From: Adlercreutzia faecimuris
GTDB taxonomy: Bacteria; Actinomycetota; Coriobacteriia; Coriobacteriales; Eggerthellaceae
Assembly (NCBI RefSeq): GCF_022669055.1
Contig: NZ_JAJMLW010000001.1
Span: 372,001 to 436,000 of the forward strand
Direction of reading: 5' to 3'
DNA length: 64,000 bases
Part shown: one piece after another, positions 1-64,000 of the stretch
Layout: each line of letters starts with the position of its first letter
Numbering within the stretch: position 1 is the first letter of the stretch
Notes under the pieces: generated by a model
Databases searched by the model: none
What the model was told of the DNA's origin: nothing
The model's input: the letters and a program-made list of their open reading frames with translations, nothing else
Translations under genes and position numbers: made by a program

Positions 1-2
1 TG

Positions 3-596
3 TTCGAGCCCGGCGGCCTGGAGCGCATGCTCCACGACATCCGCGAGGCCGGCCCCGTGGGCTTTCTGCTGGTGCTCGCCATCCAGTTCCTCCAGATAGT
101 GGTCGCCTTCATCCCCGGCGAGGTGGTGCAGGTGGCGGCCGGCATGATCTACGGGCCGTGGCTGGGCGCGTTCATCATCTGGCTGGGCTGCGTCATATCG
201 AGCGCATTCGTCTTCCTGCTGGTCAACAAGCTGGGCGCGCCGTTCGTGCGCGCGATGGTGCCCGCCAAGTACATGGGCAAGTTCGAGGCGTTCGAGCAGT
301 CCGGCAAGCTGACCACGGTCGTGTTCGTCCTGTTCCTGATCCCCGGCATGCCCAAGGACGTGTTCACCTACCTGGTGCCGCTCACGTCCATGCCGCTCAA
401 GACGTTCCTCATCGCGTCCAACGTGGCGCGCATCCCCGGCATCATCGTGTCGACTTACGCCGCGTCGGGCCTGGTGGAGGGCCGCATCGGCGAGAGCATC
501 GTCATCTTCCTGGTAGCCGCCGCCATCGCCGTGCTCGGCATCGTCTTCTACGACCGCATCATGAAGGCGCTGGAGAAGCACACCTCCAAGAAATAG
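3..596 (+). CDS. TVP38/TMEM64 (DedA-like) membrane protein, 5'-truncated
   Basis: The reading frame is open from the first bases of the window, so the gene begins upstream; a Met lies at position 27 but in-frame codons precede it. The visible ~197 residues are very hydrophobic, with about five membrane segments. The run FIPGEVVQVAAGMIYG near residue 40 is the TVP38/TMEM64 (VTT domain) signature, followed by a second conserved block around FLIPGMPKDVFTYL. Proteins of this family are inner-membrane proteins related to DedA scramblase or transporter proteins; the substrate cannot be told from the sequence. The tail ends in a short basic stretch. The family assignment is firm, the function is not. 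Confidence 0.85.
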   Translation, partial: FEPGGLERMLHDIREAGPVGFLLVLAIQFLQIVVAFIPGEVVQVAAGMIYGPWLGAFIIWLGCVISSAFVFLLVNKLGAPFVRAMVPAKYMGKFEAFEQSGKLTTVVFVLFLIPGMPKDVFTYLVPLTSMPLKTFLIASNVARIPGIIVSTYAASGLVEGRIGESIVIFLVAAAIAVLGIVFYDRIMKALEKHTSKK

Positions 597-610
597 GGGA
601 GGGAAGGGAA

Positions 611-643
611 GCGCGCCGGTAGATTTTCTCTGAACCGGCGCCG
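611..643 (+). terminator. Hairpin after the TVP38 gene, possible terminator
   Basis: GCGCCGGT at 613-620 pairs with ACCGGCGC at 634-641 around a T-rich loop. No clear T run follows, so termination efficiency is uncertain. A TACAAT -10-like element at 663-668 follows and may start the aldolase transcript, giving it a ~100-base leader. Confidence 0.4.
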
Positions 644-772
644 GCGGCTGGGCGGCTTTCGCTACAATAGACGCGCTGCAAGGCGCGCGACCCGCGCCTG
701 ACCGGGGCGCCGCGAGCGCCTGACCGAGGGCGGCCCGCGCCGCCACCCGAGAATCCTTAAAGGAGGATTGCC

Positions 773-1720
773 ATGCCCAAGATCACCCCTGACCAGGTGC
801 GTGTTCCCGCCGACGTCATGCCTGATGCGCGTGACACCTACGTCGACAACTATATGAAGGCCACCCGTGGCACGGGCCGCCTGATGCTGTTCGCCTGCGA
901 TCAGAAGATCGAGCACATGAACAAGGACTTCTACGGCGAGGGCATCGACATCGCCGACGCCGAGCCGGAGCACCTGTTCCAGATCGGCAAGCAGGGCGTC
1001 TGCGGCGTGCTCGCCGGCCAGCGCGGCCTGGTGGCGCAGTATGCGAACGACTACCCGGAGATCAACTACCTCATCAAGATGAACTCCAAGACCAACCTGG
1101 TGGGCGTCAAGCAGGACGACCCCTACTCCCCGCAGCTGACCGACCTGGACGCCGTGCTGGCCATGCGCGACGCGGGCGTGAACATCGTGGGCCTGGGCTA
1201 CACCATCTACCTGGGTAGCGAGTACGAGTCCACCATGATGGCCGAGGCCGGCGAGCTCATCGCCCAGGCCCACGCCAACGGCCTGCTGGTGGTGCTGTGG
1301 ATCTACCCGCGCGGCAAGGCCGTCACGGCCGAGAAGGACCCCGACCTCATCGCCGGCGCCGCCGGCGTGGCCCTGTGCCTGGGCGCCGACTTCGTGAAGG
1401 TGAACCCGCCCAAGCCCGAGGACGGCCGCACCCCGGCCGAGGCCTTGAAGGTCGCCGCCATGGCGGCCGGCCGCACCGGCCTGGTGTGCGCGGGCGGCTC
1501 GACGGTCGACGCCGAGACCTTCCTCACCCAGCTCTACGATCAGATCCACATCGGCGGCGCCTGTGGTAACGCCACCGGCCGCAACATCCACCAGCGCTCG
1601 CTGGACGAGGCCGTCCGCCTGACCAAGGCCATCAGCGCCGTCACCCTGGCCGACTGGTCCGTAGCCGACGCCCTGGCCGTCTTCAACGGCGACAAGGACT
1701 TCACCCTCGAGATGATCTAG
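773..1720 (+). CDS. Class I (DhnA/DeoC-type) fructose-bisphosphate aldolase family protein
   Basis: The 315-residue protein is a TIM-barrel class I aldolase of the DhnA/LacD/DeoC kind, expected to cleave or form fructose-1,6-bisphosphate (or a related ketose phosphate) through a Schiff-base lysine in the cytoplasm. The predicted active lysine lies in GADFVKVNPPK (about residue 208), on the strand where the DhnA family carries it. LFACDQKIEHMN near the N-terminus and the glycine-rich phosphate-binding turn CAGGST near residue 242 also fit. A strong ribosome binding site (AAAGGAGG, 760-767) fixes the start. A textbook terminator follows at 1750-1783, so it is probably a single-gene unit. The exact substrate is inferred. 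Confidence 0.85.
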   Translation: MPKITPDQVRVPADVMPDARDTYVDNYMKATRGTGRLMLFACDQKIEHMNKDFYGEGIDIADAEPEHLFQIGKQGVCGVLAGQRGLVAQYANDYPEINYLIKMNSKTNLVGVKQDDPYSPQLTDLDAVLAMRDAGVNIVGLGYTIYLGSEYESTMMAEAGELIAQAHANGLLVVLWIYPRGKAVTAEKDPDLIAGAAGVALCLGADFVKVNPPKPEDGRTPAEALKVAAMAAGRTGLVCAGGSTVDAETFLTQLYDQIHIGGACGNATGRNIHQRSLDEAVRLTKAISAVTLADWSVADALAVFNGDKDFTLEMI

Positions 1721-1749
1721 TCGCGACGCGCACCCAAGCCCGTCAGTCC

Positions 1750-1783
1750 GAAGGCCCCTTCCGCGGAAGGGGCCTTCTCTTTT
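1750..1783 (+). terminator. Rho-independent terminator after the aldolase gene
   Basis: AAGGCCCCTTCC and GGAAGGGGCCTT form a perfect stem, followed by a T-rich tail (TCTCTTTT). Confidence 0.9.
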
Positions 1784-1830
1784 GGCGTCGCCTGCGCGTG
1801 CGGCTCGTGAGAACGGGGGAGCGCTCGAAA

Positions 1831-1846
1831 TGTTTCACGTGAAACA
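1831..1846. other. parS centromere-like site (ParB binding)
   Basis: The perfect 16-bp palindrome TGTTTCACGTGAAACA matches the chromosomal parS consensus recognised by ParB/Spo0J. This is one of four copies in the window and lies in non-coding DNA between two terminators. Confidence 0.92.
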
Positions 1847-1865
1847 TTCGGATGGCGAGGTGCGA

Positions 1866-1892
1866 CGAAAAAGCGCCCCGAGGGGCGCTTTC
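1866..1892 (-). terminator. Terminator of the tRNA-Leu transcript
   Basis: AAAGCGCCCC (1870-1879) pairs with GGGGCGCTTT (1882-1891). Read on the minus strand the hairpin ends in five T residues, which suits the tRNA-Leu gene at 1981-2064. Confidence 0.75.
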
Positions 1893-1980
1893 GAACGAGG
1901 GAGCTTGGTTGTGCTCGAATCCCGCAGGGGGGCTTCCAAACGAGAGGGGCCTTGGTTGTTGGAGGGGTTTCGATAAGAAG

Positions 1981-2064
1981 TGGTGCCCGGAGCGGGATTC
2001 GAACCCGCACACCTTTCGGTAGCGGTTTTTGAGACCGCCGCGTCTGCCATTCCGCCACCCGGGC
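1981..2064 (-). tRNA. tRNA-Leu (anticodon CAA)
   Basis: The minus strand folds into a cloverleaf with acceptor stem GCCCGGG/TCCGGGC, an anticodon loop CTCAAAA giving anticodon CAA (codon UUG), a class II long variable arm and a GGTTCGAATCC T-arm. The 3' CCA is encoded (1981-1983). Confidence 0.95.
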
Positions 2065-2261
2065 GCATCGCCAAAGTATAGCGGAAGGGACGACGGCTGG
2101 GCAACAAAACGCCGGCGGCGCCATCGGGGGCGCGAGCCCGGCCAGATAATGACGGGTAACCATCGAGCCCGCAGGGCCGAGGTTGGCGCGCGCCGAACCT
2201 GAGGGGGACGGCCGACGGCCCCGGCGCGGGCTTTCCAAGCGGAAGGCGGAAGGAGCCACCC

Positions 2262-3668
2262 ATGGATGACAAGACCTTCAACGAGACCATCGACCTCTAC
2301 ATCGAGGACCACTGGGGCGAGATCGTCGACGACATAGCGCGCATGGTGGAGGTGCCCAGCTTCGAGGAGCTGGATGACGCCGCCCCGAACGCGCCGTTCG
2401 GTCCCGGCCCGCGCGCCGCGCTGTCGCAGATCCTCGCCATCGCCGACCGCATGGGCTTCGCGACCACCGACGTCGACGGCTACATGGGCTTCGCCGACTT
2501 CAAGGGCGCCTCCGACACGCAGATCGGCATCATCGGCCACGTCGACGTGGTGCCCGCCGGCCCCGGCTGGCACTTCGACCCCTTCACCGTCACGCTGAAG
2601 GACGGCTACCTCATGGGCCGCGGCACGCTGGACGACAAGGGCCCGGTGGTTGTGACGCTGTGGGCGATGAAGTTCTGGAAGGATCTGGGCGTCACGTTCC
2701 CCTATACCATACGATTCCTGTTCGGCGCGAACGAGGAGACGGGGATGAACGACGTGCCCTACTATCGCGAGCGCTACGCCGACCCGGCGTTCCTGTTCAC
2801 GCCGGACGCCGAGTTCCCCGTGTGCTACGGCGAGAAGGGCGGCTTCGACGCCACCATCACCAGCAAGCCCATCGAGGGCGGCCTGATCGTGGAGCTGTCG
2901 GGTGGCGCGGCCACCAACGCCGTGCCCGGCACCGCCACCGCGCTCGTGCGCGCGGACGCCGCGAGCCTGCCGGCGGCCGACCGCATCACGGTGACGCCCG
3001 AGGCCGAGGGCCTGGTGCGCATCGACGCCCAGGGCAAGAGCGCGCATGCCGCCACGCCTGAGACCGGCGTCAACGCCATCGGCGTGCTGGTGGACTACCT
3101 GCTGGCCAACGACCTGTGCAGCCCCGACGAGCGCGCCTTCCTGGAATTCGACCAGAAGCTGCTCAGCCACACCGACGGCTCGGGCGTGGGCATCGCCTGC
3201 TCGGACGACTACTTCGGGCCGCTGACCGTCATCGGCGGCACCGTCGCGCTGGAGGACGGCCACATCGTCCAGACCATGGACAGCCGCTGGCCCACGTCCA
3301 TCACGCCCGAAGGCATCACGAAGGCCATCACCATGCTGACCGACCCCATCGGCGCGACGTTCGAGAACACGCTGCTGATGGATCCGTTCCTGGTGAAGCC
3401 GGACTCGCCGGAGATCCAGGCGCTCCAGGGCGCCTACCGCGAGGTGACCGGCGACGACGAGCACAAGCCCTTCACCATCGGCGGCGGCACCTACGCCCGC
3501 GAGTTCACGAGCGGCGCCAGCTTCGGCCCCGAGCGCACGTGGCAGACCCAGCCCGACTGGGTGGGCGGCATGCACGGCCCTGACGAGGGCATCAGCGAGG
3601 ACGACCTGAAGACGGCCATGAAGATATACGCCCTGGCCCTCGACAAGCTGAACGCCCTCACGTTCTAG
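2262..3668 (+). CDS. pepV: PepV/Sapep-type M20 metallodipeptidase
   Basis: The 468-residue cytoplasmic dinuclear zinc peptidase is of family M20A and probably hydrolyses dipeptides taken up from the medium. Visible metal and catalytic motifs are [12 protein letters not shown] (His93, Asp95), [10 protein letters not shown] (Asp124/125), the catalytic pair in NEETGM (Glu158/159), TPDAEFP (Asp182) and the C-terminal GMHGPDEG histidine (about 431). The GGGTYAREF block is characteristic of PepV rather than ArgE or DapE. An inserted lid/dimer domain spans about residues 190-380. The ribosome binding site GAAGGAG precedes ATG 2262. A parS palindrome follows directly; no terminator other than that palindrome is seen. 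Confidence 0.88.
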
Positions 3669-3692
3669 CACCCGCCCCAACTGCCCTCATGC

Positions 3693-3724
3693 CCGCGGAA
3701 TGTTTCACGTGAAACATTCCGCGG
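3693..3724. other. parS site inside an extended 32-bp perfect palindrome
   Basis: The core TGTTTCACGTGAAACA is at 3701-3716. It is flanked by CCGCGGAA and TTCCGCGG, so that 3693-3724 is perfectly palindromic. It lies 25 bases after the dipeptidase stop codon. The outer arms could also make an RNA hairpin, but no T run follows. Confidence 0.92.
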
Positions 3725-3835
3725 CGCTGCTTTCTGCGCCTTTTTCGCGCGTCCGCCCCGGCTGGAGCGGGCGCGTTTTCGCGTGGGCGAAACTCCCCGG
3801 AGAATTCGGCGCTTTCCGCGGGAACCCCTCGAGGG

Positions 3836-3846
3836 TGCTATATAAT
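3836..3846 (+). promoter_or_regulatory. -10 region of the LytTR regulator promoter
   Basis: TATAAT at 3841-3846 is preceded by a TG at 3836-3837; no convincing -35 is visible. Transcription would begin near 3853, leaving ~35 bases before the chosen GTG start. Confidence 0.55.
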
Positions 3847-3887
3847 GGGTCGGAATGACTGTCTGTTTTTCGAGTTTGGAGGCAACC

Positions 3888-4601
3888 GTGCTGAAAGCGA
3901 TCATCGTAGATGACGAGGCGCCCGCGCGCTCCGAGCTGCGGTTCCTCCTGAACGAGGTCGGCGGGGTCGATGTGGTGGCCGAGGCCGCGAGCGTGCGCGA
4001 GGCTATCGAGAAGCTCAAGGAGTACCCCTGCGACGTCATGTTCCTGGACGTGAACATGCCGGAGGCCACCGGCCTGCAGCTGGCCGAGGCGCTGCGCCAC
4101 CTGAAGTTCCCGCCTGCCGTGGTGTTCGTCACCGCCTACAGCGAGCACGCGCTGGACGCGTTCAAGGTGAACGCCATCGACTACCTGGTGAAGCCCGTCG
4201 AGACCGAGCGCCTGGCCCAGGCCATCGCGCGCGTGCGCGAGCAGGTCGCGCTGCACCTGCAGGCGCAGAAGTCCGAGCGCATCCCGGTGGAGAAGGGCGG
4301 CAAGAAGATCCTCATCGGCATCGACAAGATCCGCTTCGTCATGGCGCGCGACGACTACGCCTACCTGCAGACCGACGCCGACCGCTACTTCAGCACGGTC
4401 AGCCTGGCCCAGCTGGAGAAGCGCCTGGACGGCCACGGGTTCTTCCGCGTGCACCGCGGCTACCTGGTGAACCTGTCCATGGTGGAGGAGATCGAGTCCG
4501 TCTCGGGCGGCACGCTGCTGCTGACTCTCAACGGCGTTGAGGAGAAGATCCCCGTGTCCCGCCGCCGCGTGAGCGCCCTTAAGAAGGCCCTCGGCCTCTA
4601 G
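3888..4601 (+). CDS. LytTR-family response regulator (orphan)
   Basis: The two-domain DNA-binding regulator has an N-terminal receiver (residues ~1-120, acidic pocket Asp8/Asp9, phospho-acceptor Asp54 in FLDVNMP, Lys in VKPVE) and a C-terminal LytTR domain (~135-236) with the typical FFRVHRGYLVNL and VSRRRV blocks. GTG 3888 is chosen because GGAGG sits five bases upstream and the family begins right before KAIIVDDE. An in-frame ATG at 3855 would need an almost leaderless transcript. No sensor kinase gene is adjacent, so its partner must be elsewhere. LytTR regulators often control surface, competence or bacteriocin functions. The target here is unknown, although an ABC exporter pair follows. 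Confidence 0.88.
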   Translation: MLKAIIVDDEAPARSELRFLLNEVGGVDVVAEAASVREAIEKLKEYPCDVMFLDVNMPEATGLQLAEALRHLKFPPAVVFVTAYSEHALDAFKVNAIDYLVKPVETERLAQAIARVREQVALHLQAQKSERIPVEKGGKKILIGIDKIRFVMARDDYAYLQTDADRYFSTVSLAQLEKRLDGHGFFRVHRGYLVNLSMVEEIESVSGGTLLLTLNGVEEKIPVSRRRVSALKKALGL

Positions 4602-4660
4602 CGCGTCGCGCCCCCGCGTGCGTGCGCCCGCGCGCGATGCGCCCTATCCCGCGTCCCGAA

Positions 4661-4688
4661 GGCGCCCGGTTCCGCCGGGCGCCTTTTT
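4661..4688 (+). terminator. Rho-independent terminator after the LytTR regulator
   Basis: GGCGCCCGG (4661-4669) pairs with CCGGGCGCC (4675-4683), followed by TTTTT. Confidence 0.92.
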
Positions 4689-4700
4689 CACGCGCACAAA

Positions 4701-4716
4701 TGTTTCACGTGAAACA
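4701..4716. other. parS site (third copy)
   Basis: A perfect TGTTTCACGTGAAACA lies between the LytTR terminator and the ABC exporter promoter. Confidence 0.92.
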
Positions 4717-4750
4717 TGCGCACATGGCTAACTTTTCTTCGCTGCGTTAT

Positions 4751-4782
4751 TTGTTCTATCTGTTATAGTATAACTAGAACAA
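4751..4782 (+). promoter_or_regulatory. Promoter with overlapping GntR/YtrA-like operator
   Basis: An AT-rich island contains an extended -10 (TG-T-TATAGT, 4761-4769). It is embedded in a perfect 13-bp inverted repeat GTTATAGTATAAC (4762-4774). A second, wider repeat TTGTTCTA (4751-4758) / TAGAACAA (4775-4782) surrounds it. A repressor bound here would block the ABC exporter promoter. The inner repeat resembles operators of GntR/YtrA-type regulators, but no such gene is nearby. Confidence 0.55.
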
Positions 4783-4806
4783 ACACAGAGCGAAGAAGGA
4801 GAAGCC

Positions 4807-5668
<862 letters not shown>

Positions 5669-5676
<8 letters not shown>

Positions 5677-7432
5677 GCTGGGACTGCTGCTGAAGGTGCA
5701 GCTGCTGGGGATGTTCGGGCTGAACCGCGTCATCCACGCGGGATCGGCGCGCGACAAGGCGCGCCTGGCCGGCCTGGGCATGGTGTTTGCGCTGGTCGGC
5801 GTGCTGGCCGTCGCCTACGCCTATGGAACCGGAGCGGGCCTGGTGATGCTGGGCGCGGCCGAGGCGGTGCCGGTGCTGGCCGTGGTGGCCGGGTCGCTCG
5901 TCGGGGTGCTCGTGACGTTCCTCAAGGCCAACGGCCTGCTGTTCGGCTTCAAGGACTTCGACCTGACGATGTCGCTACCCGTGCCGCTGTGGCAGGTGGC
6001 GGTGTCGCGCGTGGCGGCGCTCTACGGCATGAACCTGCTGTGGGCGGCGCTGCTGATGGTGCCCCTGTTCGCGGCGGCCTTACCCGCGCTGGGGCTCGGC
6101 GCCGGCGCGTGGGCGGCCGCGCTGGCGACGGTGGCGCTGGCCCCGCTGGCCCCCATGGCCCTTACCGTGGCGCTGGCCTTCGGGCTGGCGGCCGCGGCCT
6201 CGCGGGCGCGCCACGGGCGCATGGCCGCGGGCGTCATCGGCATCGTGGCGACGTTGGCCCTGGTGGTGGCCATCGCCGCAGCCGCCGGCGCGACCGGCAC
6301 GCCGCCCGCCGCGGGCGCGCCCTCCGGCCTGGCCGAGGACGTGGCGGCCCTCGGGCAGATCGGCGCGCTCGTGTCGGAGTCCGCCGCCGCGCTGTGGCCG
6401 CCGGCGGCCTGGGCGGCTGCGGCCATCGTGGCCGGCAGCCCCGCTGCGCTGGCCGCCTTCGCCGCGCTCTCACTCGGCGCCATGGCCGCCTGCATCGCGC
6501 TGCTGGCGCGCTTCCTCGTGCCCATCAACTCGCTGCTGGCCGGCGGCGCCCGCGCCCGCGCGGCCCGCGCCCGCCGCGAGGCCCCGCGTTCGCCCTTGCG
6601 CGCCCTCGTGCAGAAGGAGCTGCGTGCGGTGGCGAGCACGCCCGTCTGGCTGATGAACACGGCCATCGGCCCGGTGCTCGCGCTGGTGGCGGGCGTCGCG
6701 TTCCTGGTCGTGGGACCGGACGCGACCGCGCTGCTGGCCGCCGCCGTCCACGTGCCCGGCGTGTCCGCCGCCGACGTGGAGCCGCTGGTCGCCGGCGCCC
6801 TGATGGCGCTCGTCCCCTGGGTGCTCGCGTTCTGCGCGGCCATGGCGCCCATGAGCGCGTCGGCGCTCTCGCTGGAAGGCGATGCGCGCTGGATCATGCA
6901 GACCGCCCCGCAGCCGCCGGCGGCCATCATGGGCGCGAAGATCCTGGCCAACGTGGTGCTGGCCGCGCCGGCCGTCGCCCTGGCGGGCGCCTTGGCGGCC
7001 ATCGGCCTGCGCGCGACCCCGCTGGAGGCGGCGGCCCTGGTCGCGCTGCCCGTGGCCGCGGCGCTGCTCACGTCCGCGCTGGGCGCGTTCCTCAACGGCC
7101 GTATGCCGCGCTACGACTGGACGAGCGAGTACGAGCCCGTCAAGCGCTCCGTCCCCGTCATGGCCACCATCTTCATCGGCCTGGCCCTCGCGGCCCTCGG
7201 CGCCCTGGCCACCCTGGCCGCCGCCAGCGCCGCAGCCGGCGTGGCCGCGGCTCCCGCCGGCACCGCCGCGGCTGCGGCCAGCATCGCCGCGGGCGCCAGT
7301 GCGGCTGCGGCCGACGCGGGTGCGATATCCGCGCCCGCCGCGCCCCTCGTCCAGCTAGCCTTCGCCCTCCTCCTCACTGCAGCCGCCATCCTCCTCTCCC
7401 GCCAAGCCGCCCGCGCCAACCTCAAGGGCTAG
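5669..7432 (+). CDS. ABC-2 type exporter permease
   Basis: The 587-residue, extremely alanine-rich membrane protein has about a dozen hydrophobic segments. The block FGFKDFDLTMSLPVPLWQVAVSRV near residue 95 matches the SkfF/YthQ-type permease family, in which an amphipathic stretch precedes the second membrane pair. ATG 5669 is used because it overlaps the ATPase stop and has GGAGGGG upstream; the frame stays open upstream but that part is basic linker-like sequence. It is the membrane half of the exporter encoded with the preceding ATPase. Long Ala/Gly runs near residues 500-560 are unusual but keep membrane-helix character. Confidence 0.82.
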
Positions 7433-7525
7433 CCTCCCGCCGAACCACCGTCGGCCCCCTCCCCGCCCTGCACCCCTGACGCCTCCGGCACCCCCACACC
7501 CCCTCGTCTCAGCCTCATATTCCCC

Positions 7526-7607
7526 GTTTATCCTTAGGAAAATCGCCACAAATGGCGAAAACAGGTACATAAAATAGCCATCCATGGTTATTATCCTAAG
7601 GATAAAC
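7526..7607 (+). promoter_or_regulatory. Paired palindromic operator upstream of the DUF4143 ATPase
   Basis: The site at 7591-7605 is a perfect 15-bp palindrome, TTATCCTAAGGATAA. The site at 7528-7542 is the same palindrome with one mismatch (TTATCCTTAGGAAAA). Their 14-base arms GTTTATCCTTAGGA (7526-7539) and its complement (7594-7607) are perfect inverted repeats 54 bases apart. A small hairpin TCGCCA-CAAA-TGGCGA (7543-7558) lies between. The arrangement looks like a two-site autoregulatory or looping operator; the binding protein is unknown. Confidence 0.6.
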
Positions 7608-7627
7608 GAATCAATAAAGGAGGCCGC

Positions 7628-8929
7628 ATGCAACGCGATCTCATGCGAGAGCTTGAAAAGTGGGGGTCGTCCCCCCGCCGTAAGCCCGTTATCGTCAACG
7701 GCGCTCGGCAGGTAGGCAAAACTTGGCTGCTCAAGGAGCTTGGTCGCACGCGGTTCAAGAACGTCGCCTACGTCAACTTCGATAACAACACGCCGATGAA
7801 GGAGCTGTTCGAGGCGGGATACGATATCCCTCGGCTGCTGGTGGGCATTCAGGCGGAAACCGGCGAGCGCATCATTGAGGGCGAGACGCTCGTCATCTTC
7901 GATGAGATCCAGGAATGCCCCAAGGCTCTTACCTCGCTCAAGTACTTTCATGAGGGCATGCCGGGGCTCCACCTGGCGGCGGCCGGCTCTCTCCTGGGGC
8001 TTACCATCCATACGGGAACCGGCTATCCCGTTGGAAACGTCACCACGCTCGATCTCTATCCGCTCAGCTTCGGGGAGTTTCTCGACGCAACGGGAAGCGG
8101 TGCCCTTCGCGATCTTGTGGCGTCCGGCGACGTTCCCGGCATTTCAGCCTTTGCGTCCAAGCTCGCCCCCCTTTTGCGGCAGTACTACTTCGTCGGAGGC
8201 ATGCCCGAGGCGGTCGAGGCCTTCGCGCGGGAGGGCGCTCTCTCTGCCGCGCGCGAGGTGCAGCGCCAGATCCTCTCCGACTACCAGCTCGACATGTCCA
8301 AGCACCTCAGTCCTCTGGAGGTGGAGCGCGTCCTTGCGGTATGGGGATCCATACCGCGGCACCTGGGGAGGGAGAACAAGAAGTTCGTCTTCGGGCAGAT
8401 CAGGGATGGGGCGCGGGCGCGCGACTATCGCAGCGCCATTACCTGGCTGGCGCAAGCCGGCCTGGCGATCCCCGTGCGGAGGATCGCGAAGCCGGGCATT
8501 CCCCTCGCAGCCTATGCCGAGGAAGCGGCGTTCAAGCTGTTCCTGGTAGACGTAGGGTTGCTGGGGGCCCTGTCTGACCTCCCGGAACGGGTGGTGCTGG
8601 AGGGCAGCACCATTTTCACCGAGTTCAAGGGGGCTTTGACAGAGCAGTACGTGTGCCAGCAGTTGGTTTCGGCCTGCGGGCTCACGCCCTATTACTGGTC
8701 GGCGGAGAACACGGCTAGCGAGGTCGACTTTGTAGTCCAGTACGATGGCGAGGTCTATCCCATCGAGGTAAAGGCCGAGGAAAACCTGAGGTCGCGGAGC
8801 TTGCGCGCCTTCGCAGAGCGCTACCCCGCGACGCGCCCCCTGCGATTCTCGATGTCGAAGCCGCGCGTGGAATCATGGATGCGAAACATTCCCCTCTATG
8901 CCCTGCAGAACATGGATTTGTGGCGCTAG
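7628..8929 (+). CDS. AAA ATPase with C-terminal DUF4143 (PD-(D/E)XK-like) domain, cassette 1
   Basis: The 433-residue protein has an AAA_14-type ATPase domain with Walker A NGARQVGKTW (residues 24-33) and Walker B LVIFDEIQECP (88-98). It is followed by a DUF4143 domain containing SEVDFVV...YPIEVKA (364-383), the D...E-x-K pattern of restriction-endonuclease-like folds. Proteins of this family are common in anaerobes, lack a settled function and are often suspected of DNA- or defence-related roles. AAAGGAGG precedes the ATG. Base composition is lower in GC than the neighbours, which suggests acquisition. Palindromic operators lie upstream and a 3x repeat follows the gene. A distant relative lies at 14349-15638; each borders a giant adhesin gene. 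Confidence 0.85.
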   Translation: MQRDLMRELEKWGSSPRRKPVIVNGARQVGKTWLLKELGRTRFKNVAYVNFDNNTPMKELFEAGYDIPRLLVGIQAETGERIIEGETLVIFDEIQECPKALTSLKYFHEGMPGLHLAAAGSLLGLTIHTGTGYPVGNVTTLDLYPLSFGEFLDATGSGALRDLVASGDVPGISAFASKLAPLLRQYYFVGGMPEAVEAFAREGALSAAREVQRQILSDYQLDMSKHLSPLEVERVLAVWGSIPRHLGRENKKFVFGQIRDGARARDYRSAITWLAQAGLAIPVRRIAKPGIPLAAYAEEAAFKLFLVDVGLLGALSDLPERVVLEGSTIFTEFKGALTEQYVCQQLVSACGLTPYYWSAENTASEVDFVVQYDGEVYPIEVKAEENLRSRSLRAFAERYPATRPLRFSMSKPRVESWMRNIPLYALQNMDLWR

Positions 8930-9015
8930 CGTTTATTGACTTGCCGGCCATTGGCGGGCAAGTCGGGACGTGAACGGGCATGCTCCGGTCACGTCTCTGG
9001 CATCTGGGCGGCCAG

Positions 9016-9080
9016 CCTCGATTTTTCAGCAAAACACGCTCGAATTTTCAGTAAATCATCCTCGATTTTTCAGTTGCATG
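9016..9080. repeat. Three tandem 21-23 bp repeats after ATPase 1
   Basis: Units start at 9016, 9039 and 9060. Each begins with CTCGATTTTTCAG (the middle copy has one change, CTCGAATTTTCAG) followed by 8-10 variable bases. The ~2-turn spacing suggests cooperative protein binding on one DNA face. Otherwise 8930-9490 holds no supported gene. Confidence 0.75.
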
Positions 9081-9285
9081 CCTCGGAATGCGTCTATGTG
9101 CTCTCGTTTCTAGCCCCTCCGCGCGCAGCCCGCAGCTCCGTGCCTCTGGCGTTTCCCGCGCCCCTCGGGCCGCCCGGCGAACGACTTGAAAAGTGTGCTG
9201 TTCGCAACTACACGTAAACAAGTCGTAATTCTCCTTTAACCAGGGCGTATATTTGCGTCACAATCGACAACCGCCGGTGGTTTTC

Positions 9286-9316
9286 TTGTCATCTGCGAAT
9301 GTGAAGAAGCTATGAT
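9286..9316 (+). promoter_or_regulatory. Candidate promoter of adhesin 1
   Basis: TTGTCA (9286-9291) and TATGAT (9311-9316) are good -35 and -10 matches, but the 19-bp spacer is longer than ideal. Transcription would start near 9323 and give a ~170-base leader. Confidence 0.4.
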
Positions 9317-9445
9317 GAAGTTTGGAGTGCGCCGGCGCAATTGGCAAGTTGCGTACAGGCCCCCATCCGAACCCTCGGGGGAGGTGCCGACTGGCAAGAA
9401 ACGGCGCGCTGCACGACAAAAAGAGGTATCAAGCACAGACGTGTT

Positions 9446-9490
9446 GGAAGGGGCGACCCGTCGTCCCAAGAGAAGGAATTGGTGGTGGAG
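9446..9490 (+). promoter_or_regulatory. Leader hairpin before adhesin 1, shared with adhesin 2
   Basis: GGGGCGA (9450-9456) pairs with TCGTCCC (9461-9467) around a CCCG loop, followed by AGAAGGAATT and GGTGG before ATG 9491. The same layout (hairpin, AGGAA, GGTGG, ATGAG) precedes adhesin 2 at 16008-16054. The stem differs there but stays paired, which points to a conserved RNA structure controlling translation. Confidence 0.5.
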
Positions 9491-12400
9491 ATGAGTGTGC
9501 TAGGGCGGTTGGTTGACGCCAGGAACACGGTGGAGGGCAAGGTCCTCTCGGTGTTCATGGCGGCGCTGCTGATCGTGTCGACGTTCAACGTGTCGGCATG
9601 GGCAGCGGAAAAGAGCCAGGAATCCTCTGAGACGCTGGTGACGGAGGTGAACGACAAGCAGGCCCCCGAGCAGCCCAAGGCTGAGCCCGAGAAGCCGGCC
9701 GCGCAGCCCGAGGCTGACGAGCCCGCGACCGAGCCCGAGGTGGAGAAGACCACCGCGCAGCTCGAGAACGCGACGCCGCGCCCCGAGGCTGAGGCGCCCG
9801 CGCAGGCGCCGGCCGCTCCCGTGGAGGAGAAGGCCGCCGACGTGGCGCTCAAGCTGAAGGTGCAGGACGCGACGCTCACCTACGACGGCAAGGCCGTCGC
9901 AGCTGACGCGAAGGAGCTGACGGTTCCGGCTGGTAAGGACGTCAAGTTCACCGTCGCCGCTGCCGATGGCTTCCAGCTGGGCGCCAAGGCCGTGAAGCTG
10001 GTCAACGCCGCCGGCGTCGAGTGCGAGCTGGCCGCGAACGCCGCCGGCGAGTACACCGTGCCCGCCGAGAAGCTGGAGGCCGGCGCCACCATCCAGGTAA
10101 CCGCCGAGCCTGTCGCTGCCGAGGAGCCCGCTGCCCCGACGCAGCCCGCGACCCCGGTCGTCCCGGCCGACGATCCGACCGAGCCGTCCGACGAGCCCGC
10201 CACCCCCGAGGTTCCCGAGGCCCCGTCCGACTCCGCCACCACCGAGCCGGGCACCATCCTCGACGACTTCCTCGACATCTTCGGCGGCGGTTCGACGCTG
10301 AGCATTAACGGTGGCAAGGACATCACTCTTGAGGTTGGCGCGAGCAAGACCGTGAGCTCCAACAATGGCGATCATTCGTTGGTGAAGAACCACAGCTGGA
10401 CATCGAGCGATGGAAAAATCGCAACGGTGAACGGGAATGGACCTTCAGCGACAGTGAAGGGCGTTTCTGCGGGTGTCGTGACAGTTACGCATTCCTATGA
10501 GTATTGGACTCTTAAAAATGGGTATAAGAAGGCCAGCGAGAAAATTACCGTTACGGTAAAAGCAACCAGTGCTCCCGTTGTCACATATAAAGCCAACGGC
10601 GGTCAGGGCTCTGATGTGTCCGTTGAGGCCACATGGGGCAGTCAGCTTCAGCGCTACGCTGTTACCCTGCCTGATCCTGCCGACATCGGTATCTCGAAGG
10701 AAGGTGCGGTCTTCATCGGCTGGTCGACGGCCGACTCGGGTGCCGGCACCAATAACGTCGCGAATACCGAGTTCACGGTGACCGAGAACACGACGCTCTA
10801 CGCCATCTGGTTGGACGAGTCTGCCGAGAGCAGCCGTACCAATACGGCCTACTTTTATATCAGGAAGAACGGCGAGATCCAGAAGGAGCCCGCAGGATAT
10901 CCTTCTGCAGACTATTACCCGACGAATTCAGCTATGACGCTGCGGGGCTCTCTGCGTCAGCCCATTGCTGTCAACAACAACGATTTAGCCGTGCTGGCCA
11001 ATCTGAAGACGGTTCCTACCGATACCCAGATTCAACAGATGCTTCGGGGATATGGCGTCGCCTTTGATCCTGCGACGCAGTATGTTCACTGGTATGTCAT
11101 CAAATCTCGCGACACTAAAGATAACACCTGGAATGTTGACGGCGTTATTCTCAGCAAAAGCGCTCACTTGGTTACTTATGATGCCAATGGTGGCGTAGCC
11201 AATATAGTGCCGGCGGGTAGAGAGTATATGAAAGACGTCACCGTCAATGTGGACTTCTCGGTGATTCCCGAGCGCACTGACCACGTCTTCTTGGGTTGGG
11301 ATCGGAGCTCCTCTGCGATTACTCCCGAGTACCCTAAGGATCAAGCTGCCTCATTTACGATGCCCGATGAGGCGGTAACCCTGTACGCCATTTGGCGCTC
11401 CCGCTCGTCCGTTTTCTACACTTATACACCTTCGCCCGAAGAAGGCGGCTCTGTAACGCTGTCGAGCGAATTGGTGAAGCCCGAGTCTGGCAACGCTGAG
11501 GGCTCGACGGCTGAAGCGGGGACGGGCTACAAGTTTGACGGCTGGTATACCGGTGAAACGCTTCTTACCGAAGAAAACGCTGCTGCCAATAACGTGTTGC
11601 TGAGCACCGATGGCAAGACGATCATCCCCCAGAAGAACAGCAGCGGCCTCTATACTGGCGGTGATTTCGTAGCAAGGTTCTCTGCCGACCCGGAGGTGAC
11701 CAAGTCCCTCGCGGCCACCGTCGACTACAAGCTGGGCGACGAGGTGCAGCAGGCCGACCGCGTCGACCTCAAGGCCACCGTCCAGTGGCTCGAGCCCGAC
11801 ACCCTGTCCACCGAGGGCGTGGCGGCCAAGGAGTACAAGGGCTGGAAGCTCGGCTCCATCACCGTCAACGGCACCGAGGTCGAGGCCCTGCCCGCCACCG
11901 TCAACAACGGCGACGCGGTGGTCTACAACTACGTGGCTCGCGACGATACCAAGTACACGGTCGAGTACTACACGCGTGGGCTTGGCTATGAGGGATATTC
12001 GCTTTACGGAACTCCGGAGGAGCATGAGGGCACGACCGGCTCCACGGCTACGGCTGACATCAAGAACATCGAGGGCTTCTATTACGTGAGCGGAGCTACC
12101 TCGGGCATTATTGCTGCCGATGGCTCCCTCGTTTTGAGGCTCTACTACGATCGTGAGACGTACGTCCTCACCTATGACTACGGCGAGGCGCCGGCCGGTG
12201 CGAGCTCCCTGCCGTTTAGGCAGGTGGCCCAGTACGGCCAGACCGTTGAAGTGGCTCCTAACGCCAGCGCACCTGGCTGGACCTTCTCCGGCTGGGATCG
12301 CCAGGGCGAGTTCACGATGCCCGCGGGTGACGTGACGATCAAGGGCTCCTGGACGGCCGATTTCTCTGCCATCGCTGCCACTCCTTATGAGGGCGTGTAC

Positions 12401-13735
12401 GATGCTGCTGTTCACTACCCGACGGTGAGCGGGGCGCTTGACAGCGACGTTATCACCTACTCGGCCGACCTTCGCAACGTGACCAATGGCGCTGCTCCGG
12501 TCGAGATCACGATCACTCGCGGCACTGCCGTTCATAAGGTTGAGAGCACCGTTACCATCACCCCGCGTCCGGTCGTGGTCGCGGCTGACGACAACAGCAA
12601 GATTTACGGCACCGCTGATCCGGAGCTGACGGCCAACGCTCATGCTATTGCCGGCAACGCCGATTCCGGCCTGCTGAACAACGACACGGTTGACTATGAG
12701 GTGACTCGTGCTGCGGGCGAGGAGGCTGGCACCTACGCCATCACCCCGGCTGGCGATGCCATTCAGGGCAACTACACCGTGACCTACGAGCCGGCTGTCT
12801 TCACCATCACGCCTGCTGGTGGCAACGTGATCGAGGGCATCAACATCGCCGGCGGCGAGGGCATGACCAAGGTTTACGACGGCCAGGGTGCCACGATTGA
12901 GGCTACGGCGCTTCGCGAGGGCTCCACCATCCTGTACTCGCTGGATGGCGTGAACTTCTCCGAGGAGAACCCGCTGACCTCCGCCAACGTCGGCAGCTAT
13001 GACGTGTACGTGATGGCCACCAACCCGAACTACGCCGACACGCCGGTCATTCGCAGGACTGTTACCATCACCCCGGCCCAGGTGACCGTCACCGCGGTCA
13101 CGGGGCTGACCAAGGTCGCCGGCACGGCTGACCCGACCTTCACGGCTGACGTTGAGGGCCTGGTGAACGGCGAGTCCGCTGACCTCATCAGCTACACGGT
13201 CAGCCGCGAGGCTGGCGAGGCGGCCGGCAGCTATGCCGTCACCGCCACCGGCGCTGCCCTTCAGGGCAACTACGCGGTTCGCTACATCCCGGGCGCCTTC
13301 ACCATCACGCCCGTCCCGGTGCCGCCGGCGCCGGTCACCCCGGTCACTCCGACCCCGGCCCCGGCCGGCCCGGCCGCTCCCGCCGCGGCTGCGCCCGCGC
13401 CGGTTGCCGCCGCCGTGGTTCCCGCCGCTGCTGCCGCCGTGCCCGCGGCCGAGACCATCCTCGAGGACCTGACCCCGCTGGCTGAAACTCCCGGCACCCC
13501 GGAGGTCATCGCCGACGACGAGACCCCCATGGCCGCGTTCGACCACCCGCACTGCTGGGTGCACTACTGGATCTTCCTGGGCATCTTCCTCACGCTGGTC
13601 TACGCCGCCGTGGTCATCGCCCGCCGTATGAACTACGTGCGCAAGATCGATAAGTACGAGGACAACCTGACCGGCGGTCAGAAGACGGGCGACGCCCGCG
13701 TGACCAAGCCCGTGGCCGGCGGAATGGAGGCTTAG
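9491..13735 (+). CDS. Giant surface adhesin 1 (Big-2, InlB-type and MBG repeats)
   Basis: The ~1414-residue exported protein begins with an extended signal sequence containing DARNTVEGK before the hydrophobic core and an AWA cleavage region (~35-38). Next come an acidic Pro/Glu linker, a small Ig-like domain (~115-205), a Big-2-like domain (~270-365), several InlB B-type repeats with FxGW...TLYAIW endings, MucBP-like segments, and MBG domains (~1000-1240) with YG/YDG motifs. A Pro/Ala linker leads to DDETPMAAFDHPHCWVH (from residue 1342), one membrane helix and a cytoplasmic tail. There is no LPXTG motif. ATG 9491 is chosen because the N-terminus then aligns with adhesin 2. Bases ~10350-11690 are visibly lower in GC, as if domains were imported. 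The stop is one base from the next start. Confidence 0.85.
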   Translation: MSVLGRLVDARNTVEGKVLSVFMAALLIVSTFNVSAWAAEKSQESSETLVTEVNDKQAPEQPKAEPEKPAAQPEADEPATEPEVEKTTAQLENATPRPEAEAPAQAPAAPVEEKAADVALKLKVQDATLTYDGKAVAADAKELTVPAGKDVKFTVAAADGFQLGAKAVKLVNAAGVECELAANAAGEYTVPAEKLEAGATIQVTAEPVAAEEPAAPTQPATPVVPADDPTEPSDEPATPEVPEAPSDSATTEPGTILDDFLDIFGGGSTLSINGGKDITLEVGASKTVSSNNGDHSLVKNHSWTSSDGKIATVNGNGPSATVKGVSAGVVTVTHSYEYWTLKNGYKKASEKITVTVKATSAPVVTYKANGGQGSDVSVEATWGSQLQRYAVTLPDPADIGISKEGAVFIGWSTADSGAGTNNVANTEFTVTENTTLYAIWLDESAESSRTNTAYFYIRKNGEIQKEPAGYPSADYYPTNSAMTLRGSLRQPIAVNNNDLAVLANLKTVPTDTQIQQMLRGYGVAFDPATQYVHWYVIKSRDTKDNTWNVDGVILSKSAHLVTYDANGGVANIVPAGREYMKDVTVNVDFSVIPERTDHVFLGWDRSSSAITPEYPKDQAASFTMPDEAVTLYAIWRSRSSVFYTYTPSPEEGGSVTLSSELVKPESGNAEGSTAEAGTGYKFDGWYTGETLLTEENAAANNVLLSTDGKTIIPQKNSSGLYTGGDFVARFSADPEVTKSLAATVDYKLGDEVQQADRVDLKATVQWLEPDTLSTEGVAAKEYKGWKLGSITVNGTEVEALPATVNNGDAVVYNYVARDDTKYTVEYYTRGLGYEGYSLYGTPEEHEGTTGSTATADIKNIEGFYYVSGATSGIIAADGSLVLRLYYDRETYVLTYDYGEAPAGASSLPFRQVAQYGQTVEVAPNASAPGWTFSGWDRQGEFTMPAGDVTIKGSWTADFSAIAATPYEGVYDAAVHYPTVSGALDSDVITYSADLRNVTNGAAPVEITITRGTAVHKVESTVTITPRPVVVAADDNSKIYGTADPELTANAHAIAGNADSGLLNNDTVDYEVTRAAGEEAGTYAITPAGDAIQGNYTVTYEPAVFTITPAGGNVIEGINIAGGEGMTKVYDGQGATIEATALREGSTILYSLDGVNFSEENPLTSANVGSYDVYVMATNPNYADTPVIRRTVTITPAQVTVTAVTGLTKVAGTADPTFTADVEGLVNGESADLISYTVSREAGEAAGSYAVTATGAALQGNYAVRYIPGAFTITPVPVPPAPVTPVTPTPAPAGPAAPAAAAPAPVAAAVVPAAAAAVPAAETILEDLTPLAETPGTPEVIADDETPMAAFDHPHCWVHYWIFLGIFLTLVYAAVVIARRMNYVRKIDKYEDNLTGGQKTGDARVTKPVAGGMEA

Positions 13736-13736
13736 C

Positions 13737-14240
13737 ATGCGCAAGAGCAACTGGATCATCGTGGCCATTCTGGCCGCGGCCTCGGCCTTCTTCCTGTGGC
13801 TGTGGTACTACCTGAGCTTCAACCTGGTGGACAACCCGGTTGACCTGGCCTTCACCATCGTGTGGTGGGTGGCCATCATCGGCGCCTGCATCGGCATCCA
13901 CGTTGCCGAGCGCCGCCGCCAGGAGCGCGTGCGTACCGCGTTCCTGGCCCCCGGCCTCATCTACAACTGCGAGGCCGGCATGGTGCGGGTGGAGGCCGGC
14001 GCCTCCCCCGTGGACGCGCTGCAGCAGACGCTGACCGACCTGAGCTACAGCTTCGACCTGCAGGACGAGCCCGACAACAAGCGCATCAGCTTCAGCCATA
14101 TCGTGCGCTCGGCCAAGTTCGCCGACGACGGCGACACCTGGGAGGGCGAGGTCGTGTCGGTGACCTACCCCAACGCCAAGCCCCGCCCCTTCTCCAGCCG
14201 CGAGGAGCTGCTGGCCATAGTGGAGGGCGCCCCGGCGTAA
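13737..14240 (+). CDS. Small membrane partner of adhesin 1
   Basis: The 167-residue protein has two membrane helices (about 5-28 and 38-58, the second containing FTIVWWVAIIGACIGI) and a ~105-residue soluble C-terminal part that is not recognised. The start lies one base after the adhesin stop and its ribosome binding site (GGAATGGAGG) is inside the adhesin end, so the two are translationally coupled. The first 60 residues align with the 61-residue protein at 23049-23234 behind adhesin 2 (MR..NWII, N.P..L, WWVA, AC.GI). A role in anchoring, exporting or sensing the adhesin is inferred from this conserved pairing; no family name can be given. Confidence 0.7.
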   Translation: MRKSNWIIVAILAAASAFFLWLWYYLSFNLVDNPVDLAFTIVWWVAIIGACIGIHVAERRRQERVRTAFLAPGLIYNCEAGMVRVEAGASPVDALQQTLTDLSYSFDLQDEPDNKRISFSHIVRSAKFADDGDTWEGEVVSVTYPNAKPRPFSSREELLAIVEGAPA

Positions 14241-14265
14241 CCACCTGGGAAGAGGCAACAAGCAA

Positions 14266-14299
14266 CAAGGGGGCGGCCCATCGGCCGCCCCCTTGCTTT
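14266..14299. terminator. Terminator between the cassette 1 partner gene and ATPase 2
   Basis: CAAGGGGGCGGCC (14266-14278) pairs with GGCCGCCCCCTTG (14283-14295), followed by CTTTC. It could serve both convergent transcripts. Confidence 0.75.
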
Positions 14300-14348
14300 C
14301 AGCAAGAACCATCCTAGTTCGCGCGAACCGCTGCACGTCTCGGAGAAG

Positions 14349-15638
14349 CTAGGCGCCAAGGCAGGTCAGGGGAACAACGAGGACTCCGCTGGGCATCTTG
14401 TAGGCGAACTGCCCTACGCCGACGAGAGCCAGGAGAAAAGAGGGATTAGGGTTACGCGCTGTGGGGTTCCCCGCAATCTTGCGTTGCAGCCGCAAGAGAC
14501 TTCTCTCGGCGTCCTCCGCCTTGTTTGCCCCGAGTTTGATCTCGATCGCTCCCCAGCGGCCATCGCGCAACTCGATGATCGCGTCAACTTCCAGTCCATC
14601 GGCATCCCGGTAATAATGAAGTGAGTCGGGTTTGGTCTTTGAGAGGGCAGAAGTGTAGACACGCAGATCCCTCAGGCACATCTGCTCGAATAGCTGACCG
14701 AAAAGCTGGAAATTGCCAAGGAGCGAGCGCTCGTCTACACCAAGGAGGGCCGCCGGTATTGAGGGATCGGCGAAGTCGTAGCGAGGGCGGGAGCGTAGCC
14801 TCTGTGGTGACTTGATGGGCGCCTCCCATCCGCGCAACTCGTCAACAACGAATCTGCTTGTGAAATAGGCAAGCAAGTCCCTCGTGCGCCGCCTTCCCGT
14901 CTCGGTGACTTTGCCGTCAGTGAGATACCCCATATCTGCGGTCAATGTGTCTACCTTAGGGGCGCTTCCCATGTTTCGGGCGAGCGATTGGAGGAAGCGT
15001 CTCAGATCGCTTTCTGGCTCAGGAGCTACGGCATCCTGGGATGCAACGAGAGCATCTACATATTGCGTAGCGACGAGAGCGGCAAGGTCGCGATCGAGGC
15101 TAAGGGCCGCCGGCCATCCACCGCAACAGACCAACTCAGCCAGCCTGGCCGGGCTGGTCTCATTTGATGCGGGCTGGAACTCTCCCTCAAATAATGCGGA
15201 AAGCGATACCTTTGCGGAGGAGGCTCCGGATTCTTGAAGCGACATGGGCCACATGCGCAGGCGGGATATGCGCCCCGATCCCGTATGCATGGTCGAGCTT
15301 TTTGCCGGACGCGAAGACCCTGTTAGGATGTAAAGCCCGCGCTCGTGCGGAGCAGCATCGACACGCCTGCGTACCGCGTCCCAAAGTGGCGGGACGATCT
15401 GCCATTCGTCGATGACACGAGGAGTCTCCCCTGACAGAATCGAGTCGGGAGCCATCTCGGCTAACGCCCTTGTTTCAGGGTCGTCGAGATTGCACTCGCT
15501 GCTTCCATGCTCGAGGGAGGTTCGAGTTTTCCCCGACCACATGGTGCCGGCTATCTCGACGGCGCCAAAGGCTTTCAGATGAGTTTGAACGGTAGTGTCC
15601 AGTATTCGCGGAATATAGGAATTGCCGACGGGAATCAT
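14349..15638 (-). CDS. AAA ATPase with C-terminal DUF4143-like domain, cassette 2
   Basis: The 429-residue protein is a diverged relative of the ATPase at 7628-8929. Walker A is AGTMWSGKT (residues 30-38), the Walker B-like motif is RVIDEWQ (~74-80), and near the C-terminus LEVDAIIELRDGRWGAIEIK (349-368) repeats the D...E-x-K pattern of nuclease-like folds. The ATG at 15638 is supported by AGGAGG. The gene points away from adhesin 2 and its leader carries three ~22-bp repeats. GC content is below that of neighbours. Whether it acts on adhesin expression, DNA or something unrelated cannot be told; the paired association with adhesins is the main clue. Confidence 0.8.
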   Translation of the reverse strand: MIPVGNSYIPRILDTTVQTHLKAFGAVEIAGTMWSGKTRTSLEHGSSECNLDDPETRALAEMAPDSILSGETPRVIDEWQIVPPLWDAVRRRVDAAPHERGLYILTGSSRPAKSSTMHTGSGRISRLRMWPMSLQESGASSAKVSLSALFEGEFQPASNETSPARLAELVCCGGWPAALSLDRDLAALVATQYVDALVASQDAVAPEPESDLRRFLQSLARNMGSAPKVDTLTADMGYLTDGKVTETGRRRTRDLLAYFTSRFVVDELRGWEAPIKSPQRLRSRPRYDFADPSIPAALLGVDERSLLGNFQLFGQLFEQMCLRDLRVYTSALSKTKPDSLHYYRDADGLEVDAIIELRDGRWGAIEIKLGANKAEDAERSLLRLQRKIAGNPTARNPNPSFLLALVGVGQFAYKMPSGVLVVPLTCLGA

Positions 15639-15658
15639 ATGTCCTCCTATCTGGTGTT

Positions 15659-15720
15659 GGGCAAATAGTAGCGTAAAAATGGGCAAAAAGTAGTGATAAA
15701 AGAGGGCAAAAGGTAGCGAA
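15659..15720 (-). repeat. Three tandem ~22-bp repeats in the leader of ATPase 2
   Basis: Units start at 15659, 15681 and 15704. On the plus strand each begins GGGCAAAwAGTAG or close (GGGCAAATAGTAGCG, GGGCAAAAAGTAGTG, GGGCAAAAGGTAGCG), followed by an AT-rich spacer. Further GTAGCGAAT-like pieces occur near 15713 and 15838. The block lies just upstream of the ATPase start, where an autoregulator could bind. Confidence 0.75.
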
Positions 15721-16054
15721 TCCTTGAAGCTGAGGAGTGAATGCGTCGCGAGTTTGGCCGTAGTTGCCGCAGAGCGGGGCTGACGGGGGCTTTCTGCTAC
15801 TTTCGTTGGATTTTGGGGTGCATGAAGTATGGAGAAAATGTAGCGAATGACGTAAATGTCACTGGTTTGCGGCATTAGGGCTATCCGTGGGCAAACCGTT
15901 ACCTTTAAGATACTAATTGGATAACCCTCTATGGCAAACGGGGGGTTTCGTCTTGCGTCCGTCTGCAGGCAAACAGCCGGGCCCGGGACAGAGTTTCAAT
16001 GCGAAGGAGGGGCGGCGCCGTCGCCCCTGAAGCAGGAAAGACCGGTGGTGAAAA
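15721..16054. other. Intergenic region between ATPase 2 and adhesin 2
   Basis: No gene is supported here. It holds an inverted repeat GGTTTGC (15864-15870) / GCAAACC (15891-15897), several GGCAAAC copies, and the adhesin 2 leader, whose hairpin AGGGGCG (16008-16014) / CGCCCCT (16022-16028) matches the one before adhesin 1. No clear -35/-10 pair was found. Confidence 0.5.
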
Positions 16055-19000
16055 ATGAGCGTGTTGAGGAGACTCGCCGACGCCCGGAACACCGTTGAGG
16101 GGAAGTTCCTCGCGGTGCTGATGGCGGCGGTGCTGGCCGTGTCGATGTGCGGCATGCCGGCATGGGCCGACACCAAGGCCGACGCAGGGCAGACCTCCGC
16201 AGCAGCGGAGAAGCCCGCGAACCCCGTGATATCCCTCAGCCTGGGCAACGGCTACCTCGTCTACGGGGCGGGGCAGATCGTGAAGGCCCCGGCCACGAAG
16301 GTGACCGCGGTGGCCGGCAGGGACTTCAAGTTCGTGCCCGAGGCCGACAAGGGCTACAAGGTGGCGTCGGTGTCGCTGAGCGTCCAGGGCACGCAGCTCG
16401 ACCTCTACCCCAACTCCTTTGGCGAGTACGTCATCCCCGCGGCCAAGCTGGCGGGCGGCGCGCACCTGACGCTGGTGACCGAGAAGGTGTCCACGTCCTC
16501 TTCCAGCGCGCCGAGCACCACTCTTAACAGCCAGAGCACGATGACCCCGGAGAATCCTGGCGCGCCGGTGTCCGAGGCCATCAGCCAGTCGGGTGAGATC
16601 ACCCAGCAGTTCGTGACGGAGAACCTGGCCGAGGGCGCCGAGCAGCCCGCCGGCGCCACCGGCACCGCTTCGACCAAGCCCGCGCCTGTCGACAACGGCG
16701 CCGTGGAGGTGGCCGTCAACGACGCCGTGACGCTGAACTCCGACCGCGGCGACTTCGCCCATGCCTGGACTTCCTCGAACAAGGACGTGGCCGTGGTGGC
16801 CGGCGAGCGCGGCGTCGCGCTGGTCAACAGCATGGCCGAGGGCACGGCCGTCATCACGCACACCTACGCCGCCTACGGCGAGGACGGCCACAAGTGGAAG
16901 ACCCAGTCCGAGACGTGGACGGTGAAGAGCGTCGCCAGCCAGGCACTGGCCGTGACCGCGCCGGCGACCGACCCGGCCGACGCGACCGACCCGGCGGGCG
17001 ACCAGCCGACCGACGGCCAGCAGAAGCCGGCTGACGAGGCGACCCCCGGCTCGCAGCAGGTCCCGGCCGCCGAGCCCGAGCCGCAGGACGGCGGCGACGA
17101 GGGCGACTGGCCCATGCCGAAGCAGCCCACCATCACCATCACCTATGCCTTCCACAATAATGAGGGTGCCCCGCTCGACGAGCTGCCCGAGCCCTATGTG
17201 GCCACCGGCAAGGAGGGCATGTCGCTCGTGCCCAGCTCCTATGTCAAGCCCATCGAGGGCTACGTGGTCGTGGACGTTCCCGAGTCGGTCGAGTTCGGCA
17301 CCGAGGACGTCACCCTCACCGTCACCTACCACCGTGACGCCAACGGCAACGGCACGCCCGACTGCCGCGAGTACGGCGCCTCGGTGCGGCTCGACAGCTG
17401 GACTTACGGCGACACGTCCAACAGCCCGGTTGCCGCCATCGTCCCCTCGGCGGCCTTCACGGAGGTGACCGCGGCCGACTTCCCCGGCAAGCCGGCCATC
17501 GCCTATCGCGATCGCAGCGCCGCCGCCGCGGAGTGGGTCGAGGACAAGCCCCACGATGCCGGCGAGTACGAGGTGCGCGCCACCTGGCAGTCCGAGAAGT
17601 ACGGCGAGGTGACCGCTACCCAGCAGTTCTCCATCTACCCGCGCGCCATCACGCTGACTAGCGCGAGCGACGCGAAGGAATACGACGGCACCGAGCTCTC
17701 CAAGCCCGAGGTGAACGTGACCGAGGGAAGCTGGGCGTACAGCGAGGGCGCCGACTATGACGTGACCGGCAGCATCACCGAGGTCGGCGAGGTCGAGAAC
17801 GCCTTCACCTACACGCTGAAGGACAACACCAAGGCGAGCAACTACACCATCACCTGCGTCAACGGCAAGCTGACCGTGACCAAGGCCGGCACCGCGGCCG
17901 GCAAGCTGACCGTGTTCGCCGCCTCGGCGCAGAAGTACTACGACGGCACGCCGCTCACGGCGGGCTACGCCTACGAGGGCCCCCTGGCCGAGGGCGACAC
18001 CCTGGAGGTGGCCACCGAGGGCACCATCACCAACGTCGGCACCGCCGAGAACAAGATCACCAGCCTGAGCGTGGTGAACGCCGACGGCGCAGACGTGACC
18101 GCCAACTACAACATCGAGGCCTCGTCTACGCCCGGCACGCTCACGGTCGTCCCGCGCGAGGTTGTCCTGGCCAGCGCGAGCGACTACAAGATCTACGACG
18201 GCGAGCCCCTCACCAACCACGACGTGACCGTCGGCGGCAAGGGCTGGCCCGAGGGCGAGGGTGCCACGGTCGAGGTGACCGGCACCCAGACCGAGGTGGG
18301 ATCGTCCGAGAACACGATCACCTACACCCTGAACGAGGGCATGAGCGCCGACAACTATCGTATCACCCTGAAGCCCGGCACCCTGACCGTCGGCAGCGCC
18401 GACGCCGTGCACGAGGTGTCCGTCGTGGCCAAGAGCAGCGCGGTCACCTACGACGGCCGCACCCAGGTGGTCGAGGGTTTCGAGGGCTGCGAGGGCACGG
18501 CCGCCCCGACCTTCACCATCGAGGGCGAGACCTACACCGTGTCGGGGCTGACCGCCCAGGCCAGCGGCACCGACGCCGGCGAGTACGCGGTGAACGTCAT
18601 GGGCACGCCCCAGGTCACCGACAGCCAGGGCGACGACGTGACGGCGCAGTTCAACGTGAAGACCGTGAACGGCACGCTCTCCATCGCCAAGCGCCACGTC
18701 GTCTTGGTGAGCGCCGACGCTGTGAAGAACTACGATGGCGAGCCGCTTGTCAACGCTACCGTGCGCGACGAGGGCGACGGCTGGGCATGGAACGACGGCG
18801 CCACCTACCAGGTGACGGGCGCGCAGACCGCCGTCGGCTCGTCTGACAACGCCTTCACCTACACGCTGAACGCCAACACGAAGGCGTCCAACTACGACAT
18901 CGAGTGCCTCTTTGGCACGCTGACCGTCAACGCGGCCGACACCGAGTCCGTCGTCACGCTGATCGCCAAGTCCGAGACGGTGAAGTACGACGGCACGGCT

Positions 19001-22000
19001 CACGAGGTGACGGGCTTCCGCGTGAAGGGCAGCGACGACGCCACCTTCGTCGTCGACGGCAAGACCTACACGGTCGAGGCGACCGTCGGCGCCGCCGGCA
19101 CCGACGCGGGCACCTACCCGGCCAAGCTGACCGGCACCCCCAAGATCACCGACGCCGACGGCAACGACGCGACCGGCCGCTTCGCCGTGGCCCTGGCGCC
19201 CGGCGCCGGCCTGACCATCGAGAAGCGCTCTATCACGCTGAAGGCCGTTAACCAGGAGAAGGTCTACGACGGTACGCCGCTCGTCAACACCAACCTGATG
19301 CCTGCCCTGGACGGTGACGGCTGGGCCGCCGGCGAGGGCGCCACGTATGCCTTCACCGGCTCCCAGACGCTGGTGGGCACGTCGCCCCTCACCTTCACCT
19401 ACACGCTGAACGCCAGCACGAAGGCGTCCAACTACGACATCACGACCTATCCGGCCAGCCTGACGGTGCTCAACCGCGACGCCCGGTTCGATGTGAACGT
19501 GGCGGCTGCCTCCAAGACCGTGACCTACGACGGCGCGGATCAGGCAGTGACCAGCCTGGCCGGCGAGCAGGACTACACGATCGGCGCGGGCGATTCCGTC
19601 CGCACGGTGCGCGCCGTCGAGGTGCGCCCTGGTGGCGTGCCGTTCTACGTGACCGGGCTTACGGTCGAGGGCCACGGCAAGGACGTCGGCCGGTACGCGA
19701 TCGGCGTCACCGGCGCCGCCGTTGTCTACGACGCCCAGGGCAACGACGTGACCGAGCAGTTCGCCGTGACCACGACGGCCGGCGAGCTCGTCATCGACAA
19801 GCGTCCGCTGGCCCTGGTGTCTGCCGGAATCGAGAAGCCCTATGACGGCTCGCCCCTGACCAACGGCGACACGCCGCTGCTCATCGAGGAGGGCTGGGCC
19901 GCCGGCGAGGGCGCTACGTACGTGTTCTCCGGATCGGCCACGCGCGTGAACGAGACGGTGACCAACGCCTTCGAGATCGTCCCCGACGCGGGCACGAACC
20001 TGGACAACTACCTCCTCACGAAGCAGGAGGGCGACCTGCGCATCGTCAACCCCGCGGCGCCTCACACCCTGGTCGTCGCGGCCAATTCCGCCACCTTCAC
20101 CTATGACGGCGAGGAGCACTCCGTCGGCGGGTTCCCCGGCGAGTTCGTCGACCAGCTTGGCCGCACCGTCGTGCCCGCACAGCTCGGCGAGGGCGGTGCC
20201 ACCTTCTACGTGACCGGCCTGCATGCGCCCGCCATCACGGCCACGAATGCGACGGAAGGGCGCACCGGCGTCGTCGAGACGGACGCCAACGTCGTCGTCT
20301 ACGACGCGGACGGCCAGGTGGTCACCGAGATGTTCAACGTCAAGCCCGAGCCGGGCAAGCTGGTGATCAACCCGCGCCCCGTCACCTTCGAGTCGCCCAG
20401 CATCGACAAGCCCTACGACGGCACGCCGCTCGTCGGCGACGCCGCGGCCATGATCATCGGCGGCGAGGGCCTGGTGGCCGGCCAGGAGGTCGAGTTCACG
20501 ATGACCGGCTCCCAGACGCTGGCGGGCTCGTCCGACAACTCCTTCACCTACGTCTGGAAGGACGGCACCAACGCCGCCGCCGACAACTACGCCGTCACCC
20601 TCAAGACCGGTACGCTGACCGTGACGAAGGAGGGCGCCACGAGCGTCGTCACCCTGACCATCGGGTCGGCCGACGCCACCTACGACGGCCAGCCCCACGG
20701 CCCCGAGGGCTTCGAGGGCGAGCGCGGCAGCGTGTCGGTGCCCGCCGCCGGCGACCGCCCGGCCTACGAGGCGGAGGGCATCTGGGCCACGTCCGGCAAC
20801 GTCCGCTTCCTGGTGAACGTGGACGGCTACCGCCTGGGCGACTTCCCCGTGAACGCGGGCGTGTACCAGGTGGGCGCCACGGGCGCGGCCGTCGTCTTCG
20901 ACGAGAACGGCAACGACGTGACCGATGTGGTCGGCGTCATCGTGAAGCCGGGCGCCGTCACCATCGCCCCGCGCGAGGTGAGCCTGGAAAGCAACAGCGA
21001 CGCCAAGGTCTACGACGGCACGGCCCTCACGGGCACGAGCGTGGCCGACGTGTCCGCCGAGGGCGCGGGCTGGGTCGAGGGCGAGGAGGCCACGTTCCTC
21101 TTCACCTCGTCGCAGACCAACGTCGGCAGCGTCGAGAACCGCTTCGACTGCCTGCCGAACGCCGCGACCCGCATCAGCAACTACAGCATCGCCTCCAAGG
21201 CCGGCACGCTGACCATCGTGCCCCAGAGCATCGACCCGGCGGCGCCGACCGAGATCAATCCCGACGACCTGACCCAGGCCGTCTACACCGGCGCCGAGGC
21301 GCTGCCCATGCCGACGCTCACCTATGCCGGCCAGGCCCAGGAGCCGGTGCCGACCATCGTCACCGCCAACGGCCAGGTGCTGCGCCAGGGCGCCGACTTC
21401 GCGCTGGCCTATGAGGGCAACACTACCAACGTAGGCACTGCGAAGGCTGTGGCGACGGCCAACCCCGCCGGCAACTTCCGCGGCACCGTGGCATGCGAGT
21501 TCGAGATCGTGCCCGCCCCGGCCCGCATCATCGTCAACCCGGCCGCCAAGTTCTTCGGCGACGACGACCCGGCCGCGTACGGCGGCTACGCCGTGGACGG
21601 CCTGTTCGGCAGCGACGTGCTGGGCACCGTCACCCTCACCCGCCTGGGCGACGCCGAGGAGGCCGGCACCTACCCCGGCGTCATCGACGCCACCGTCGCC
21701 CAGCAGAACGGCAACTACGTGGTGACCGGCGTCGAGCGCGGCGCCTTCACCATCGCGCCCGTCGAGGGCAACGCGCTGCTGCTGCAGAACGTGGCCGGCG
21801 CCGACAGCTTCTCGAAGACCTACGACGGCCGCCCGGCCGTGGTGCGCGCCACCGCCCTTCAGCCGAACTCCACCATCTGGTTCTCGGCCGACGGGACGCT
21901 GGACAACTGGACCACCGACATGCCCGACTTCGTGAACGCCGGCACCTACCAGGTGTACGTCCAGGCTACCCACAACAACTTCGAGCCCACCGCGCCCGTG

Positions 22001-22645
22001 CTGGCCACGGTGGTCATCAACCCGGCCATCGCCACCGTCGCGGTGGACAACGCCACCAAGGTGGCCGGCGACAACGACCCCGACTTCACCGGTACCGTTA
22101 CCGGCCTGGTGGCCGGCGACGAGCTGGAGGACCTGGCCTACGTCCGCACCATCGACGACGAGGCCATCGGCACCTACCCCGACGCGCTGACCGCCACCTA
22201 CTACCCGAACCCGAACTACAGCGTGCGCGTGGTGGACGGCGACTTCGCCATCACCGCGCCGGCTGCGCCGCTGCTGCCCAACGCACTGGGCTCCGGCCCC
22301 ACCCCGGGCGTTGCGCCCGACGACGGCCCGATGGCGTCGCTGGCCGGCATCCTGGGCAGCCCCTTCGAGATGTTCGTGGGGGATGACGAGACCCCGCTGG
22401 CCGAGACCTCCATCGAGGACGACGCCACGCCGCAGGCCGCGTTCGACCATCCGATGTGCTGGGTGCACTTCTATATGTTCCTGGGCATCGCGGTGACGGC
22501 GATCTACGGGGCCGTGTGCATCGCGCTGCGCCTGCGCGGCGCCCGCGAGATCACCGACCTGGAGAACGACCTGACCGCCGGTGGCCGTCGTCCGCGGCGC
22601 GCGACGCGCCCGGTGCGGCCCGGCGCTGACGGGGCCGAGGCCTAG
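16055..22645 (+). CDS. Giant surface adhesin 2 (alternating MBG-like repeats)
   Basis: The 2196-residue exported protein shares its first ~37 residues with adhesin 1 (MSVLxRLxDARNTVEGK, then a hydrophobic core ending AWA), and also the following Ig-like and Big-2-like domains. From about residue 530 to 2040 it consists of roughly fifteen MBG-type modules, each opening with a K/V-x-YDG motif. Two module types alternate: one with TGSQTxVGSSxNxFTYTL and TKASNYDI, the other with GTDAGxY and GNDVTxQF. The end repeats the adhesin 1 architecture: DDATPQAAFDHPMCWVH (from 2122), one membrane helix and a basic tail with LENDLTAGG. It probably forms a long stalk on the cell surface. GC is high throughout, unlike the centre of adhesin 1. 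Confidence 0.87.
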   Translation: MSVLRRLADARNTVEGKFLAVLMAAVLAVSMCGMPAWADTKADAGQTSAAAEKPANPVISLSLGNGYLVYGAGQIVKAPATKVTAVAGRDFKFVPEADKGYKVASVSLSVQGTQLDLYPNSFGEYVIPAAKLAGGAHLTLVTEKVSTSSSSAPSTTLNSQSTMTPENPGAPVSEAISQSGEITQQFVTENLAEGAEQPAGATGTASTKPAPVDNGAVEVAVNDAVTLNSDRGDFAHAWTSSNKDVAVVAGERGVALVNSMAEGTAVITHTYAAYGEDGHKWKTQSETWTVKSVASQALAVTAPATDPADATDPAGDQPTDGQQKPADEATPGSQQVPAAEPEPQDGGDEGDWPMPKQPTITITYAFHNNEGAPLDELPEPYVATGKEGMSLVPSSYVKPIEGYVVVDVPESVEFGTEDVTLTVTYHRDANGNGTPDCREYGASVRLDSWTYGDTSNSPVAAIVPSAAFTEVTAADFPGKPAIAYRDRSAAAAEWVEDKPHDAGEYEVRATWQSEKYGEVTATQQFSIYPRAITLTSASDAKEYDGTELSKPEVNVTEGSWAYSEGADYDVTGSITEVGEVENAFTYTLKDNTKASNYTITCVNGKLTVTKAGTAAGKLTVFAASAQKYYDGTPLTAGYAYEGPLAEGDTLEVATEGTITNVGTAENKITSLSVVNADGADVTANYNIEASSTPGTLTVVPREVVLASASDYKIYDGEPLTNHDVTVGGKGWPEGEGATVEVTGTQTEVGSSENTITYTLNEGMSADNYRITLKPGTLTVGSADAVHEVSVVAKSSAVTYDGRTQVVEGFEGCEGTAAPTFTIEGETYTVSGLTAQASGTDAGEYAVNVMGTPQVTDSQGDDVTAQFNVKTVNGTLSIAKRHVVLVSADAVKNYDGEPLVNATVRDEGDGWAWNDGATYQVTGAQTAVGSSDNAFTYTLNANTKASNYDIECLFGTLTVNAADTESVVTLIAKSETVKYDGTAHEVTGFRVKGSDDATFVVDGKTYTVEATVGAAGTDAGTYPAKLTGTPKITDADGNDATGRFAVALAPGAGLTIEKRSITLKAVNQEKVYDGTPLVNTNLMPALDGDGWAAGEGATYAFTGSQTLVGTSPLTFTYTLNASTKASNYDITTYPASLTVLNRDARFDVNVAAASKTVTYDGADQAVTSLAGEQDYTIGAGDSVRTVRAVEVRPGGVPFYVTGLTVEGHGKDVGRYAIGVTGAAVVYDAQGNDVTEQFAVTTTAGELVIDKRPLALVSAGIEKPYDGSPLTNGDTPLLIEEGWAAGEGATYVFSGSATRVNETVTNAFEIVPDAGTNLDNYLLTKQEGDLRIVNPAAPHTLVVAANSATFTYDGEEHSVGGFPGEFVDQLGRTVVPAQLGEGGATFYVTGLHAPAITATNATEGRTGVVETDANVVVYDADGQVVTEMFNVKPEPGKLVINPRPVTFESPSIDKPYDGTPLVGDAAAMIIGGEGLVAGQEVEFTMTGSQTLAGSSDNSFTYVWKDGTNAAADNYAVTLKTGTLTVTKEGATSVVTLTIGSADATYDGQPHGPEGFEGERGSVSVPAAGDRPAYEAEGIWATSGNVRFLVNVDGYRLGDFPVNAGVYQVGATGAAVVFDENGNDVTDVVGVIVKPGAVTIAPREVSLESNSDAKVYDGTALTGTSVADVSAEGAGWVEGEEATFLFTSSQTNVGSVENRFDCLPNAATRISNYSIASKAGTLTIVPQSIDPAAPTEINPDDLTQAVYTGAEALPMPTLTYAGQAQEPVPTIVTANGQVLRQGADFALAYEGNTTNVGTAKAVATANPAGNFRGTVACEFEIVPAPARIIVNPAAKFFGDDDPAAYGGYAVDGLFGSDVLGTVTLTRLGDAEEAGTYPGVIDATVAQQNGNYVVTGVERGAFTIAPVEGNALLLQNVAGADSFSKTYDGRPAVVRATALQPNSTIWFSADGTLDNWTTDMPDFVNAGTYQVYVQATHNNFEPTAPVLATVVINPAIATVAVDNATKVAGDNDPDFTGTVTGLVAGDELEDLAYVRTIDDEAIGTYPDALTATYYPNPNYSVRVVDGDFAITAPAAPLLPNALGSGPTPGVAPDDGPMASLAGILGSPFEMFVGDDETPLAETSIEDDATPQAAFDHPMCWVHFYMFLGIAVTAIYGAVCIALRLRGAREITDLENDLTAGGRRPRRATRPVRPGADGAEA

Positions 22646-22677
22646 CGGCCGCCCCGTCATCCGCTTAGACGCAGGGA

Positions 22678-22770
22678 GGCGCCCCACCCGGGGCGCCTGA
22701 GAGAGACAGGGGCGCCCGCGTGGGAGCCCGAGGCACGCAGGGAGGCGCCCCAAATGGGGCGCTTCCCTTG
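22678..22770 (+). terminator. Two successive hairpins after adhesin 2
   Basis: AGGCGCCCC/GGGGCGCCT (22678-22699) and GGGAGGCGCCCC/GGGGCGCTTCCC (about 22740-22767) are built on a direct repeat ACGCAGGGAGGCGCCCCA at ~22669 and ~22735. They separate adhesin 2 from its partner gene. The rest of 22770-23048 shows no supported gene. Confidence 0.6.
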
Positions 22771-23048
22771 CGTTTGGGGCGGCCGTTTCGGACGGCGGCG
22801 TGTCGCACCCTGTTTACCTCATTTGTAAGGTCATTGTTACTTTCGCCCAACTTCTGCGCACGAGGAACCCCGCCCATGTCACGAGCGCGGGCGCGGCCCA
22901 TTTCGATGCCGTGCCGCGGCGCGAAAGGTCTACCATGGTTTACCTGTGAGGCCGGGAAGGCCCGGGTCATTACGCGCTCGACGCTCGACGCCGGCGCGGT
23001 CGCCGAGGATGCGCAAGGGACGCCGATACGCCTCGGAGAAGGGGAACC

Positions 23049-23234
23049 ATGAGATCCGGCAACTGGATCATACCGATCATCCTGGTAGGAGCGGCGCTCT
23101 TCTACCTGATCATCTGCGCGTCCATGGGCCCGACCCTGCTCAACTCCCCCTCGGGCCTGGTGCTTTCCGCCATCTGGTGGGTGGCGGTGGTGGTTGCCTG
23201 CGTGGGCATCCGCGCCAGCGGGCTTCGCCAGTAG
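23049..23234 (+). CDS. Short membrane partner of adhesin 2
   Basis: The 61-residue protein has two membrane helices. It aligns along its full length with the first ~60 residues of the protein at 13737-14240 (MRxxNWII, LxNxPxxL, WWVAxxxACxGI). It lacks the soluble C-terminal part and ends shortly after the second helix. No convincing continuation of that part was found in other frames, so it is either a minimal form or an old truncation. Unlike partner 1 it lies ~400 bases behind the adhesin, beyond two hairpins, so it needs its own promoter. GGAGAAGGGG precedes the ATG. Confidence 0.7.
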   Translation: MRSGNWIIPIILVGAALFYLIICASMGPTLLNSPSGLVLSAIWWVAVVVACVGIRASGLRQ

Positions 23235-23433
23235 GCGCCCGCGTTCGCGTCCGCCGCGCCGGGCACGCGCTGCGTCCGCCGGGCCGGGCCTCCGCCCCGC
23301 CCGATCCCCCCGCCTGCCGGCCCTTTTCGCGCCGTTGCGCTTCGTGCGGGAACGTTACTCCCAGGTGGGCATTCGTTACCAGGTAAAGCCGCGAATGTGG
23401 CCTGCCCTCGTGTGCGCTCCAGCGGTATGCGGG

Positions 23434-23439
23434 TATAAT
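23434..23439 (+). promoter_or_regulatory. -10 element of the pilus-like operon
   Basis: TATAAT lies 48 bases upstream of the TTG start of the lipoprotein gene. The -35 is not obvious. Confidence 0.5.
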
Positions 23440-23486
23440 GGCACCCAGGATTCACGGGGGCCCTGCCCGCGCTTCGAGGGAGTTTC

Positions 23487-24497
23487 TTGAGTACGCTTCA
23501 CCATAGAGTTCATCGCGTTCTCGGCGCCGTCCTGGGGACGGCGCTTCTGGTGGCGTGCCTGGCCCTCGCCGGCTGCGGGGGCGGCGGAGGCGGGGGAACC
23601 GCCTCGGCATCGCCCGCCACGCCCGCGCCCTCCGGCCCGAGCGGGTCGGGCGGCGGCGGATCGAACAGCGGCGAGACGTCCGGCCCGGCCTACATCGAGC
23701 CCGACCCCATCGCGATGTCCAGCTTCAACGAGTCCGCAGCCGTCAAGGGCCAGGGCGGATCCATCGACGTGTCGTCGGCATCCAAGGGCTACGTGGGCGC
23801 TTCGGCCGTCAGCAGCAGCCGCCTGAAGTTCCAGGTGGTGTGCGGCGAGCGCAGCTACAACTACGACCTCCCCGGCGACGGCACGCCCATCATCTGCCCC
23901 CTCAACATGGGCAACGGCTCCTACACCTTCCGCATCATGCAGAACACGAGCGGGTCGAGCTACGTCGAGGTGGCCTCGACCACGGCCGACGTGACGCTCG
24001 AGAGCGAGTTCGCGCCCTACCTGGTGCCCAACGTCTTCTGCAACTACACGCCGTCCAGCACGGCGGTGACCCAGGCCCGCGCGCTGGCGGCCGACGCCCA
24101 GAACGAGGGCGACGTGGTGAAGGCCGTCTACGACTGGATGACCAGCACGGTCACCTATGACAAGGGCAAGGCGGCCCAGCTGGCCGACGCGACGGGCTAC
24201 GTGCCCAGCCCCGACGCCACGCTGGCGGCGAAGACCGGCATCTGCTTCGACTACGCGTCGCTGGCCGCGGCCATGTTCCGCAGCCTGGGCATACCCTGCC
24301 AGATAGTGACGGGCTACGTGTCGCCCGACAACATCTACCACGCGTGGAACATGATCTACATCGACGGGAAGTGGGTGTCGGCCCACCTCACCGTCAACCC
24401 CGACACGTGGACGCGCGTCGACCTGACCTTCGCGGCGGCCGGCGCGGGAAGCACCATCGGGGACGGAACGACCTACACCGACCGCTACGTCTACTAG
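23487..24497 (+). CDS. Transglutaminase-like lipoprotein
   Basis: The 336-residue exported lipoprotein has a signal peptide ending in the lipobox LALAGC (Cys ~31), a Gly/Ser-rich linker, an Ig-like middle part and a C-terminal transglutaminase-like (TGc) domain. The catalytic cysteine is in KTGICFDYASLAAAMFRSLG (about residue 253) and the histidine in YHAWNMIYIDGKW (~285); an Asp in NPDTWTRVD may complete the triad. It would act on the outer face of the membrane, as a peptidase or cross-linker. TTG is the likely start, with GAGGGA five bases upstream. It opens an operon of type IV pilus-like genes, so it may process or attach that machine; this is inference from position. Confidence 0.8.
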   Translation: MSTLHHRVHRVLGAVLGTALLVACLALAGCGGGGGGGTASASPATPAPSGPSGSGGGGSNSGETSGPAYIEPDPIAMSSFNESAAVKGQGGSIDVSSASKGYVGASAVSSSRLKFQVVCGERSYNYDLPGDGTPIICPLNMGNGSYTFRIMQNTSGSSYVEVASTTADVTLESEFAPYLVPNVFCNYTPSSTAVTQARALAADAQNEGDVVKAVYDWMTSTVTYDKGKAAQLADATGYVPSPDATLAAKTGICFDYASLAAAMFRSLGIPCQIVTGYVSPDNIYHAWNMIYIDGKWVSAHLTVNPDTWTRVDLTFAAAGAGSTIGDGTTYTDRYVY

Positions 24498-24564
24498 GGG
24501 GACGCGCGGCCAGGCGATAACGTAAGGCCCCGCCCAGGCGGGGGAGAGGCGAAGGAGCAAGGGA

Positions 24565-25617
24565 ATGAGCAAGTCTTTGCTGGAAAGCAGCGCGCTGAGC
24601 GCTTTCTGCGAGAGCGTCGCGCTCATGCTGTCGGCGGGCATCCAGACCGACGAGGCCGTGTCGATGCTGTCCGAGAACATGGAGGACAGCGCCTTCAAGC
24701 GCGCCTGCAACCGGGTGTACGCGGGGCTCATCAGCGGGGCCACGCTCTCCCAGGCCATGGAGGAGTCGGGCGCCTTCCCGCGCTACGCCGTGGACATGGT
24801 GGGCGTGGGCGAGACGGCGGGCCGTCTGGAGGAGGTGCTGCGCTCGCTGGGCGTCTACTACGACGAGGAGGATCGCCTGTTCGCGAAGATCCGCTCGTCC
24901 ATCGGCTACCCGGCCGCGCTGCTGTGCCTGATGAGCATCATCCTGGCGTTCACCGTGGCGGTCATCCTGCCGGTGTTCGTCGGCGTGTACGACAACCTGG
25001 CCGGCGGCCTGACCACCGGGTCGTTCAACGCGGTGGCCGTGTCCATCGGCATCGGCTGGGTGGCCCTGGCGGTGACGCTGGTGTGCACGGTGGCGGCCCT
25101 GGCGGGGCTCGTCGCCAGCCGCAGCGAGGGTGGTCGCCAGTCCATCATGCGCCTGCTCGAGAAGGTGCCCGTCACGCGCCAGGCCATGTACCAGCTGGCG
25201 CTGTCGCGCTTCACGTCGGCCGTGGCCATCTACACCGCGTCGGGCGTGAACACCGACGACGCCATGAAGGAGGCCCTGTCCACCGTCGAGCACGGCGTGC
25301 TGCGCGAGAAGGTGGCCGCCGCCTACGAGGCCATGATCAGCCCCGTCACCGCCAAGAGCCTGGCCCAGGCCATCGGCGACCACGGCGTGTTCGAGCCCGT
25401 GTACGCGCGTATGCTGACCATCGGCTCGCGATCCGGCAGCCTGGACGCCGTGCTCGACCGCCTGTCCGGCACCTTCTTCGACGATGCCGTCATCCAGATC
25501 GACCGCGTGATCGACGCCACGGAGCCGGCCCTGGCCGCGTTCCTCACCGTGGCGGTGGGGGCCACCCTCATCTCGGTCATGCTGCCGCTCATCGGCATCA
25601 TGGGATCCATCGGGTAG
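24565..25617 (+). CDS. pilC: PilC/GspF-type platform protein
   Basis: The 350-residue inner-membrane protein of the type II secretion F family has two homologous halves (about 10-130 and 200-330), each with the glycine-containing VGVGETAGRLEEVL / LTIGSRSGSLDAVL motif. Membrane segments lie near 120-145, 160-185 and 320-345. It normally couples the cytoplasmic ATPase to pilus assembly or disassembly. The GAAGGAGCAAGGG ribosome binding site precedes ATG 24565. Six bases separate it from the next gene. Confidence 0.9.
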   Translation: MSKSLLESSALSAFCESVALMLSAGIQTDEAVSMLSENMEDSAFKRACNRVYAGLISGATLSQAMEESGAFPRYAVDMVGVGETAGRLEEVLRSLGVYYDEEDRLFAKIRSSIGYPAALLCLMSIILAFTVAVILPVFVGVYDNLAGGLTTGSFNAVAVSIGIGWVALAVTLVCTVAALAGLVASRSEGGRQSIMRLLEKVPVTRQAMYQLALSRFTSAVAIYTASGVNTDDAMKEALSTVEHGVLREKVAAAYEAMISPVTAKSLAQAIGDHGVFEPVYARMLTIGSRSGSLDAVLDRLSGTFFDDAVIQIDRVIDATEPALAAFLTVAVGATLISVMLPLIGIMGSIG

Positions 25618-25623
25618 GCAGCC

Positions 25624-25950
25624 ATGTACCACGAGCAGACAATCCGAGACCTCCGGCGACGCCGGCGCAACCGCCTGCTGGCGGCGCTGCTGGCGTGCGT
25701 GCTGGCGGTGGCCGTGGGCATCGGCTTCTCGGCGGTGAGCGATTCCCTGCGCGAGCAGGGGGCCGCGGCCGTGCGGGACGCGGTGCTCGACTCGGCCATG
25801 CAGTGCTGCGCCATCGAGGGGTCGTACCCGTCGTCGCTGGACTACCTTGAGCGCGAGTACGGGCTGCAGGTCAACCACGACGACTACGTCATCACCTACG
25901 AGGCGTTCGCGGGCAACGTGATGCCCAGCGTGGTGGTGGTGCCGCGATGA
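25624..25950 (+). CDS. Small pseudopilin-like membrane protein
   Basis: The 108-residue protein has a very basic N-terminus (RDLRRRRRNR), one membrane helix (~20-38) and a ~65-residue outer domain with adjacent cysteines (QCCAIEG) and SYPSSLDYLEREYGL, a phrase common in small pilus-operon proteins. No prepilin peptidase site is visible. It overlaps the next gene by four bases (ATGA). Its position between the platform protein and the ATPase makes it a likely minor structural component. Confidence 0.7.
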   Translation: MYHEQTIRDLRRRRRNRLLAALLACVLAVAVGIGFSAVSDSLREQGAAAVRDAVLDSAMQCCAIEGSYPSSLDYLEREYGLQVNHDDYVITYEAFAGNVMPSVVVVPR

Positions 25951-26498
25951 GCTACCAAGACCGGCAGACCGAGCGCGACGCCCAGTTCATGAACGCCGTC
26001 CAGGGCGGCCTGACCTCGGCCATCGACCGCGGGTCGGGGCGCACGCGGGAATACGGCCGCGTGTTCACCGCCCTTCTGTTCGCGCTGTTCATCATCACGC
26101 TGCTCATGGCCATCATGGCCGGCACGCGGGTGTACAGCGCCCTTTCCGACATGCGCGACCAGACCGACCAGAGCCGCCTGGCCATGGGGCTGCTGGTGAA
26201 CAGCGTGCGCGCCGACGACGCCATCGACGCCATATCGGTGGGCGCCGGCCCCGAGGGGCGATCCCTCGTGCTGACCGAGCGCCTCAACAGCGGCACCTAC
26301 GAGACGCGCATCTACCTGTACCAGGGCCAGGTGGTGGAGGAGTACTCCGTCGCCGGCACGCCCTACACCCCCGAGAAGGCCACGCCCGTCGTGCCTACCG
26401 ACACCTTCGACTTCAGCTACGCCGACGGCCTGCTGACCATCATCACCGACGAGGGCCGCGCCGACGTGGCCCTGCGCAGCGTGAGGGGAGGTGCCTGA
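25947..26498 (+). CDS. DUF4860-like pilus operon membrane protein
   Basis: The 183-residue protein has a polar ~45-residue N-terminal part, one membrane helix (~46-70, FTALLFALFIITLLMAIMAG) and an outer beta-rich domain. The layout and the RVYSALSDMRDQTDQSRLAMGLLVNSVRADD stretch behind the helix match DUF4860-type proteins seen in Gram-positive pilus-like operons. It overlaps the preceding gene by four bases and the next start follows its stop by one base. Function is inferred only from context. Confidence 0.7.
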   Translation: MSYQDRQTERDAQFMNAVQGGLTSAIDRGSGRTREYGRVFTALLFALFIITLLMAIMAGTRVYSALSDMRDQTDQSRLAMGLLVNSVRADDAIDAISVGAGPEGRSLVLTERLNSGTYETRIYLYQGQVVEEYSVAGTPYTPEKATPVVPTDTFDFSYADGLLTIITDEGRADVALRSVRGGA

Positions 26499-26499
26499 T

Positions 26500-27033
26500 A
26501 TGCCCCGGGGATTCGCCGATCATTCCGTGCGGCGGCGCACCTCGTCCGACCGCGCCGTGTGGGCCGGCGCCGCCTTCGTGGTGGAGGCCCTCATCCTGCT
26601 GGCGTTTCTGGCCGGCTGCCTGGCCGTGTTCATGCAGCTGTTCGGCGATGCCAGCGAGACGGGGCGCCAGAACGTGCGGCTGGAGCGCGCCGTGGAGGCG
26701 GCGTCGAACCGCGCCGAGCAGTTCGCGGCCAACCCGCTGGCCGGCGACGTGACGCCCGGCGAGGGCGGCGCCTACGTGAGCCGCGACGACGCGGGCGACG
26801 GCCTGGTGGTCGAGTGCTCCATCGTGCCCGAGCCGCTGGAGGCGGGCATGCTGTACCGCGCGACCATCGTCGTGACCGACGGCGGCGAGGCGGTCTACGA
26901 CCTGGCGACCGCGCGCTACGTGCCCGCGTCGGACGGCGCGAGCGCCGGCAGCGCGCCGGGCGCCAACGCCGGCACCGCGGCGGCAGGTGGCGCCACGACG
27001 GGCGCCGCGCAGGGAGGTGGCGCCAATGGCTAA
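26500..27033 (+). CDS. Prepilin-like membrane protein
   Basis: The ~177-residue protein has a helix starting GAAFVVEALILLAFLAGCLAVF. The Glu five positions into the helix recalls the +5 glutamate of type IV prepilins, although the Gly-Phe cleavage site is not canonical. The body is followed by an Ala/Gly-rich C-terminal tail. ATG 26500 is preferred over GTG 26491 because GGGGAGG then has a normal nine-base spacing. The stop overlaps the next start by eight bases. Its role as a minor pilin is inferred. Confidence 0.7.
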   Translation: MPRGFADHSVRRRTSSDRAVWAGAAFVVEALILLAFLAGCLAVFMQLFGDASETGRQNVRLERAVEAASNRAEQFAANPLAGDVTPGEGGAYVSRDDAGDGLVVECSIVPEPLEAGMLYRATIVVTDGGEAVYDLATARYVPASDGASAGSAPGANAGTAAAGGATTGAAQGGGANG

Positions 27034-27664
27034 GAGCCACGGATCGGTGCGCATGGGCCCCATCAGCCTGTTCGCCCTCATCATCATCTTGTGCCTGGCG
27101 GTCATGGCGGTGCTTGCCGTCACCACCGCCCAGGCGACCTACGCGCTCACGCAGCGCCAGGGCACCGCGGCTGCGGAGGCCTATCAGGCCGAGACGGCCG
27201 CCCAGCGCTTCATGGGCGCCCTCGACGCCGAGCTGGCCGCCGTGCACGCCGCCGACCTGCCGCCGAACCAGACGCTGGCGGCGGTGGAGCAGGCGCTCCC
27301 GGGCCTGTGCGAGGAGGCCGTCGCCGCCACGGCGGACGCCGATGGCGCCCCGGTGGCGATCGAGGCCGAGGCGAGCATCATCACCACCGACAAGGCGGCC
27401 AACCTGGCCGGCATCGTCGGCGTCGGCCGCACGGGCGACCCGCTGCGCGACGGGACGCCCGTCGAGGGCATGACCCCGCTGCTCGACGACAAGCTGGGCG
27501 CCGTGCACGCCGCCTTCGTCACCGACGGCGGCCATGCGCTCGACGTCATCGCGGCCCTCTGCGATGACGGCACCTACGAGATTCTTTCCTGGAAGGCAAC
27601 GACGTTGTGGAACGAGGAGGGCGCGGGCGAGACCCTGTGGTCGGGATCGCCTTCCCTCGGATAG
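27026..27664 (+). CDS. Small pseudopilin-like membrane protein
   Basis: The ~212-residue protein begins with a short basic leader, then RMGPISLFALIIILCLAVMAVLAV, a single helix after a Gly that could be a prepilin-type processing point but lacks Glu at +5. The outer region is Ala-rich and helical. ATG 27026 has GGGAGGTGG in front and overlaps the upstream stop. The PilT-type gene follows after eight bases, so the genes from 24565 to 28746 form one operon. Confidence 0.7.
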   Translation: MAKSHGSVRMGPISLFALIIILCLAVMAVLAVTTAQATYALTQRQGTAAAEAYQAETAAQRFMGALDAELAAVHAADLPPNQTLAAVEQALPGLCEEAVAATADADGAPVAIEAEASIITTDKAANLAGIVGVGRTGDPLRDGTPVEGMTPLLDDKLGAVHAAFVTDGGHALDVIAALCDDGTYEILSWKATTLWNEEGAGETLWSGSPSLG

Positions 27665-27672
27665 GAGAACCG

Positions 27673-28746
27673 ATGAACCTGCAGCAGCTTCTCAAGGACA
27701 TGGTGGACGCCAAGGCCTCCGACGTGTACATCATCGCGGGCCTGCCGCTCACCTACCAGGTGAGCGGGCGCCAGGTGCGCCTGGGCGACCAGCCCCTCAT
27801 GCCCGCCGACACCGACGCGCTCGTGCGCGCCATCTACGCCGAGGCGCATCGCTCCATGGCGCCCTTCGACGAGTCGCGCAACCACGACGACGACTTCTCG
27901 TTCGCCATCGGCGGCATCGGCCGCTTCCGCGTGAACGTGTTCCGCCAGCGCGGGTCGCTGGCCGCCGTCATCCGCGTCATCCCCTTCACGCTGCCCAACC
28001 CGGCCGACTTCAACATCCCCGACGCCGTCATGGACTGCGCCGAGTTCCAGAAGGGCCTCGTGCTGGTGACCGGCCCGGCCGGCGCCGGCAAGTCCACCAC
28101 CCTGGCGTGCATCATCGATCGCCTCAACAACGAGCGGACGGGCCACATCATCACGATGGAGGATCCCATCGAGTACGTGCATCGCCACGGCAGCTGCATC
28201 GTGACCCAGCGCGAGGTGCCCACCGACGTGGCCACCTACGCCGAGGCGCTGCGCTCGGCCATGCGCGAGTCACCCGACGTCATCCTGCTGGGCGAGATGC
28301 GCGACCAGGAGACCATCGGCACGGCCGTGACCGCCGCCGAGATGGCGCAGCTGCTGTTCTCGACCCTGCACACCACCGGCGCGGCCAACACCGTCGACCG
28401 CATCATCGACGCGTTCCCGGCCAACCAGCAGCGCCAGATCCGCATCCAGCTTTCGATGGTGCTGCAGGCCGTCGTGAGCCAGCAGCTCGTGCCCACCGTG
28501 GACGGCGGCGTGGTGCCGGCCTTCGAGATCATGATCGCCAACACCGCCATCCGCAACCTCATCCGCGAGGCCAAGACGCACCAGATGGACTCGGTCATCG
28601 CCGCCGGCGCCGCCGAGGGCATGCGCACCATGGACCAGAGCCTGTTCGAGCTGGTGGCCTCCGGGCTGGTCGAGCGCGAGGTGGCCCTCCAGTGCAGCAT
28701 CCACCAGGAGGCCCTCGCCAAGCGCCTCGACACCGAGGGGCTGTAG
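27673..28746 (+). CDS. pilT: PilT-type secretion/retraction ATPase
   Basis: The ~357-residue cytoplasmic hexameric ATPase of the type II/IV secretion superfamily has an N-terminal PAS-like part with SDVYIIAGLPLTYQVSG, Walker A GPAGAGKST (~137-145), the Asp box ITMEDPIE, Walker B VILLGEMRD and the His box TLHTTGAANTVDRIIDAFP. The sequence is closer to PilT (retraction) than PilB (assembly). ATG 27673 is chosen from AGGAGAACC just upstream. It is the only secretion ATPase in this operon, and no prepilin peptidase or PilB is in the window. Confidence 0.9.
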   Translation: MNLQQLLKDMVDAKASDVYIIAGLPLTYQVSGRQVRLGDQPLMPADTDALVRAIYAEAHRSMAPFDESRNHDDDFSFAIGGIGRFRVNVFRQRGSLAAVIRVIPFTLPNPADFNIPDAVMDCAEFQKGLVLVTGPAGAGKSTTLACIIDRLNNERTGHIITMEDPIEYVHRHGSCIVTQREVPTDVATYAEALRSAMRESPDVILLGEMRDQETIGTAVTAAEMAQLLFSTLHTTGAANTVDRIIDAFPANQQRQIRIQLSMVLQAVVSQQLVPTVDGGVVPAFEIMIANTAIRNLIREAKTHQMDSVIAAGAAEGMRTMDQSLFELVASGLVEREVALQCSIHQEALAKRLDTEGL

Positions 28747-28772
28747 GGTTCGACGATACGACGCGAAAGGGA

Positions 28773-28801
28773 AGGGGTCCTCTTCGGAGGGCCCCTTTTT
28801 T
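28773..28801 (+). terminator. Terminator of the pilus-like operon
   Basis: GGGGTCCTC and GAGGGCCCC pair around TTCG with one mismatch, followed by TTTTTT. Confidence 0.85.
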
Positions 28802-28849
28802 CGTGCGAACGGCCCGCTTGAGGCCGTCTTTTCCCTGACCTTCGCAGTC

Positions 28850-29177
28850 ATCTTTAGTGACCTATTTTTGGTATACTTACGCCCCAAGTGGGGTATATTT
28901 TAGAGTTAACTCGAACTAAAAGTATACAAACCGGCAACATATGCACATCGCAACGCTCATCGTTCGGTACTTCCCTTGTATTAAGGAAGATGCCGTCGGT
29001 ACACTGCTGGTACTGGAGAAATCCAGGAATGCGGCTCTTAAGCGGAATGGAGCGCATAACGGTACCCGATTCCGCCGGCCGCGAAATTCTACGATCCTGC
29101 GCTACCGCGCCAGACGCCCGAGATTCTGCGCCTTCCCCGGCGAGTTCACATCGTAGACGTTAGGTTAGGAGGCTGCA
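28850..29177 (+). promoter_or_regulatory. AT-rich regulatory region upstream of the Rrf2 gene
   Basis: This region is much lower in GC than its surroundings and contains no supported gene. It holds GTATAC at 28871 and 28922, CCCC-AAGT-GGGG (28882-28893), the perfect palindrome GAGTTAACTC (28903-28912) and TATATT at 28894-28899. These are candidate operators and promoter for the Rrf2 regulator that follows. Confidence 0.45.
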
Positions 29178-29663
29178 GTGCAACTCAAGGCATCAACAGA
29201 CTATGGACTGCGCGCCGTCCTGTATCTGGCCGAGCAGGACACCACCTGCTCTTCCAAGGATATCGCCCACGACATGTCCATACCCCGCGACTATCTGATC
29301 CAACTGGCCCAGCTGCTCAGGAACGCCGGCATCATCGAGGCGCGCCCGGGCAAGCACGGGGGCTACCGGCTTGCGCGCGACCCCGAGGACATATCGCTCC
29401 TCCAGGTCATCAGCGCCATCGACGAGGACGCCAAGGACACCACGCGCGCCCGCCGCGAGGATCGCAAGAACGCGGCCATGGTGGGCAACGTGAAGAAGGC
29501 CTACGACCTGGTCATGGAAAGCTACGACGCCTACCTCGACTCCATCACGCTGGCCATGCTGCTCGACTGCGCGAAGGACGCGGGCCGCGGACGCGAGTAC
29601 CTGGCCGAGCGCCTGGGCGACGAGTCCAAGCGCCTGCTCATCCCCGAGGCCAAGATAGCCTAG
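29178..29663 (+). CDS. Rrf2-family transcriptional regulator
   Basis: The 161-residue protein has the Rrf2 winged-helix domain at its N-terminus (MQLKASTDYGLRAVLYLAEQ, then SIPRDYLIQLAQLLRNAGIIEARPGKHGGYRLAR). The three clustered cysteines that hold an Fe-S cluster in IscR and NsrR are absent; only two isolated Cys are present. It is therefore probably a cluster-free member. AGGAGGCTGCAGTG gives a GTG start. The AT-rich region upstream offers palindromes for autoregulation. The target is unknown; it is convergent with the magnesium transporter pair and separated from it by a shared terminator. Confidence 0.85.
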   Translation: MQLKASTDYGLRAVLYLAEQDTTCSSKDIAHDMSIPRDYLIQLAQLLRNAGIIEARPGKHGGYRLARDPEDISLLQVISAIDEDAKDTTRARREDRKNAAMVGNVKKAYDLVMESYDAYLDSITLAMLLDCAKDAGRGREYLAERLGDESKRLLIPEAKIA

Positions 29664-29692
29664 GCGCCCGGCGCCTGGCACGGACGGAAGAG

Positions 29693-29730
29693 AAGGGGCG
29701 GCGCCTCCTGCGGGAGCGCGCCGCCCCTTT
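29693..29730. terminator. Bidirectional terminator
   Basis: AAGGGGCGGCGC (29693-29704) pairs with GCGCCGCCCCTT (29718-29729) around a hairpin loop. It sits between the convergent Rrf2 and transporter genes. Confidence 0.8.
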
Positions 29731-29792
29731 GCGTGCGCACGAGGGCCGGGGCCGGGTGCGGGTGGGCCGGGGCGCGGGTGCGCGCGGGCGCG

Positions 29793-31094
29793 CTACCCCA
29801 GCCCGAGCACCTGCATCGCCAGCAGCGCGACGGTGAGCACGGCCACTACGGCCACGGTCGCCCACACGAGCACGCGCGACACCACGCGCGAGCGGTACGC
29901 GCCCATGACGCGCTTGTCCGCCGCGATGATGGCCATGAACGCCAGCAGCACCGGCAGGATGATGCCGTTGACGAACTGCGCCGTCAGCATCACCGACAGC
30001 AGGTTGATGCCCGGGATGAGCACGACCGCCGCCGAGAACGCGATGACGAACGTGAAGATGCCCTTGAAGGTGGGCGCCTCCTTCCACTTGAAGGACACGC
30101 CGGCCTCCCACCCGAAGGCCTCGCAGATGACGAACGCCGTGGTCAGCGGCAGCACGCACGCGGCCAGAAACGACGCCGCCACCAGCCCGATGGCGAACAG
30201 CGCCTCGGCGTACTGCCCGGCGAAGGGCGCCAGCGCCCGCGCCGCGTCGGCCGCGCTGTTGATGGCGATGCCCTGGGGGTGCAGCACCGCGCCGGTGGTG
30301 ACGATGATGAACCACGCCACCAGGCACGCGGCGATGGTGCCCGACACTGCGTCGACCCGCTGCAGCGGCAAGTCCTTGGGCGTGAGGCCCTTCTCCACCA
30401 CGTTGGATTGCGTGAAGAACATCATCCACGGCGCGATGGTGGTGCCGATCATGGCGATGACGAGCGCGATGAACGCCGGATCGCCGTCTACCTGGGGCAC
30501 GACGGTGTGCTCGATCGCCTGGCCCCAGTCCGGGTCGGCCAGGAACGCCGCGATGATGTAGGTGACGAACACGAACGATAGCGCCAGGAACACGCCCTGC
30601 ACGCGCTTGTAGGACCCGCCCACCACCAGCAGCCACACGGCCAGCGCCGCCACGGGCACCGACACGTACTTCGACACGCCGAACATCTCCATGCCGCTGG
30701 CGATGCCCGCGAACTCCGAGAACGTGGTGGCCACGTTGCCGATGAGCAGCGCCAGCATGGCGAGCGCCGTCAGGCGGATGCCGAAGCGCTCGCGGATGAG
30801 CGCCGCGAACCCCTTGCCGGTGACCGCGCCCATGCGCCCGGCCGTGGTCTCCACCACCGCCAGCAGCACGCACATGATGGGGATGACCCACAGGGTGCCG
30901 AACCCGAACTGCGCGCCGGCCGTGGAGTAGGTGGATATGCCGCCGGCGTCGTTGCCGGCCATGGCCGTGACGATGCCCGGCCCCATGGCCGCCAGCACCA
31001 GCAGCATCTTGTTGGGCTTTCTCGCCGGAGCGTCCTCGCGCTGGAGCTCGGCCTCGCGGGCCGCCAGGTCGCGCCTGTCCCTTCCGAACCTCAT
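29793..31094 (-). CDS. NRAMP-related magnesium transporter (NRMT type)
   Basis: The 433-residue protein of the SLC11/NRAMP fold has about eleven membrane helices. The two metal-site motifs differ from manganese/iron NRAMPs. Helix 1 carries NDAGG where classical members have DPGN, and helix 6 carries APWMMFF where classical members have an AxMPH-like motif with the metal-binding Met. Loss of the Asn and Met with retention of the Asp is the pattern described for NRMTs, the Mg2+-transporting branch known from Eggerthella lenta. It should import Mg2+ (possibly also Mn2+). It follows the MgtE-N/CBS gene by 12 bases in the same operon, which supports a magnesium role. Confidence 0.85.
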   Translation of the reverse strand: MRFGRDRRDLAAREAELQREDAPARKPNKMLLVLAAMGPGIVTAMAGNDAGGISTYSTAGAQFGFGTLWVIPIMCVLLAVVETTAGRMGAVTGKGFAALIRERFGIRLTALAMLALLIGNVATTFSEFAGIASGMEMFGVSKYVSVPVAALAVWLLVVGGSYKRVQGVFLALSFVFVTYIIAAFLADPDWGQAIEHTVVPQVDGDPAFIALVIAMIGTTIAPWMMFFTQSNVVEKGLTPKDLPLQRVDAVSGTIAACLVAWFIIVTTGAVLHPQGIAINSAADAARALAPFAGQYAEALFAIGLVAASFLAACVLPLTTAFVICEAFGWEAGVSFKWKEAPTFKGIFTFVIAFSAAVVLIPGINLLSVMLTAQFVNGIILPVLLAFMAIIAADKRVMGAYRSRVVSRVLVWATVAVVAVLTVALLAMQVLGLG

Positions 31095-31106
31095 GGCGAC
31101 CGCCCG

Positions 31107-32474
31107 CTAGTCGGAGAACCCGTGGAAGCCGGTGGCGTCCAGTATCTGCAGCAGCACGAGTGTGTACAGGGCCAGCACCAGGATGCCGGCCATCACGATG
31201 CCGAGCACCTTGCCCACGGTGGCGCGCGTTCTCTCGCCGGACACGTCGTCCTCGATGGCGTCCCAGGCGTCGTCGACGGTGACGATGCCCAGCAGGGCGC
31301 CGCGCTCGTCCACCACGGGCATGGCGGGGATGTCGTACTTGAAGATGTCGGCGGCCACGTCCTCCTCGGTCTCGGCCGGGGTGACGCTGATGACGTCGTC
31401 GTACATCACGTCGCCGATGACGCGGCTGTCCTCGGTCAGCACCAGCGTGCGCAGCGACACCACGCCCACCAGCTTGCCGTAGTCGTCGGTGACGTAGACG
31501 TAGTGGACGGTGGGGTGGTCGTCGTCCAGCTCGCGCAGCACCTCGATGGTCTCGCCGACCGTCTTGTCGCGCTCGACGGCGACGAACTGGGTGGTCATCA
31601 TGCCGCCCGCGGTGCCGTCCTTGTAGCCGAGCAGCCGGCGGATCTCGGCCGCGTCCTCGACGCCCATCAGGCGCAGGAGCGTCTCGGCCTTCTCGTAGGG
31701 CAGGTCGCGCACGATGTCGGCGGCGTCGTCCGGGTCCATGTCGCCGATGAGGCGCGCGGCGCGCACGTCGTCCAAATCGTCGATGAACTCGGCCTGGTAC
31801 TCGTCCTCCATCTCGGATATAGCCTCGGTGGCCTGGGCGTCGTCCAGGTGCTCGAACACGGCGGCGCGCTGCTGCGGGTCGAGCTGCTCCAGGATGTCGG
31901 CCACGTCGGCGGGATGCAGCTCGTCCAGGCGCCGGTGGGTCACCGACAGCTGCACCTCGGACAGGTCGCGGTCGAGCAGGTCCATGTAGTTCCACGCGAT
32001 GATCTGCTCGTCGATCTTGTGGTTGACGGCGCGGCCCACGGCCACCGCCGCCTTCTCCACCCAGGGGTGCAGGCCGCGCAGGATGCCGCGCATGCCCACC
32101 TCGGCGCCGAGCAGGCGCAGCTGGGTGCCCGACTGCGACAGCTTGAGGTCGTTCACGCGCACGACCTTCATGCCCTGGGTGTCCACGATCTGGCGGTTGA
32201 GCAGGTCGCGGGCCAGCAGCACCTCGTCGGGCTGCAGGTAGCTGAAGCGGATGTCATGGGCCGGCACGGCCAGCGTGATGCCGTCCTCGTCGAACAGGTC
32301 GACGTACTTGCGCCAGGAGATCATGAACGGCACCTTCCCCGGCCCCTGGAAGGCCAGGCTGGTGATGCGCGGAAAGACCTCGCCCGTGGATATGGCCAGG
32401 TCGGATATGGTGCCGATCTTCTCACCCGTGGCGTCGACCACGGGCTTGCCCAGCATTTGCGATAGATAGAGCAT
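31107..32474 (-). CDS. PRC-barrel / MgtE-N / CBS protein, probable Mg2+ sensor subunit
   Basis: The ~455-residue protein has two PRC-barrel-like segments (about 1-75 and 80-150), an MgtE N-terminal superhelical domain (~160-290, acidic, with LHPADVADILEQLDP and DLPYEKAETLLRLMG), two CBS domains (~295-420) and one C-terminal membrane helix (~430-450). In MgtE channels the N and CBS domains bind Mg2+ and gate a five-helix pore. That pore is missing here and replaced by a single helix. Placed directly before an NRMT gene, it probably senses cytosolic Mg2+ and regulates or anchors the transporter. The ATG at 32474 has AAGGGA upstream and fits the family start MLYLSQMLG. Confidence 0.85.
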   Translation of the reverse strand: MLYLSQMLGKPVVDATGEKIGTISDLAISTGEVFPRITSLAFQGPGKVPFMISWRKYVDLFDEDGITLAVPAHDIRFSYLQPDEVLLARDLLNRQIVDTQGMKVVRVNDLKLSQSGTQLRLLGAEVGMRGILRGLHPWVEKAAVAVGRAVNHKIDEQIIAWNYMDLLDRDLSEVQLSVTHRRLDELHPADVADILEQLDPQQRAAVFEHLDDAQATEAISEMEDEYQAEFIDDLDDVRAARLIGDMDPDDAADIVRDLPYEKAETLLRLMGVEDAAEIRRLLGYKDGTAGGMMTTQFVAVERDKTVGETIEVLRELDDDHPTVHYVYVTDDYGKLVGVVSLRTLVLTEDSRVIGDVMYDDVISVTPAETEEDVAADIFKYDIPAMPVVDERGALLGIVTVDDAWDAIEDDVSGERTRATVGKVLGIVMAGILVLALYTLVLLQILDATGFHGFSD

Positions 32475-32697
32475 AGGCGTATCCCTTACGTCGTCGCGCA
32501 TCGCGCGTCCGCGGGGACGGGGCGGCGGTCACGCGCGGGGCGTGGCGGGCCGGAGGGTCAGTTGTGCATGCGGGCGCAGATTCGATGCGTCACAGCCGTC
32601 TTCCGGCTGCCGACGCAGGGAGGGGAGCCGGAAGGTTACATACTGTGAGGTTTCGATTTTCGAACCTTCAAGTACGTTCCTTTCCCTAGACAACAAA

Positions 32698-32730
32698 AAA
32701 CCGCACGTGCTGTTGCCAGTCGTTGCGGAT
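32698..32730 (-). terminator. Possible terminator of tRNA-Arg
   Basis: On the minus strand an imperfect stem based on CCGCA/TGCGG is followed by a run of T (AAAAAA at 32695-32700 on the plus strand). It is weak. Confidence 0.4.
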
Positions 32731-32744
32731 CTCAGGTGCTGAAG

Positions 32745-32821
32745 TGGTGCGCCGTGAGGGATTCGAACCCCCGACGTACTGATTCGTAGTCAGTCCCTCT
32801 ATCCAGCTGAGGTAACGGCGC
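32745..32821 (-). tRNA. tRNA-Arg (anticodon ACG)
   Basis: The minus strand gives acceptor stem GCGCCGT/ACGGCGC, a D-arm CCTCAGC, an anticodon stem ACTGA/TCAGT with loop CTACGAA (anticodon ACG, wobble A expected to be deaminated by TadA) and a GGTTCGAATCC T-arm. The 3' CCA is encoded. The tadA gene is in this window at 35484. Confidence 0.95.
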
Positions 32822-32979
32822 ACATCCGAACAGCGAAGCCTATTTAACCATGGCCCCCCGGGGCTGTCAATGAGAATTTCCCGAAACTCGGAAAGTTTTG
32901 CCGCGGGCCGCGGAGGCCCTTCGGCGGGTCGGCGGGCAGGGTATCATAGGCGGACGATAGACGAGAAGGGAACCCCCGC

Positions 32980-34470
32980 ATGGCCGATCTCACGCCCATC
33001 AGCATCGCCAACCCCCAGTCGCCCGAGGCGGGCCGCCCCGCGGCCTACGACCCCACGCTGGACGTCGACACGCGCGCCTTCGACGCGAGCATCGACGCTG
33101 ACGAGGCTCTTCCCATCGACGAGGAGGAGGCCCGCAAGGTCGCCCTGTTCGGGCGGTTCCACAGCGTGAACGCCATCCCGGCCGAGCAGTACGAGCGCTA
33201 CGACGTGAAGCGCGGCCTGCGCAACGCCGACGGCACCGGCGTCATCGTGGGCATGACCAACATATCCAACGTCCACGGCTACACGGTGTCCGACGACGGC
33301 CGCAAGATAGCCGACGACGGCTCGCTGCTGCTGCGCGGCTACGAGCTGTACGACCTGCTCGGCGACGTGTCGCCCGCGCGCCGCTTCGCCTACGAGGAGG
33401 TGGCCTACCTGCTGCTGATGGGCGAGCTGCCCACCCAGGCCCAGCTCGACCGCTTCGTGGAGGTCGTCGACTCGCAGCGCGAGCTGCCCGACGGCTTCAC
33501 CGCGTCGATGCTCATGCGCCACACGCCGCCCGACATCATGAACGTGCTGGCGCGCTCGGTGCTGCAGCTCTACGCCTACGACGACTTCGCCGAGGACCGC
33601 TCGCCCGAGCACGAGATCCACACCGCGCTGTCGCTCATATCGCGGCTGCCGCGCATCATGGTGCTCACCTACTACTCCAAGCGCGCCCGCTACGAGCACG
33701 AGTCCATGATCATGCACCGCTTCATCCCCGGTCAGTCCACGGCCGAGACCATCCTCTCCATGCTGCGCCCCGACCGGCAGTTCACGCCGGAGGAGGCGCG
33801 GATGCTCGACATCATGCTGTGCCTGCACGCCGAGCACGGCGGCGGCAACAACTCCACGTTCACCGCGCGCGTGCTGACCTCGTCCGACACCGACCCGTAT
33901 TCCACCTACGCGGGGGCCATCGGGTCGCTCAAGGGCCACCGCCACGGCGGCGCGAACCACCAGGTGCTGGGGATGCAGGCCGAGCTCAAGGCCGCCGTGG
34001 GCAACTGGGAGGACGACGACGAGGTGGCCGACTACCTGGCGCGCATCGTCAACAAGCAGGCCTACGACAAGACGGGCCTGGTCTACGGCATGGGGCACGC
34101 GGTGTACACGCTGTCCGATCCGCGCGCGGTCATCTGCAAGCGCTTCGCCGAGGAGCTTGCCCGCGGCACCGAGTTCGAGGCGGAGTTCAACCTGCTGCAG
34201 TCCATCGAGCGCCTGGCCCCCGAGGTCATCCTGCGTGAGAAGGGCACCAAGAAGGACATGTGCGCCAACGTGGACATGTACTCGGGCTTCGTGTACTCGA
34301 TGATGGGCATCCCGCAAGACCTGTTCACACCGCTGTTCGCCTGCGCGCGTCTGGCCGGCTGGGCCGCGCACCGCTTCGAGGAAATCGGCTCGGGCAAGCG
34401 CATCATCCGCCCCGCCTACAAGACGGCCCGCCCCGGCCGTCGCGACTACCTGCCCATCGCCGACCGCTAG
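32980..34470 (+). CDS. gltA: Citrate synthase
   Basis: The 496-residue enzyme condenses acetyl-CoA and oxaloacetate. The catalytic residues are visible: His286 in LHAEHGGGNNSTFTARV, His373 in YGMGHAVYT and the Asp near 427 in NVDMYSG. The SLKGHRHGGANHQV block binds CoA. The first ~50 residues are an extra N-terminal extension. GAGAAGGGAA precedes the ATG. It is transcribed alone; no other tricarboxylic-acid-cycle gene is near, which in such anaerobes suggests an anabolic role (2-oxoglutarate and glutamate supply). This last point is inference. Confidence 0.93.
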   Translation: MADLTPISIANPQSPEAGRPAAYDPTLDVDTRAFDASIDADEALPIDEEEARKVALFGRFHSVNAIPAEQYERYDVKRGLRNADGTGVIVGMTNISNVHGYTVSDDGRKIADDGSLLLRGYELYDLLGDVSPARRFAYEEVAYLLLMGELPTQAQLDRFVEVVDSQRELPDGFTASMLMRHTPPDIMNVLARSVLQLYAYDDFAEDRSPEHEIHTALSLISRLPRIMVLTYYSKRARYEHESMIMHRFIPGQSTAETILSMLRPDRQFTPEEARMLDIMLCLHAEHGGGNNSTFTARVLTSSDTDPYSTYAGAIGSLKGHRHGGANHQVLGMQAELKAAVGNWEDDDEVADYLARIVNKQAYDKTGLVYGMGHAVYTLSDPRAVICKRFAEELARGTEFEAEFNLLQSIERLAPEVILREKGTKKDMCANVDMYSGFVYSMMGIPQDLFTPLFACARLAGWAAHRFEEIGSGKRIIRPAYKTARPGRRDYLPIADR

Positions 34471-34540
34471 GCGCTCGTCGCGCGCGGCGGATGTGGCGGG
34501 CGGTCGTTTGGGCGCCCGTGGACACTTTTTCGGGTCGGCG

Positions 34541-34692
34541 TGGCAATCCATGGAGGTTTGGCATACTCGGAGGTGCGCTTTTCGGGGAGCGCAAGCGGTT
34601 TAGCGTGCAAAATCCCAGGTCGCGTTTTCCTCGGTTCGGCCGCTGCGGCGCGGGCGGGCGGTAAGGGTATGCCAAACCTCGATGGATTGCCA
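34541..34692. repeat. Palindrome-ended 152-bp element, copy 1
   Basis: A 26-base arm at 34541-34566 (starting TGGCAATCCATGGAGG) is repeated inverted at 34667-34692 with one mismatch. CCCAGGTCGC occurs 73 bases in from the left end. The second copy at 40850-41000 has the same arm length class, the same total length and the same CCCAGGTCGC at the same offset. It looks like a small non-autonomous (MITE-like) element or a conserved structured RNA. Confidence 0.7.
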
Positions 34693-34814
34693 TTCGAGGG
34701 GCGAATTCGCGGAAATGGACCCTCTGGTACGACGCGTCGGGCGCGCGGGTTGGTAGAGTGCGCGCAAAACGGGGCGCGGGCGCGTGGGCGTCGCGCCGGG
34801 ACGAGGAGGGCGTG

Positions 34815-35069
34815 ATGGACGAGACGAGGCGGCCGCCGGCGCCGCGCGGGCGGATGCGCATGCTGACCGACGAGGTGCTGGACGGGTTCGAGCTGGGGCA
34901 GATGCGCTGCCTGTCGTGCAGCGGCTACGGCAACTGCGGCTACAAGAGCTACTTCCTGAATCCGGCCGAGGGCGGCGTGGCGTCGGTGTGCATGCGCCGG
35001 CGCAAGCAGCTCCAGTGTCGCCGCGACGGCATCGAGTACAGCGACGACCTGCTGGCCGAGACGCTGTAG
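34815..35069 (+). CDS. Small cysteine-containing protein, unknown function
   Basis: The 84-residue protein starts at ATG 34815 with GAGGAGGGC upstream; the reading frame is open further upstream but lacks a better start. It carries MRCLSCSGYGNCGYKSYF and, 30 residues later, SVCMRRRKQLQC, five cysteines in all, which could bind zinc or an Fe-S cluster. The middle and end are basic. No family is recognised. It stands alone between the palindromic element and a terminator hairpin at 35144-35175. Confidence 0.55.
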   Translation: MDETRRPPAPRGRMRMLTDEVLDGFELGQMRCLSCSGYGNCGYKSYFLNPAEGGVASVCMRRRKQLQCRRDGIEYSDDLLAETL

Positions 35070-35143
35070 CGCCCCACGGCAAGAGCCCTCCCGGGGTGCC
35101 GCGGCCCTTCCCCGATAGGGCCCCACGGCCTCTGGTGCAGGCA

Positions 35144-35175
35144 GGCCCCCGTCCTCCTTCGGGAGGGCGGGGGCC
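35144..35175. terminator. Strong hairpin between the small Cys protein gene and tRNA-Ser
   Basis: GGCCCCCGTCCTCC pairs with GGAGGGCGGGGGCC around TTCG with one mismatch. It could terminate either flanking gene; T runs are short. Confidence 0.65.
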
Positions 35176-35184
35176 ATCAGCTTC

Positions 35185-35272
35185 TGGCGGAGGTAGTAGG
35201 ATTTGAACCCACGAGACCTTGCGGCCTAACAGTTTTCAAGACTGCCGCCTTCAACCACTCGGCCATACCTCC
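35185..35272 (-). tRNA. tRNA-Ser (anticodon TGA)
   Basis: A class II cloverleaf on the minus strand has acceptor GGAGGTA/TACCTCC, an anticodon loop CTTGAAA (anticodon TGA, codons UCA/UCG), a long variable arm and an encoded CCA. Confidence 0.95.
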
Positions 35273-35470
35273 GGGTAGGCAGCCGGCGCCTCGGCGTCGG
35301 CACGGCGGGCGCGGCGTGGCGCGGGCCGCCCGTCAGGGCGGACCGCCCGGCGCTCCCTCGGCGCGGCGGGCTCCCGACCAGCGGGAGGGCCGGCTGCGCG
35401 GGGCGCCCATCCGCGGGTAAGGATACCATAGTTTCGCGGGGCGGCCGGATGCCCGCGCGGGCGCATCTCC

Positions 35471-35476
35471 TATAAT
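35471..35476 (+). promoter_or_regulatory. tadA promoter -10, leaderless arrangement
   Basis: TATAAT ends eight bases before ATG 35484, so the expected transcription start falls on or next to the start codon. Confidence 0.6.
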
Positions 35477-35483
35477 GGTCGCC

Positions 35484-35972
35484 ATGACTGACGAGGACTA
35501 CATGCAGCTGGCCATCGACGAGGCCCGCGCCGCCGGCGAAGCGGGCGAGGTGCCCATCGGCGCGGTGGTGGTGTACCAGCCCATCGACCGCGGAACGCGG
35601 CGTCCCCTGGCCGAGCCTCGGGTGATCGCTCGCGCCCACAACCGCCGCGAGACCGATCGCGACCCGGCCGGCCATGCGGAGTTCCTGGCCATGGAGGAGG
35701 CATCCCGCGTGCTGGACGCGTGGCGCCTGACCGACTGCACCGTCTACGTCACGCTGGAGCCCTGCATCATGTGCGCCGGGCTCATGCACCAGGCGCGCGT
35801 CAGCCGCTGCGTCTACGGTGCGCCCGACCAGAAGGCCGGCGCGCTGGGCACCCTGTATGCCATCCACCAGGATGAGCGGCTGAACCACCAGTTCTCGGTG
35901 ACGCCCGGCGTGCGCCAGGAGGAATGCGCCGCGCTGCTGAGGGACTTCTTCGCGAGCAGGAGAAAGAAGTGA
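35484..35972 (+). CDS. tadA: tRNA adenosine(34) deaminase
   Basis: The 162-residue zinc deaminase converts A34 to inosine in tRNA-Arg(ACG), a gene present at 32745. The active site is complete: GHAEFLAM (His64 ligand, Glu66 proton shuttle) and LEPCIMCAG (Cys94, Cys97). An insertion around residues 31-47 (YQPIDRGTRRPLAEPRV) lengthens the loop after the second strand compared with typical TadA. ATG 35484 is used; a weaker in-frame ATG lies three codons upstream inside the promoter. The stop overlaps the ispE start, so the two are coupled. Confidence 0.92.
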   Translation: MTDEDYMQLAIDEARAAGEAGEVPIGAVVVYQPIDRGTRRPLAEPRVIARAHNRRETDRDPAGHAEFLAMEEASRVLDAWRLTDCTVYVTLEPCIMCAGLMHQARVSRCVYGAPDQKAGALGTLYAIHQDERLNHQFSVTPGVRQEECAALLRDFFASRRKK

Positions 35973-37114
35973 GCGACCAGGCCATGAGGGTAGACATGAT
36001 AGGCGCCGCCCGCGACGCCCAGTGGAACGCGCTGACGTTTCTGGGCCCGGGCAGCGTGCGCGTGATGGCGCCGGCCAAGGTGAACCTGTTCCTGGCGGTG
36101 GGGGATCGTCGCGCCGACGGGCGCCACGACGTGACCACCGTGATGCATGCCCTGGCGCTGCACGACGTGCTGCATGTGCAGGTGCGCGCCGTCGACGAGG
36201 TGCTGGCGCCCGACGAGCTGCCCGAGGACGGGGGCGCGCAGGCCGCGGCCCCCGCCGCGCCGGACGGCGCTGCCGGCGCGAATCGGCTGCCCACCGAGCA
36301 CGTCATCGTGCCCGAGCCCGCCTATCGGCTGCCCGCCCACATCGCCATCGGCGGCCCGGCGCGCAACCTGCGCGTCAGCATCGACGTGGCGGACAAGGGC
36401 ACGGGCGACGCCCTCAGCATCCCCGCGCGCGACAACATCGTGTTCAAGGCGGCCGACGTGCTGGCCCGCGTCCTGGGCTTCGAGGAGCGGTGCGCCATCG
36501 ACGTGCGGCTGGAGAAGTCCATCCCGCACCAGGCCGGCCTGGGCGGCGGGTCGTCCGACGCGGCGGCCCTGCTGCTGGCGCTGGCGAAGGCGTGGAGCTG
36601 GCCGGCCGACGACCCGCGGCTCGAGATAGCCGCGACGGTGCTCGGCGCGGACGTGGCGTTCTTCCTGCACGGCGGCTGCGCGCTCCTGGACGGGGAGGGC
36701 GAGCATCTGGTGCGGACGATGCCGCCTTTGCACCAGTCCGTCGTGGTGGTGAAGCCGCCCGTGGGCGTGCCGACCGGTGCGGCCTACGCGGCCTTCGACG
36801 AGGCACCCGTGCCCGTCGACCCGGCGCTGCTGCGCGCCGTCGAGGACGCGCCGGACGCCGCCGCGATGCCCCTGGTCAACAACCTGGCGCCGGCGGCCGA
36901 GGCCCTGGTGCCCGAGCTCGCCGAGGCGCGGGCGTGGGCACTCGCCCAGCCGGGCGCGCGGGACGTCCTGCTCTGCGGCAGCGGGGCTGCCACCTTCGCG
37001 GTGATGGACGGCTTCGACGCCGCCGTGCGCGCCGCCGCCGAGGCCCAGCGCCGCGGCTGGTGGGCACGCGCCACCACCTTCTCGGGGGTGCGCGCCGCGC
37101 TGCTGCCGTCGTAG
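35969..37114 (+). CDS. ispE: 4-diphosphocytidyl-2-C-methyl-D-erythritol kinase
   Basis: The GHMP-family kinase of the non-mevalonate isoprenoid pathway phosphorylates CDP-methylerythritol. Visible motifs are APAKVNLFLAVGDRRADGRHDV near the N-terminus and the GHMP ATP loop PHQAGLGGGSSDAAALL. At ~381 residues it is longer than the usual ~290-310, owing to an insertion of about 55 residues after the second strand (around 70-130, rich in Ala, Pro and Asp). GTG 35969 is chosen because AGGAGA precedes it and it overlaps the tadA stop by four bases; ATG codons at 35984 and 35996 are alternatives. Confidence 0.88.
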   Translation: MSDQAMRVDMIGAARDAQWNALTFLGPGSVRVMAPAKVNLFLAVGDRRADGRHDVTTVMHALALHDVLHVQVRAVDEVLAPDELPEDGGAQAAAPAAPDGAAGANRLPTEHVIVPEPAYRLPAHIAIGGPARNLRVSIDVADKGTGDALSIPARDNIVFKAADVLARVLGFEERCAIDVRLEKSIPHQAGLGGGSSDAAALLLALAKAWSWPADDPRLEIAATVLGADVAFFLHGGCALLDGEGEHLVRTMPPLHQSVVVVKPPVGVPTGAAYAAFDEAPVPVDPALLRAVEDAPDAAAMPLVNNLAPAAEALVPELAEARAWALAQPGARDVLLCGSGAATFAVMDGFDAAVRAAAEAQRRGWWARATTFSGVRAALLPS

Positions 37115-37221
37115 GGACATTACCGCGTTCGTCAACGTTTTGCGAACTCGGCCGCGCGCGGGCGCCCGATGCGGGCCCGTCGCGGTAGACTGGTCGGGAA
37201 GCCGAGGTCGAGGAGGGCCCC

Positions 37222-37770
37222 ATGGTCGTAGGAATCATCATCGCCGTCATCGTCATCATCGTGGTGGCGGTCGTCGCGCTGTACAACAATCTGGTCAAGC
37301 TGCGCAACCGCGTGGACAACGCGTGGGCGCAGGTCGACGTCCAGATGCAGCGCCGCCAGGACCTCATCCCCAACCTCGTCGAGACGGTCAAGGGCTACGC
37401 CGCGCACGAGTCGGGCACGCTTTCCGCGGTCACCGAGGCGCGCGCCGCCGTGACCCAGGCCGCCACGCCCCAGGCCAAGATGGCGGCCGAGAACGCGCTG
37501 ACCGGCGCGCTCAAGAGCCTGTTCGCCGTGGCCGAGGCGTACCCCGACCTCAAGGCGAACGCCAACTTCCAGCAGCTCCAGGCGCAGCTCGCCGACACCG
37601 AGGACAAGATCAGCTACATGCGCCAGAGCTACAACGACACGGTGATGGCCTACAACACGGCCATCCAGACCTTCCCGGCCGTCCTGCTGGCCGGCGCCTT
37701 CGGCTTCACGGCGCGGCCGAGCTTCGACGCGGCCGCCGGCGCCGAGGTGGCGCCGCAGGTGCAGTTCTAG
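37222..37770 (+). CDS. lemA: LemA family protein
   Basis: The 182-residue protein has one N-terminal membrane helix (MVVGIIIAVIVIIVVAVVALY) and a helical-bundle body with the LemA hallmark YNNLVKLRNRVDNAWAQVDVQMQRRQDLIPNLVETVKGYA. The short C-terminal part contains the usual FPAVLLAGAFGF block. Its function is not established in the family; LemA proteins often travel with TPM-domain or DUF2207-type membrane proteins, and a DUF2207 gene lies ~0.8 kb downstream. GAGGAGGGCCCC precedes the ATG. Confidence 0.9.
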   Translation: MVVGIIIAVIVIIVVAVVALYNNLVKLRNRVDNAWAQVDVQMQRRQDLIPNLVETVKGYAAHESGTLSAVTEARAAVTQAATPQAKMAAENALTGALKSLFAVAEAYPDLKANANFQQLQAQLADTEDKISYMRQSYNDTVMAYNTAIQTFPAVLLAGAFGFTARPSFDAAAGAEVAPQVQF

Positions 37771-37869
37771 CGGGGAAGGCGGCCGTCGCGCGGCGCCTGC
37801 GGGCGTGGCGCGGCGAGGAGGACGCGGGGCGCGCGGGCGCCCGCGGCATGAGAGGAAGGCGGTGATCCC

Positions 37870-38232
37870 ATGGGCTTGGTAGCGCGGCTCTCGCGCGTGG
37901 TTCCGCTGGTCATCGCGCTGGCCGTCGTCGCGGCCGTCATCTACCTGGTGGTCACCTACCGCCATTCGCCGGCGCGCGCCAAGGAGGTGCTCATCCGGGT
38001 GTTCACGTGGATCACGGGCATCCTGTCGGCGTTCTTCGGGCTGGTGACGCTCTATGCGCTGCTCGAGCGCAACGACGGCGTCATCGACCTGGGCGCGAGC
38101 TTTCTGGTGGTGGCGCTGATCGGCCTGGCCGTCACCCGCTGGTGCAACCACGTCTTCCTGAAGAATCACCCCAGCTACAAGAAGAAGCCCGTCCGCGCCA
38201 CCGTCAAGCGCCGCTGGCCCTGGCAGAGGTAG
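37870..38232 (+). CDS. Small three-helix membrane protein, unknown
   Basis: The 120-residue protein has membrane segments at about 9-28, 45-65 and 75-95 and a strongly basic C-terminal tail (KKKPVRATVKRRW). No family is recognised. GAAGGCGGTGATCCC precedes the ATG. It lies between lemA and a bidirectional terminator and may be co-transcribed with lemA. Confidence 0.65.
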   Translation: MGLVARLSRVVPLVIALAVVAAVIYLVVTYRHSPARAKEVLIRVFTWITGILSAFFGLVTLYALLERNDGVIDLGASFLVVALIGLAVTRWCNHVFLKNHPSYKKKPVRATVKRRWPWQR

Positions 38233-38275
38233 GACGGCTCGAATCCCCGCAGGGGTTGGGCGGTTGATGGAAACA

Positions 38276-38306
38276 AAAAGACCCCCGGAATCGGGGGTCT
38301 GCTTTT
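38276..38306. terminator. Bidirectional terminator between a membrane protein gene and tRNA-Ser
   Basis: AGACCCCCG (38279-38287) pairs with CGGGGGTCT (38292-38300), with an A run before and TTTT after. Confidence 0.88.
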
Positions 38307-38308
38307 AC

Positions 38309-38399
38309 TGGCGGAGAAGCGGGGATTCGAACCCCGGAAGCCCTTGTGGGGCTTACTCACTTAGCAGGCGAGCACCTTCGGCCTCTCGGTCACTTCTCC
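38309..38399 (-). tRNA. tRNA-Ser (anticodon GCT)
   Basis: A class II cloverleaf on the minus strand has acceptor GGAGAAG/CTTCTCC, an anticodon stem CTCGC/GTGAG with loop CTGCTAA (anticodon GCT, codons AGC/AGU), a long variable arm and an encoded CCA. Confidence 0.95.
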
Positions 38400-38482
38400 A
38401 ATAGCAAGAATGAATCATACCCGACTTGGACGCCCCGCGCAACGGCCATCTTCGCGGCTGACCCCGCTTCCGGAACGTACAG

Positions 38483-38488
38483 TATAAT
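38483..38488 (+). promoter_or_regulatory. -10 element for the DUF2207 gene
   Basis: TATAAT lies 75 bases upstream of the GTG start; the -35 is unclear. Confidence 0.5.
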
Positions 38489-38563
38489 GGTGAGAATTTC
38501 ACCGATGACCGGGCCTGCCGCCAGCGCTCGCCGCGCCGCGCGGGCCCTCGCGAAGGAGATCCC

Positions 38564-40612
38564 GTGGCCCCACGTTGCCAGCTTCGCCCCTCTGCCGTGC
38601 CTGTGGCGGTGTTCGCCGCCCTCGTCCTGGTGGCTGCCCTCTCGCTGGTGGCGCTGCCGTCCTTCGTCCCGTCCTTGGGCGCCGGCATCGCCGAGGCCAA
38701 GTCCTACGAGTGCCCGCGGGTGGACACCACAGCCCAGGCGCAGACGGACGGGTCGCTGCACGTGGTGGAGCAGCGCAGCTTCGACTTCGACGGCTCCTTC
38801 ACTGCCGTGTGGTGGACGTTCGAGGACCTGCCCACCAACGCGGAGGTGCAGGTCAACGGCATGCGCATGGCGCAGGTTGACGGCGAGGGCAACGTGGTGG
38901 GCGATTGGGTGCCGCTGCAGGAGGTCACCTTCCAGCTGGCCTGGCGTGACGCCGGCGGCCCGGGCATCGACGCGTGGTCATTCGACGAGCCGCAGGACAC
39001 CGTGTACGCGTTCTTCGATGTGGAGGACGCGCAGATGATCTTCGAGCTGGACTACGTGGTGGTGAACGGCGTGCAGGCCTACGAGGACGTGGCCGAGGTG
39101 TACTGGAAGTACGTGCCCGAGGGCTGGGCGGTGGACTCGCGCGACGTGAGCGTCACCATCGCGCTGCCGCTGCCGGCCGATGCGGTGGTGGGTGCCCCCG
39201 GCAACGAGGCCGGCAGCTGGGCCGAGGGCACGAGTCCTCAGGCCGGCGCCGGCGACGTGCGCGCCTGGGGTCACGGCCCGCTCGACGGCGTGGTGTCGGT
39301 GAACGCCGACGGCACCGTGTCCTACGAGGTGCCGCTCGTGCGCGCCGGGCAGTTCGCCGAGGCGCGCGTGGTGTTCCCCTCCGAGTGGCTCACCAACCTG
39401 CCCGCCGACGCGCGCCGCGCCCACCAGGGCGTCTTCAGGCTGGAGACGGTGCTTTCCCAGGAGCAGACCTGGGCCGACCAGGCCAACGCCCAGCGCGCCC
39501 GCGCGCTCGCCCTCATCGTGGGGGTGGCCGTCGCCTGCGCGGTGCTGCTGCTGGCGGCCATCGCGCTGTTTCTGCGCTACGGCCGCGAGTATAAGCCCGA
39601 CTTCACCGACGAGTACTGGCGCGACGTGCCCGCGCGCGACCTGCAGCCGGCCGTGATCGGCCGCCTGTGGCGCTGGAACCGCGAGAGTCCCGACGACTTC
39701 ACGGCCACGCTCATGCACCTGGCCCACGTGGGGGCCGTGCGCATCGACAAGGGCCAGTACCTCGACCTGAAGGGGCGCCTCGTCGACGACTACTACCTGA
39801 CCATCGACTACGCGGTGGCCGACCGGCTGACCGACCCGGTGGACACGGCGACGCTGTCGCTGCTGTTCCGGCGCGTCGCGGAGGGTCGCCCGTCGCTGTG
39901 GCTGGGGTCGATCCGCGAGTACGGCCGCAAGCACCCCGAGGACTTCGTCCTCGCCATGAAGACGTGGCAGGCCACGCTCGACGAGCAGGTGGGCGCCCAC
40001 GACTTCTTCGAGCGACGCAGCAAGCGCCTGGCGACGGCCATGGGCATGGCGGCCTTCCTGGTCATTTTCGCCGGGGTCTTCCTGGGCGTGGCGACCGAGA
40101 ACTTCATCCCGCCCATCCTGATGGTGCCCACGGGAATCGCGCTGCTGGTCATCGCCAACTACATGCCGCGGCGCACGCGCCTCGGCAACGACCTGACGGC
40201 ACGCTGCAAGGCCCTGCGCAACTGGCTGCGCGACTTCTCGAGCCTGGACGAGCGGCCCCCGACTGACGTTAAGGTGTGGGGCGAGTTCATGGTCTACGCC
40301 TACCTGTTCGGCGTGGCCGAGCGCGTGATGAGCGAGCTGCGCGACACGGTGCCCGAGGTGTTCGAGCCGGACGCCGGCACCGGCATGAGCGGCTACGTGC
40401 CGTGGTACGTGTGGTACTCCGCCGGGCGCGGGGTGGGCGGCTCGCCCATGCCGAGCGTGTCCGACCTGATGCAGACGGCGGTGTCCAACACGCTGTCCTC
40501 CGCCCAGATGGCGATCTCGGCCTCGAGCGGCGGGTCGTCGGGCGGCGGGTTCGGCGGCGGCTTCTCCGGCGGCGGGGGCGGCGGCTTCGGCGGAGGCGGT
40601 GGCGCGCGCTAG
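38564..40612 (+). CDS. DUF2207 membrane protein
   Basis: The 682-residue protein has a signal helix (~10-40), a large extracytoplasmic beta-rich domain (~45-300) typical of DUF2207, a membrane helix (~312-335), a cytoplasmic winged-helix-like region and a pair of helices (~490-535). The end is a Gly/Ser-rich tail (GGGFGGGFSGGGGGGFGGGG), a common feature of this family. Function is unknown in the family; it is often found near LemA, as here. GTG 38564 has AAGGAGATCCC in front. Confidence 0.88.
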   Translation: MAPRCQLRPSAVPVAVFAALVLVAALSLVALPSFVPSLGAGIAEAKSYECPRVDTTAQAQTDGSLHVVEQRSFDFDGSFTAVWWTFEDLPTNAEVQVNGMRMAQVDGEGNVVGDWVPLQEVTFQLAWRDAGGPGIDAWSFDEPQDTVYAFFDVEDAQMIFELDYVVVNGVQAYEDVAEVYWKYVPEGWAVDSRDVSVTIALPLPADAVVGAPGNEAGSWAEGTSPQAGAGDVRAWGHGPLDGVVSVNADGTVSYEVPLVRAGQFAEARVVFPSEWLTNLPADARRAHQGVFRLETVLSQEQTWADQANAQRARALALIVGVAVACAVLLLAAIALFLRYGREYKPDFTDEYWRDVPARDLQPAVIGRLWRWNRESPDDFTATLMHLAHVGAVRIDKGQYLDLKGRLVDDYYLTIDYAVADRLTDPVDTATLSLLFRRVAEGRPSLWLGSIREYGRKHPEDFVLAMKTWQATLDEQVGAHDFFERRSKRLATAMGMAAFLVIFAGVFLGVATENFIPPILMVPTGIALLVIANYMPRRTRLGNDLTARCKALRNWLRDFSSLDERPPTDVKVWGEFMVYAYLFGVAERVMSELRDTVPEVFEPDAGTGMSGYVPWYVWYSAGRGVGGSPMPSVSDLMQTAVSNTLSSAQMAISASSGGSSGGGFGGGFSGGGGGGFGGGGGAR

Positions 40613-40760
40613 GGGAGCGCCCCGCCTGCGCGCGGCCCGTCCGCCGCGCCGTGCCCGCCCGCCGCGCTCTGCCTGCGCCCGCCCGCGCCCGTCCCGCCCG
40701 CCGCGCCTGCCCCACCCGCCGCGTGTCAGGGGAGCGCCCCGCCTGCGCGCGGCCCGTCCG
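40611..40760. repeat. GC-rich direct repeat after the DUF2207 gene
   Basis: A 33-base sequence beginning AGGGGAGCGCCCCGCC occurs at 40611-40643 and 40728-40760. Between and after them lie degenerate CCGCCGCGC/CCCGCC runs. No gene is supported; it is a low-complexity duplication. Confidence 0.65.
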
Positions 40761-40849
40761 TCCGCCGCGCTCCGCCCGCCCGCGCGCGGCCCGTCCGCCG
40801 CGCTCTGCCTGCACCCGCCGCGTCGCGCCCGCGCAGTTTTCGCGGCATC

Positions 40850-41000
40850 TGCAAATTCGGCCGGTTTTGCACTGCGCAACGCGCCGGGATCAGCGCGTCC
40901 AAGGGGACGCCGCTTGCGTTTGCCCAGGTCGCCGAAAACGCCGGCTCCCGTGAGCGCCTCCAGAGCGGCAAGTCCCAGTGCAAAACCGACCGAATTTGCA
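40850..41000. repeat. Palindrome-ended 151-bp element, copy 2
   Basis: The arm at 40850-40874 (starting TGCAAATTCGGCCGG) is repeated inverted at 40976-41000 with one mismatch. CCCAGGTCGC lies at offset 73, exactly as in copy 1 at 34541-34692. It is followed closely by the DMT transporter promoter. Confidence 0.7.
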
Positions 41001-41063
41001 ATCTGACGCCTTTTTTCGAAGGTCTCGCTTGCCGCCTAGGTGCTTCCCGCGCACTCCTGCGTC

Positions 41064-41069
41064 TATAAT
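41064..41069 (+). promoter_or_regulatory. DMT transporter promoter -10, near-leaderless
   Basis: TATAAT ends nine bases before ATG 41078, leaving at most a couple of bases of leader and no ribosome binding site. Confidence 0.55.
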
Positions 41070-41077
41070 GCTGCCCC

Positions 41078-42070
41078 ATGACCCCGTCGCGCGACATACC
41101 CGTCTTCGCCTACAAGCTGCTGATCGTCCTGGCCACCGTCATCTGGGGCCTGAGCTTCGTGGTGATGAAGGACGCCGTGGACGTGATGGAGCCTGCGTGG
41201 CTCATCGGCGTGCGCTTCCTCATAACGGCAGCGCTGCTCACCGCGGTGCTGTGGCGCCACGTGCGCCCGGCGCTCACCCGCCGCCAGCTGGCGTGCGGCG
41301 GCATCCTCGGGCTGTTGCTGTTCCTGGCCTACTGGACGCAGACCATCGGGCTCGCCTTCACCACGCCGGGGAAGAACGCGTTTCTCACGGCCACCTACTG
41401 CGTGATGGTGCCGTTCATGTTCTGGGCCGCCGCGGGCAAGCGCCCGACAGCGTTCAACCTGGCGGCGGCCGTGCTGTGCGTGACCGGCATGGGGCTGGTG
41501 TCGCTGGCGCCGGGCACCCAGGCGGTGGAGTTCGGCGACGTGATGACGCTGGTGTGCGCCGTGTTCTTCGGCCTGCACATCGTGTGCGTGAGCCGCTTCT
41601 CGCAGGGCTGCGACGTGCTGGCCATCACCGTGTTCCAGTTCTGGGTGATGGGCGTCTGCGGCGTCGTCGTCGGCGCGCTGACCGAGGCGCCTCCCAACGC
41701 CGCGGCCGTGAGCCCCGAGTTCCTGTTCAACATGGCCTACCTCATCGTGCTGGCGTCGTGCGTGGCGCTGGTCATCCAGAACGTGGCGCTGGCCCACGTG
41801 CCGCCGGCCCAGGCGTCGCTGCTGTTGTCGCTGGAGGCCGTGTTCGGTGTGCTGTTCTCGGTGCTGCTCTACGGCGAGGTGCTGACGCTGCGCCTGGCGG
41901 GCGGCTTCGCGCTCATCTTCGCCGCCGTCGTCCTGAGCGAGGCGTTCCCGCTCAGGGGCCGGCGTCAACAGCCCGAAGACATACCGGCCGCCGCGGCTGC
42001 CGCCGACGCGCTGATGGGCGACAATGAGGCCGCCGGTGATTTGGAAGAGGTCCTGGAAGGAAGGAACTGA
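41078..42070 (+). CDS. EamA/DMT-family transporter
   Basis: The 330-residue inner-membrane protein has ten predicted helices arranged as two EamA repeats (about 10-150 and 165-300). The first contains VIWGLSFVVMKDAVD and the second ends LLLSLEAVFGVLFSVLLYGE, both diagnostic of drug/metabolite transporters such as RhaT/EamA. The ~40-residue C-terminal tail is polar. It may export an amino acid or related metabolite; the substrate is not deducible. The next gene starts one base after the stop. Confidence 0.88.
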   Translation: MTPSRDIPVFAYKLLIVLATVIWGLSFVVMKDAVDVMEPAWLIGVRFLITAALLTAVLWRHVRPALTRRQLACGGILGLLLFLAYWTQTIGLAFTTPGKNAFLTATYCVMVPFMFWAAAGKRPTAFNLAAAVLCVTGMGLVSLAPGTQAVEFGDVMTLVCAVFFGLHIVCVSRFSQGCDVLAITVFQFWVMGVCGVVVGALTEAPPNAAAVSPEFLFNMAYLIVLASCVALVIQNVALAHVPPAQASLLLSLEAVFGVLFSVLLYGEVLTLRLAGGFALIFAAVVLSEAFPLRGRRQQPEDIPAAAAAADALMGDNEAAGDLEEVLEGRN

Positions 42071-42071
42071 G

Positions 42072-42599
42072 ATGCGAGAGAAGCGGGAAGAGCCCGGGCG
42101 CGACAACGTCATCCTGATCGGCATGCCCGGCGCGGGCAAGTCGACGCTGGGCATTGTGCTGGCGAAGATCATGAACTACAACTTCGTCGACGCCGACCTG
42201 CTCATCCAGAACCAGTGCGACCGCACGCTGCAGAAGCTGCTGGATGCCTGCGGTCCCGACGGGTTCATCGAGGTGGAGAACCAGGTGCTGTCCGACTTGG
42301 AATGCGAGCGCACCATCGTGTCCACCGGTGGCTCGGCGGTGTACTCCGACGCGGCCATGGAGCATCTCGGCCAGATCGGGCGCATCGTCTACCTCCAGAT
42401 CAGCTACGACGAGCTGAAGAACCGCCTGTCCGACTTGCAGGAACGCGGCGTGGTGCTGAAGGGCGGCATATCCATGAGCCTGCGCGACCTGTACGACGAG
42501 CGCAAGCCGCTCTACGAGAAGTACGCCGACATCGTGGTGGACGTGAACGACCTGTCGATCACCGCCGCCGCGCGCAAGGTGGCCGCGGCCCTGGCGTAG
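42072..42599 (+). CDS. Shikimate-kinase-like P-loop kinase
   Basis: The 175-residue protein has shikimate kinase length and fold. The P-loop is GMPGAGKST, the substrate-domain start NFVDADLLIQ carries the Asp pair, the glycine stretch is STGGSAV, and the lid and end contain ERKPLYEKYADIVVDV. The conserved Arg that binds the shikimate carboxylate (usually FR in GExxFRxxE) is replaced: here the segment reads GPDGFIEVENQVL. It may therefore use another substrate or be a degenerate AroK. The ATG at 42072 has GAAGGAAGGAACTGAG upstream and follows the transporter stop directly. Confidence 0.7.
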   Translation: MREKREEPGRDNVILIGMPGAGKSTLGIVLAKIMNYNFVDADLLIQNQCDRTLQKLLDACGPDGFIEVENQVLSDLECERTIVSTGGSAVYSDAAMEHLGQIGRIVYLQISYDELKNRLSDLQERGVVLKGGISMSLRDLYDERKPLYEKYADIVVDVNDLSITAAARKVAAALA

Positions 42600-42690
42600 G
42601 GCGCGGGGAGCGGCGCGTGCTCGCCAGGCACGCCGTCGCGCGCATCCGACCGCGCGTCACGCCCACATCCGCCACGCGCCATCGCACACG

Positions 42691-42730
42691 CAAAAAAAAG
42701 AGGGGCGACCCCGCCGGGGGTCGCCCCTCT
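42691..42730. terminator. Terminator of the AGCS symporter gene (also usable by the kinase gene)
   Basis: AGAGGGGCGACCCC (42699-42712) pairs with GGGGTCGCCCCTCT (42717-42730). Eight A residues precede, which become the T run for the minus-strand symporter. Confidence 0.9.
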
Positions 42731-42750
42731 CGCATTCCGCGGTCGGGCCG

Positions 42751-44298
42751 CTACAGGCTCGGCTCGAGCTCCAGGTCGTCGTCGAGCCCCGCCGGCGCCG
42801 CCGCGCCGGGATCCTTCGGGGCCTTCCAGTCGGCCGCGTCGTCGGGGCGCGGCGCCATGTTCGCCTCCACGCCGTCGGCCGCCTTGAGGCGCGCGAAGTA
42901 GCTGCGCGTCTCCTTCACGACCACGCCGGACAGCGCGATCAGGGCCACCATGTTGGGCAGCGCCATGCAGGCGTTGAAGATGTCGGCGATGGTCCACACG
43001 GCGCTCACGGTCATGTAGGGGCCGATGAACACGGCGGCAATGTAGAGCCAGCGGTAGGCCTTCACGGCCTTCATGTTGCCGTTGCTGAAGTACTCCAGGC
43101 AGCGCTCGCCGTAGTAGTCCCAGCCCAGGATGGTGGTGAAGCCGAACAGCACCAGGCACAGCATCAGGATGAACGCCGTGACTTCGTTGGGCAGGAAGGG
43201 CAGGCCGGCCTGGAACGCGGCGGTGGTGACGGCCGCGCCCTCCAGCCCGGGCACGTTGTAGGCGCCGGTCATGACGATGGCTAGGCCCGTCATCGAGCAC
43301 ACCACGATGGTGTCGAGGAAGGTGCCGGTCATGGACACGAGGCCCTGGCGCACCGGCTCCTTGGTCTGGGCAGCCGCGGCGGCGATGGGGGCCGAGCCCA
43401 GGCCGGCCTCGTTCGAGAAGATGCCGCGGGCGATGCCCTTCTGCATGGCGATGATGATGGCGCCCAGCATGCCGCCGGCCGCCGCCTGGAACCCGAAGGC
43501 GCTCTGCACGATGGTCACGAGCGCGGTGGGCAGCATCTGGATGTTGGCGATGATGAGCACCAGCGAGAAGCCCACGTACACCACCACCATGGCGGGGATG
43601 ATGCGCTCGGACACGCTGGCGATGCGGCGCAGGCCGCCGATGACCACCAGGCCCACCACCACGGCCAGGATGAGCGAGGCCACCACGGTGGCGATGGAGT
43701 AGTCCATGCCGAACAGCGAGAAGGCGACGGCGGACTTATCCGGGTCGAAGAAGCCGGTGATGGCGCCGGAGATGGAGTTGACCTGGGTGAACGTGCCGAT
43801 GCCGAACAGGCCCACGCACATGCCGAAGAAGGCGAACAGCTTGGCCAGCCAGCGCCAGTTCATGCCCATGCCGCGCTCGATGTAGTAGAACGGGCCGCCC
43901 AGCACGTGGCCGTCCTCGCGGATGGTGCGGTACTTCACGGCCAGCAGGCCCTCGGAGAACTTGGTGGCCATGCCGAACAGGGCCGCCAGCCACATCCAGA
44001 ACAGGGCGCCCGGGCCGCCGGCCACGATGGCCGTGGCCACGCCCACGATGTTACCGGTGCCGATGGTGGCCGACAGCGCCGTGCACAGGGCGCCGAAGCT
44101 GGTGACCTCGCCCTTGCCGTCGTCCTCGTTCTTGATCATGTAGCGCAGGGCGCGCGGCAGCTGGCTGAACTGCAGGCCCTTCAGGCGCACGGTCAGCAGC
44201 AGGCCGCCGATGAGGATGAGCGCCATCAGGGGCACGCCCCAGATGAAGTCATCGATGATGCCCAAGATGTTGTTGATGGGCGCGAGCACGTCGTCCAC
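42751..44298 (-). CDS. Sodium:alanine/glycine symporter (AGCS family)
   Basis: The 515-residue membrane protein has about eleven helices and AGCS signatures: GLQFSQLPRALRYM, TALSATIGTGNIVGVATAIVAGGPGALFWMW, and MQKGIARGIFSNEAGLGSAPIAAAAA. It imports alanine or glycine with Na+. Start is GTG (44298) behind AAGGAGGAG. A glycine riboswitch lies in the leader, so glycine is the likely regulating and transported ligand. The hydrophilic C-terminal tail (~50 residues, Asp/Ala/Pro-rich) is longer than usual. Confidence 0.92.
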   Translation of the reverse strand: MDDVLAPINNILGIIDDFIWGVPLMALILIGGLLLTVRLKGLQFSQLPRALRYMIKNEDDGKGEVTSFGALCTALSATIGTGNIVGVATAIVAGGPGALFWMWLAALFGMATKFSEGLLAVKYRTIREDGHVLGGPFYYIERGMGMNWRWLAKLFAFFGMCVGLFGIGTFTQVNSISGAITGFFDPDKSAVAFSLFGMDYSIATVVASLILAVVVGLVVIGGLRRIASVSERIIPAMVVVYVGFSLVLIIANIQMLPTALVTIVQSAFGFQAAAGGMLGAIIIAMQKGIARGIFSNEAGLGSAPIAAAAAQTKEPVRQGLVSMTGTFLDTIVVCSMTGLAIVMTGAYNVPGLEGAAVTTAAFQAGLPFLPNEVTAFILMLCLVLFGFTTILGWDYYGERCLEYFSNGNMKAVKAYRWLYIAAVFIGPYMTVSAVWTIADIFNACMALPNMVALIALSGVVVKETRSYFARLKAADGVEANMAPRPDDAADWKAPKDPGAAAPAGLDDDLELEPSL

Positions 44299-44395
44299 GG
44301 AAATCTCCTCCTTCTCTTGTGGGCGATGTCCGCCGGGGAAGGAGGCTCTGGGGAAGCACGCTATGCGGGGGAAGACGGAAGAGCGCTAAGCCAAG

Positions 44396-44520
44396 CGCCC
44401 TCTGTCCTTTTGCCTGAGAGTTTCAACGTCGGCCGTGGCCGGCGCCTTGCACCTTCGGCACCCGTATTCGGGATTCTCCAGAGGCCCCTCCGCGCTCTGT
44501 CTCCTGCGGGATTCAGAGCG
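44396..44520 (-). ncRNA. Glycine riboswitch (single aptamer with 5' ghost hairpin)
   Basis: On the minus strand the aptamer runs from about 44490 down to 44396. It shows the conserved CTGGAGAAT opening, GTGCCGAAGGTGCAA in the centre and AACTCTCAGGCAAAAGGAC with AGAG closing P1. Just 5' of it, CGCTCTG...CAGAGCG (44493-44520) forms a hairpin in the position of a missing first aptamer (ghost aptamer), as in singlet glycine riboswitches. The controlled gene is the AGCS symporter starting at 44298. Confidence 0.93.
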
Positions 44521-44665
44521 TTTCAGCGGGGTACGCTATGTGATTGCGCTGCAAATTATAGGACCGGCCTTCGGCTTGTCAATGGAAGCACGCGGCGAAA
44601 TGGTAGAATCTGGGTCGCCGGTCGAGCGGACGGCCCCAAGCGGGCTCCCACCGGCACGTCAGCGC

Positions 44666-44741
44666 GCCCCTGTAGCTCAGCGGATAGAGCGTCGGTTTCC
44701 TAAACCGTGCGTCGGAGGTTCGAGTCCTCTCAGGGGCGCCA
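44666..44741 (+). tRNA. tRNA-Arg (anticodon CCT)
   Basis: The cloverleaf has acceptor GCCCCTG/CAGGGGC, D-arm GCTCAGCGGATAGAGC, anticodon loop TTCCTAA (anticodon CCT, codon AGG), T-arm GGAGGTTCGAGTCCTCT and encoded CCA. The outermost anticodon-stem pair is a T-T mismatch. Confidence 0.95.
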
Positions 44742-44852
44742 GCTTCTTTCCCCATTCCTTCAGTGAATCCTCCGACCTCGGGCGTTTCCCCGCTGAGAGG
44801 CCTCGTTCGTTACGGGGGAATCCTACTTGGTGGGCTGGTCTTGAATGTGATA

Positions 44853-44881
44853 TTGCAACGCACGAGGGTCGACATTAGAAT
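44853..44881 (+). promoter_or_regulatory. Promoter of the second surface operon
   Basis: TTGCAA (44853-44858) and TAGAAT (44876-44881) are separated by an ideal 17 bp. The expected transcript starts near 44888 and has a ~290-base leader before the adhesin at 45182. Confidence 0.6.
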
Positions 44882-44915
44882 GTAACGATATTATTACGTT
44901 TTGATGGAGAACTAT

Positions 44916-44969
44916 CCGCCTTTCGGCAATCTGGGGCCAGTCGTTCTGACTAATCGGCTCCAGAGGCGG
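44916..44969 (+). ncRNA. Structured leader element of the second surface operon
   Basis: Three nested stems can form: CCGCCT (44916-44921) with AGGCGG (44964-44969), CTGGGGCC (44931-44938) with GGCTCCAG (44956-44963), and AGTC (44939-44942) with GACT (44948-44951). It lies inside the predicted long leader. It matches no riboswitch class I recognise. Confidence 0.45.
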
Positions 44970-45181
44970 TAGTGGCCCAGCTGCGCGGCGCCCGGCGAGG
45001 AGCGCGTGAAAGCGCAGTTCGTAACGTTGTTGCGTGACCCCGGCGCGCGTCGTCGGGAGGGAGCCATGGGGCTCGTGGCGCCTAGGCAGAGGAGGTCGGG
45101 CGGTGCGGTGCCAGGGGAGGATGTTCTGCCAGTTGGAGATGCGGCCGCGTGCGGCCGGTCTGACAACGAGGGAGGATAGCC

Positions 45182-48100
45182 ATGGGTGGCTCGCAGGACA
45201 ACCCGACGCGAGCCGCAGCGTCGAAAGACCACGCCTGGGGAAAGAAACGCGCACACGTGATCATCGGCGCCATCGCCGCATGCGCCGCGCTGTCGCTGAC
45301 CGGAATCGCCTTCGCGGCGGCCGGCGGCAACCAGACCATCAGCTGGACGGCCATGGAGAAGGAGCAGCCGCCCGTTCCCATCGAGCAGGCCGACAAGCCC
45401 GCCGACCAGGAGCCCCTGGCTGCGACCGGCGACGGCGAGGACGCCGCCGCGGCCGCCGATCCCAAGGCCGACCCGGCCACGCCCGCCGACCCCGCCGCCC
45501 CGGGTGGCGAGGCGAAGGCCGCCGCCGGCAAGGCCGCCGGGGATCCCGCCGGTTCCTCGGAGGCCGACCCGAAGGCCGCCGACCCCGCGACGGCCGACCC
45601 CAAGGCCGACCCCGCGGACGACCCGGCCAAGCCCTCCGATCCCGCCGCGACCGAGCCCGAGCCCGAGGCGCCGGTGGCGGAGGACCCCGCCGCGCAGGCG
45701 GAGGAGCCGGCTCCCGCGGTGGCCACCGTCAAGTTCGCCATCGAGCCGGCCGACCAGGGCGCCGTCTCCTACAACGGCACGCTCTACCGCAACGGCGACG
45801 CCGTCGAGGCCGAGGCCCCGGCGACCTTCGCCTTTACCGTCCAGCCTGCCGAGGGCTACGAGGTGGACTCCGTCACCGTCATCCGCACGGCCGCCCCGCT
45901 CGAGGGCGAGGGCGCCGCCCAGCCGGGCACCGGCACGGCCGAGGCCCTCGAGGCCGTCGACGGCGCCTACACGGTGGCCGCCGACGAGGAGGCGGCCGTC
46001 TACCAGGTGACCGTGAAGGTGGCCGACGCGCGCATCAACAGCCACGCCAACCTCGCCAAGGCCCTCGCGGCCGGCGGCGCCGTCAAGCTGGAGGGCGACA
46101 TCGCGGCCGAGGGCCCGCTGGCCATCGCCGCGGGCACGGAGGTCGTGCTCGACCTGGCCGGCCACACGCTCTCGCTCGCCGAGGGCCAGTCGGCGGCCAG
46201 CCTCATCACGGTGGAGCCCGGCGCCAAGCTGACCGTCACCGATTCCACGGCCGCGCCCCTCACGTCCCAGTGCCGCGCCGAGGAGCACGGCTTCCCGGCC
46301 TCCCGTGCCGGCGAGCTGGCCGTCTACGACGCGGGCTCGCACGAGCTCACCTACTACGTGACCACCACCAAGGCCAACCGCTCGTCCGGCACCACCTCCG
46401 AGACGCGCCATAAGGAGCAGGTGAACCTGGGCTCCGCCGGCGCCATCGAAGTGGCGGGCCTTACCGCCGCCATCGAGGTGCAGGACGGCGCCGCGTTCGC
46501 CATGGACGGCGGCCGCCTGACCAACGCGGGTGGCGCCCACGGCGTGAAGGCCGGCAACGCCACGGTGACCATCACCGGCAATGCGGCCATCGCCGGCAGC
46601 GGCAGCGCCGGCGCGACCGGCGACGACGCCAACGGCGCCGGCATCTACCAGGCCGACGGCGCGCTGGAGGTGTCCGGCAACGCGGCCATCGCCGGCAACC
46701 GGGCCGCCAACAGCGGCGGCGGCATCTACCTGGCGGCCGGCAGCGCGACCATCACCGGCGACGCCGTGGTGGCCGGCAACGCGGCCTCCGAGGGCGACGC
46801 GGTGGACGACAAGGCCAACGAGCATGCTCCCAGCTATGACGGAGGCGGCGTCTACGTGGCCAAGGCCGCGGCGCTCACCATGGAGGGAGAGGCCGTCGTC
46901 TCGGGCAACGTCGCCCGTCGCGACGGCGGCGGCATCTACGTCGAGCCCCAGCCGAAGAACTCGCTGCTCGCCCGCAACCGCCTCGTCATCACGGGCGGCA
47001 CCATCACCAACAACCGCTCCCACGCGCTCAAGACCGGCGGCTTCTACGTGTCCGGCGGCGGTGGCATCTTCTCGATGGGCGACACCTCCATCGACGGCGC
47101 CGTCATCACGTCCAACTGGTCGGAGGATGCCGGCGGCGGCCTGTGCATGCCCGGCGAGGACAAGTACCAGATGCCCCTGCTCGCCATGACCAACACGGTG
47201 GTGGCAGCCAACCGCGCGGGCGCGAGCGAGGGCGGCGGCATGTTCTGCATGACGGCCGGCCACAAGGACGCGGACAAGGCCGCGGGCCGCATCAGCTACG
47301 TCACCACCGGCACCTACATCACCAACAACCGCACCGACACCGAGTTCGACTACGGCGGAGGCGGCCTGTTCGTGCCGTCCGACGGCTTCCTGAACGTGGT
47401 GTACCCCGTGGTCACCGGCAACGACGCCAGCGGCTTCGGCGGCGGCGTGGCCGCGTGCAGCAACAGCACCGTCATCACCCAGGACGCGGCCATCTTCGAC
47501 AACAAGGCCCTGGGCGAGAACTCCACCACCAACCCCAACGAGTACGGCGACCGCTGGGCTCGCTTCACCGAGGGCGAGGGCCCGGGGCCGAAGGGGAGCA
47601 ACCCGGGCGACAACGCCTGGAGCCGCCCGTTCGATCCGTCCGAGGTGGTGAAGGGAGCCTACGACCAGTACGATACCTACAACGACCATCGTATGCTCAA
47701 GCACGTGGCCTGGCAGAACGAGGACGGCTCCACCGAGCCGCTGGAGGCCAACGACTTCTTCAGCGCGAACCGCGCCACCGTCTACGGCACGATGCTCGGC
47801 GGCCACGGCGCCGACTGCACCGACGGGTGCACGGACAGCCACCGCGCCGAGTACAACTGGACGGGCTGGATGAGCGCGAGCCCCACCCAGGGCAGCGCGC
47901 TGGTGGAGTACCGTGGCTGGAATAAGGGCGCGACGGTGACGCTTTCCTCCGGTGAGACTGTCGAGGCCTTCTCCGGCGGCGCGCGTGCAAATGATCTGGG
48001 CTGGTACCTGTGGGTCAACAAGAGCGACTTCACTGAGGAAGAGGCTGAGGAGCTCGCCCGCAGCCTTGACGGCGTGAGCGTGGAGTTCTCTTCGCCCTCA

Positions 48101-49102
48101 GCCTCCTTCACCTCCTCGATGGCCGGCTTCTACGCCGCTAATCTTCAGACCGAGAACGATAAGATCTGCCTCGACTTCAAGCGCTACGCCGATGGCGGCT
48201 TCATGGAGAACGCCGACGGCACCTCCGCCAACGACGGCCTCCACCTGAAGGCTGACGACACGAAGCTCGCCCCGCGCGAGCTCGAGGCCGCGACGCGCAC
48301 CGAGCCTCTGGCCTACTACCGCGTCTACCACATCGACGAGTTCCCCGCGGGCAACGGCTTCGCCCAAGCCAACCGCATCATGGCGCTCGACGCCCACCCG
48401 ACCGCCGAGGCCAAGGTGTCGGCTCGCAGCACAGCCTGCGTCTTCGTCACGGGCAACTTCTCCAACACCAACGGCGGCGGCATCGGCTGCAACGGCTTCA
48501 TCAACATCGGCAAGCCGAACGGCTCGGTGCCCGACGAGCCGACCGCCCCCGAGAGCCCGACGCACTTCGGCAGCTTCCAGATCACCAAGACGCTGGCCGA
48601 CCTGCCTGCGGCTGAGGAGGGCGCCCAGGCCGTTCGCGCCACCGTGGTGTTCCACGTGATGGGCTACCAGGACGAGGCGTCCGCGAACGCCGGCGAGGGT
48701 CACAACGTCATCTACGACGCCTACCACGCCATGGAGTTCGCCCCCGGCGATGATCAGCAGGTCATCACCCTGGGCCGCTTCCCCGAGGGCTCCTACTTCA
48801 CGGTGACCGAGGTGTCCTACAGCGGCGCCAACTACGAGATCTCCGACGGCGGGGCCGCCACGCGCGCCGTCACCGTGACGGCGAACGACCCGGCTGACGA
48901 GGGCGCGGTCATCCCGCTGGTCAACTTCGTCAACCGGTACAAGGATGACGGCCACCACAGCACCGGCGTGGTGAACACCTACACCAAGCAGGACGGCAGC
49001 TACACCGTCACCCAGAAGTGGAGCAAGACCGAGGTCGTCGTGCCCGCGCCCGACGAGGGCGGCGAGCAGGGCGACGACCCGCAGACCCCGGCCGAGGCCT
49101 AG
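45182..49102 (+). CDS. Beta-helix surface adhesin 3
   Basis: The 1306-residue exported protein has a signal peptide (basic N-terminus, helix ~27-45). A Pro/Asp/Ala linker (~55-180) and an Ig-like domain with GYEVDSVTV lead to a right-handed beta-helix region (~300-780) with repeated GNAAIAGN, GGGIY and GGGVYVA turns typical of pectin-lyase-like adhesins. A unique domain follows (~780-1130) and a C-terminal Cna-B/DUF5979-like domain (~1130-1270, SFQITKTLADLP ... YFTVTEVSYSGANYE). There is no LPXTG or membrane anchor, so attachment must depend on partner proteins of the operon. GAGGGAGGATAGCC precedes the ATG. The gene leads an operon that ends with a SipW-type signal peptidase. Confidence 0.85.
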   Translation: MGGSQDNPTRAAASKDHAWGKKRAHVIIGAIAACAALSLTGIAFAAAGGNQTISWTAMEKEQPPVPIEQADKPADQEPLAATGDGEDAAAAADPKADPATPADPAAPGGEAKAAAGKAAGDPAGSSEADPKAADPATADPKADPADDPAKPSDPAATEPEPEAPVAEDPAAQAEEPAPAVATVKFAIEPADQGAVSYNGTLYRNGDAVEAEAPATFAFTVQPAEGYEVDSVTVIRTAAPLEGEGAAQPGTGTAEALEAVDGAYTVAADEEAAVYQVTVKVADARINSHANLAKALAAGGAVKLEGDIAAEGPLAIAAGTEVVLDLAGHTLSLAEGQSAASLITVEPGAKLTVTDSTAAPLTSQCRAEEHGFPASRAGELAVYDAGSHELTYYVTTTKANRSSGTTSETRHKEQVNLGSAGAIEVAGLTAAIEVQDGAAFAMDGGRLTNAGGAHGVKAGNATVTITGNAAIAGSGSAGATGDDANGAGIYQADGALEVSGNAAIAGNRAANSGGGIYLAAGSATITGDAVVAGNAASEGDAVDDKANEHAPSYDGGGVYVAKAAALTMEGEAVVSGNVARRDGGGIYVEPQPKNSLLARNRLVITGGTITNNRSHALKTGGFYVSGGGGIFSMGDTSIDGAVITSNWSEDAGGGLCMPGEDKYQMPLLAMTNTVVAANRAGASEGGGMFCMTAGHKDADKAAGRISYVTTGTYITNNRTDTEFDYGGGGLFVPSDGFLNVVYPVVTGNDASGFGGGVAACSNSTVITQDAAIFDNKALGENSTTNPNEYGDRWARFTEGEGPGPKGSNPGDNAWSRPFDPSEVVKGAYDQYDTYNDHRMLKHVAWQNEDGSTEPLEANDFFSANRATVYGTMLGGHGADCTDGCTDSHRAEYNWTGWMSASPTQGSALVEYRGWNKGATVTLSSGETVEAFSGGARANDLGWYLWVNKSDFTEEEAEELARSLDGVSVEFSSPSASFTSSMAGFYAANLQTENDKICLDFKRYADGGFMENADGTSANDGLHLKADDTKLAPRELEAATRTEPLAYYRVYHIDEFPAGNGFAQANRIMALDAHPTAEAKVSARSTACVFVTGNFSNTNGGGIGCNGFINIGKPNGSVPDEPTAPESPTHFGSFQITKTLADLPAAEEGAQAVRATVVFHVMGYQDEASANAGEGHNVIYDAYHAMEFAPGDDQQVITLGRFPEGSYFTVTEVSYSGANYEISDGGAATRAVTVTANDPADEGAVIPLVNFVNRYKDDGHHSTGVVNTYTKQDGSYTVTQKWSKTEVVVPAPDEGGEQGDDPQTPAEA

Positions 49103-49114
49103 GCGAGGAAAGTG

Positions 49115-49906
49115 ATGAGGATGAAGAGAACCTTCCTGACAAGGCGGACGGCGCTTGCCGTGCTGGCCGTGGCCCTGGGCATGGGCATCATGGTCGGCCC
49201 CACGCTCGCCTACTATACCGACACCACCCAGGCGAACGGGTCGCTGCCGTTCTCCTACAGCCCCGAGACGCCGCCTCCGCCCGAGGAACCCGAGGAGCCG
49301 ACGCCGCCTCCGGAGGAACCCGAGGAGCCCACGCCCCCGCCGCCGCCCGAGACGGAGATCCGCGAGGAGATCGAGGGCACTAACAAGGTCATCCGCGTCG
49401 AGAACGTGGGCGAGACCGCCGCGGTAGTGCGCGTGCGTGCCTTCTACGGCACGGCGAACGCCACGGTGTCCTTCGCCGGCGACGGCTGGGGCACGCGCGC
49501 CGACGGCGAGGAGGGCTGGCTGTACTGCGCGGCTGTGCTCGAGCCCGGTGATGTGAGCGAGCCCCTCTATATAAATGTGGAGCCGGTCAAGAACGCCGCG
49601 GTCGACTCCTTCGATATTGCCATCGTGCAGCAGTGCGTGGCGCCGGACGAGGCGGCCGAGGGCGAGGAGCCCGGCTCGGCCACCTTCGCCGACGGCACCG
49701 TGGTGCTGGGCGAGCTGACGCGGCTGGCCGCCCAGGCGGCCGGCGACGAGGCCGAGAATCCCGACGCCGGCGACGAGGCCGACGATCCCGCGGCGCGGCT
49801 CTCGGGCGGCGCGGCGGCGGCCGAGGTATTCGAGGGCCTGGCGCCGGTGGCCGAGCAGGCCGCCGATCTGTTGGACACGACGGCCCCCGCGGCCGACCGA
49901 GCCTAA
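49115..49906 (+). CDS. SipW/TasA-type secreted protein
   Basis: The ~263-residue protein has a signal sequence of the kind processed by SipW peptidases: RRTALAVLAVALGMGIMVGPTLAYYTDTT. A Pro/Glu repeat linker (PPPEEPEEPTPPPEEPEEP) follows, then a TasA/CalY-like beta domain (~90-180) and an acidic Ala-rich tail. TasA and CalY are fibre-forming or biofilm proteins. ATG 49115 is preferred over GTG 49112 on ribosome-binding-site spacing (GAGGAAA). No anchor motif is visible. Confidence 0.75.
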   Translation: MRMKRTFLTRRTALAVLAVALGMGIMVGPTLAYYTDTTQANGSLPFSYSPETPPPPEEPEEPTPPPEEPEEPTPPPPPETEIREEIEGTNKVIRVENVGETAAVVRVRAFYGTANATVSFAGDGWGTRADGEEGWLYCAAVLEPGDVSEPLYINVEPVKNAAVDSFDIAIVQQCVAPDEAAEGEEPGSATFADGTVVLGELTRLAAQAAGDEAENPDAGDEADDPAARLSGGAAAAEVFEGLAPVAEQAADLLDTTAPAADRA

Positions 49907-49918
49907 GGAGGGAGGGCC

Positions 49919-50614
49919 ATGAGCAACGCGAAGAGCACATCCCCCCGCACGTTGTGGATGATGGTGCTGGCGGCGGCCCTGCTGCTGGTGCTGGGCGGCG
50001 TGGGCGTGGTGCAGGCCACCCAGGCGCAGCTCGTCTTCTACAGCGAGGACTACGTCGCCGAGTTCGCGCAGACCCACATCGGGGTGGCGCTGACCGAGAA
50101 CGACGTCATCGTCGAGGGCGATGACGCCCTGCTCCAGGATGCGGGCGCCCTGCTGGGCGGCGACGCGCAGATGATCCCGGGCAAGGCCTATCCCGAGCGC
50201 CTGTCGGCGGTCAACACCACCGACATGGGCGAGTACGTGCGCCTGACCGTGCGCAAGTTCTGGGCCGACGCCGACGGGCAGAAGAACCCGCTGCTCGACC
50301 CGGCGCTCATCCAGCTGGGCTATGACGACGAGCACTGGGTGCTCAACCCGGCCGAGTGCACCGACGAGCGCCTGGTGCTCTACTACCGCCACCTGCTGGA
50401 CGGCGATGAGGCGGCCGCGGGCCCGGCGGTGACCACCATCGCCATCGATCCGGCCGTGGCCACCGCGCCCGGCGACTTCACCGACTGCCGCGTGGCGCTG
50501 GCTGCGCAGGTCGATTCCGTCCAGGTCAACTACGCGGATGACGCTGCGGGCAGCGCCTGGGGCGTTGACGTGGAGGCCCTCGGCCTCGACTGGAGCGAGG
50601 GGGTCGCGCGATGA
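49919..50614 (+). CDS. Secreted operon protein with SipW-like signal
   Basis: The 231-residue protein begins with a short basic leader, a helix (LWMMVLAAALLLVLGGVGVVQA) and TQAQLVFYSEDYVAEF, which resembles the region after the cleavage site in SipW substrates. The body has no recognised family and no anchor. AAGGAGGGAGGGCC precedes ATG 49919, and the stop overlaps the next start by four bases. It probably is a second fibre or fibre-accessory subunit; this is inferred from the signal and neighbours. Confidence 0.7.
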   Translation: MSNAKSTSPRTLWMMVLAAALLLVLGGVGVVQATQAQLVFYSEDYVAEFAQTHIGVALTENDVIVEGDDALLQDAGALLGGDAQMIPGKAYPERLSAVNTTDMGEYVRLTVRKFWADADGQKNPLLDPALIQLGYDDEHWVLNPAECTDERLVLYYRHLLDGDEAAAGPAVTTIAIDPAVATAPGDFTDCRVALAAQVDSVQVNYADDAAGSAWGVDVEALGLDWSEGVAR

Positions 50615-51429
50615 GCCTGGCAACCCTGACGAGAACGGCGCGCCGCGGGCTGGCCGCGGTCGTCCTGGCGGCCGGCCTGGCCCTGGGCGGCACGGCGGCG
50701 GCCTGGGCCGTCGAGACCGGCTGGACGGTGGCGTTCGACGGCAAGGCGATGAAGTCCGACGGCACGGCCGATATGCTCGCCCAGGTGAGCAAGCTGCAGC
50801 CGGGCGACTCGGTCGTCTTCAACATCGATTTGTTCAACGACTTCGACCAGGCGGCCGACTGGTACATGAAGACCGAGGTGCTGCGCACCATGGAGGAGCT
50901 GGCCGACAACGGCGGCGGCTCCTACGCCTACGACCTCACCTACACGAGCCCCGCGGGCGAGAAGCGCGTCATCTACACCAACGACACCGTCTCCGGCGAC
51001 AGCGACAAGGACGACACCAACGGCCTGTTCGACGCCACCGGCGCCATGCGGGAGATGTTCTTCCTGGACACGCTGCCCGCCGACAGCCACGCGGCCATCG
51101 TCATGAGCGTGAGCCTGGATCCCGAGTCTCACGGCAACAGCTACTTCGACACCGCGGCGAAGCTGCAGATATCCTTCGCGGCCGAGCCCAAGGCGTCCAA
51201 CAACGTGCCGCCGACCGAGACGAAGACCGACAACCCGCCCAAGGCCGATGATCCGGCCGATCAGCCCAAGAAGGACGAGCCGACCGATCTGCTGTCGCGC
51301 CTCGCCCAGACCGGCGACGCCGTCATGATCGCTGTCGTGGGCCTGGCGGCGGTGGCCGTCGTCGCTGTGGGCCTGCTGTGCGTCGCGCGCCGACGCTCCC
51401 ATGCCAAGGAGGAAGGTGAGACGCGATGA
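50611..51429 (+). CDS. Surface protein with LAQTG sortase-type anchor
   Basis: The 272-residue protein has a signal peptide ending AWA (~34), a beta-rich body (QPGDSVVFNIDLFNDFDQAADWYMKTEVLRTMEE), a Pro/Lys/Asp linker and a C-terminal LAQTGD motif followed by a helix and RRRSH. This is an LPXTG-like cell-wall sorting signal with Ala in place of Pro. It would be the covalently attached member of the operon. No sortase gene is in the window. It overlaps both neighbouring genes by four bases. Confidence 0.78.
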   Translation: MSLATLTRTARRGLAAVVLAAGLALGGTAAAWAVETGWTVAFDGKAMKSDGTADMLAQVSKLQPGDSVVFNIDLFNDFDQAADWYMKTEVLRTMEELADNGGGSYAYDLTYTSPAGEKRVIYTNDTVSGDSDKDDTNGLFDATGAMREMFFLDTLPADSHAAIVMSVSLDPESHGNSYFDTAAKLQISFAAEPKASNNVPPTETKTDNPPKADDPADQPKKDEPTDLLSRLAQTGDAVMIAVVGLAAVAVVAVGLLCVARRRSHAKEEGETR

Positions 51430-52493
51430 AGTCCCTGACTGCCCGCTGCGCCTCGGTTGCCGCCGCTGCGCTGCTGTCCGTATCCCTGCTGGCCGTCCCG
51501 GCCCTGGCTGCGCCCGAGGAGGCGGCCGCCGGTGACGCCGTGGCCGCGCCGACCGCCCCGGCCGAGCCCACCACCTACACCGTGCGCCTGTACGCGGGTA
51601 ACCGCGGCCTGGTCAACGACGGCGCCTACTGCGAGTGGTCGGGCGTGCCCTACGGCTCCGACCTGGACTTCAGCGGCGCCCGCATCGCCGTGACCGACCC
51701 GAAGTACTACGTGAAGGGCATCCGCCTGGCTGGCCTCGACAACGTGAAGGACGTGCGCTACGTCGGCCAGCTCGATGAGCGCAACTTCGCCTCCGGCACC
51801 GTGCGCGTGACCGAGGACGCCGACTACGTGCTGGCCTACGGCATCATGGCCAACCGCGTGGCCTACACGGTGCGCTACGTTGACGCCGACGGCTACACGG
51901 TGGCCCCGACCGACACCTTCTACGGCGACGTGGGCGACACCCCGGCGACCGCCGCCGTGTACGTGGACGGCTACGTTCCCAACGCCTACGAGATCACCAA
52001 GACGCTCGCGGACGAGCCGGACGACAACGTCATTACGTTCACCTACACGCGCGTGGCCCCCGGCTACGCCACCGCGCCCGGCGAGGACGGCACCACCAAC
52101 ATCGTGACGCCCGACGGCGAGAACGTTCCGGCCCGCCAGCCGCAGCAGCCTGCGGGCGAGGCCGGCGCGCCCGCCGTGGGCGAGGGCGCTGGCGACGCTG
52201 CGGGCGAGCAGGCGGACGACGCGCCCGTCCCGCTGGCCACCGCGGCCGGCGAGGAGCTCATCGGCGACGACGGCAACCCGCTCATGGCGCCGCGTGATTC
52301 CATGAGCATCGACGACGACGCCGTGCCCATGGCGGCGCGCGGCGGCTACGGCGAGGGCGCCGAGGCGCCGGACGGCGGCTTCCCGCTGGCGGCGAGCCCT
52401 CTGTCCATCGCGTTTCTGGCCGGCGGGCTGATCCTGCTGGTAGGGGCGCTCGTGCTGTGGCTGAGGCGCCGCAAGGCCGCGCAGGAAGACTAG
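51426..52493 (+). CDS. MucBP-type membrane-anchored surface protein
   Basis: The 355-residue protein has a signal peptide ending ALA (~28), a domain with repeated Tyr/Gly motifs (~40-140), a MucBP-like domain (~145-205, VRYVDADGYTVAPTDTFYGDVGD) and a disordered linker. It then has SIDDDAVPMAARG, a C-terminal helix (~325-345) and RRRK. The DDDAVPMAA phrase resembles the DDETPMAA and DDATPQAA phrases of the two giant adhesins, but the FDHPxCWVH part is missing. It may hold the fibre proteins at the membrane. Confidence 0.75.
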   Translation: MKSLTARCASVAAAALLSVSLLAVPALAAPEEAAAGDAVAAPTAPAEPTTYTVRLYAGNRGLVNDGAYCEWSGVPYGSDLDFSGARIAVTDPKYYVKGIRLAGLDNVKDVRYVGQLDERNFASGTVRVTEDADYVLAYGIMANRVAYTVRYVDADGYTVAPTDTFYGDVGDTPATAAVYVDGYVPNAYEITKTLADEPDDNVITFTYTRVAPGYATAPGEDGTTNIVTPDGENVPARQPQQPAGEAGAPAVGEGAGDAAGEQADDAPVPLATAAGEELIGDDGNPLMAPRDSMSIDDDAVPMAARGGYGEGAEAPDGGFPLAASPLSIAFLAGGLILLVGALVLWLRRRKAAQED

Positions 52494-52511
52494 CGGGTAA
52501 GGAGGCCGCTC

Positions 52512-53036
52512 ATGACGCAGGATGCCGCGAAGCCGCGGAAGAAGAACCGGTCGGCGGCCTCTCTCGCCCTGGGGGGCCTGGGCATGGCCGTACTGGCGTG
52601 CTGCGCCATCGTGTGCGTGATCATCGTGGCGCCGCGCCTGTTCGGCATCGTCCCCTACGCGGTGGCGACCGGCTCGATGGAGCCGTCCCTGTCGGTCGGT
52701 TCGCTCGTCTACGCGCAGGAGGTCGATCCGGCCGAGCTGGAGCCGGGCGACGTGGTCACGTTCTCCCAGGGACACCAGCGCAGCGTGCCCGTCACCCACC
52801 GCGTGGTGTCCAATGACCCGATGGAGCGCGAGCTGGTGACCCAGGGCGACGCGAACGCCAGCCCCGATCCCGAGCCGGTGCCCTACTCGCGGGTGCGCGG
52901 CGAGGTGGTGCTGTCGGTGCCCCTGCTGGGGTTCATCGCCACCGGGCTGTCGATGGACGGCGGGAAGCTGGCGCTGGTCGCCGTCATCGGCGCGTCGCTG
53001 GCCCTGTGCTTCGTGGCCGATCGGCTGCGGGAATAG
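52512..53036 (+). CDS. sipW: SipW/ER-type signal peptidase I
   Basis: The 174-residue membrane protein has N-terminal (~22-45) and C-terminal (~145-168) helices. The catalytic Ser lies in ATGSMEPSLSVGSLVY, and VTHRVV supplies the His that replaces Lys in the archaeal/ER-type branch to which SipW belongs. QGDANASPDPEPV is the typical downstream motif. It should cleave the SipW-type signals of the proteins encoded just upstream (49115 and 49919). GGTAAGGAGGCCGCTC precedes the ATG. Confidence 0.9.
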   Translation: MTQDAAKPRKKNRSAASLALGGLGMAVLACCAIVCVIIVAPRLFGIVPYAVATGSMEPSLSVGSLVYAQEVDPAELEPGDVVTFSQGHQRSVPVTHRVVSNDPMERELVTQGDANASPDPEPVPYSRVRGEVVLSVPLLGFIATGLSMDGGKLALVAVIGASLALCFVADRLRE

Positions 53037-53165
53037 GGGCGTGCCAGGCGCCGGGCGCCGGCGCGTGGGGCGCGCGGGCGTGGGGCGCGCGGGTGCCGGC
53101 GCGTGGAACGCGTTGAGCGCTGGGTGCGAGGGCGCTGGGCGCGTCGAAGAGCGCTCGCCTTGTCG

Positions 53166-53199
53166 GAGGGGGTTGCCTGCGGGCGGCCCCCTCTTCTTT
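53166..53199 (+). terminator. Terminator of the second surface operon
   Basis: GAGGGGG (53166-53172) pairs with CCCCCTC (53187-53193), followed by TTCTTTA. Confidence 0.7.
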
Positions 53200-53212
53200 A
53201 TGCGCGGGGCGG

Positions 53213-53365
53213 TGGAAAAGAATTGGCCCCGGTCGAAGAGGGGTGCTTCGCCGGGGCCCAGGAGGGGGATGATGCGACGCGTCACGCGCCGCATTCTGCT
53301 TTTGGAAAAGCAGGGCCCGCTGATGAGGAGGGGTGCCTTTTCAGCGGCCGGGGATCATTATAGGG
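53213..53365 (+). ncRNA. Tandem pair of hairpins with identical loop
   Basis: Unit 1 has GGAAAAG, then stem GGCCCCGG-CGAAG (53225-53238) / CTTCG-CCGGGGCC (53246-53258) closed by loop AGGGGTG, then GGGGGATGAT. Unit 2, 88 bases later, has GGAAAAG, a different stem (CCGCTGA...TCAGCGG, 53317-53347) with the same loop AGGGGTG (53329-53335), then GGGGATCATT. The stems differ in sequence but both pair, while loop and flanks are kept. That suggests a duplicated structured RNA in the 554-base gap between the signal peptidase gene and 53590. No known class is recognised. Confidence 0.5.
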
Positions 53366-53589
53366 AAGGGGGCCGCCCGAGGGCCCTCCCTGGGGAACGG
53401 AGCGGCAGTTTTTCGCCGGTGAACTGCGCGAACGTCGAAATTAGCCACCGCTTACCCTCCCGAGCCCGCCGTTCGCCCCGCAACGGCCCGCCAAACCCCA
53501 CGCCCCCGGGAGTGTCCAACCCCCGCCTTGCCGTTTCCCGCTCCGCCGTTGCGCTATCATGGGGCGTGCCGTCGTCGAAGGGATTCCCC

Positions 53590-54642
53590 ATGCCTGACAT
53601 CCAACTCCGCTTCCGCAAGGACATGCTGGTGCTTTCCGCCCCCGTATCCGCCGCCCTAGCCCGCGATGGGCTGGACGTGGCCCGCGACCTGGAATTCACC
53701 CTGCTCTTCGAACCGGACGTGGTGGAGGAGGCGTGCCGCTTGGAATCCATCGCCGGCGCCCAGTGCCTGGTGGCGCCCACCGCCGGCGTGACGCCCGCGC
53801 GCCTGGCCGCCGCGGCGATGGACGGCCGTGGGCCGGACGTGGTGTGCGCCGCCCTGGCGGTGGTGCGGTCCCTGCGCCCGCAGCACGTCCTGGCGGCCAT
53901 CGGGCCGTGCGGGCTGCCCCTCGACGGGTCGTCCAAGGCGTCGATGACCGAGAACCGCGAGCAGTACGCCCGCGCGGCGCGCCTGTTCGCCGGCGAGGAG
54001 GTCGACGGGTTTCTGCTGGAGGGCTTCGCCGGCTGCGCCGACCTGATGTGCGCCCTGGCGGGGCTGCGCAAGGTGACCGACGCGCCTATCCTCGCGTCGG
54101 TGGACGTGGATGGGGAGGGGATGCTCGCCAACGGGCGCGACACCCTGGAGGCGGCCTGCGCCGTCATGGCCGACTTCGAGGCCTCCGTGGCCGGGTTCGC
54201 CACCGCCGCCGGCCAGGACGAGGCCTGCGCCCTCGCGCGCCGCGCGGGCGCGGCCTGCGACCTGCCGCTGATGGCGTCGCTCGTGGTCGGCCGGCGCGAT
54301 GCGCGCCAGCAGGGCCCCACGCCCGAGAACCCCTACTACTGCCCCGACACCATGGTGGCTGCCGCCGACGCCCTGCGCGCCGCGGGCGTCCAGTTCCTGC
54401 GCGCCGCCGGTGACGCCACCCCGGCCTACACCGGTGCGCTGGTGGCGACCACGGTGGGCCTTGACGTGCGCGGCCCTGCGCCCGAGGCCCCGGCCGGCCT
54501 CGCGCGGCAAGAGGCCCTCGACGACCTGGCCGCCTCGATGCGCGAGCGCGTGTCCGCCGCCCTCGGCACCCTCGCCGCCGAGGCCGACGCAGCCGCCGCC
54601 ACCCTCACCCCCGAGGAGCGCCGCGCCGGGGAAGGGGAGTAG
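53590..54642 (+). CDS. Degenerate homocysteine S-methyltransferase-like protein
   Basis: The ~350-residue protein follows the TIM-barrel plan of the homocysteine methyltransferase (MetH N-terminal) domain: MLVLSAPVSAALARDGLD, AGAQCLVAPTAGVTPARLA, VLAAIGPCGLPLDGSS, FLLEGFAGCADLMCALAGL. The zinc-binding cysteines are missing: the expected GGCC site reads RAAGDATPAYTGAL and the expected NC site reads GFATAAG. It therefore probably cannot activate homocysteine and may bind another ligand or act as a partner subunit. GAAGGGATTCCCC precedes ATG 53590. The next gene starts one base after the stop. Confidence 0.65.
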   Translation: MPDIQLRFRKDMLVLSAPVSAALARDGLDVARDLEFTLLFEPDVVEEACRLESIAGAQCLVAPTAGVTPARLAAAAMDGRGPDVVCAALAVVRSLRPQHVLAAIGPCGLPLDGSSKASMTENREQYARAARLFAGEEVDGFLLEGFAGCADLMCALAGLRKVTDAPILASVDVDGEGMLANGRDTLEAACAVMADFEASVAGFATAAGQDEACALARRAGAACDLPLMASLVVGRRDARQQGPTPENPYYCPDTMVAAADALRAAGVQFLRAAGDATPAYTGALVATTVGLDVRGPAPEAPAGLARQEALDDLAASMRERVSAALGTLAAEADAAAATLTPEERRAGEGE

Positions 54643-54643
54643 C

Positions 54644-55156
54644 ATGCCCCGCGACCACTATGGCAGCAACCGCGATCAGAGCGAGTACTACGGCGCGCTG
54701 CAGAACCTGGTGGACAGCCTGTTCCCTGACGACTGGGACGAGCTGGGGGACGAGGCCGGCGCTGCGACGTCCGGCGCGGACGCGGCGACCTCGGGCGCGT
54801 CGGGCGCGGCCGACGCCGCAGATGGCGTAGCGGCGGGTACCGCGGTGGCAGGCGCATCGGGTGCGGCCGATGCCGCGGCGGCCTTCGGGGTGTCGGAGCG
54901 CGCGGCCGGGCTGCTGGGACTGGCGGCGCTCGTGCCCGATGCGGCCGACGCCGAGCCCGCGGCGGAGGCGGCCGGCCCTACCGTGCGGCGCCTCGACGCC
55001 ATCCTGGCGGCCGAGGCGGCCGACCTGCCCGACGACCTCATCCGCATCGTCAAGCTGCTGCCGCCCGGCGACTACACCCGCGCACGCCTCTGCACCCAGC
55101 TCAACTCCGCCCTCGCCGGCCATGCCTGGGGCCAAGTCTACGGCACCGTGGAGTAG
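54644..55156 (+). CDS. Unknown partner of the methyltransferase-like protein
   Basis: The 170-residue protein starts with a polar NQYYG-like segment (YGSNRDQSEYYGALQNLVDSLFPDDW), has a long Ala/Gly/Asp low-complexity middle (about 40-90) and ends in a compact part (LPDDLIRIVKLLPPGDYTRARLCTQLNSALAGHAWGQVYGTVE). No family is recognised. GAAGGGGAGTAGC overlaps the preceding gene's end, so it is co-translated. Function is unknown. Confidence 0.6.
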   Translation: MPRDHYGSNRDQSEYYGALQNLVDSLFPDDWDELGDEAGAATSGADAATSGASGAADAADGVAAGTAVAGASGAADAAAAFGVSERAAGLLGLAALVPDAADAEPAAEAAGPTVRRLDAILAAEAADLPDDLIRIVKLLPPGDYTRARLCTQLNSALAGHAWGQVYGTVE

Positions 55157-55163
55157 AGCCTAA

Positions 55164-55290
55164 TAAGGAAAGAAAATCGCGATTTTCTTTCCTTAGCGCC
55201 ATCCGAAGGCCTCGTAAGGTAAAGAAGTTTTCCTTAGCCGCGACACCAGGCGCCCGAAGGAAAGAAAACGGCGGTTTTCTTTCCTTCGGG
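55164..55290. repeat. Flanking repeat A beside the Fic gene
   Basis: It contains a perfect 32-bp palindrome (55164-55195, built on TAAGGAAAGAAAATCG) and a second hairpin CCCGAAGGAAAGAAAAC/GTTTTCTTTCCTTCGGG (55253-55290). The ~124-bp unit is repeated in the same orientation at 56488-56611 with about eight differences. Confidence 0.85.
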
Positions 55291-55298
55291 CTTTTGAC

Positions 55299-56438
55299 CT
55301 AGTCAGTCCCCACTTCCAGGATGTCCATGTATTCCTTGAACACGTAGGTTTTGCCGCGGGCCATGTCGGGCGAGGCGTCTACGAGCACGGCGAAATCGTT
55401 CATGAAGCGGTCGATGAGCGCCGCCGCCGTTGGCCTGCTGATACCCAGCCGGTCGGCAGCTCCGACGCGTGTGATGGTTGGCGTGATGAGCAGCAGGTCG
55501 AGGAACTTTCGGGCATTTGCGGCTGATGCTCCGCCGACTGAGTCGATCAGGGCGACCTTCGTCTCACGAAGCCGGTTGATGCGAGTGGCTGATTCCGACG
55601 ACTCCTCGGATATCTCGATGATTCCCCGAAGGAAGAACTTCACCCACTCCTCCCATTCGCCCTTATGTCGTATGGCCATCAGCCGGTCGTAGTACTCGGT
55701 GCGGTTTCTCTTGAAGTAGTAACTCAGATAGAGCAGAGGTCGACTCAGGATGTTCTGCTGGCAGAGCCAGAACGTTATGAGCAGGCGTCCCATGCGGCCG
55801 TTTCCATCGATGAAGGGGTGGATGGTCTCGAACTGCGCGTGGATGAGCGCGATTTTGATCAGCGGAGGCAGGCCGTCGTCTTCGTGGATGTAGCGCTCCA
55901 GGTCGCCGAGGGCATCAGTCAGATCGTCAACGCAGGGAGGCACGTACGCGGCATTCGCCAAGGTGCACCCGGCCCCGCCGATCCAGTTCTGCGAGGTGCG
56001 GAACTCACCGGGATGCCGGTTGCTTCCGCGCCCCGAGGCCAGCAGCTTCCCGTGAATCTCGCGAATGAGCCGCAGGCTCATGGGGAAGTCGCGCAGGCGC
56101 TCGATGCCGTAGTTCATGGCGTTGACGTAGTTGGTTACCTCGCGCGCATCCTGGGTCTGACGCTCTTCTGCCACCAGTACTTCGGCGAGGGATGCCTGGG
56201 TGCCCTCGATTTGGGAGCTGAGGAGGGCCTCCTTCTTCACGTACATCGACACGAACAGGTCGGGGTTCGGGAGCGTTTGGGTAATGCCGTCGAGTCTGCC
56301 GAGTGCCCGGTCGGCCGCTGAGAGTAGCTGTATCATCTCGCCGTCGAACTCCAGCGGGGGCTCGGGAGGAAGCGGGGCGGGCTTGAATGACGAGTAGCCT
56401 GTCGGTTGGTGAATGTAGCGTCCAGCGCGGCCTTCCAT
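55299..56438 (-). CDS. Fic-domain AMPylase-type protein (class II, self-inhibited)
   Basis: The 379-residue protein has an N-terminal Fic_N region carrying the inhibitory motif SSQIEGTQ (about 75-82), the Fic core with HPFIDGNGRMGR (~205-216), and a C-terminal winged-helix domain (about 300-365, VGAADRLGISRPTAAALIDRFM). The motif set is complete, so it should transfer AMP (or another nucleotide phosphate) to a protein target under control of its own inhibitory helix. GAAGGGAGC precedes the ATG. Base composition is lower in GC than neighbours, and it is framed by two direct repeats, which point to gene acquisition. No antitoxin gene is adjacent, consistent with an internal inhibitor. Confidence 0.9.
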   Translation of the reverse strand: MEGRAGRYIHQPTGYSSFKPAPLPPEPPLEFDGEMIQLLSAADRALGRLDGITQTLPNPDLFVSMYVKKEALLSSQIEGTQASLAEVLVAEERQTQDAREVTNYVNAMNYGIERLRDFPMSLRLIREIHGKLLASGRGSNRHPGEFRTSQNWIGGAGCTLANAAYVPPCVDDLTDALGDLERYIHEDDGLPPLIKIALIHAQFETIHPFIDGNGRMGRLLITFWLCQQNILSRPLLYLSYYFKRNRTEYYDRLMAIRHKGEWEEWVKFFLRGIIEISEESSESATRINRLRETKVALIDSVGGASAANARKFLDLLLITPTITRVGAADRLGISRPTAAALIDRFMNDFAVLVDASPDMARGKTYVFKEYMDILEVGTD

Positions 56439-56480
56439 GGCATGCTCCCTTCTAGAAGTGCCTGAATTATAGGCGACAAG

Positions 56481-56611
56481 ATGGCGCTAAGGAAAGAAAA
56501 TCGTGATTTTCTTTCCTTAGCGCCATCCGAAGGCCTCGTAAAGTAAAGAAGTTTTCCTTAGCCGCGACACCACGCGTTCGAAAGAAAGAAAACGGCGGTT
56601 TTCTTTCTCTA
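56481..56611. repeat. Flanking repeat B beside the Fic gene
   Basis: The copy starts with a 46-bp near-perfect palindrome (56481-56526, arms ATGGCGCTAAGG...CCTTAGCGCCAT) and ends with GAAAGAAAAC/GTTTTCTTTC (~56585-56606). Relative to repeat A it keeps seven extra palindrome bases on the left side. It lies just upstream of the Fic start. Confidence 0.85.
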
Positions 56612-57053
56612 GAGCCGACAGAGAAGGGGGCGTTTCTTCTTTGCGGGGGGGGGCGCATGCCGGGAGGGCGGCCGGAGGCGTTGGGGGCTTTTCGCTCGGG
56701 CGCTCTGTTCGTCTTTGGCTAACGGGTTGGCGTCAAGTTGGAAAATGATTTCTGTAGTTTTCAGCCGCCCAAAAACACAACTTGTTCGCTTGCAGTCGAA
56801 CAAGGGCCCATGTACTATATCTACTTGCTAGGAAACGTATTAAACACAACATATTGTGTGCAAGTCGGAGCAAAAGCGGTGGAAATCCTGTTGATGAAAC
56901 AAGCGATTCCCCACTTCGGCGCGATGAACCTCGCAAGCGTTGAATAATGCGGAAACTCCGAACGAAGCACAGCATTTTGTGCTTGCCGCCCTGCGCTGCC
57001 GCGCGGGGCGACGTTGTGAATGGCCGCGGCAGCAGAAAGGAAAACGGCACGCC
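56612..57053 (+). promoter_or_regulatory. nrdD regulatory region with NrdR boxes
   Basis: A strong NrdR box ACACAACATATTGTGT lies at 56844-56859. A weaker one, GTACTATATCTACTTG, starts 32 bases earlier (56812-56827), the usual three-turn spacing for the ATP/dATP-sensing repressor NrdR. Upstream, CTTGTTCG (56781-56788) and CGAACAAG (56797-56804) form an inverted repeat of unknown role. No protein-coding gene is supported here. Confidence 0.7.
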
Positions 57054-59402
57054 ATGGTAGAGACCATCATCAAGCGCGACGGGCGCACGACCACCTTCAA
57101 CCGGGAGAAGATCGTCGGGGCAGTGGAGAAGGCCTTCCAGGCCTGCGCCGCCATGCAGGATCGCGCGGTGGCCGAGGAGATCGCCGACACCGTCATCGCC
57201 AAGCTCGATCAGGGCGCCATCGAGGGCACCCCCACGGTCGAGGGCGTTCAGGATCTGGTGGAGGAGACCCTCATCGAGGCCGGCTTCGTCCAGACGGCGA
57301 AGGCCTACATCCTCTATCGCGCCGAGCGCAACCGCGTCCGCGACGTCAACTCCCGCCTCATCAAGACGCTGAAGGACATCACCTTCTCCAAGGCGTCCGA
57401 GTCGGACATGAAGCGCGAGAACGCCAACATCGACGCCGACACCGCCATGGGCACCATGCTGAAGTACGGCTCCGAGTCGGCCAAGCAGTTCTACGAGATG
57501 TGCGTCATCAACCCGAAGTTCGCCCGCGCCCATCGCGAGGGCGACATCCACATCCATGACATGGACTTCTACACGCTGACCACCACCTGCTGCCAGATCG
57601 AGCTGCGCAAGCTCTTCAAGGGCGGCTTCTCCACCGGTCACGGCGTGCTGCGCGAGCCCAACGACATCTCCAGCTACGCGGCCCTGGCCTGCATCGCCAT
57701 CCAGTCGAACCAGAACGACCAGCACGGCGGCCAGTCGGTGTGCGACTTCGACTACGGCCTGGCCGAGGGCGTGCGCAAGACTTTCCGCCGCCTGTTCAAG
57801 AAGCACACGGCCGAGGCCGTCGACCTGCTGACCGACATCGCCGACGACCGCGAGTTCGCCGAGAAGATGCTGGCCGACGTCGAGGCCGAGACGGGCGCCA
57901 TCGCCTCGCTGGACATGGATCCGGCCTTCCGCGCGGGCGTCATCGCTGGCCTGACCGGGGCGGGCATTGACGAGGCTACGGCCAACCGCGTGGTCGACTA
58001 CGCGGTGAAGAACGCCACGCGCGACACCGATCGCCAGACCTTCCAGGCCATGGAGGCGCTGGTGCACAACCTCAACACCATGCACTCCCGCGCCGGCGCG
58101 CAGACGCCGTTCAGCTCGGTGAACTACGGCATGGACACCTCCCCCGAGGGCCGCATGGTCATCAAGAACATGCTGCTGGCCACCGAGGAGGGCCTGGGCT
58201 CCGGCGAGACCCCCATCTTCCCCGTGCAGATCTTCCGCGTGAAGGAGGGCGTCAACTACAACCCGGAGGATCCGAACTACGACCTGTTCAAGCTGGCCAT
58301 GCACTGCTCGGCCAAGCGCCTGTTCCCCAACTTCTCCTTCCTGGACGCGCCGTTCAACGCGCAGTACTACAAGGGCACGCCCGAGACGGAGATCGCCTAC
58401 ATGGGCTGCCGCACCCGCGTCATGGGCAACGTCTACGACCCCGACCGCGAGGTGACGCCCGGCCGCGGCAACCTGTCGTTCACGTCGATCAACCTGCCGC
58501 GCCTAGCCATTCGCTCCAAGGGCGACCTGGACCTGTTCTTCGACCTGCTCGACTCCAAGCTGGCGCTGGTCACCGCGCAGCTCGACGAGCGCTTCGAGAT
58601 CCAGGCCCGCAAGAAGGTGTACAACGCCCCGTTCCTGATGGGCCAGGGCGTGTGGATCGACTCCGAGAAGCTCAAGCCCACCGACGAGCAGCGCGAGGTG
58701 CTCAAGCACGGCACGCTGACCACCGGCTTCATCGGCCTGGCCGAGTGCCTGGTGGCGCTGACCGGCAAGCACCACGGCGAGTCGGCCGAGGCGCAGCGCC
58801 TGGGCCTGGAGATCGTGGGCCACATGCGCTCCTACTGCGACCGCGTGTCGCGTGAGCGTGGCATGAACTACACGCTCATCGCCACGCCCGCCGAGGGCCT
58901 GTCCGGCCGCTTCGTGCGCGTCGACCGCGAGCGCTACGGCTCCATCCCCGGCGTGACCGACCGCGACTACTACACCAACGGCTTCCACGTGCCGGTGTAC
59001 TACGACATCTCCGCGTTCGACAAGATCGCCATCGAGGCGCCCTACCACGCGCTGACCAACGGCGGCCACATCTCCTACATCGAGCTGGACGGCGACCCGA
59101 CGGACAACCTGGAGGCCTTCGAGAGCGTCATCCGCTACATGAAGGACTGCGGCATGGGCTACGGCTCGGTCAACCACCCGGTCGACCGCGACCCGGTGTG
59201 CGGCTACAACGGCATCATTGAGGACGTGTGCCCCAAGTGCGGCCGCACCGAGGCCGAGCACGACATGCCCTTCGAGCGCATCCGCCGCATCACCGGCTAC
59301 CTGGTGGGCACCCTCGACCGCTTCAACGACGCCAAGCGCGCCGAGGAGCACGACCGCGTCAAGCACGACGTGAGCCGCATCGAGGAAGTCGAGGAGCGCT
59401 AG
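57054..59402 (+). CDS. nrdD: Anaerobic (class III) ribonucleoside-triphosphate reductase
   Basis: The ~782-residue glycyl-radical enzyme makes dNTPs without oxygen. It has an N-terminal ATP-cone (MVETIIKRDGRTTTFNREKIVGAVEKAF, residues 1-90) for allosteric control, the catalytic barrel, a C-terminal zinc site (CGYNGIIEDVCPKCGR) and the radical-bearing glycine in RRITGYLVGT near residue 750. ATG 57054 is chosen because the ATP-cone starts there; the upstream in-frame sequence is not protein-like. NrdR boxes lie 200 bases upstream. The activase gene nrdG follows after a hairpin. Confidence 0.95.
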   Translation: MVETIIKRDGRTTTFNREKIVGAVEKAFQACAAMQDRAVAEEIADTVIAKLDQGAIEGTPTVEGVQDLVEETLIEAGFVQTAKAYILYRAERNRVRDVNSRLIKTLKDITFSKASESDMKRENANIDADTAMGTMLKYGSESAKQFYEMCVINPKFARAHREGDIHIHDMDFYTLTTTCCQIELRKLFKGGFSTGHGVLREPNDISSYAALACIAIQSNQNDQHGGQSVCDFDYGLAEGVRKTFRRLFKKHTAEAVDLLTDIADDREFAEKMLADVEAETGAIASLDMDPAFRAGVIAGLTGAGIDEATANRVVDYAVKNATRDTDRQTFQAMEALVHNLNTMHSRAGAQTPFSSVNYGMDTSPEGRMVIKNMLLATEEGLGSGETPIFPVQIFRVKEGVNYNPEDPNYDLFKLAMHCSAKRLFPNFSFLDAPFNAQYYKGTPETEIAYMGCRTRVMGNVYDPDREVTPGRGNLSFTSINLPRLAIRSKGDLDLFFDLLDSKLALVTAQLDERFEIQARKKVYNAPFLMGQGVWIDSEKLKPTDEQREVLKHGTLTTGFIGLAECLVALTGKHHGESAEAQRLGLEIVGHMRSYCDRVSRERGMNYTLIATPAEGLSGRFVRVDRERYGSIPGVTDRDYYTNGFHVPVYYDISAFDKIAIEAPYHALTNGGHISYIELDGDPTDNLEAFESVIRYMKDCGMGYGSVNHPVDRDPVCGYNGIIEDVCPKCGRTEAEHDMPFERIRRITGYLVGTLDRFNDAKRAEEHDRVKHDVSRIEEVEER

Positions 59403-59433
59403 GCTTCGGCTGGTAAACGCCATCGTGAAGGGG

Positions 59434-59470
59434 GCGCCCCGCCGGCCGAAGGGTCGGCGGGGCGCTCTTA
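59434..59470 (+). terminator. Hairpin between nrdD and nrdG
   Basis: GCGCCCCGCCG (59434-59444) pairs with CGGCGGGGCGC (59455-59465), followed by TCTTATAAT. The tail overlaps the nrdG -10 element. Confidence 0.65.
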
Positions 59471-59474
59471 TAAT
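59469..59474 (+). promoter_or_regulatory. nrdG promoter -10, leaderless arrangement
   Basis: TATAAT ends six bases before ATG 59481, so transcription should begin at or next to the start codon. A GGAGG at 59475-59479 would instead serve ATG 59487 if transcription began further upstream. Confidence 0.55.
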
Positions 59475-59480
59475 GGAGGC

Positions 59481-60236
59481 ATGAAGATGGATGAGGACAT
59501 AACGGGCGCGGAAGGCGCTGCGGCGGACGCGGGCGCGCCGACGCGTGCCGCGGCGGATGCGACGCGAGACGCGGGCGTGATTGGCGCTGCGGCGCGAAGC
59601 GCGAGTGCGACCGGCGCAGCGGCGGACGCGGGCGCGCCGACCCATATTCGGCTGTACGGGACGGCACCGGACTCCATCGTGGACGGGCCGGGGCTGCGCT
59701 ACGCCGTGTTCGTGCAGGGGTGCTCGCACGGGTGCCCGGGGTGCCACAACCCCGACAGCCATCCCGCCGACGGCGGGACGCTCACGAGCATCGACGCGCT
59801 CATGGCCGACATCCGATCCAACGGGCTCATCCACGACGTGACGCTCTCGGGCGGCGACCCCTTCGAGCAGCCCGAGGCGAGCGCCGAGGTGGCGCGCCGC
59901 CTCAAGGCCGAGGGCTACGGGCTGTGGGCCTACACGGGCTACCTCTACGAGGACCTGCTGCGCCAGGTCGAGCAGGGTGCGGCGGCCGTCGGCGCGGTTG
60001 CGGCGGACGAGGACGCCGAATCGGCGGCAGCGCGTGCGGCTGCCATCGGCGCGCTGCTAGCGACGGTGGACGTGCTGGTGGACGGGCCCTTCGTCGAGGC
60101 GCGCAAGTCGCTCGGCCTCAAGTGGCGCGGGTCGTCCAATCAGCGTCTCATCGACCTGGCGGCTACGCGCCGCGCCGGGCGCGTCGTCGAGTGGCGACCG
60201 CCCAGCTTCGACGTGGAGAAGCCCTCCAACTGGTAG
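59481..60236 (+). CDS. nrdG: Anaerobic ribonucleotide reductase activase (radical SAM)
   Basis: The 251-residue radical SAM enzyme generates the glycyl radical of NrdD using the [4Fe-4S] motif GCSHGCPGCHN (Cys at ~80, 84, 87). The SAM-binding TLSGGDPFEQ and the C-terminal DGPFVEARKSLGLKWRGSSNQR block are typical. The first ~54 residues are an unusual Ala/Gly/Asp/Thr extension in which GAAADAGAPT appears twice, encoded by an exact 23-bp repeat. A second long insert of Ala/Glu/Asp lies around residues 160-195. Either ATG 59481 (leaderless) or ATG 59487 may be used. Confidence 0.92.
   Translation: MKMDEDITGAEGAAADAGAPTRAAADATRDAGVIGAAARSASATGAAADAGAPTHIRLYGTAPDSIVDGPGLRYAVFVQGCSHGCPGCHNPDSHPADGGTLTSIDALMADIRSNGLIHDVTLSGGDPFEQPEASAEVARRLKAEGYGLWAYTGYLYEDLLRQVEQGAAAVGAVAADEDAESAAARAAAIGALLATVDVLVDGPFVEARKSLGLKWRGSSNQRLIDLAATRRAGRVVEWRPPSFDVEKPSNW
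59520..59641 (+). repeat. In-frame 23-bp direct repeat inside nrdG
   Basis: The 23-base sequence starting GCGGCGGACGCGGGCGCGCC is at 59520-59542 and again, identical, at 59619-59641. The copies are 99 bases (33 codons) apart and so in frame. Confidence 0.85.
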
Positions 60237-60292
60237 CCGCCGCACCTGGCGCGCCCTCTCGCCTCACGTCCGCGCCTTTTCGCTGCGCAAAA

Positions 60293-60308
60293 TGTTTCAC
60301 GTGAAACA
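60293..60308. other. parS site (fourth copy)
   Basis: A perfect TGTTTCACGTGAAACA lies in non-coding DNA 57 bases after nrdG, 55.6 kb from the other three. Confidence 0.92.
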
Positions 60309-60332
60309 CTTGTTCTAATATCGCACGACATT

Positions 60333-60433
60333 GCGACAAGGGCGCGAGGTGCGCGCCACGAGGGGAGGGCGCTTGCGGCGACAAGGGCGCGCCACGCGAT
60401 GCGCCGCGAGGGAGGGCGCTTGTGGTGACAAGG
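60333..60433. repeat. Tandem ~46-bp repeat next to the fourth parS
   Basis: Units beginning GCGACAAGGGCGCG at 60333 and 60378 both end GAGGGCGCTTG; a partial third unit starts GTGACAAGGA at 60425. No gene is supported between nrdG and the PHO-type box. Confidence 0.65.
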
Positions 60434-60463
60434 ACGTGACGCGCGCCGTGGAAGCCGGCGCGG

Positions 60464-60491
60464 CTTTACCAAAGCTTTACGTTCCCTTTAC
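60464..60491 (+). promoter_or_regulatory. PHO-type box: three CTTTAC repeats at 11-bp spacing
   Basis: CTTTAC occurs at 60464, 60475 and 60486, exactly 11 bp apart, the register used by PhoB/PhoP proteins. It lies 64 bases before the Na/Pi cotransporter start, with a PhoB/PhoR-like pair downstream. Confidence 0.7.
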
Positions 60492-60554
60492 CGCCACCGC
60501 ATGGGGCGCTCGTAGCATGTCCCCAACGTGCAATCAGACGAGAAGGCGGGGAAT

Positions 60555-61604
60555 GTGAACGAGATCATGGCGACGGGGCTGGGGCTGCTGGGCGGCCTGG
60601 CGCTGTTCCTGTACGGGATGAACCTCATGAGCGGCAGCCTCCAGGAGGTCGCGGGCGAGCGGATGCGCGCCATCCTGGCGGCGATCACGCGCAACCCGGT
60701 GGTGGGCGTGCTGGCCGGCGCGCTGGCGACGGCGGCGCTGCAGAGCTCGAGCGCCACCACGGTGATGGTGATCGGCTTCGTAAGCGCCGGCCTCATGCGC
60801 CTGCCCCAGGCCATCCCCATCATCATGGGCGCCAACATCGGCACCACCATCACGGCCCAGATCATCGCGTTCAAGCTGTCCGACTACGTGCTGGCCTTCG
60901 TCTTCGCCGGCTTCATCCTCATGACCCTGGCGAAGGGCGAGCGCGCGAAGCTGGGCGGCCGCGCGGTGTTCGGGTTCGGCCTGCTGTTCCTGGGCATCGA
61001 CACCATGGGCGCGGCCATGAAGCCCCTGGCGGCCAACCCCGTGTTCACCGACCTCATCGCCCAGGTGGCCAGCGTGCCGGTGCTCGGCGTGGTGGTGGGC
61101 ACCGCGATGACCCTCATCGTCCAGAGCTCGAGCGCCACCATCGCCGTGCTGCAGAACTTCGCCGCGCAGGCTGGCCCCGACGGTGTGAGCAGCGTCATCG
61201 GCCTGGAGGGCGCCATCCCCATCCTGCTGGGCGACAACCTGGGCACCACGGTGACGGCGCTGTTGGCGGCGGTCGGCCAGTCGCGCGACGCCAAGCGGGT
61301 GGCGCTCTCGCACTGCGTGTTCAACCTGTCGGGTTGCCTGCTCTTCGTCGGCCTGGTGGGGCCCTTCGCCTCCTTCGTGGCGATGATCCCGCCCGTGGGG
61401 CCCGAGGTGGAGGTCATCGCGCGGCAGATCGCCAACGCGCACACCTGCTTCAACGTGGCCATGACGCTCATCTGGCTGCCGATGGTGTCGGTGATGGTGC
61501 GGATAGTGATGGCGGCGCTGCCCGACGAGCCGCGCCGTCCGCGCCGCGGCCGCGTGGCCGGCCCCCGGTGGGAGGCACCCGCCCCGGGCGCGCCGGCGGC
61601 CTAG
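60555..61604 (+). CDS. Na/Pi cotransporter (NptA/PNaS family)
   Basis: The ~349-residue membrane protein has two inverted repeats, each with the family signature QSSSAT (about residues 62 and 195). GANIGTT and GDNLGTT motifs follow each repeat. It moves inorganic phosphate with Na+ across the inner membrane. The usual C-terminal PhoU-like domain is absent; the protein ends in a short basic/Pro tail. GTG 60555 is preferred because AAGGCGGGG precedes it; GTG 60528 is an alternative. A PHO-type box upstream and a PhoB/PhoR pair downstream suggest phosphate-starvation control. Confidence 0.88.
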   Translation: MNEIMATGLGLLGGLALFLYGMNLMSGSLQEVAGERMRAILAAITRNPVVGVLAGALATAALQSSSATTVMVIGFVSAGLMRLPQAIPIIMGANIGTTITAQIIAFKLSDYVLAFVFAGFILMTLAKGERAKLGGRAVFGFGLLFLGIDTMGAAMKPLAANPVFTDLIAQVASVPVLGVVVGTAMTLIVQSSSATIAVLQNFAAQAGPDGVSSVIGLEGAIPILLGDNLGTTVTALLAAVGQSRDAKRVALSHCVFNLSGCLLFVGLVGPFASFVAMIPPVGPEVEVIARQIANAHTCFNVAMTLIWLPMVSVMVRIVMAALPDEPRRPRRGRVAGPRWEAPAPGAPAA

Positions 61605-61669
61605 CCCTGGGCCTGCGCCGACTTGGAAACGATGAAGGCGCCGCCGCGGCTCGGTGGCGCCGACTCGCC

Positions 61670-61675
61670 TACAAT
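61670..61675 (+). promoter_or_regulatory. Possible -10 for the two-component operon
   Basis: TACAAT resembles the element before the aldolase gene; the -35 is not obvious. It would start a separate transcript for the regulator and kinase. Confidence 0.4.
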
Positions 61676-61772
61676 AGACGCGCCGCGACACGCCGGGGGA
61701 GTTGCCCCCGGCGCGTCCTCGTCCTCGGCGGAAGGAGCCGGGGCGCCTCGAGCCGATGCGGAAGGGAGGGCC

Positions 61773-62489
61773 ATGGCCGGCCAGCAGCTCATCTACTACG
61801 TGGAGGACGACGCGCACATCCGCGACCTCACCCGCTACGCCCTGGAGAAGGCGGGCTTCGAGGCCCGCTGCTTCCCGGACGCCGACGGCTTCTTCGCCGC
61901 CCTGGCCGACCGCGTGCCCGCGCTCATCCTGCTGGACATCATGCTGCCGGGCATCGACGGTCTGGAGATCCTGCGCCGGCTGCGTGACGACGCCACGACG
62001 GAGGGCATCCCCGTCATGATGCTCACGGCGAAGGGGACGGAATACGACACCGTGGTGGGGCTGGACGCCGGCGCGGACGACTACCTGGCCAAGCCCTTCG
62101 GGATGATGGAGCTGGTCTCGCGCGTGAACGCCCTGCTGCGTCGTGCCGAGCGCGAGGCGGCGGCCCCCGCGACGCCGGCGGCGGAGGGGCCCATCGCCCT
62201 GGATGCCGAGGCGCATATGGTCACCGCGGGCGGGGTTCCCGTGAGCCTCACCCTTAAGGAGTTCGAGCTGCTGCGCGTGCTCATGGCCAACGAGGGGCGC
62301 GTCCTCACCCGCGACCAGCTGCTCGACCAGGTGTGGGACATGGCCTTCGCCGGCGGCACGCGCACGGTGGACGCCCACGTCACCACGCTGCGCCAGAAGC
62401 TGGCCGCGGCGTGCCCCGGCGCCGAGGCGCTGGTGGTCACCGTGCGCGGCGTGGGCTACGGCTACCGCCGCGGGGACGACGGGCGATGA
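61773..62489 (+). CDS. phoB: OmpR/PhoB-family response regulator
   Basis: The 238-residue protein has a receiver domain (1-120, acidic pocket EDD at 11-13, phospho-acceptor Asp55 in LLDIMLPG, KPF near 108) and a C-terminal winged helix (~140-235, TLKEFELLRVLMANEGRVLTRDQLLDQVW ... RTVDAHVTTLRQKL). ATG 61773 follows GAAGGGAGGGCC. It overlaps the kinase gene by four bases. The position behind a phosphate transporter with a PHO-type box makes PhoB/PhoP the likely identity; the name is inferred. Confidence 0.88.
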   Translation: MAGQQLIYYVEDDAHIRDLTRYALEKAGFEARCFPDADGFFAALADRVPALILLDIMLPGIDGLEILRRLRDDATTEGIPVMMLTAKGTEYDTVVGLDAGADDYLAKPFGMMELVSRVNALLRRAEREAAAPATPAAEGPIALDAEAHMVTAGGVPVSLTLKEFELLRVLMANEGRVLTRDQLLDQVWDMAFAGGTRTVDAHVTTLRQKLAAACPGAEALVVTVRGVGYGYRRGDDGR

Positions 62490-64000
62490 CCGAGCGCCCC
62501 GCACCGTCCGCACCCGCGTCCGCCGCCTCCGAGCTCCGCGCCTCGGGGGACGCCGCCGCGCCGTCTGCGCCGTCTGCGCCCGCCGCGTCCGCCCCGCGTC
62601 CCCGCAGCCTGTCGCGGCGCATCTTCGCCAGCGTGCTGGGCTTCACCCTGGCCGTGATGGTCGTGTTCTCGGTGGCCCTCACCTCCATCTACTACGTCAC
62701 CTACGAGCAGGACGCCGAGCGCCTGCTCATCGTGCAGGCCCGCGATGCGGCCGCGCGGCTCGATGCCGCGCCCGCCGACGAGCGCGTCGCCGTGCTGGCC
62801 GAGCAGTTCTCGGGCCTGGTGCGCTACACCCTGGTCGCGCCCGACGGGGAGGTGCTCTTCGACACGGCGCCCGCCATATCGGGATCGGCCGACAACCACG
62901 CCGACCGTCCCGAGGTGCGCGACGCCGCGGCCGCCGGCGAGGCGGCCGTCTCGCGCTACTCCGCCACCCTGAGCAGCGACACGGTCTACGCCGCGGTGCG
63001 CCTGGCCGACGGCGCGGTGCTGCGGCTGGCCGAGACCCGCGAGTCGCTGCTGTCGTTCCTCGGCGGCCTGACCGTGCCGGTGCTCGGTGCCCTGGCGGTG
63101 GCCGTGCTGCTGGTGCTGCTGCTCTCCCGCGCGCTCACCCGCGGCATCCTGCGTCCCTTGGACGACCTGGATGTGGCCAACCCCCTCGCCGCGCCGGTCT
63201 ACGCCGAGATGGCGCCGCTGCTCGAGCGCATCGACTCGCAGCAGCGCCAGCTCCGGCAGCAGAACCGCGCGCTCGCCCGGGCCGAGGGGGCGCGCCGCGA
63301 CTTCTCGGCCAACGTGTCCCACGAGATGAAGACGCCCCTGCAGGTGATCGCCGGCTACGCCGAGCTCATCGAGGGGGGCGTGGCCGACGGCGAGGACGCC
63401 CGGCAGTTCGCCGGCATCATCCACCAGGAGTCCCAGGCTATGCGCGCCCTCATCGACGACGTGCTCACGCTGTCGCGCCTGGACGAGGTGCAGCCCGACG
63501 CGGTGTCGGCCGCGCCTGTGGAGGTACGCTCGGTGGCCGAGCGGGCCGCCCGGCGTCTCGACCACCTGGCGCGCCAGGAGGGCGTGGCGGTAAGCGTGGA
63601 GGGCGATCCGGCGTGGATCATGGGCAGCGAGGCCCTGATGGAGCAGGTCGTCTACAACCTCATCCAGAACGGCATCCGCTACAACGAGCCCGGCGGGTCG
63701 GTGACGGTGGCGGTGGCGACTGAGGCGGCGTCCGCGCCTGCCATCCCCGGCGCGGTTGCCCCCACCTCCGCCTTCGCCTTCGCTCCCGGCACGGCCGCCC
63801 CCGCCCCCGCGGCAGGGGAGGGCGCGCCCGCCGCCCAGGTGGTCATCCGCGTGGCCGACACCGGCCCGGGCGTGCCCGAAGACAAGCGCGAGAAGATCTT
63901 CGAGCGCTTCTACCGCCTGGAGAAGAGCCGCTCGAAGGAGACCGGCGGCACGGGCCTGGGACTCGCCATCGTGAAGCATGGCGTGATGCGCCACGGCGGC
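62486..64000 (+). CDS. phoR: PhoR-like sensor histidine kinase, 3'-truncated by window end
   Basis: The frame runs off the window. A Pro/Ala/Ser-rich cytoplasmic N-terminus (~45 residues) is followed by helix 1 (~50-72), an extracytoplasmic sensor region (~75-185), helix 2 (~195-215) and a coiled linker. The HisKA domain has His279 in FSANVSHEMKTPL, and the HATPase domain has NLIQNGIRYN (N box), DTGPGVP (G1), FERFYR (F box) and GTGLGLAIVKH (G2). An inserted Ala/Pro-rich loop of ~35 residues splits the ATPase domain between the N and G1 boxes, which is unusual. It is coupled to the upstream regulator by an ATGA overlap. Confidence 0.9.
   Translation, partial: MTERPAPSAPASAASELRASGDAAAPSAPSAPAASAPRPRSLSRRIFASVLGFTLAVMVVFSVALTSIYYVTYEQDAERLLIVQARDAAARLDAAPADERVAVLAEQFSGLVRYTLVAPDGEVLFDTAPAISGSADNHADRPEVRDAAAAGEAAVSRYSATLSSDTVYAAVRLADGAVLRLAETRESLLSFLGGLTVPVLGALAVAVLLVLLLSRALTRGILRPLDDLDVANPLAAPVYAEMAPLLERIDSQQRQLRQQNRALARAEGARRDFSANVSHEMKTPLQVIAGYAELIEGGVADGEDARQFAGIIHQESQAMRALIDDVLTLSRLDEVQPDAVSAAPVEVRSVAERAARRLDHLARQEGVAVSVEGDPAWIMGSEALMEQVVYNLIQNGIRYNEPGGSVTVAVATEAASAPAIPGAVAPTSAFAFAPGTAAPAPAAGEGAPAAQVVIRVADTGPGVPEDKREKIFERFYRLEKSRSKETGGTGLGLAIVKHGVMRHGG

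Follow-up and report, generated by a model that had tools for sequence, protein, structure and literature searches.

Predicted operator arrays at one or both ends of class II Fic genes in Adlercreutzia faecimuris and related bacteria

The window, a stretch of 64,000 nt from the Adlercreutzia faecimuris contig NZ_JAJMLW010000001.1, carries a fic gene on its minus strand (55299-56438) that is enclosed by two direct repeats, one on each side. The repeats (55164-55283 and 56488-56607) are 120 nt long each and 95% identical, with six differences. A sequence-only reading of the same DNA had put them at about 124 bp with about eight differences, and they are real. The two A/T-rich palindromes that it had seen in each repeat are also present, perfect or near-perfect and 30-48 nt long; it had overlooked a third site in the middle of both repeats, which is shorter and imperfect (TAAGGAAAA..TTTACCTTA). 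Viewed along the fic strand, three palindromic sites make up each repeat, an array with the layout N14, N4, N14. A site pairs the 9-nt half-site TAAGGAAAG with its inverted copy, 14 or 4 nt away. The features of the locus are:

55164-55283, no strand: repeat A, the predicted 3' operator array, past the fic stop codon and between two convergent genes
55164-55195, no strand: N14 site of the 3' array, TAAGGAAAG-N14-CTTTCCTTA, a perfect 32-nt palindrome
55215-55236, no strand: short N4-type site of the 3' array, imperfect
55256-55287, no strand: second N14 site of the 3' array, 11 nt past the fic stop codon
55299-56438, minus strand: fic, 379 aa, with Fic_N, the Fic catalytic core and a C-terminal winged helix-turn-helix, class II Fic (Pfam, AF2 and fold match)
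55398-55436, minus strand: codons of the recognition helix, residues 335-347 (AF2 secondary structure; covariation peak at 331-341)
55785-55820, minus strand: codons of HPFIDGNGRMGR, the canonical Fic motif, residues 207-218
56202-56219, minus strand: codons of SSQIEG, the N-terminal inhibitory motif (S/T)xxxE(G/N), residues 74-79
56466-56471, minus strand: predicted fic -10 box TATAAT (box search and sequence)
56488-56607, no strand: repeat B, the predicted 5' operator array, on the upstream side of fic and adjoining its promoter
56488-56519, no strand: promoter-proximal N14 site of the 5' array, whose palindrome reaches outward to 48 nt (56480-56527)
56539-56560, no strand: short N4-type site of the 5' array, imperfect
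56580-56611, no strand: distal N14 site of the 5' array, partly decayed

The product of fic matches the Pfam families Fic_N (1e-27) and Fic (8.6e-19). The active-site motif HxFx(D/E)GNGRxxR is present as HPFIDGNGRMGR and nearly all of its positions are invariant in alignment A1, as are S74, S75, I77, E78 and G79 of the class II inhibitory motif. The protein is thus a class II, self-inhibited AMP-transferase, with the activity predicted from these motifs. In the AF2 model (pLDDT 79.7, pTM 0.82) the C-terminal winged helix-turn-helix consists of helices at residues 303-318, 324-331 and 335-347 and strands at 321-323, 352-354 and 364-367. Class II Fic proteins that end in such a winged helix are widespread. 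The same domain order and fold are seen in SoFic (SO_4266) of Shewanella oneidensis (3eqx, 3zcn) and in the M. marinum Fic structure 7cb8, both among the best PDB matches of the window Fic in sequence and fold; 7xux, which from its title and date we take to be the structure of the Fic protein CccR, is a weaker fold match than SoFic. The window Fic belongs to a different equivalog from SoFic, since it scores 168 against the NCBIfam model NF046030, whose cut-off is 550. The accessible parts of the literature on SoFic and 7cb8 describe no operator. The gene had been called low in GC; at 61% it does lie below the 68% of the window, but only moderately.

In the 5' array, the N14 site closest to the promoter (56488-56519) has a perfect TATAAT 16 nt beyond it. 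From the sequence, a -35 element spaced 17 nt from this box would occupy 56489-56494, within the proximal half-site. The pattern AAGGAAAGAAAA-N6-TTTTCTTTCCTT has four matches in the window with at most three mismatches, against none in 100 shuffles. Further copies of the 120-nt repeat, which the sequence-only reading had proposed to look for around the genome, are absent from the 2.79-Mb genome apart from the two at fic.

Fic homologues were gathered from 395 genomes of the order, one genome per species and many of them drafts, and their flanks were scanned, with start codons assigned by rule. Arrays recur at these loci. Upstream inverted repeats with spans of 32-34 nt amount to 84-92 sites at 44 of 62 loci, where about 3 are expected; about 18 of the 62 loci have no upstream palindrome at the thresholds used. 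Downstream there are 46 sites of span 32 at 27 of 61 loci (3.2 expected), and inside the fic genes the same scan found no inverted repeats above chance. A registered half-site was obtained in only 37 of 64 loci, partly by a rule that arms start with TAA, TTA, TAT or TAG, which leaves lineages like G059 and G144 outside the geometry and covariation tests although their palindromes are clear. The distances between half-site starts peak at 23 and 13 nt for convergent pairs and at 27-28 nt for divergent ones; the 23-nt pair was the entry criterion for each locus, and the peaks at 13 and 27-28 are unselected. A TATAAT-like box lies within 24 nt of the proximal site at 22 of 37 loci (7.3 expected).

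The half-site itself is lineage-specific and uniform within a locus; TAAGGAAAG, TATCGAAAG, TAATTAAAG, TAACGAAAG, TAACGACGG, TAAGAACGA and TTATTTCAA are found, among others. The inner 14 nt are palindromic in some lineages only (51% of pairs against 28% expected, and 0-2 of 7 in several), which indicates that conservation falls on the half-site pair. Upstream inverted repeats are also seen beyond the order, at homologues from several other phyla. In L014 (positions 1400-1640, G048:C6:292590), five or six related palindromes of the TAACGAAAG and TAAGGAAAG types lie next to an aldo-keto reductase gene; G048 has this palindrome array and no Fic of this family.

The differences between half-sites track those between recognition helices when the rest of the protein is allowed for: across 28 dereplicated loci the partial Mantel r is 0.53, with a permutation p of 0.0002 that is liberal for related sequences, and 32 control windows gave a mean r of 0.02 and a maximum of 0.30. 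The partial r of the recognition helix, 0.53-0.57, is above that of any other part of the protein, and a scan of the whole protein with 8-residue windows places the covariation peak at residues 331-341. After strict dereplication to seven very different sequences, the recognition helix is barely still the top window.

Experiments on CccR (YPK_0951), a class II Fic of Yersinia pseudotuberculosis that has a C-terminal HTH, showed that it represses its own promoter, according to the accessible part of the report (PMC9755527). Its dimer binds an operator described there as the inverted repeat AGATAATCAT-N26-ATGATAATCT near the -35 and -10 boxes (PMC9755527). The window Fic shares with CccR its class, its C-terminal HTH and the inverted repeats over its own promoter. 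CccR differs in having one operator with half-sites 26 bp apart and a 46-nt footprint, and in being secreted by a T6SS; neither an array nor a 3' copy is mentioned in the part of the report at hand (PMC9755527). The window family, in contrast, has arrays of two to four sites with N14 and N4 spacing, often on both sides of the gene. The protein probably works like CccR, therefore, and is not itself a CccR. Among the open-access papers found, CccR is the only class II winged-helix Fic with a mapped operator.

The covariation of the half-sites, together with the CccR precedent, makes an operator the best reading of the arrays. It is likely that they are the operators of an autorepressing Fic, that recombination keeps the arrays alike, and that recombination or ordinary deletion can remove fic. 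By analogy with CccR, the C-terminal winged helix would bind the paired inverted half-sites over its own promoter and so repress it; the N14 and N4 spacings differ by about one helical turn, with successive sites 27-28 nt from each other. The repeats are thus best read as fic's own operators over its promoter rather than as unrelated elements that captured the gene, which had been one of the earlier suggestions. Class II Fic-HTH proteins and autoregulation are of known kinds; the fixed-geometry operator arrays with changing specificity are new. With one half-site per locus that tracks the recognition helix, operators can be predicted for dozens of Fic proteins, and the DNA code of the family becomes testable.

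The locus resembles toxin-antitoxin operons with palindromic operators in that a toxin-like enzyme stands under its own DNA-binding part. Unlike in those operons, fic has no separate antitoxin gene, the inhibitory helix and the DNA-binding domain being in one polypeptide, and its operator is copied behind the gene.

A different explanation is that the palindromes act as RNA, as bidirectional terminators or mRNA-stabilising hairpins, and that their repetition is incidental. Long perfect hairpins do occur in several lineages, and the 3' copies checked by hand, in the window and at a CorA locus, lie between convergent genes, a usual place for terminators. Yet no terminator-like site, with a GC-rich stem and a T run, was called at either array, and the terminator reading was rejected. 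Being upstream of the -10 box, the 5' array is outside the transcript of the fic promoter; many lineages keep the outer half-sites while their inner 14 nt do not pair, and the half-site sequence follows the Fic recognition helix. An RNA role is accordingly most improbable.

The operator array is often found at both ends of the gene. At a threshold of E <= 1e-10, 19 of 59 fic loci have direct repeats common to their 5' and 3' flanks, as does 1 of 138 non-fic control genes from the same material; the control list also caught four fic genes, including one in Acetomicrobium. At 15 of the 19 loci these repeats are of the array type. Pairs of a locus's own half-site occur in the 3' flank at 11 loci, compared with 5 of 994 swap controls and 0 of 37 gene-interior controls. 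The two array copies of a locus are 80-99% identical, spacers included, and mostly unrelated across loci. Nine changes of the double-array state are required on the Fic tree, well-supported branches forcing at least six of them. The 3' array is missing at most loci, which argues that it is dispensable for fic. The array repeated behind the stop codon at 15 loci, homogenised within each locus and repeatedly gained and lost, is new, and searches of the open-access literature turned up no Fic gene described as lying between its own operators. The series of loci lets the reason for copying an operator behind a gene be asked; a recombination partner, a looping site and a by-product are unproven candidates for what the 3' array is.

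Some Fic genes have non-operator direct repeats of 70-206 nt in their flanks: L090 (G191), L041, L145 and L157 (G140, G286 and G280), L178 (G007) and L064 (Acetomicrobium). The sole control with a flank repeat is a non-Fic, ATPase-like gene (L129, 978-2306) with a 63-nt direct repeat. A second Fic-HTH subfamily (L129 2602-3849, L132 744-1976 and L167-L183) has a TWACGGAAG-type palindrome upstream in 12 of 17 loci (TWACGGAAGTG..CACTTCCGTWA). None of its 17 loci has a 3' array, so arrays at both ends are not a general feature of Fic-HTH proteins. Solo copies of the palindrome of this subfamily are found without its Fic in G024, G057, G105 and G028.

Loss of fic leaves arrays behind. The sequence-only reading had proposed to search other strains for the site with a single repeat and no Fic, and sites of this kind exist in relatives. 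At a site between CorA and UDG, fic is present in G346, G344 and G033 and absent from G043 (of the same genus as G346), G006 and G025. G006 and G043 have one intact array each there. G025 keeps the array, the promoter region, the ribosome-binding site and 29 fic codons, and at least this solo array is therefore the leftover of a lost fic; no other fic remnant was found beside solo arrays. The window's own site is orthologous and empty of fic in G001, of the same genus, with one weak, unconvincing palindrome-like remnant. Double array, single array, truncated gene and solo array make up a natural series on how such genes come and go. Recombination would keep the 5' and 3' arrays alike, and recombination between them, or ordinary deletion, would remove fic and leave one array. 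The earlier idea that recombination between the repeats would delete the gene cleanly is consistent with the homogenised repeats and with the fic-less sites, of which some retain a single array; in G043, however, the remaining array resembles a 5' one, so loss there need not have been a clean crossover.

A search with tblastn gave no convincing fic remnants beside existing fic genes. By direct comparison, relics of a fic 3' end were seen ahead of the 5' array in G213 and G097 (29 and 27 of 36 nt, against 15-19 of 36 at other loci); that of G097 reads LRAGSDPL-stop. These relics imply that an array formerly located behind the 3' end of a fic gene has been duplicated or relocated ahead of fic.

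Fic is distributed patchily, at several different sites and at odds with the genome tree, which implies that horizontal transfer is involved too. In G059 and G018, both of one genus, Fic is 70% and 44% identical to the window Fic, and NrdD 85% and 84%; in G160 and G207, of family f4, it is closer to the window Fic than in most of the window's own family. This patchiness, with the empty and solo-array sites, would also suit a mobile element bounded by the repeats. It could be REP/MITE-like or a composite cassette that a transposase or recombinase moves, and Fic would either ride along as a passenger or mobilise it. REP/BIME, RAYT-associated palindromes and MITEs are similarly short palindromes that frame a gene. 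The fic repeats differ from them in occurring as just two copies per genome without spread and in having half-sites specific to the adjacent Fic; neither a target-site duplication nor a recombinase gene was seen at the locus, no terminal motif beyond the half-site pattern is common to the lineages, there is no relative in viral contigs, and most loci lack the 3' array. Such an element is unlikely. Membership in a REP/MITE family, which the sequence-only reading had offered, is ruled out by the two copies in the genome, and it is the half-sites, not a hairpin, that are conserved. A phage or plasmid origin was also rejected: there was no phage record or viral contig, and the plasmid matches were just distant fic coding sequence.

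The operator explanation may be extended, rather than replaced, by giving the 3' array a regulatory role as a second operator. Fic bound at both ends would bridge a loop of about 1.3 kb, which would tighten repression or block transcription through the gene. The 3' arrays keep the half-sites and spacing of the 5' arrays in 15 loci across wide protein divergence, and the 3' array of several loci touches or overlaps the stop codon, the TAA of which doubles as the first three bases of a half-site. The binding of CccR to its operator as a dimer, given in the accessible part of the report (PMC9755527), fits bridging as well. Against this, the spacers match each other as closely as the sites do, for which recombination is explanation enough, and the 3' array is often lacking, even in the sister species G003, which has only the 5' array at the same site. 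Looping is possible, but the odds are against it.

A more speculative idea, to which we give little credence, is that array, fic and array form a small selfish module in which the array is both operator and recombination homology. Fic would then be lost and regained at solo arrays, half-site specificity would diversify by lineage as in the immunity groups of temperate phages, an incoming fic would be silent only where the resident shares its specificity, and the fic 3'-end relics of G213 and G097 would be traces of such recombination.

Elsewhere in the window, ACACAA/TTGTGT repeats at 56780-56860 (e.g. AACACAACATATTGTGT), which resemble NrdR boxes, lie upstream of nrdD, the anaerobic ribonucleotide reductase gene, whose ORF extends to 59402. 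A single large coding region holds seven related units (17726-21124) at intervals of 513-600 nt, probably the repeat domains of a surface protein. At 40621-40821, four copies of a short GC-rich, tandem-like repeat (CCCGCCTGCGCGCGGCCCGTCCGCC...) occur within 200 nt.
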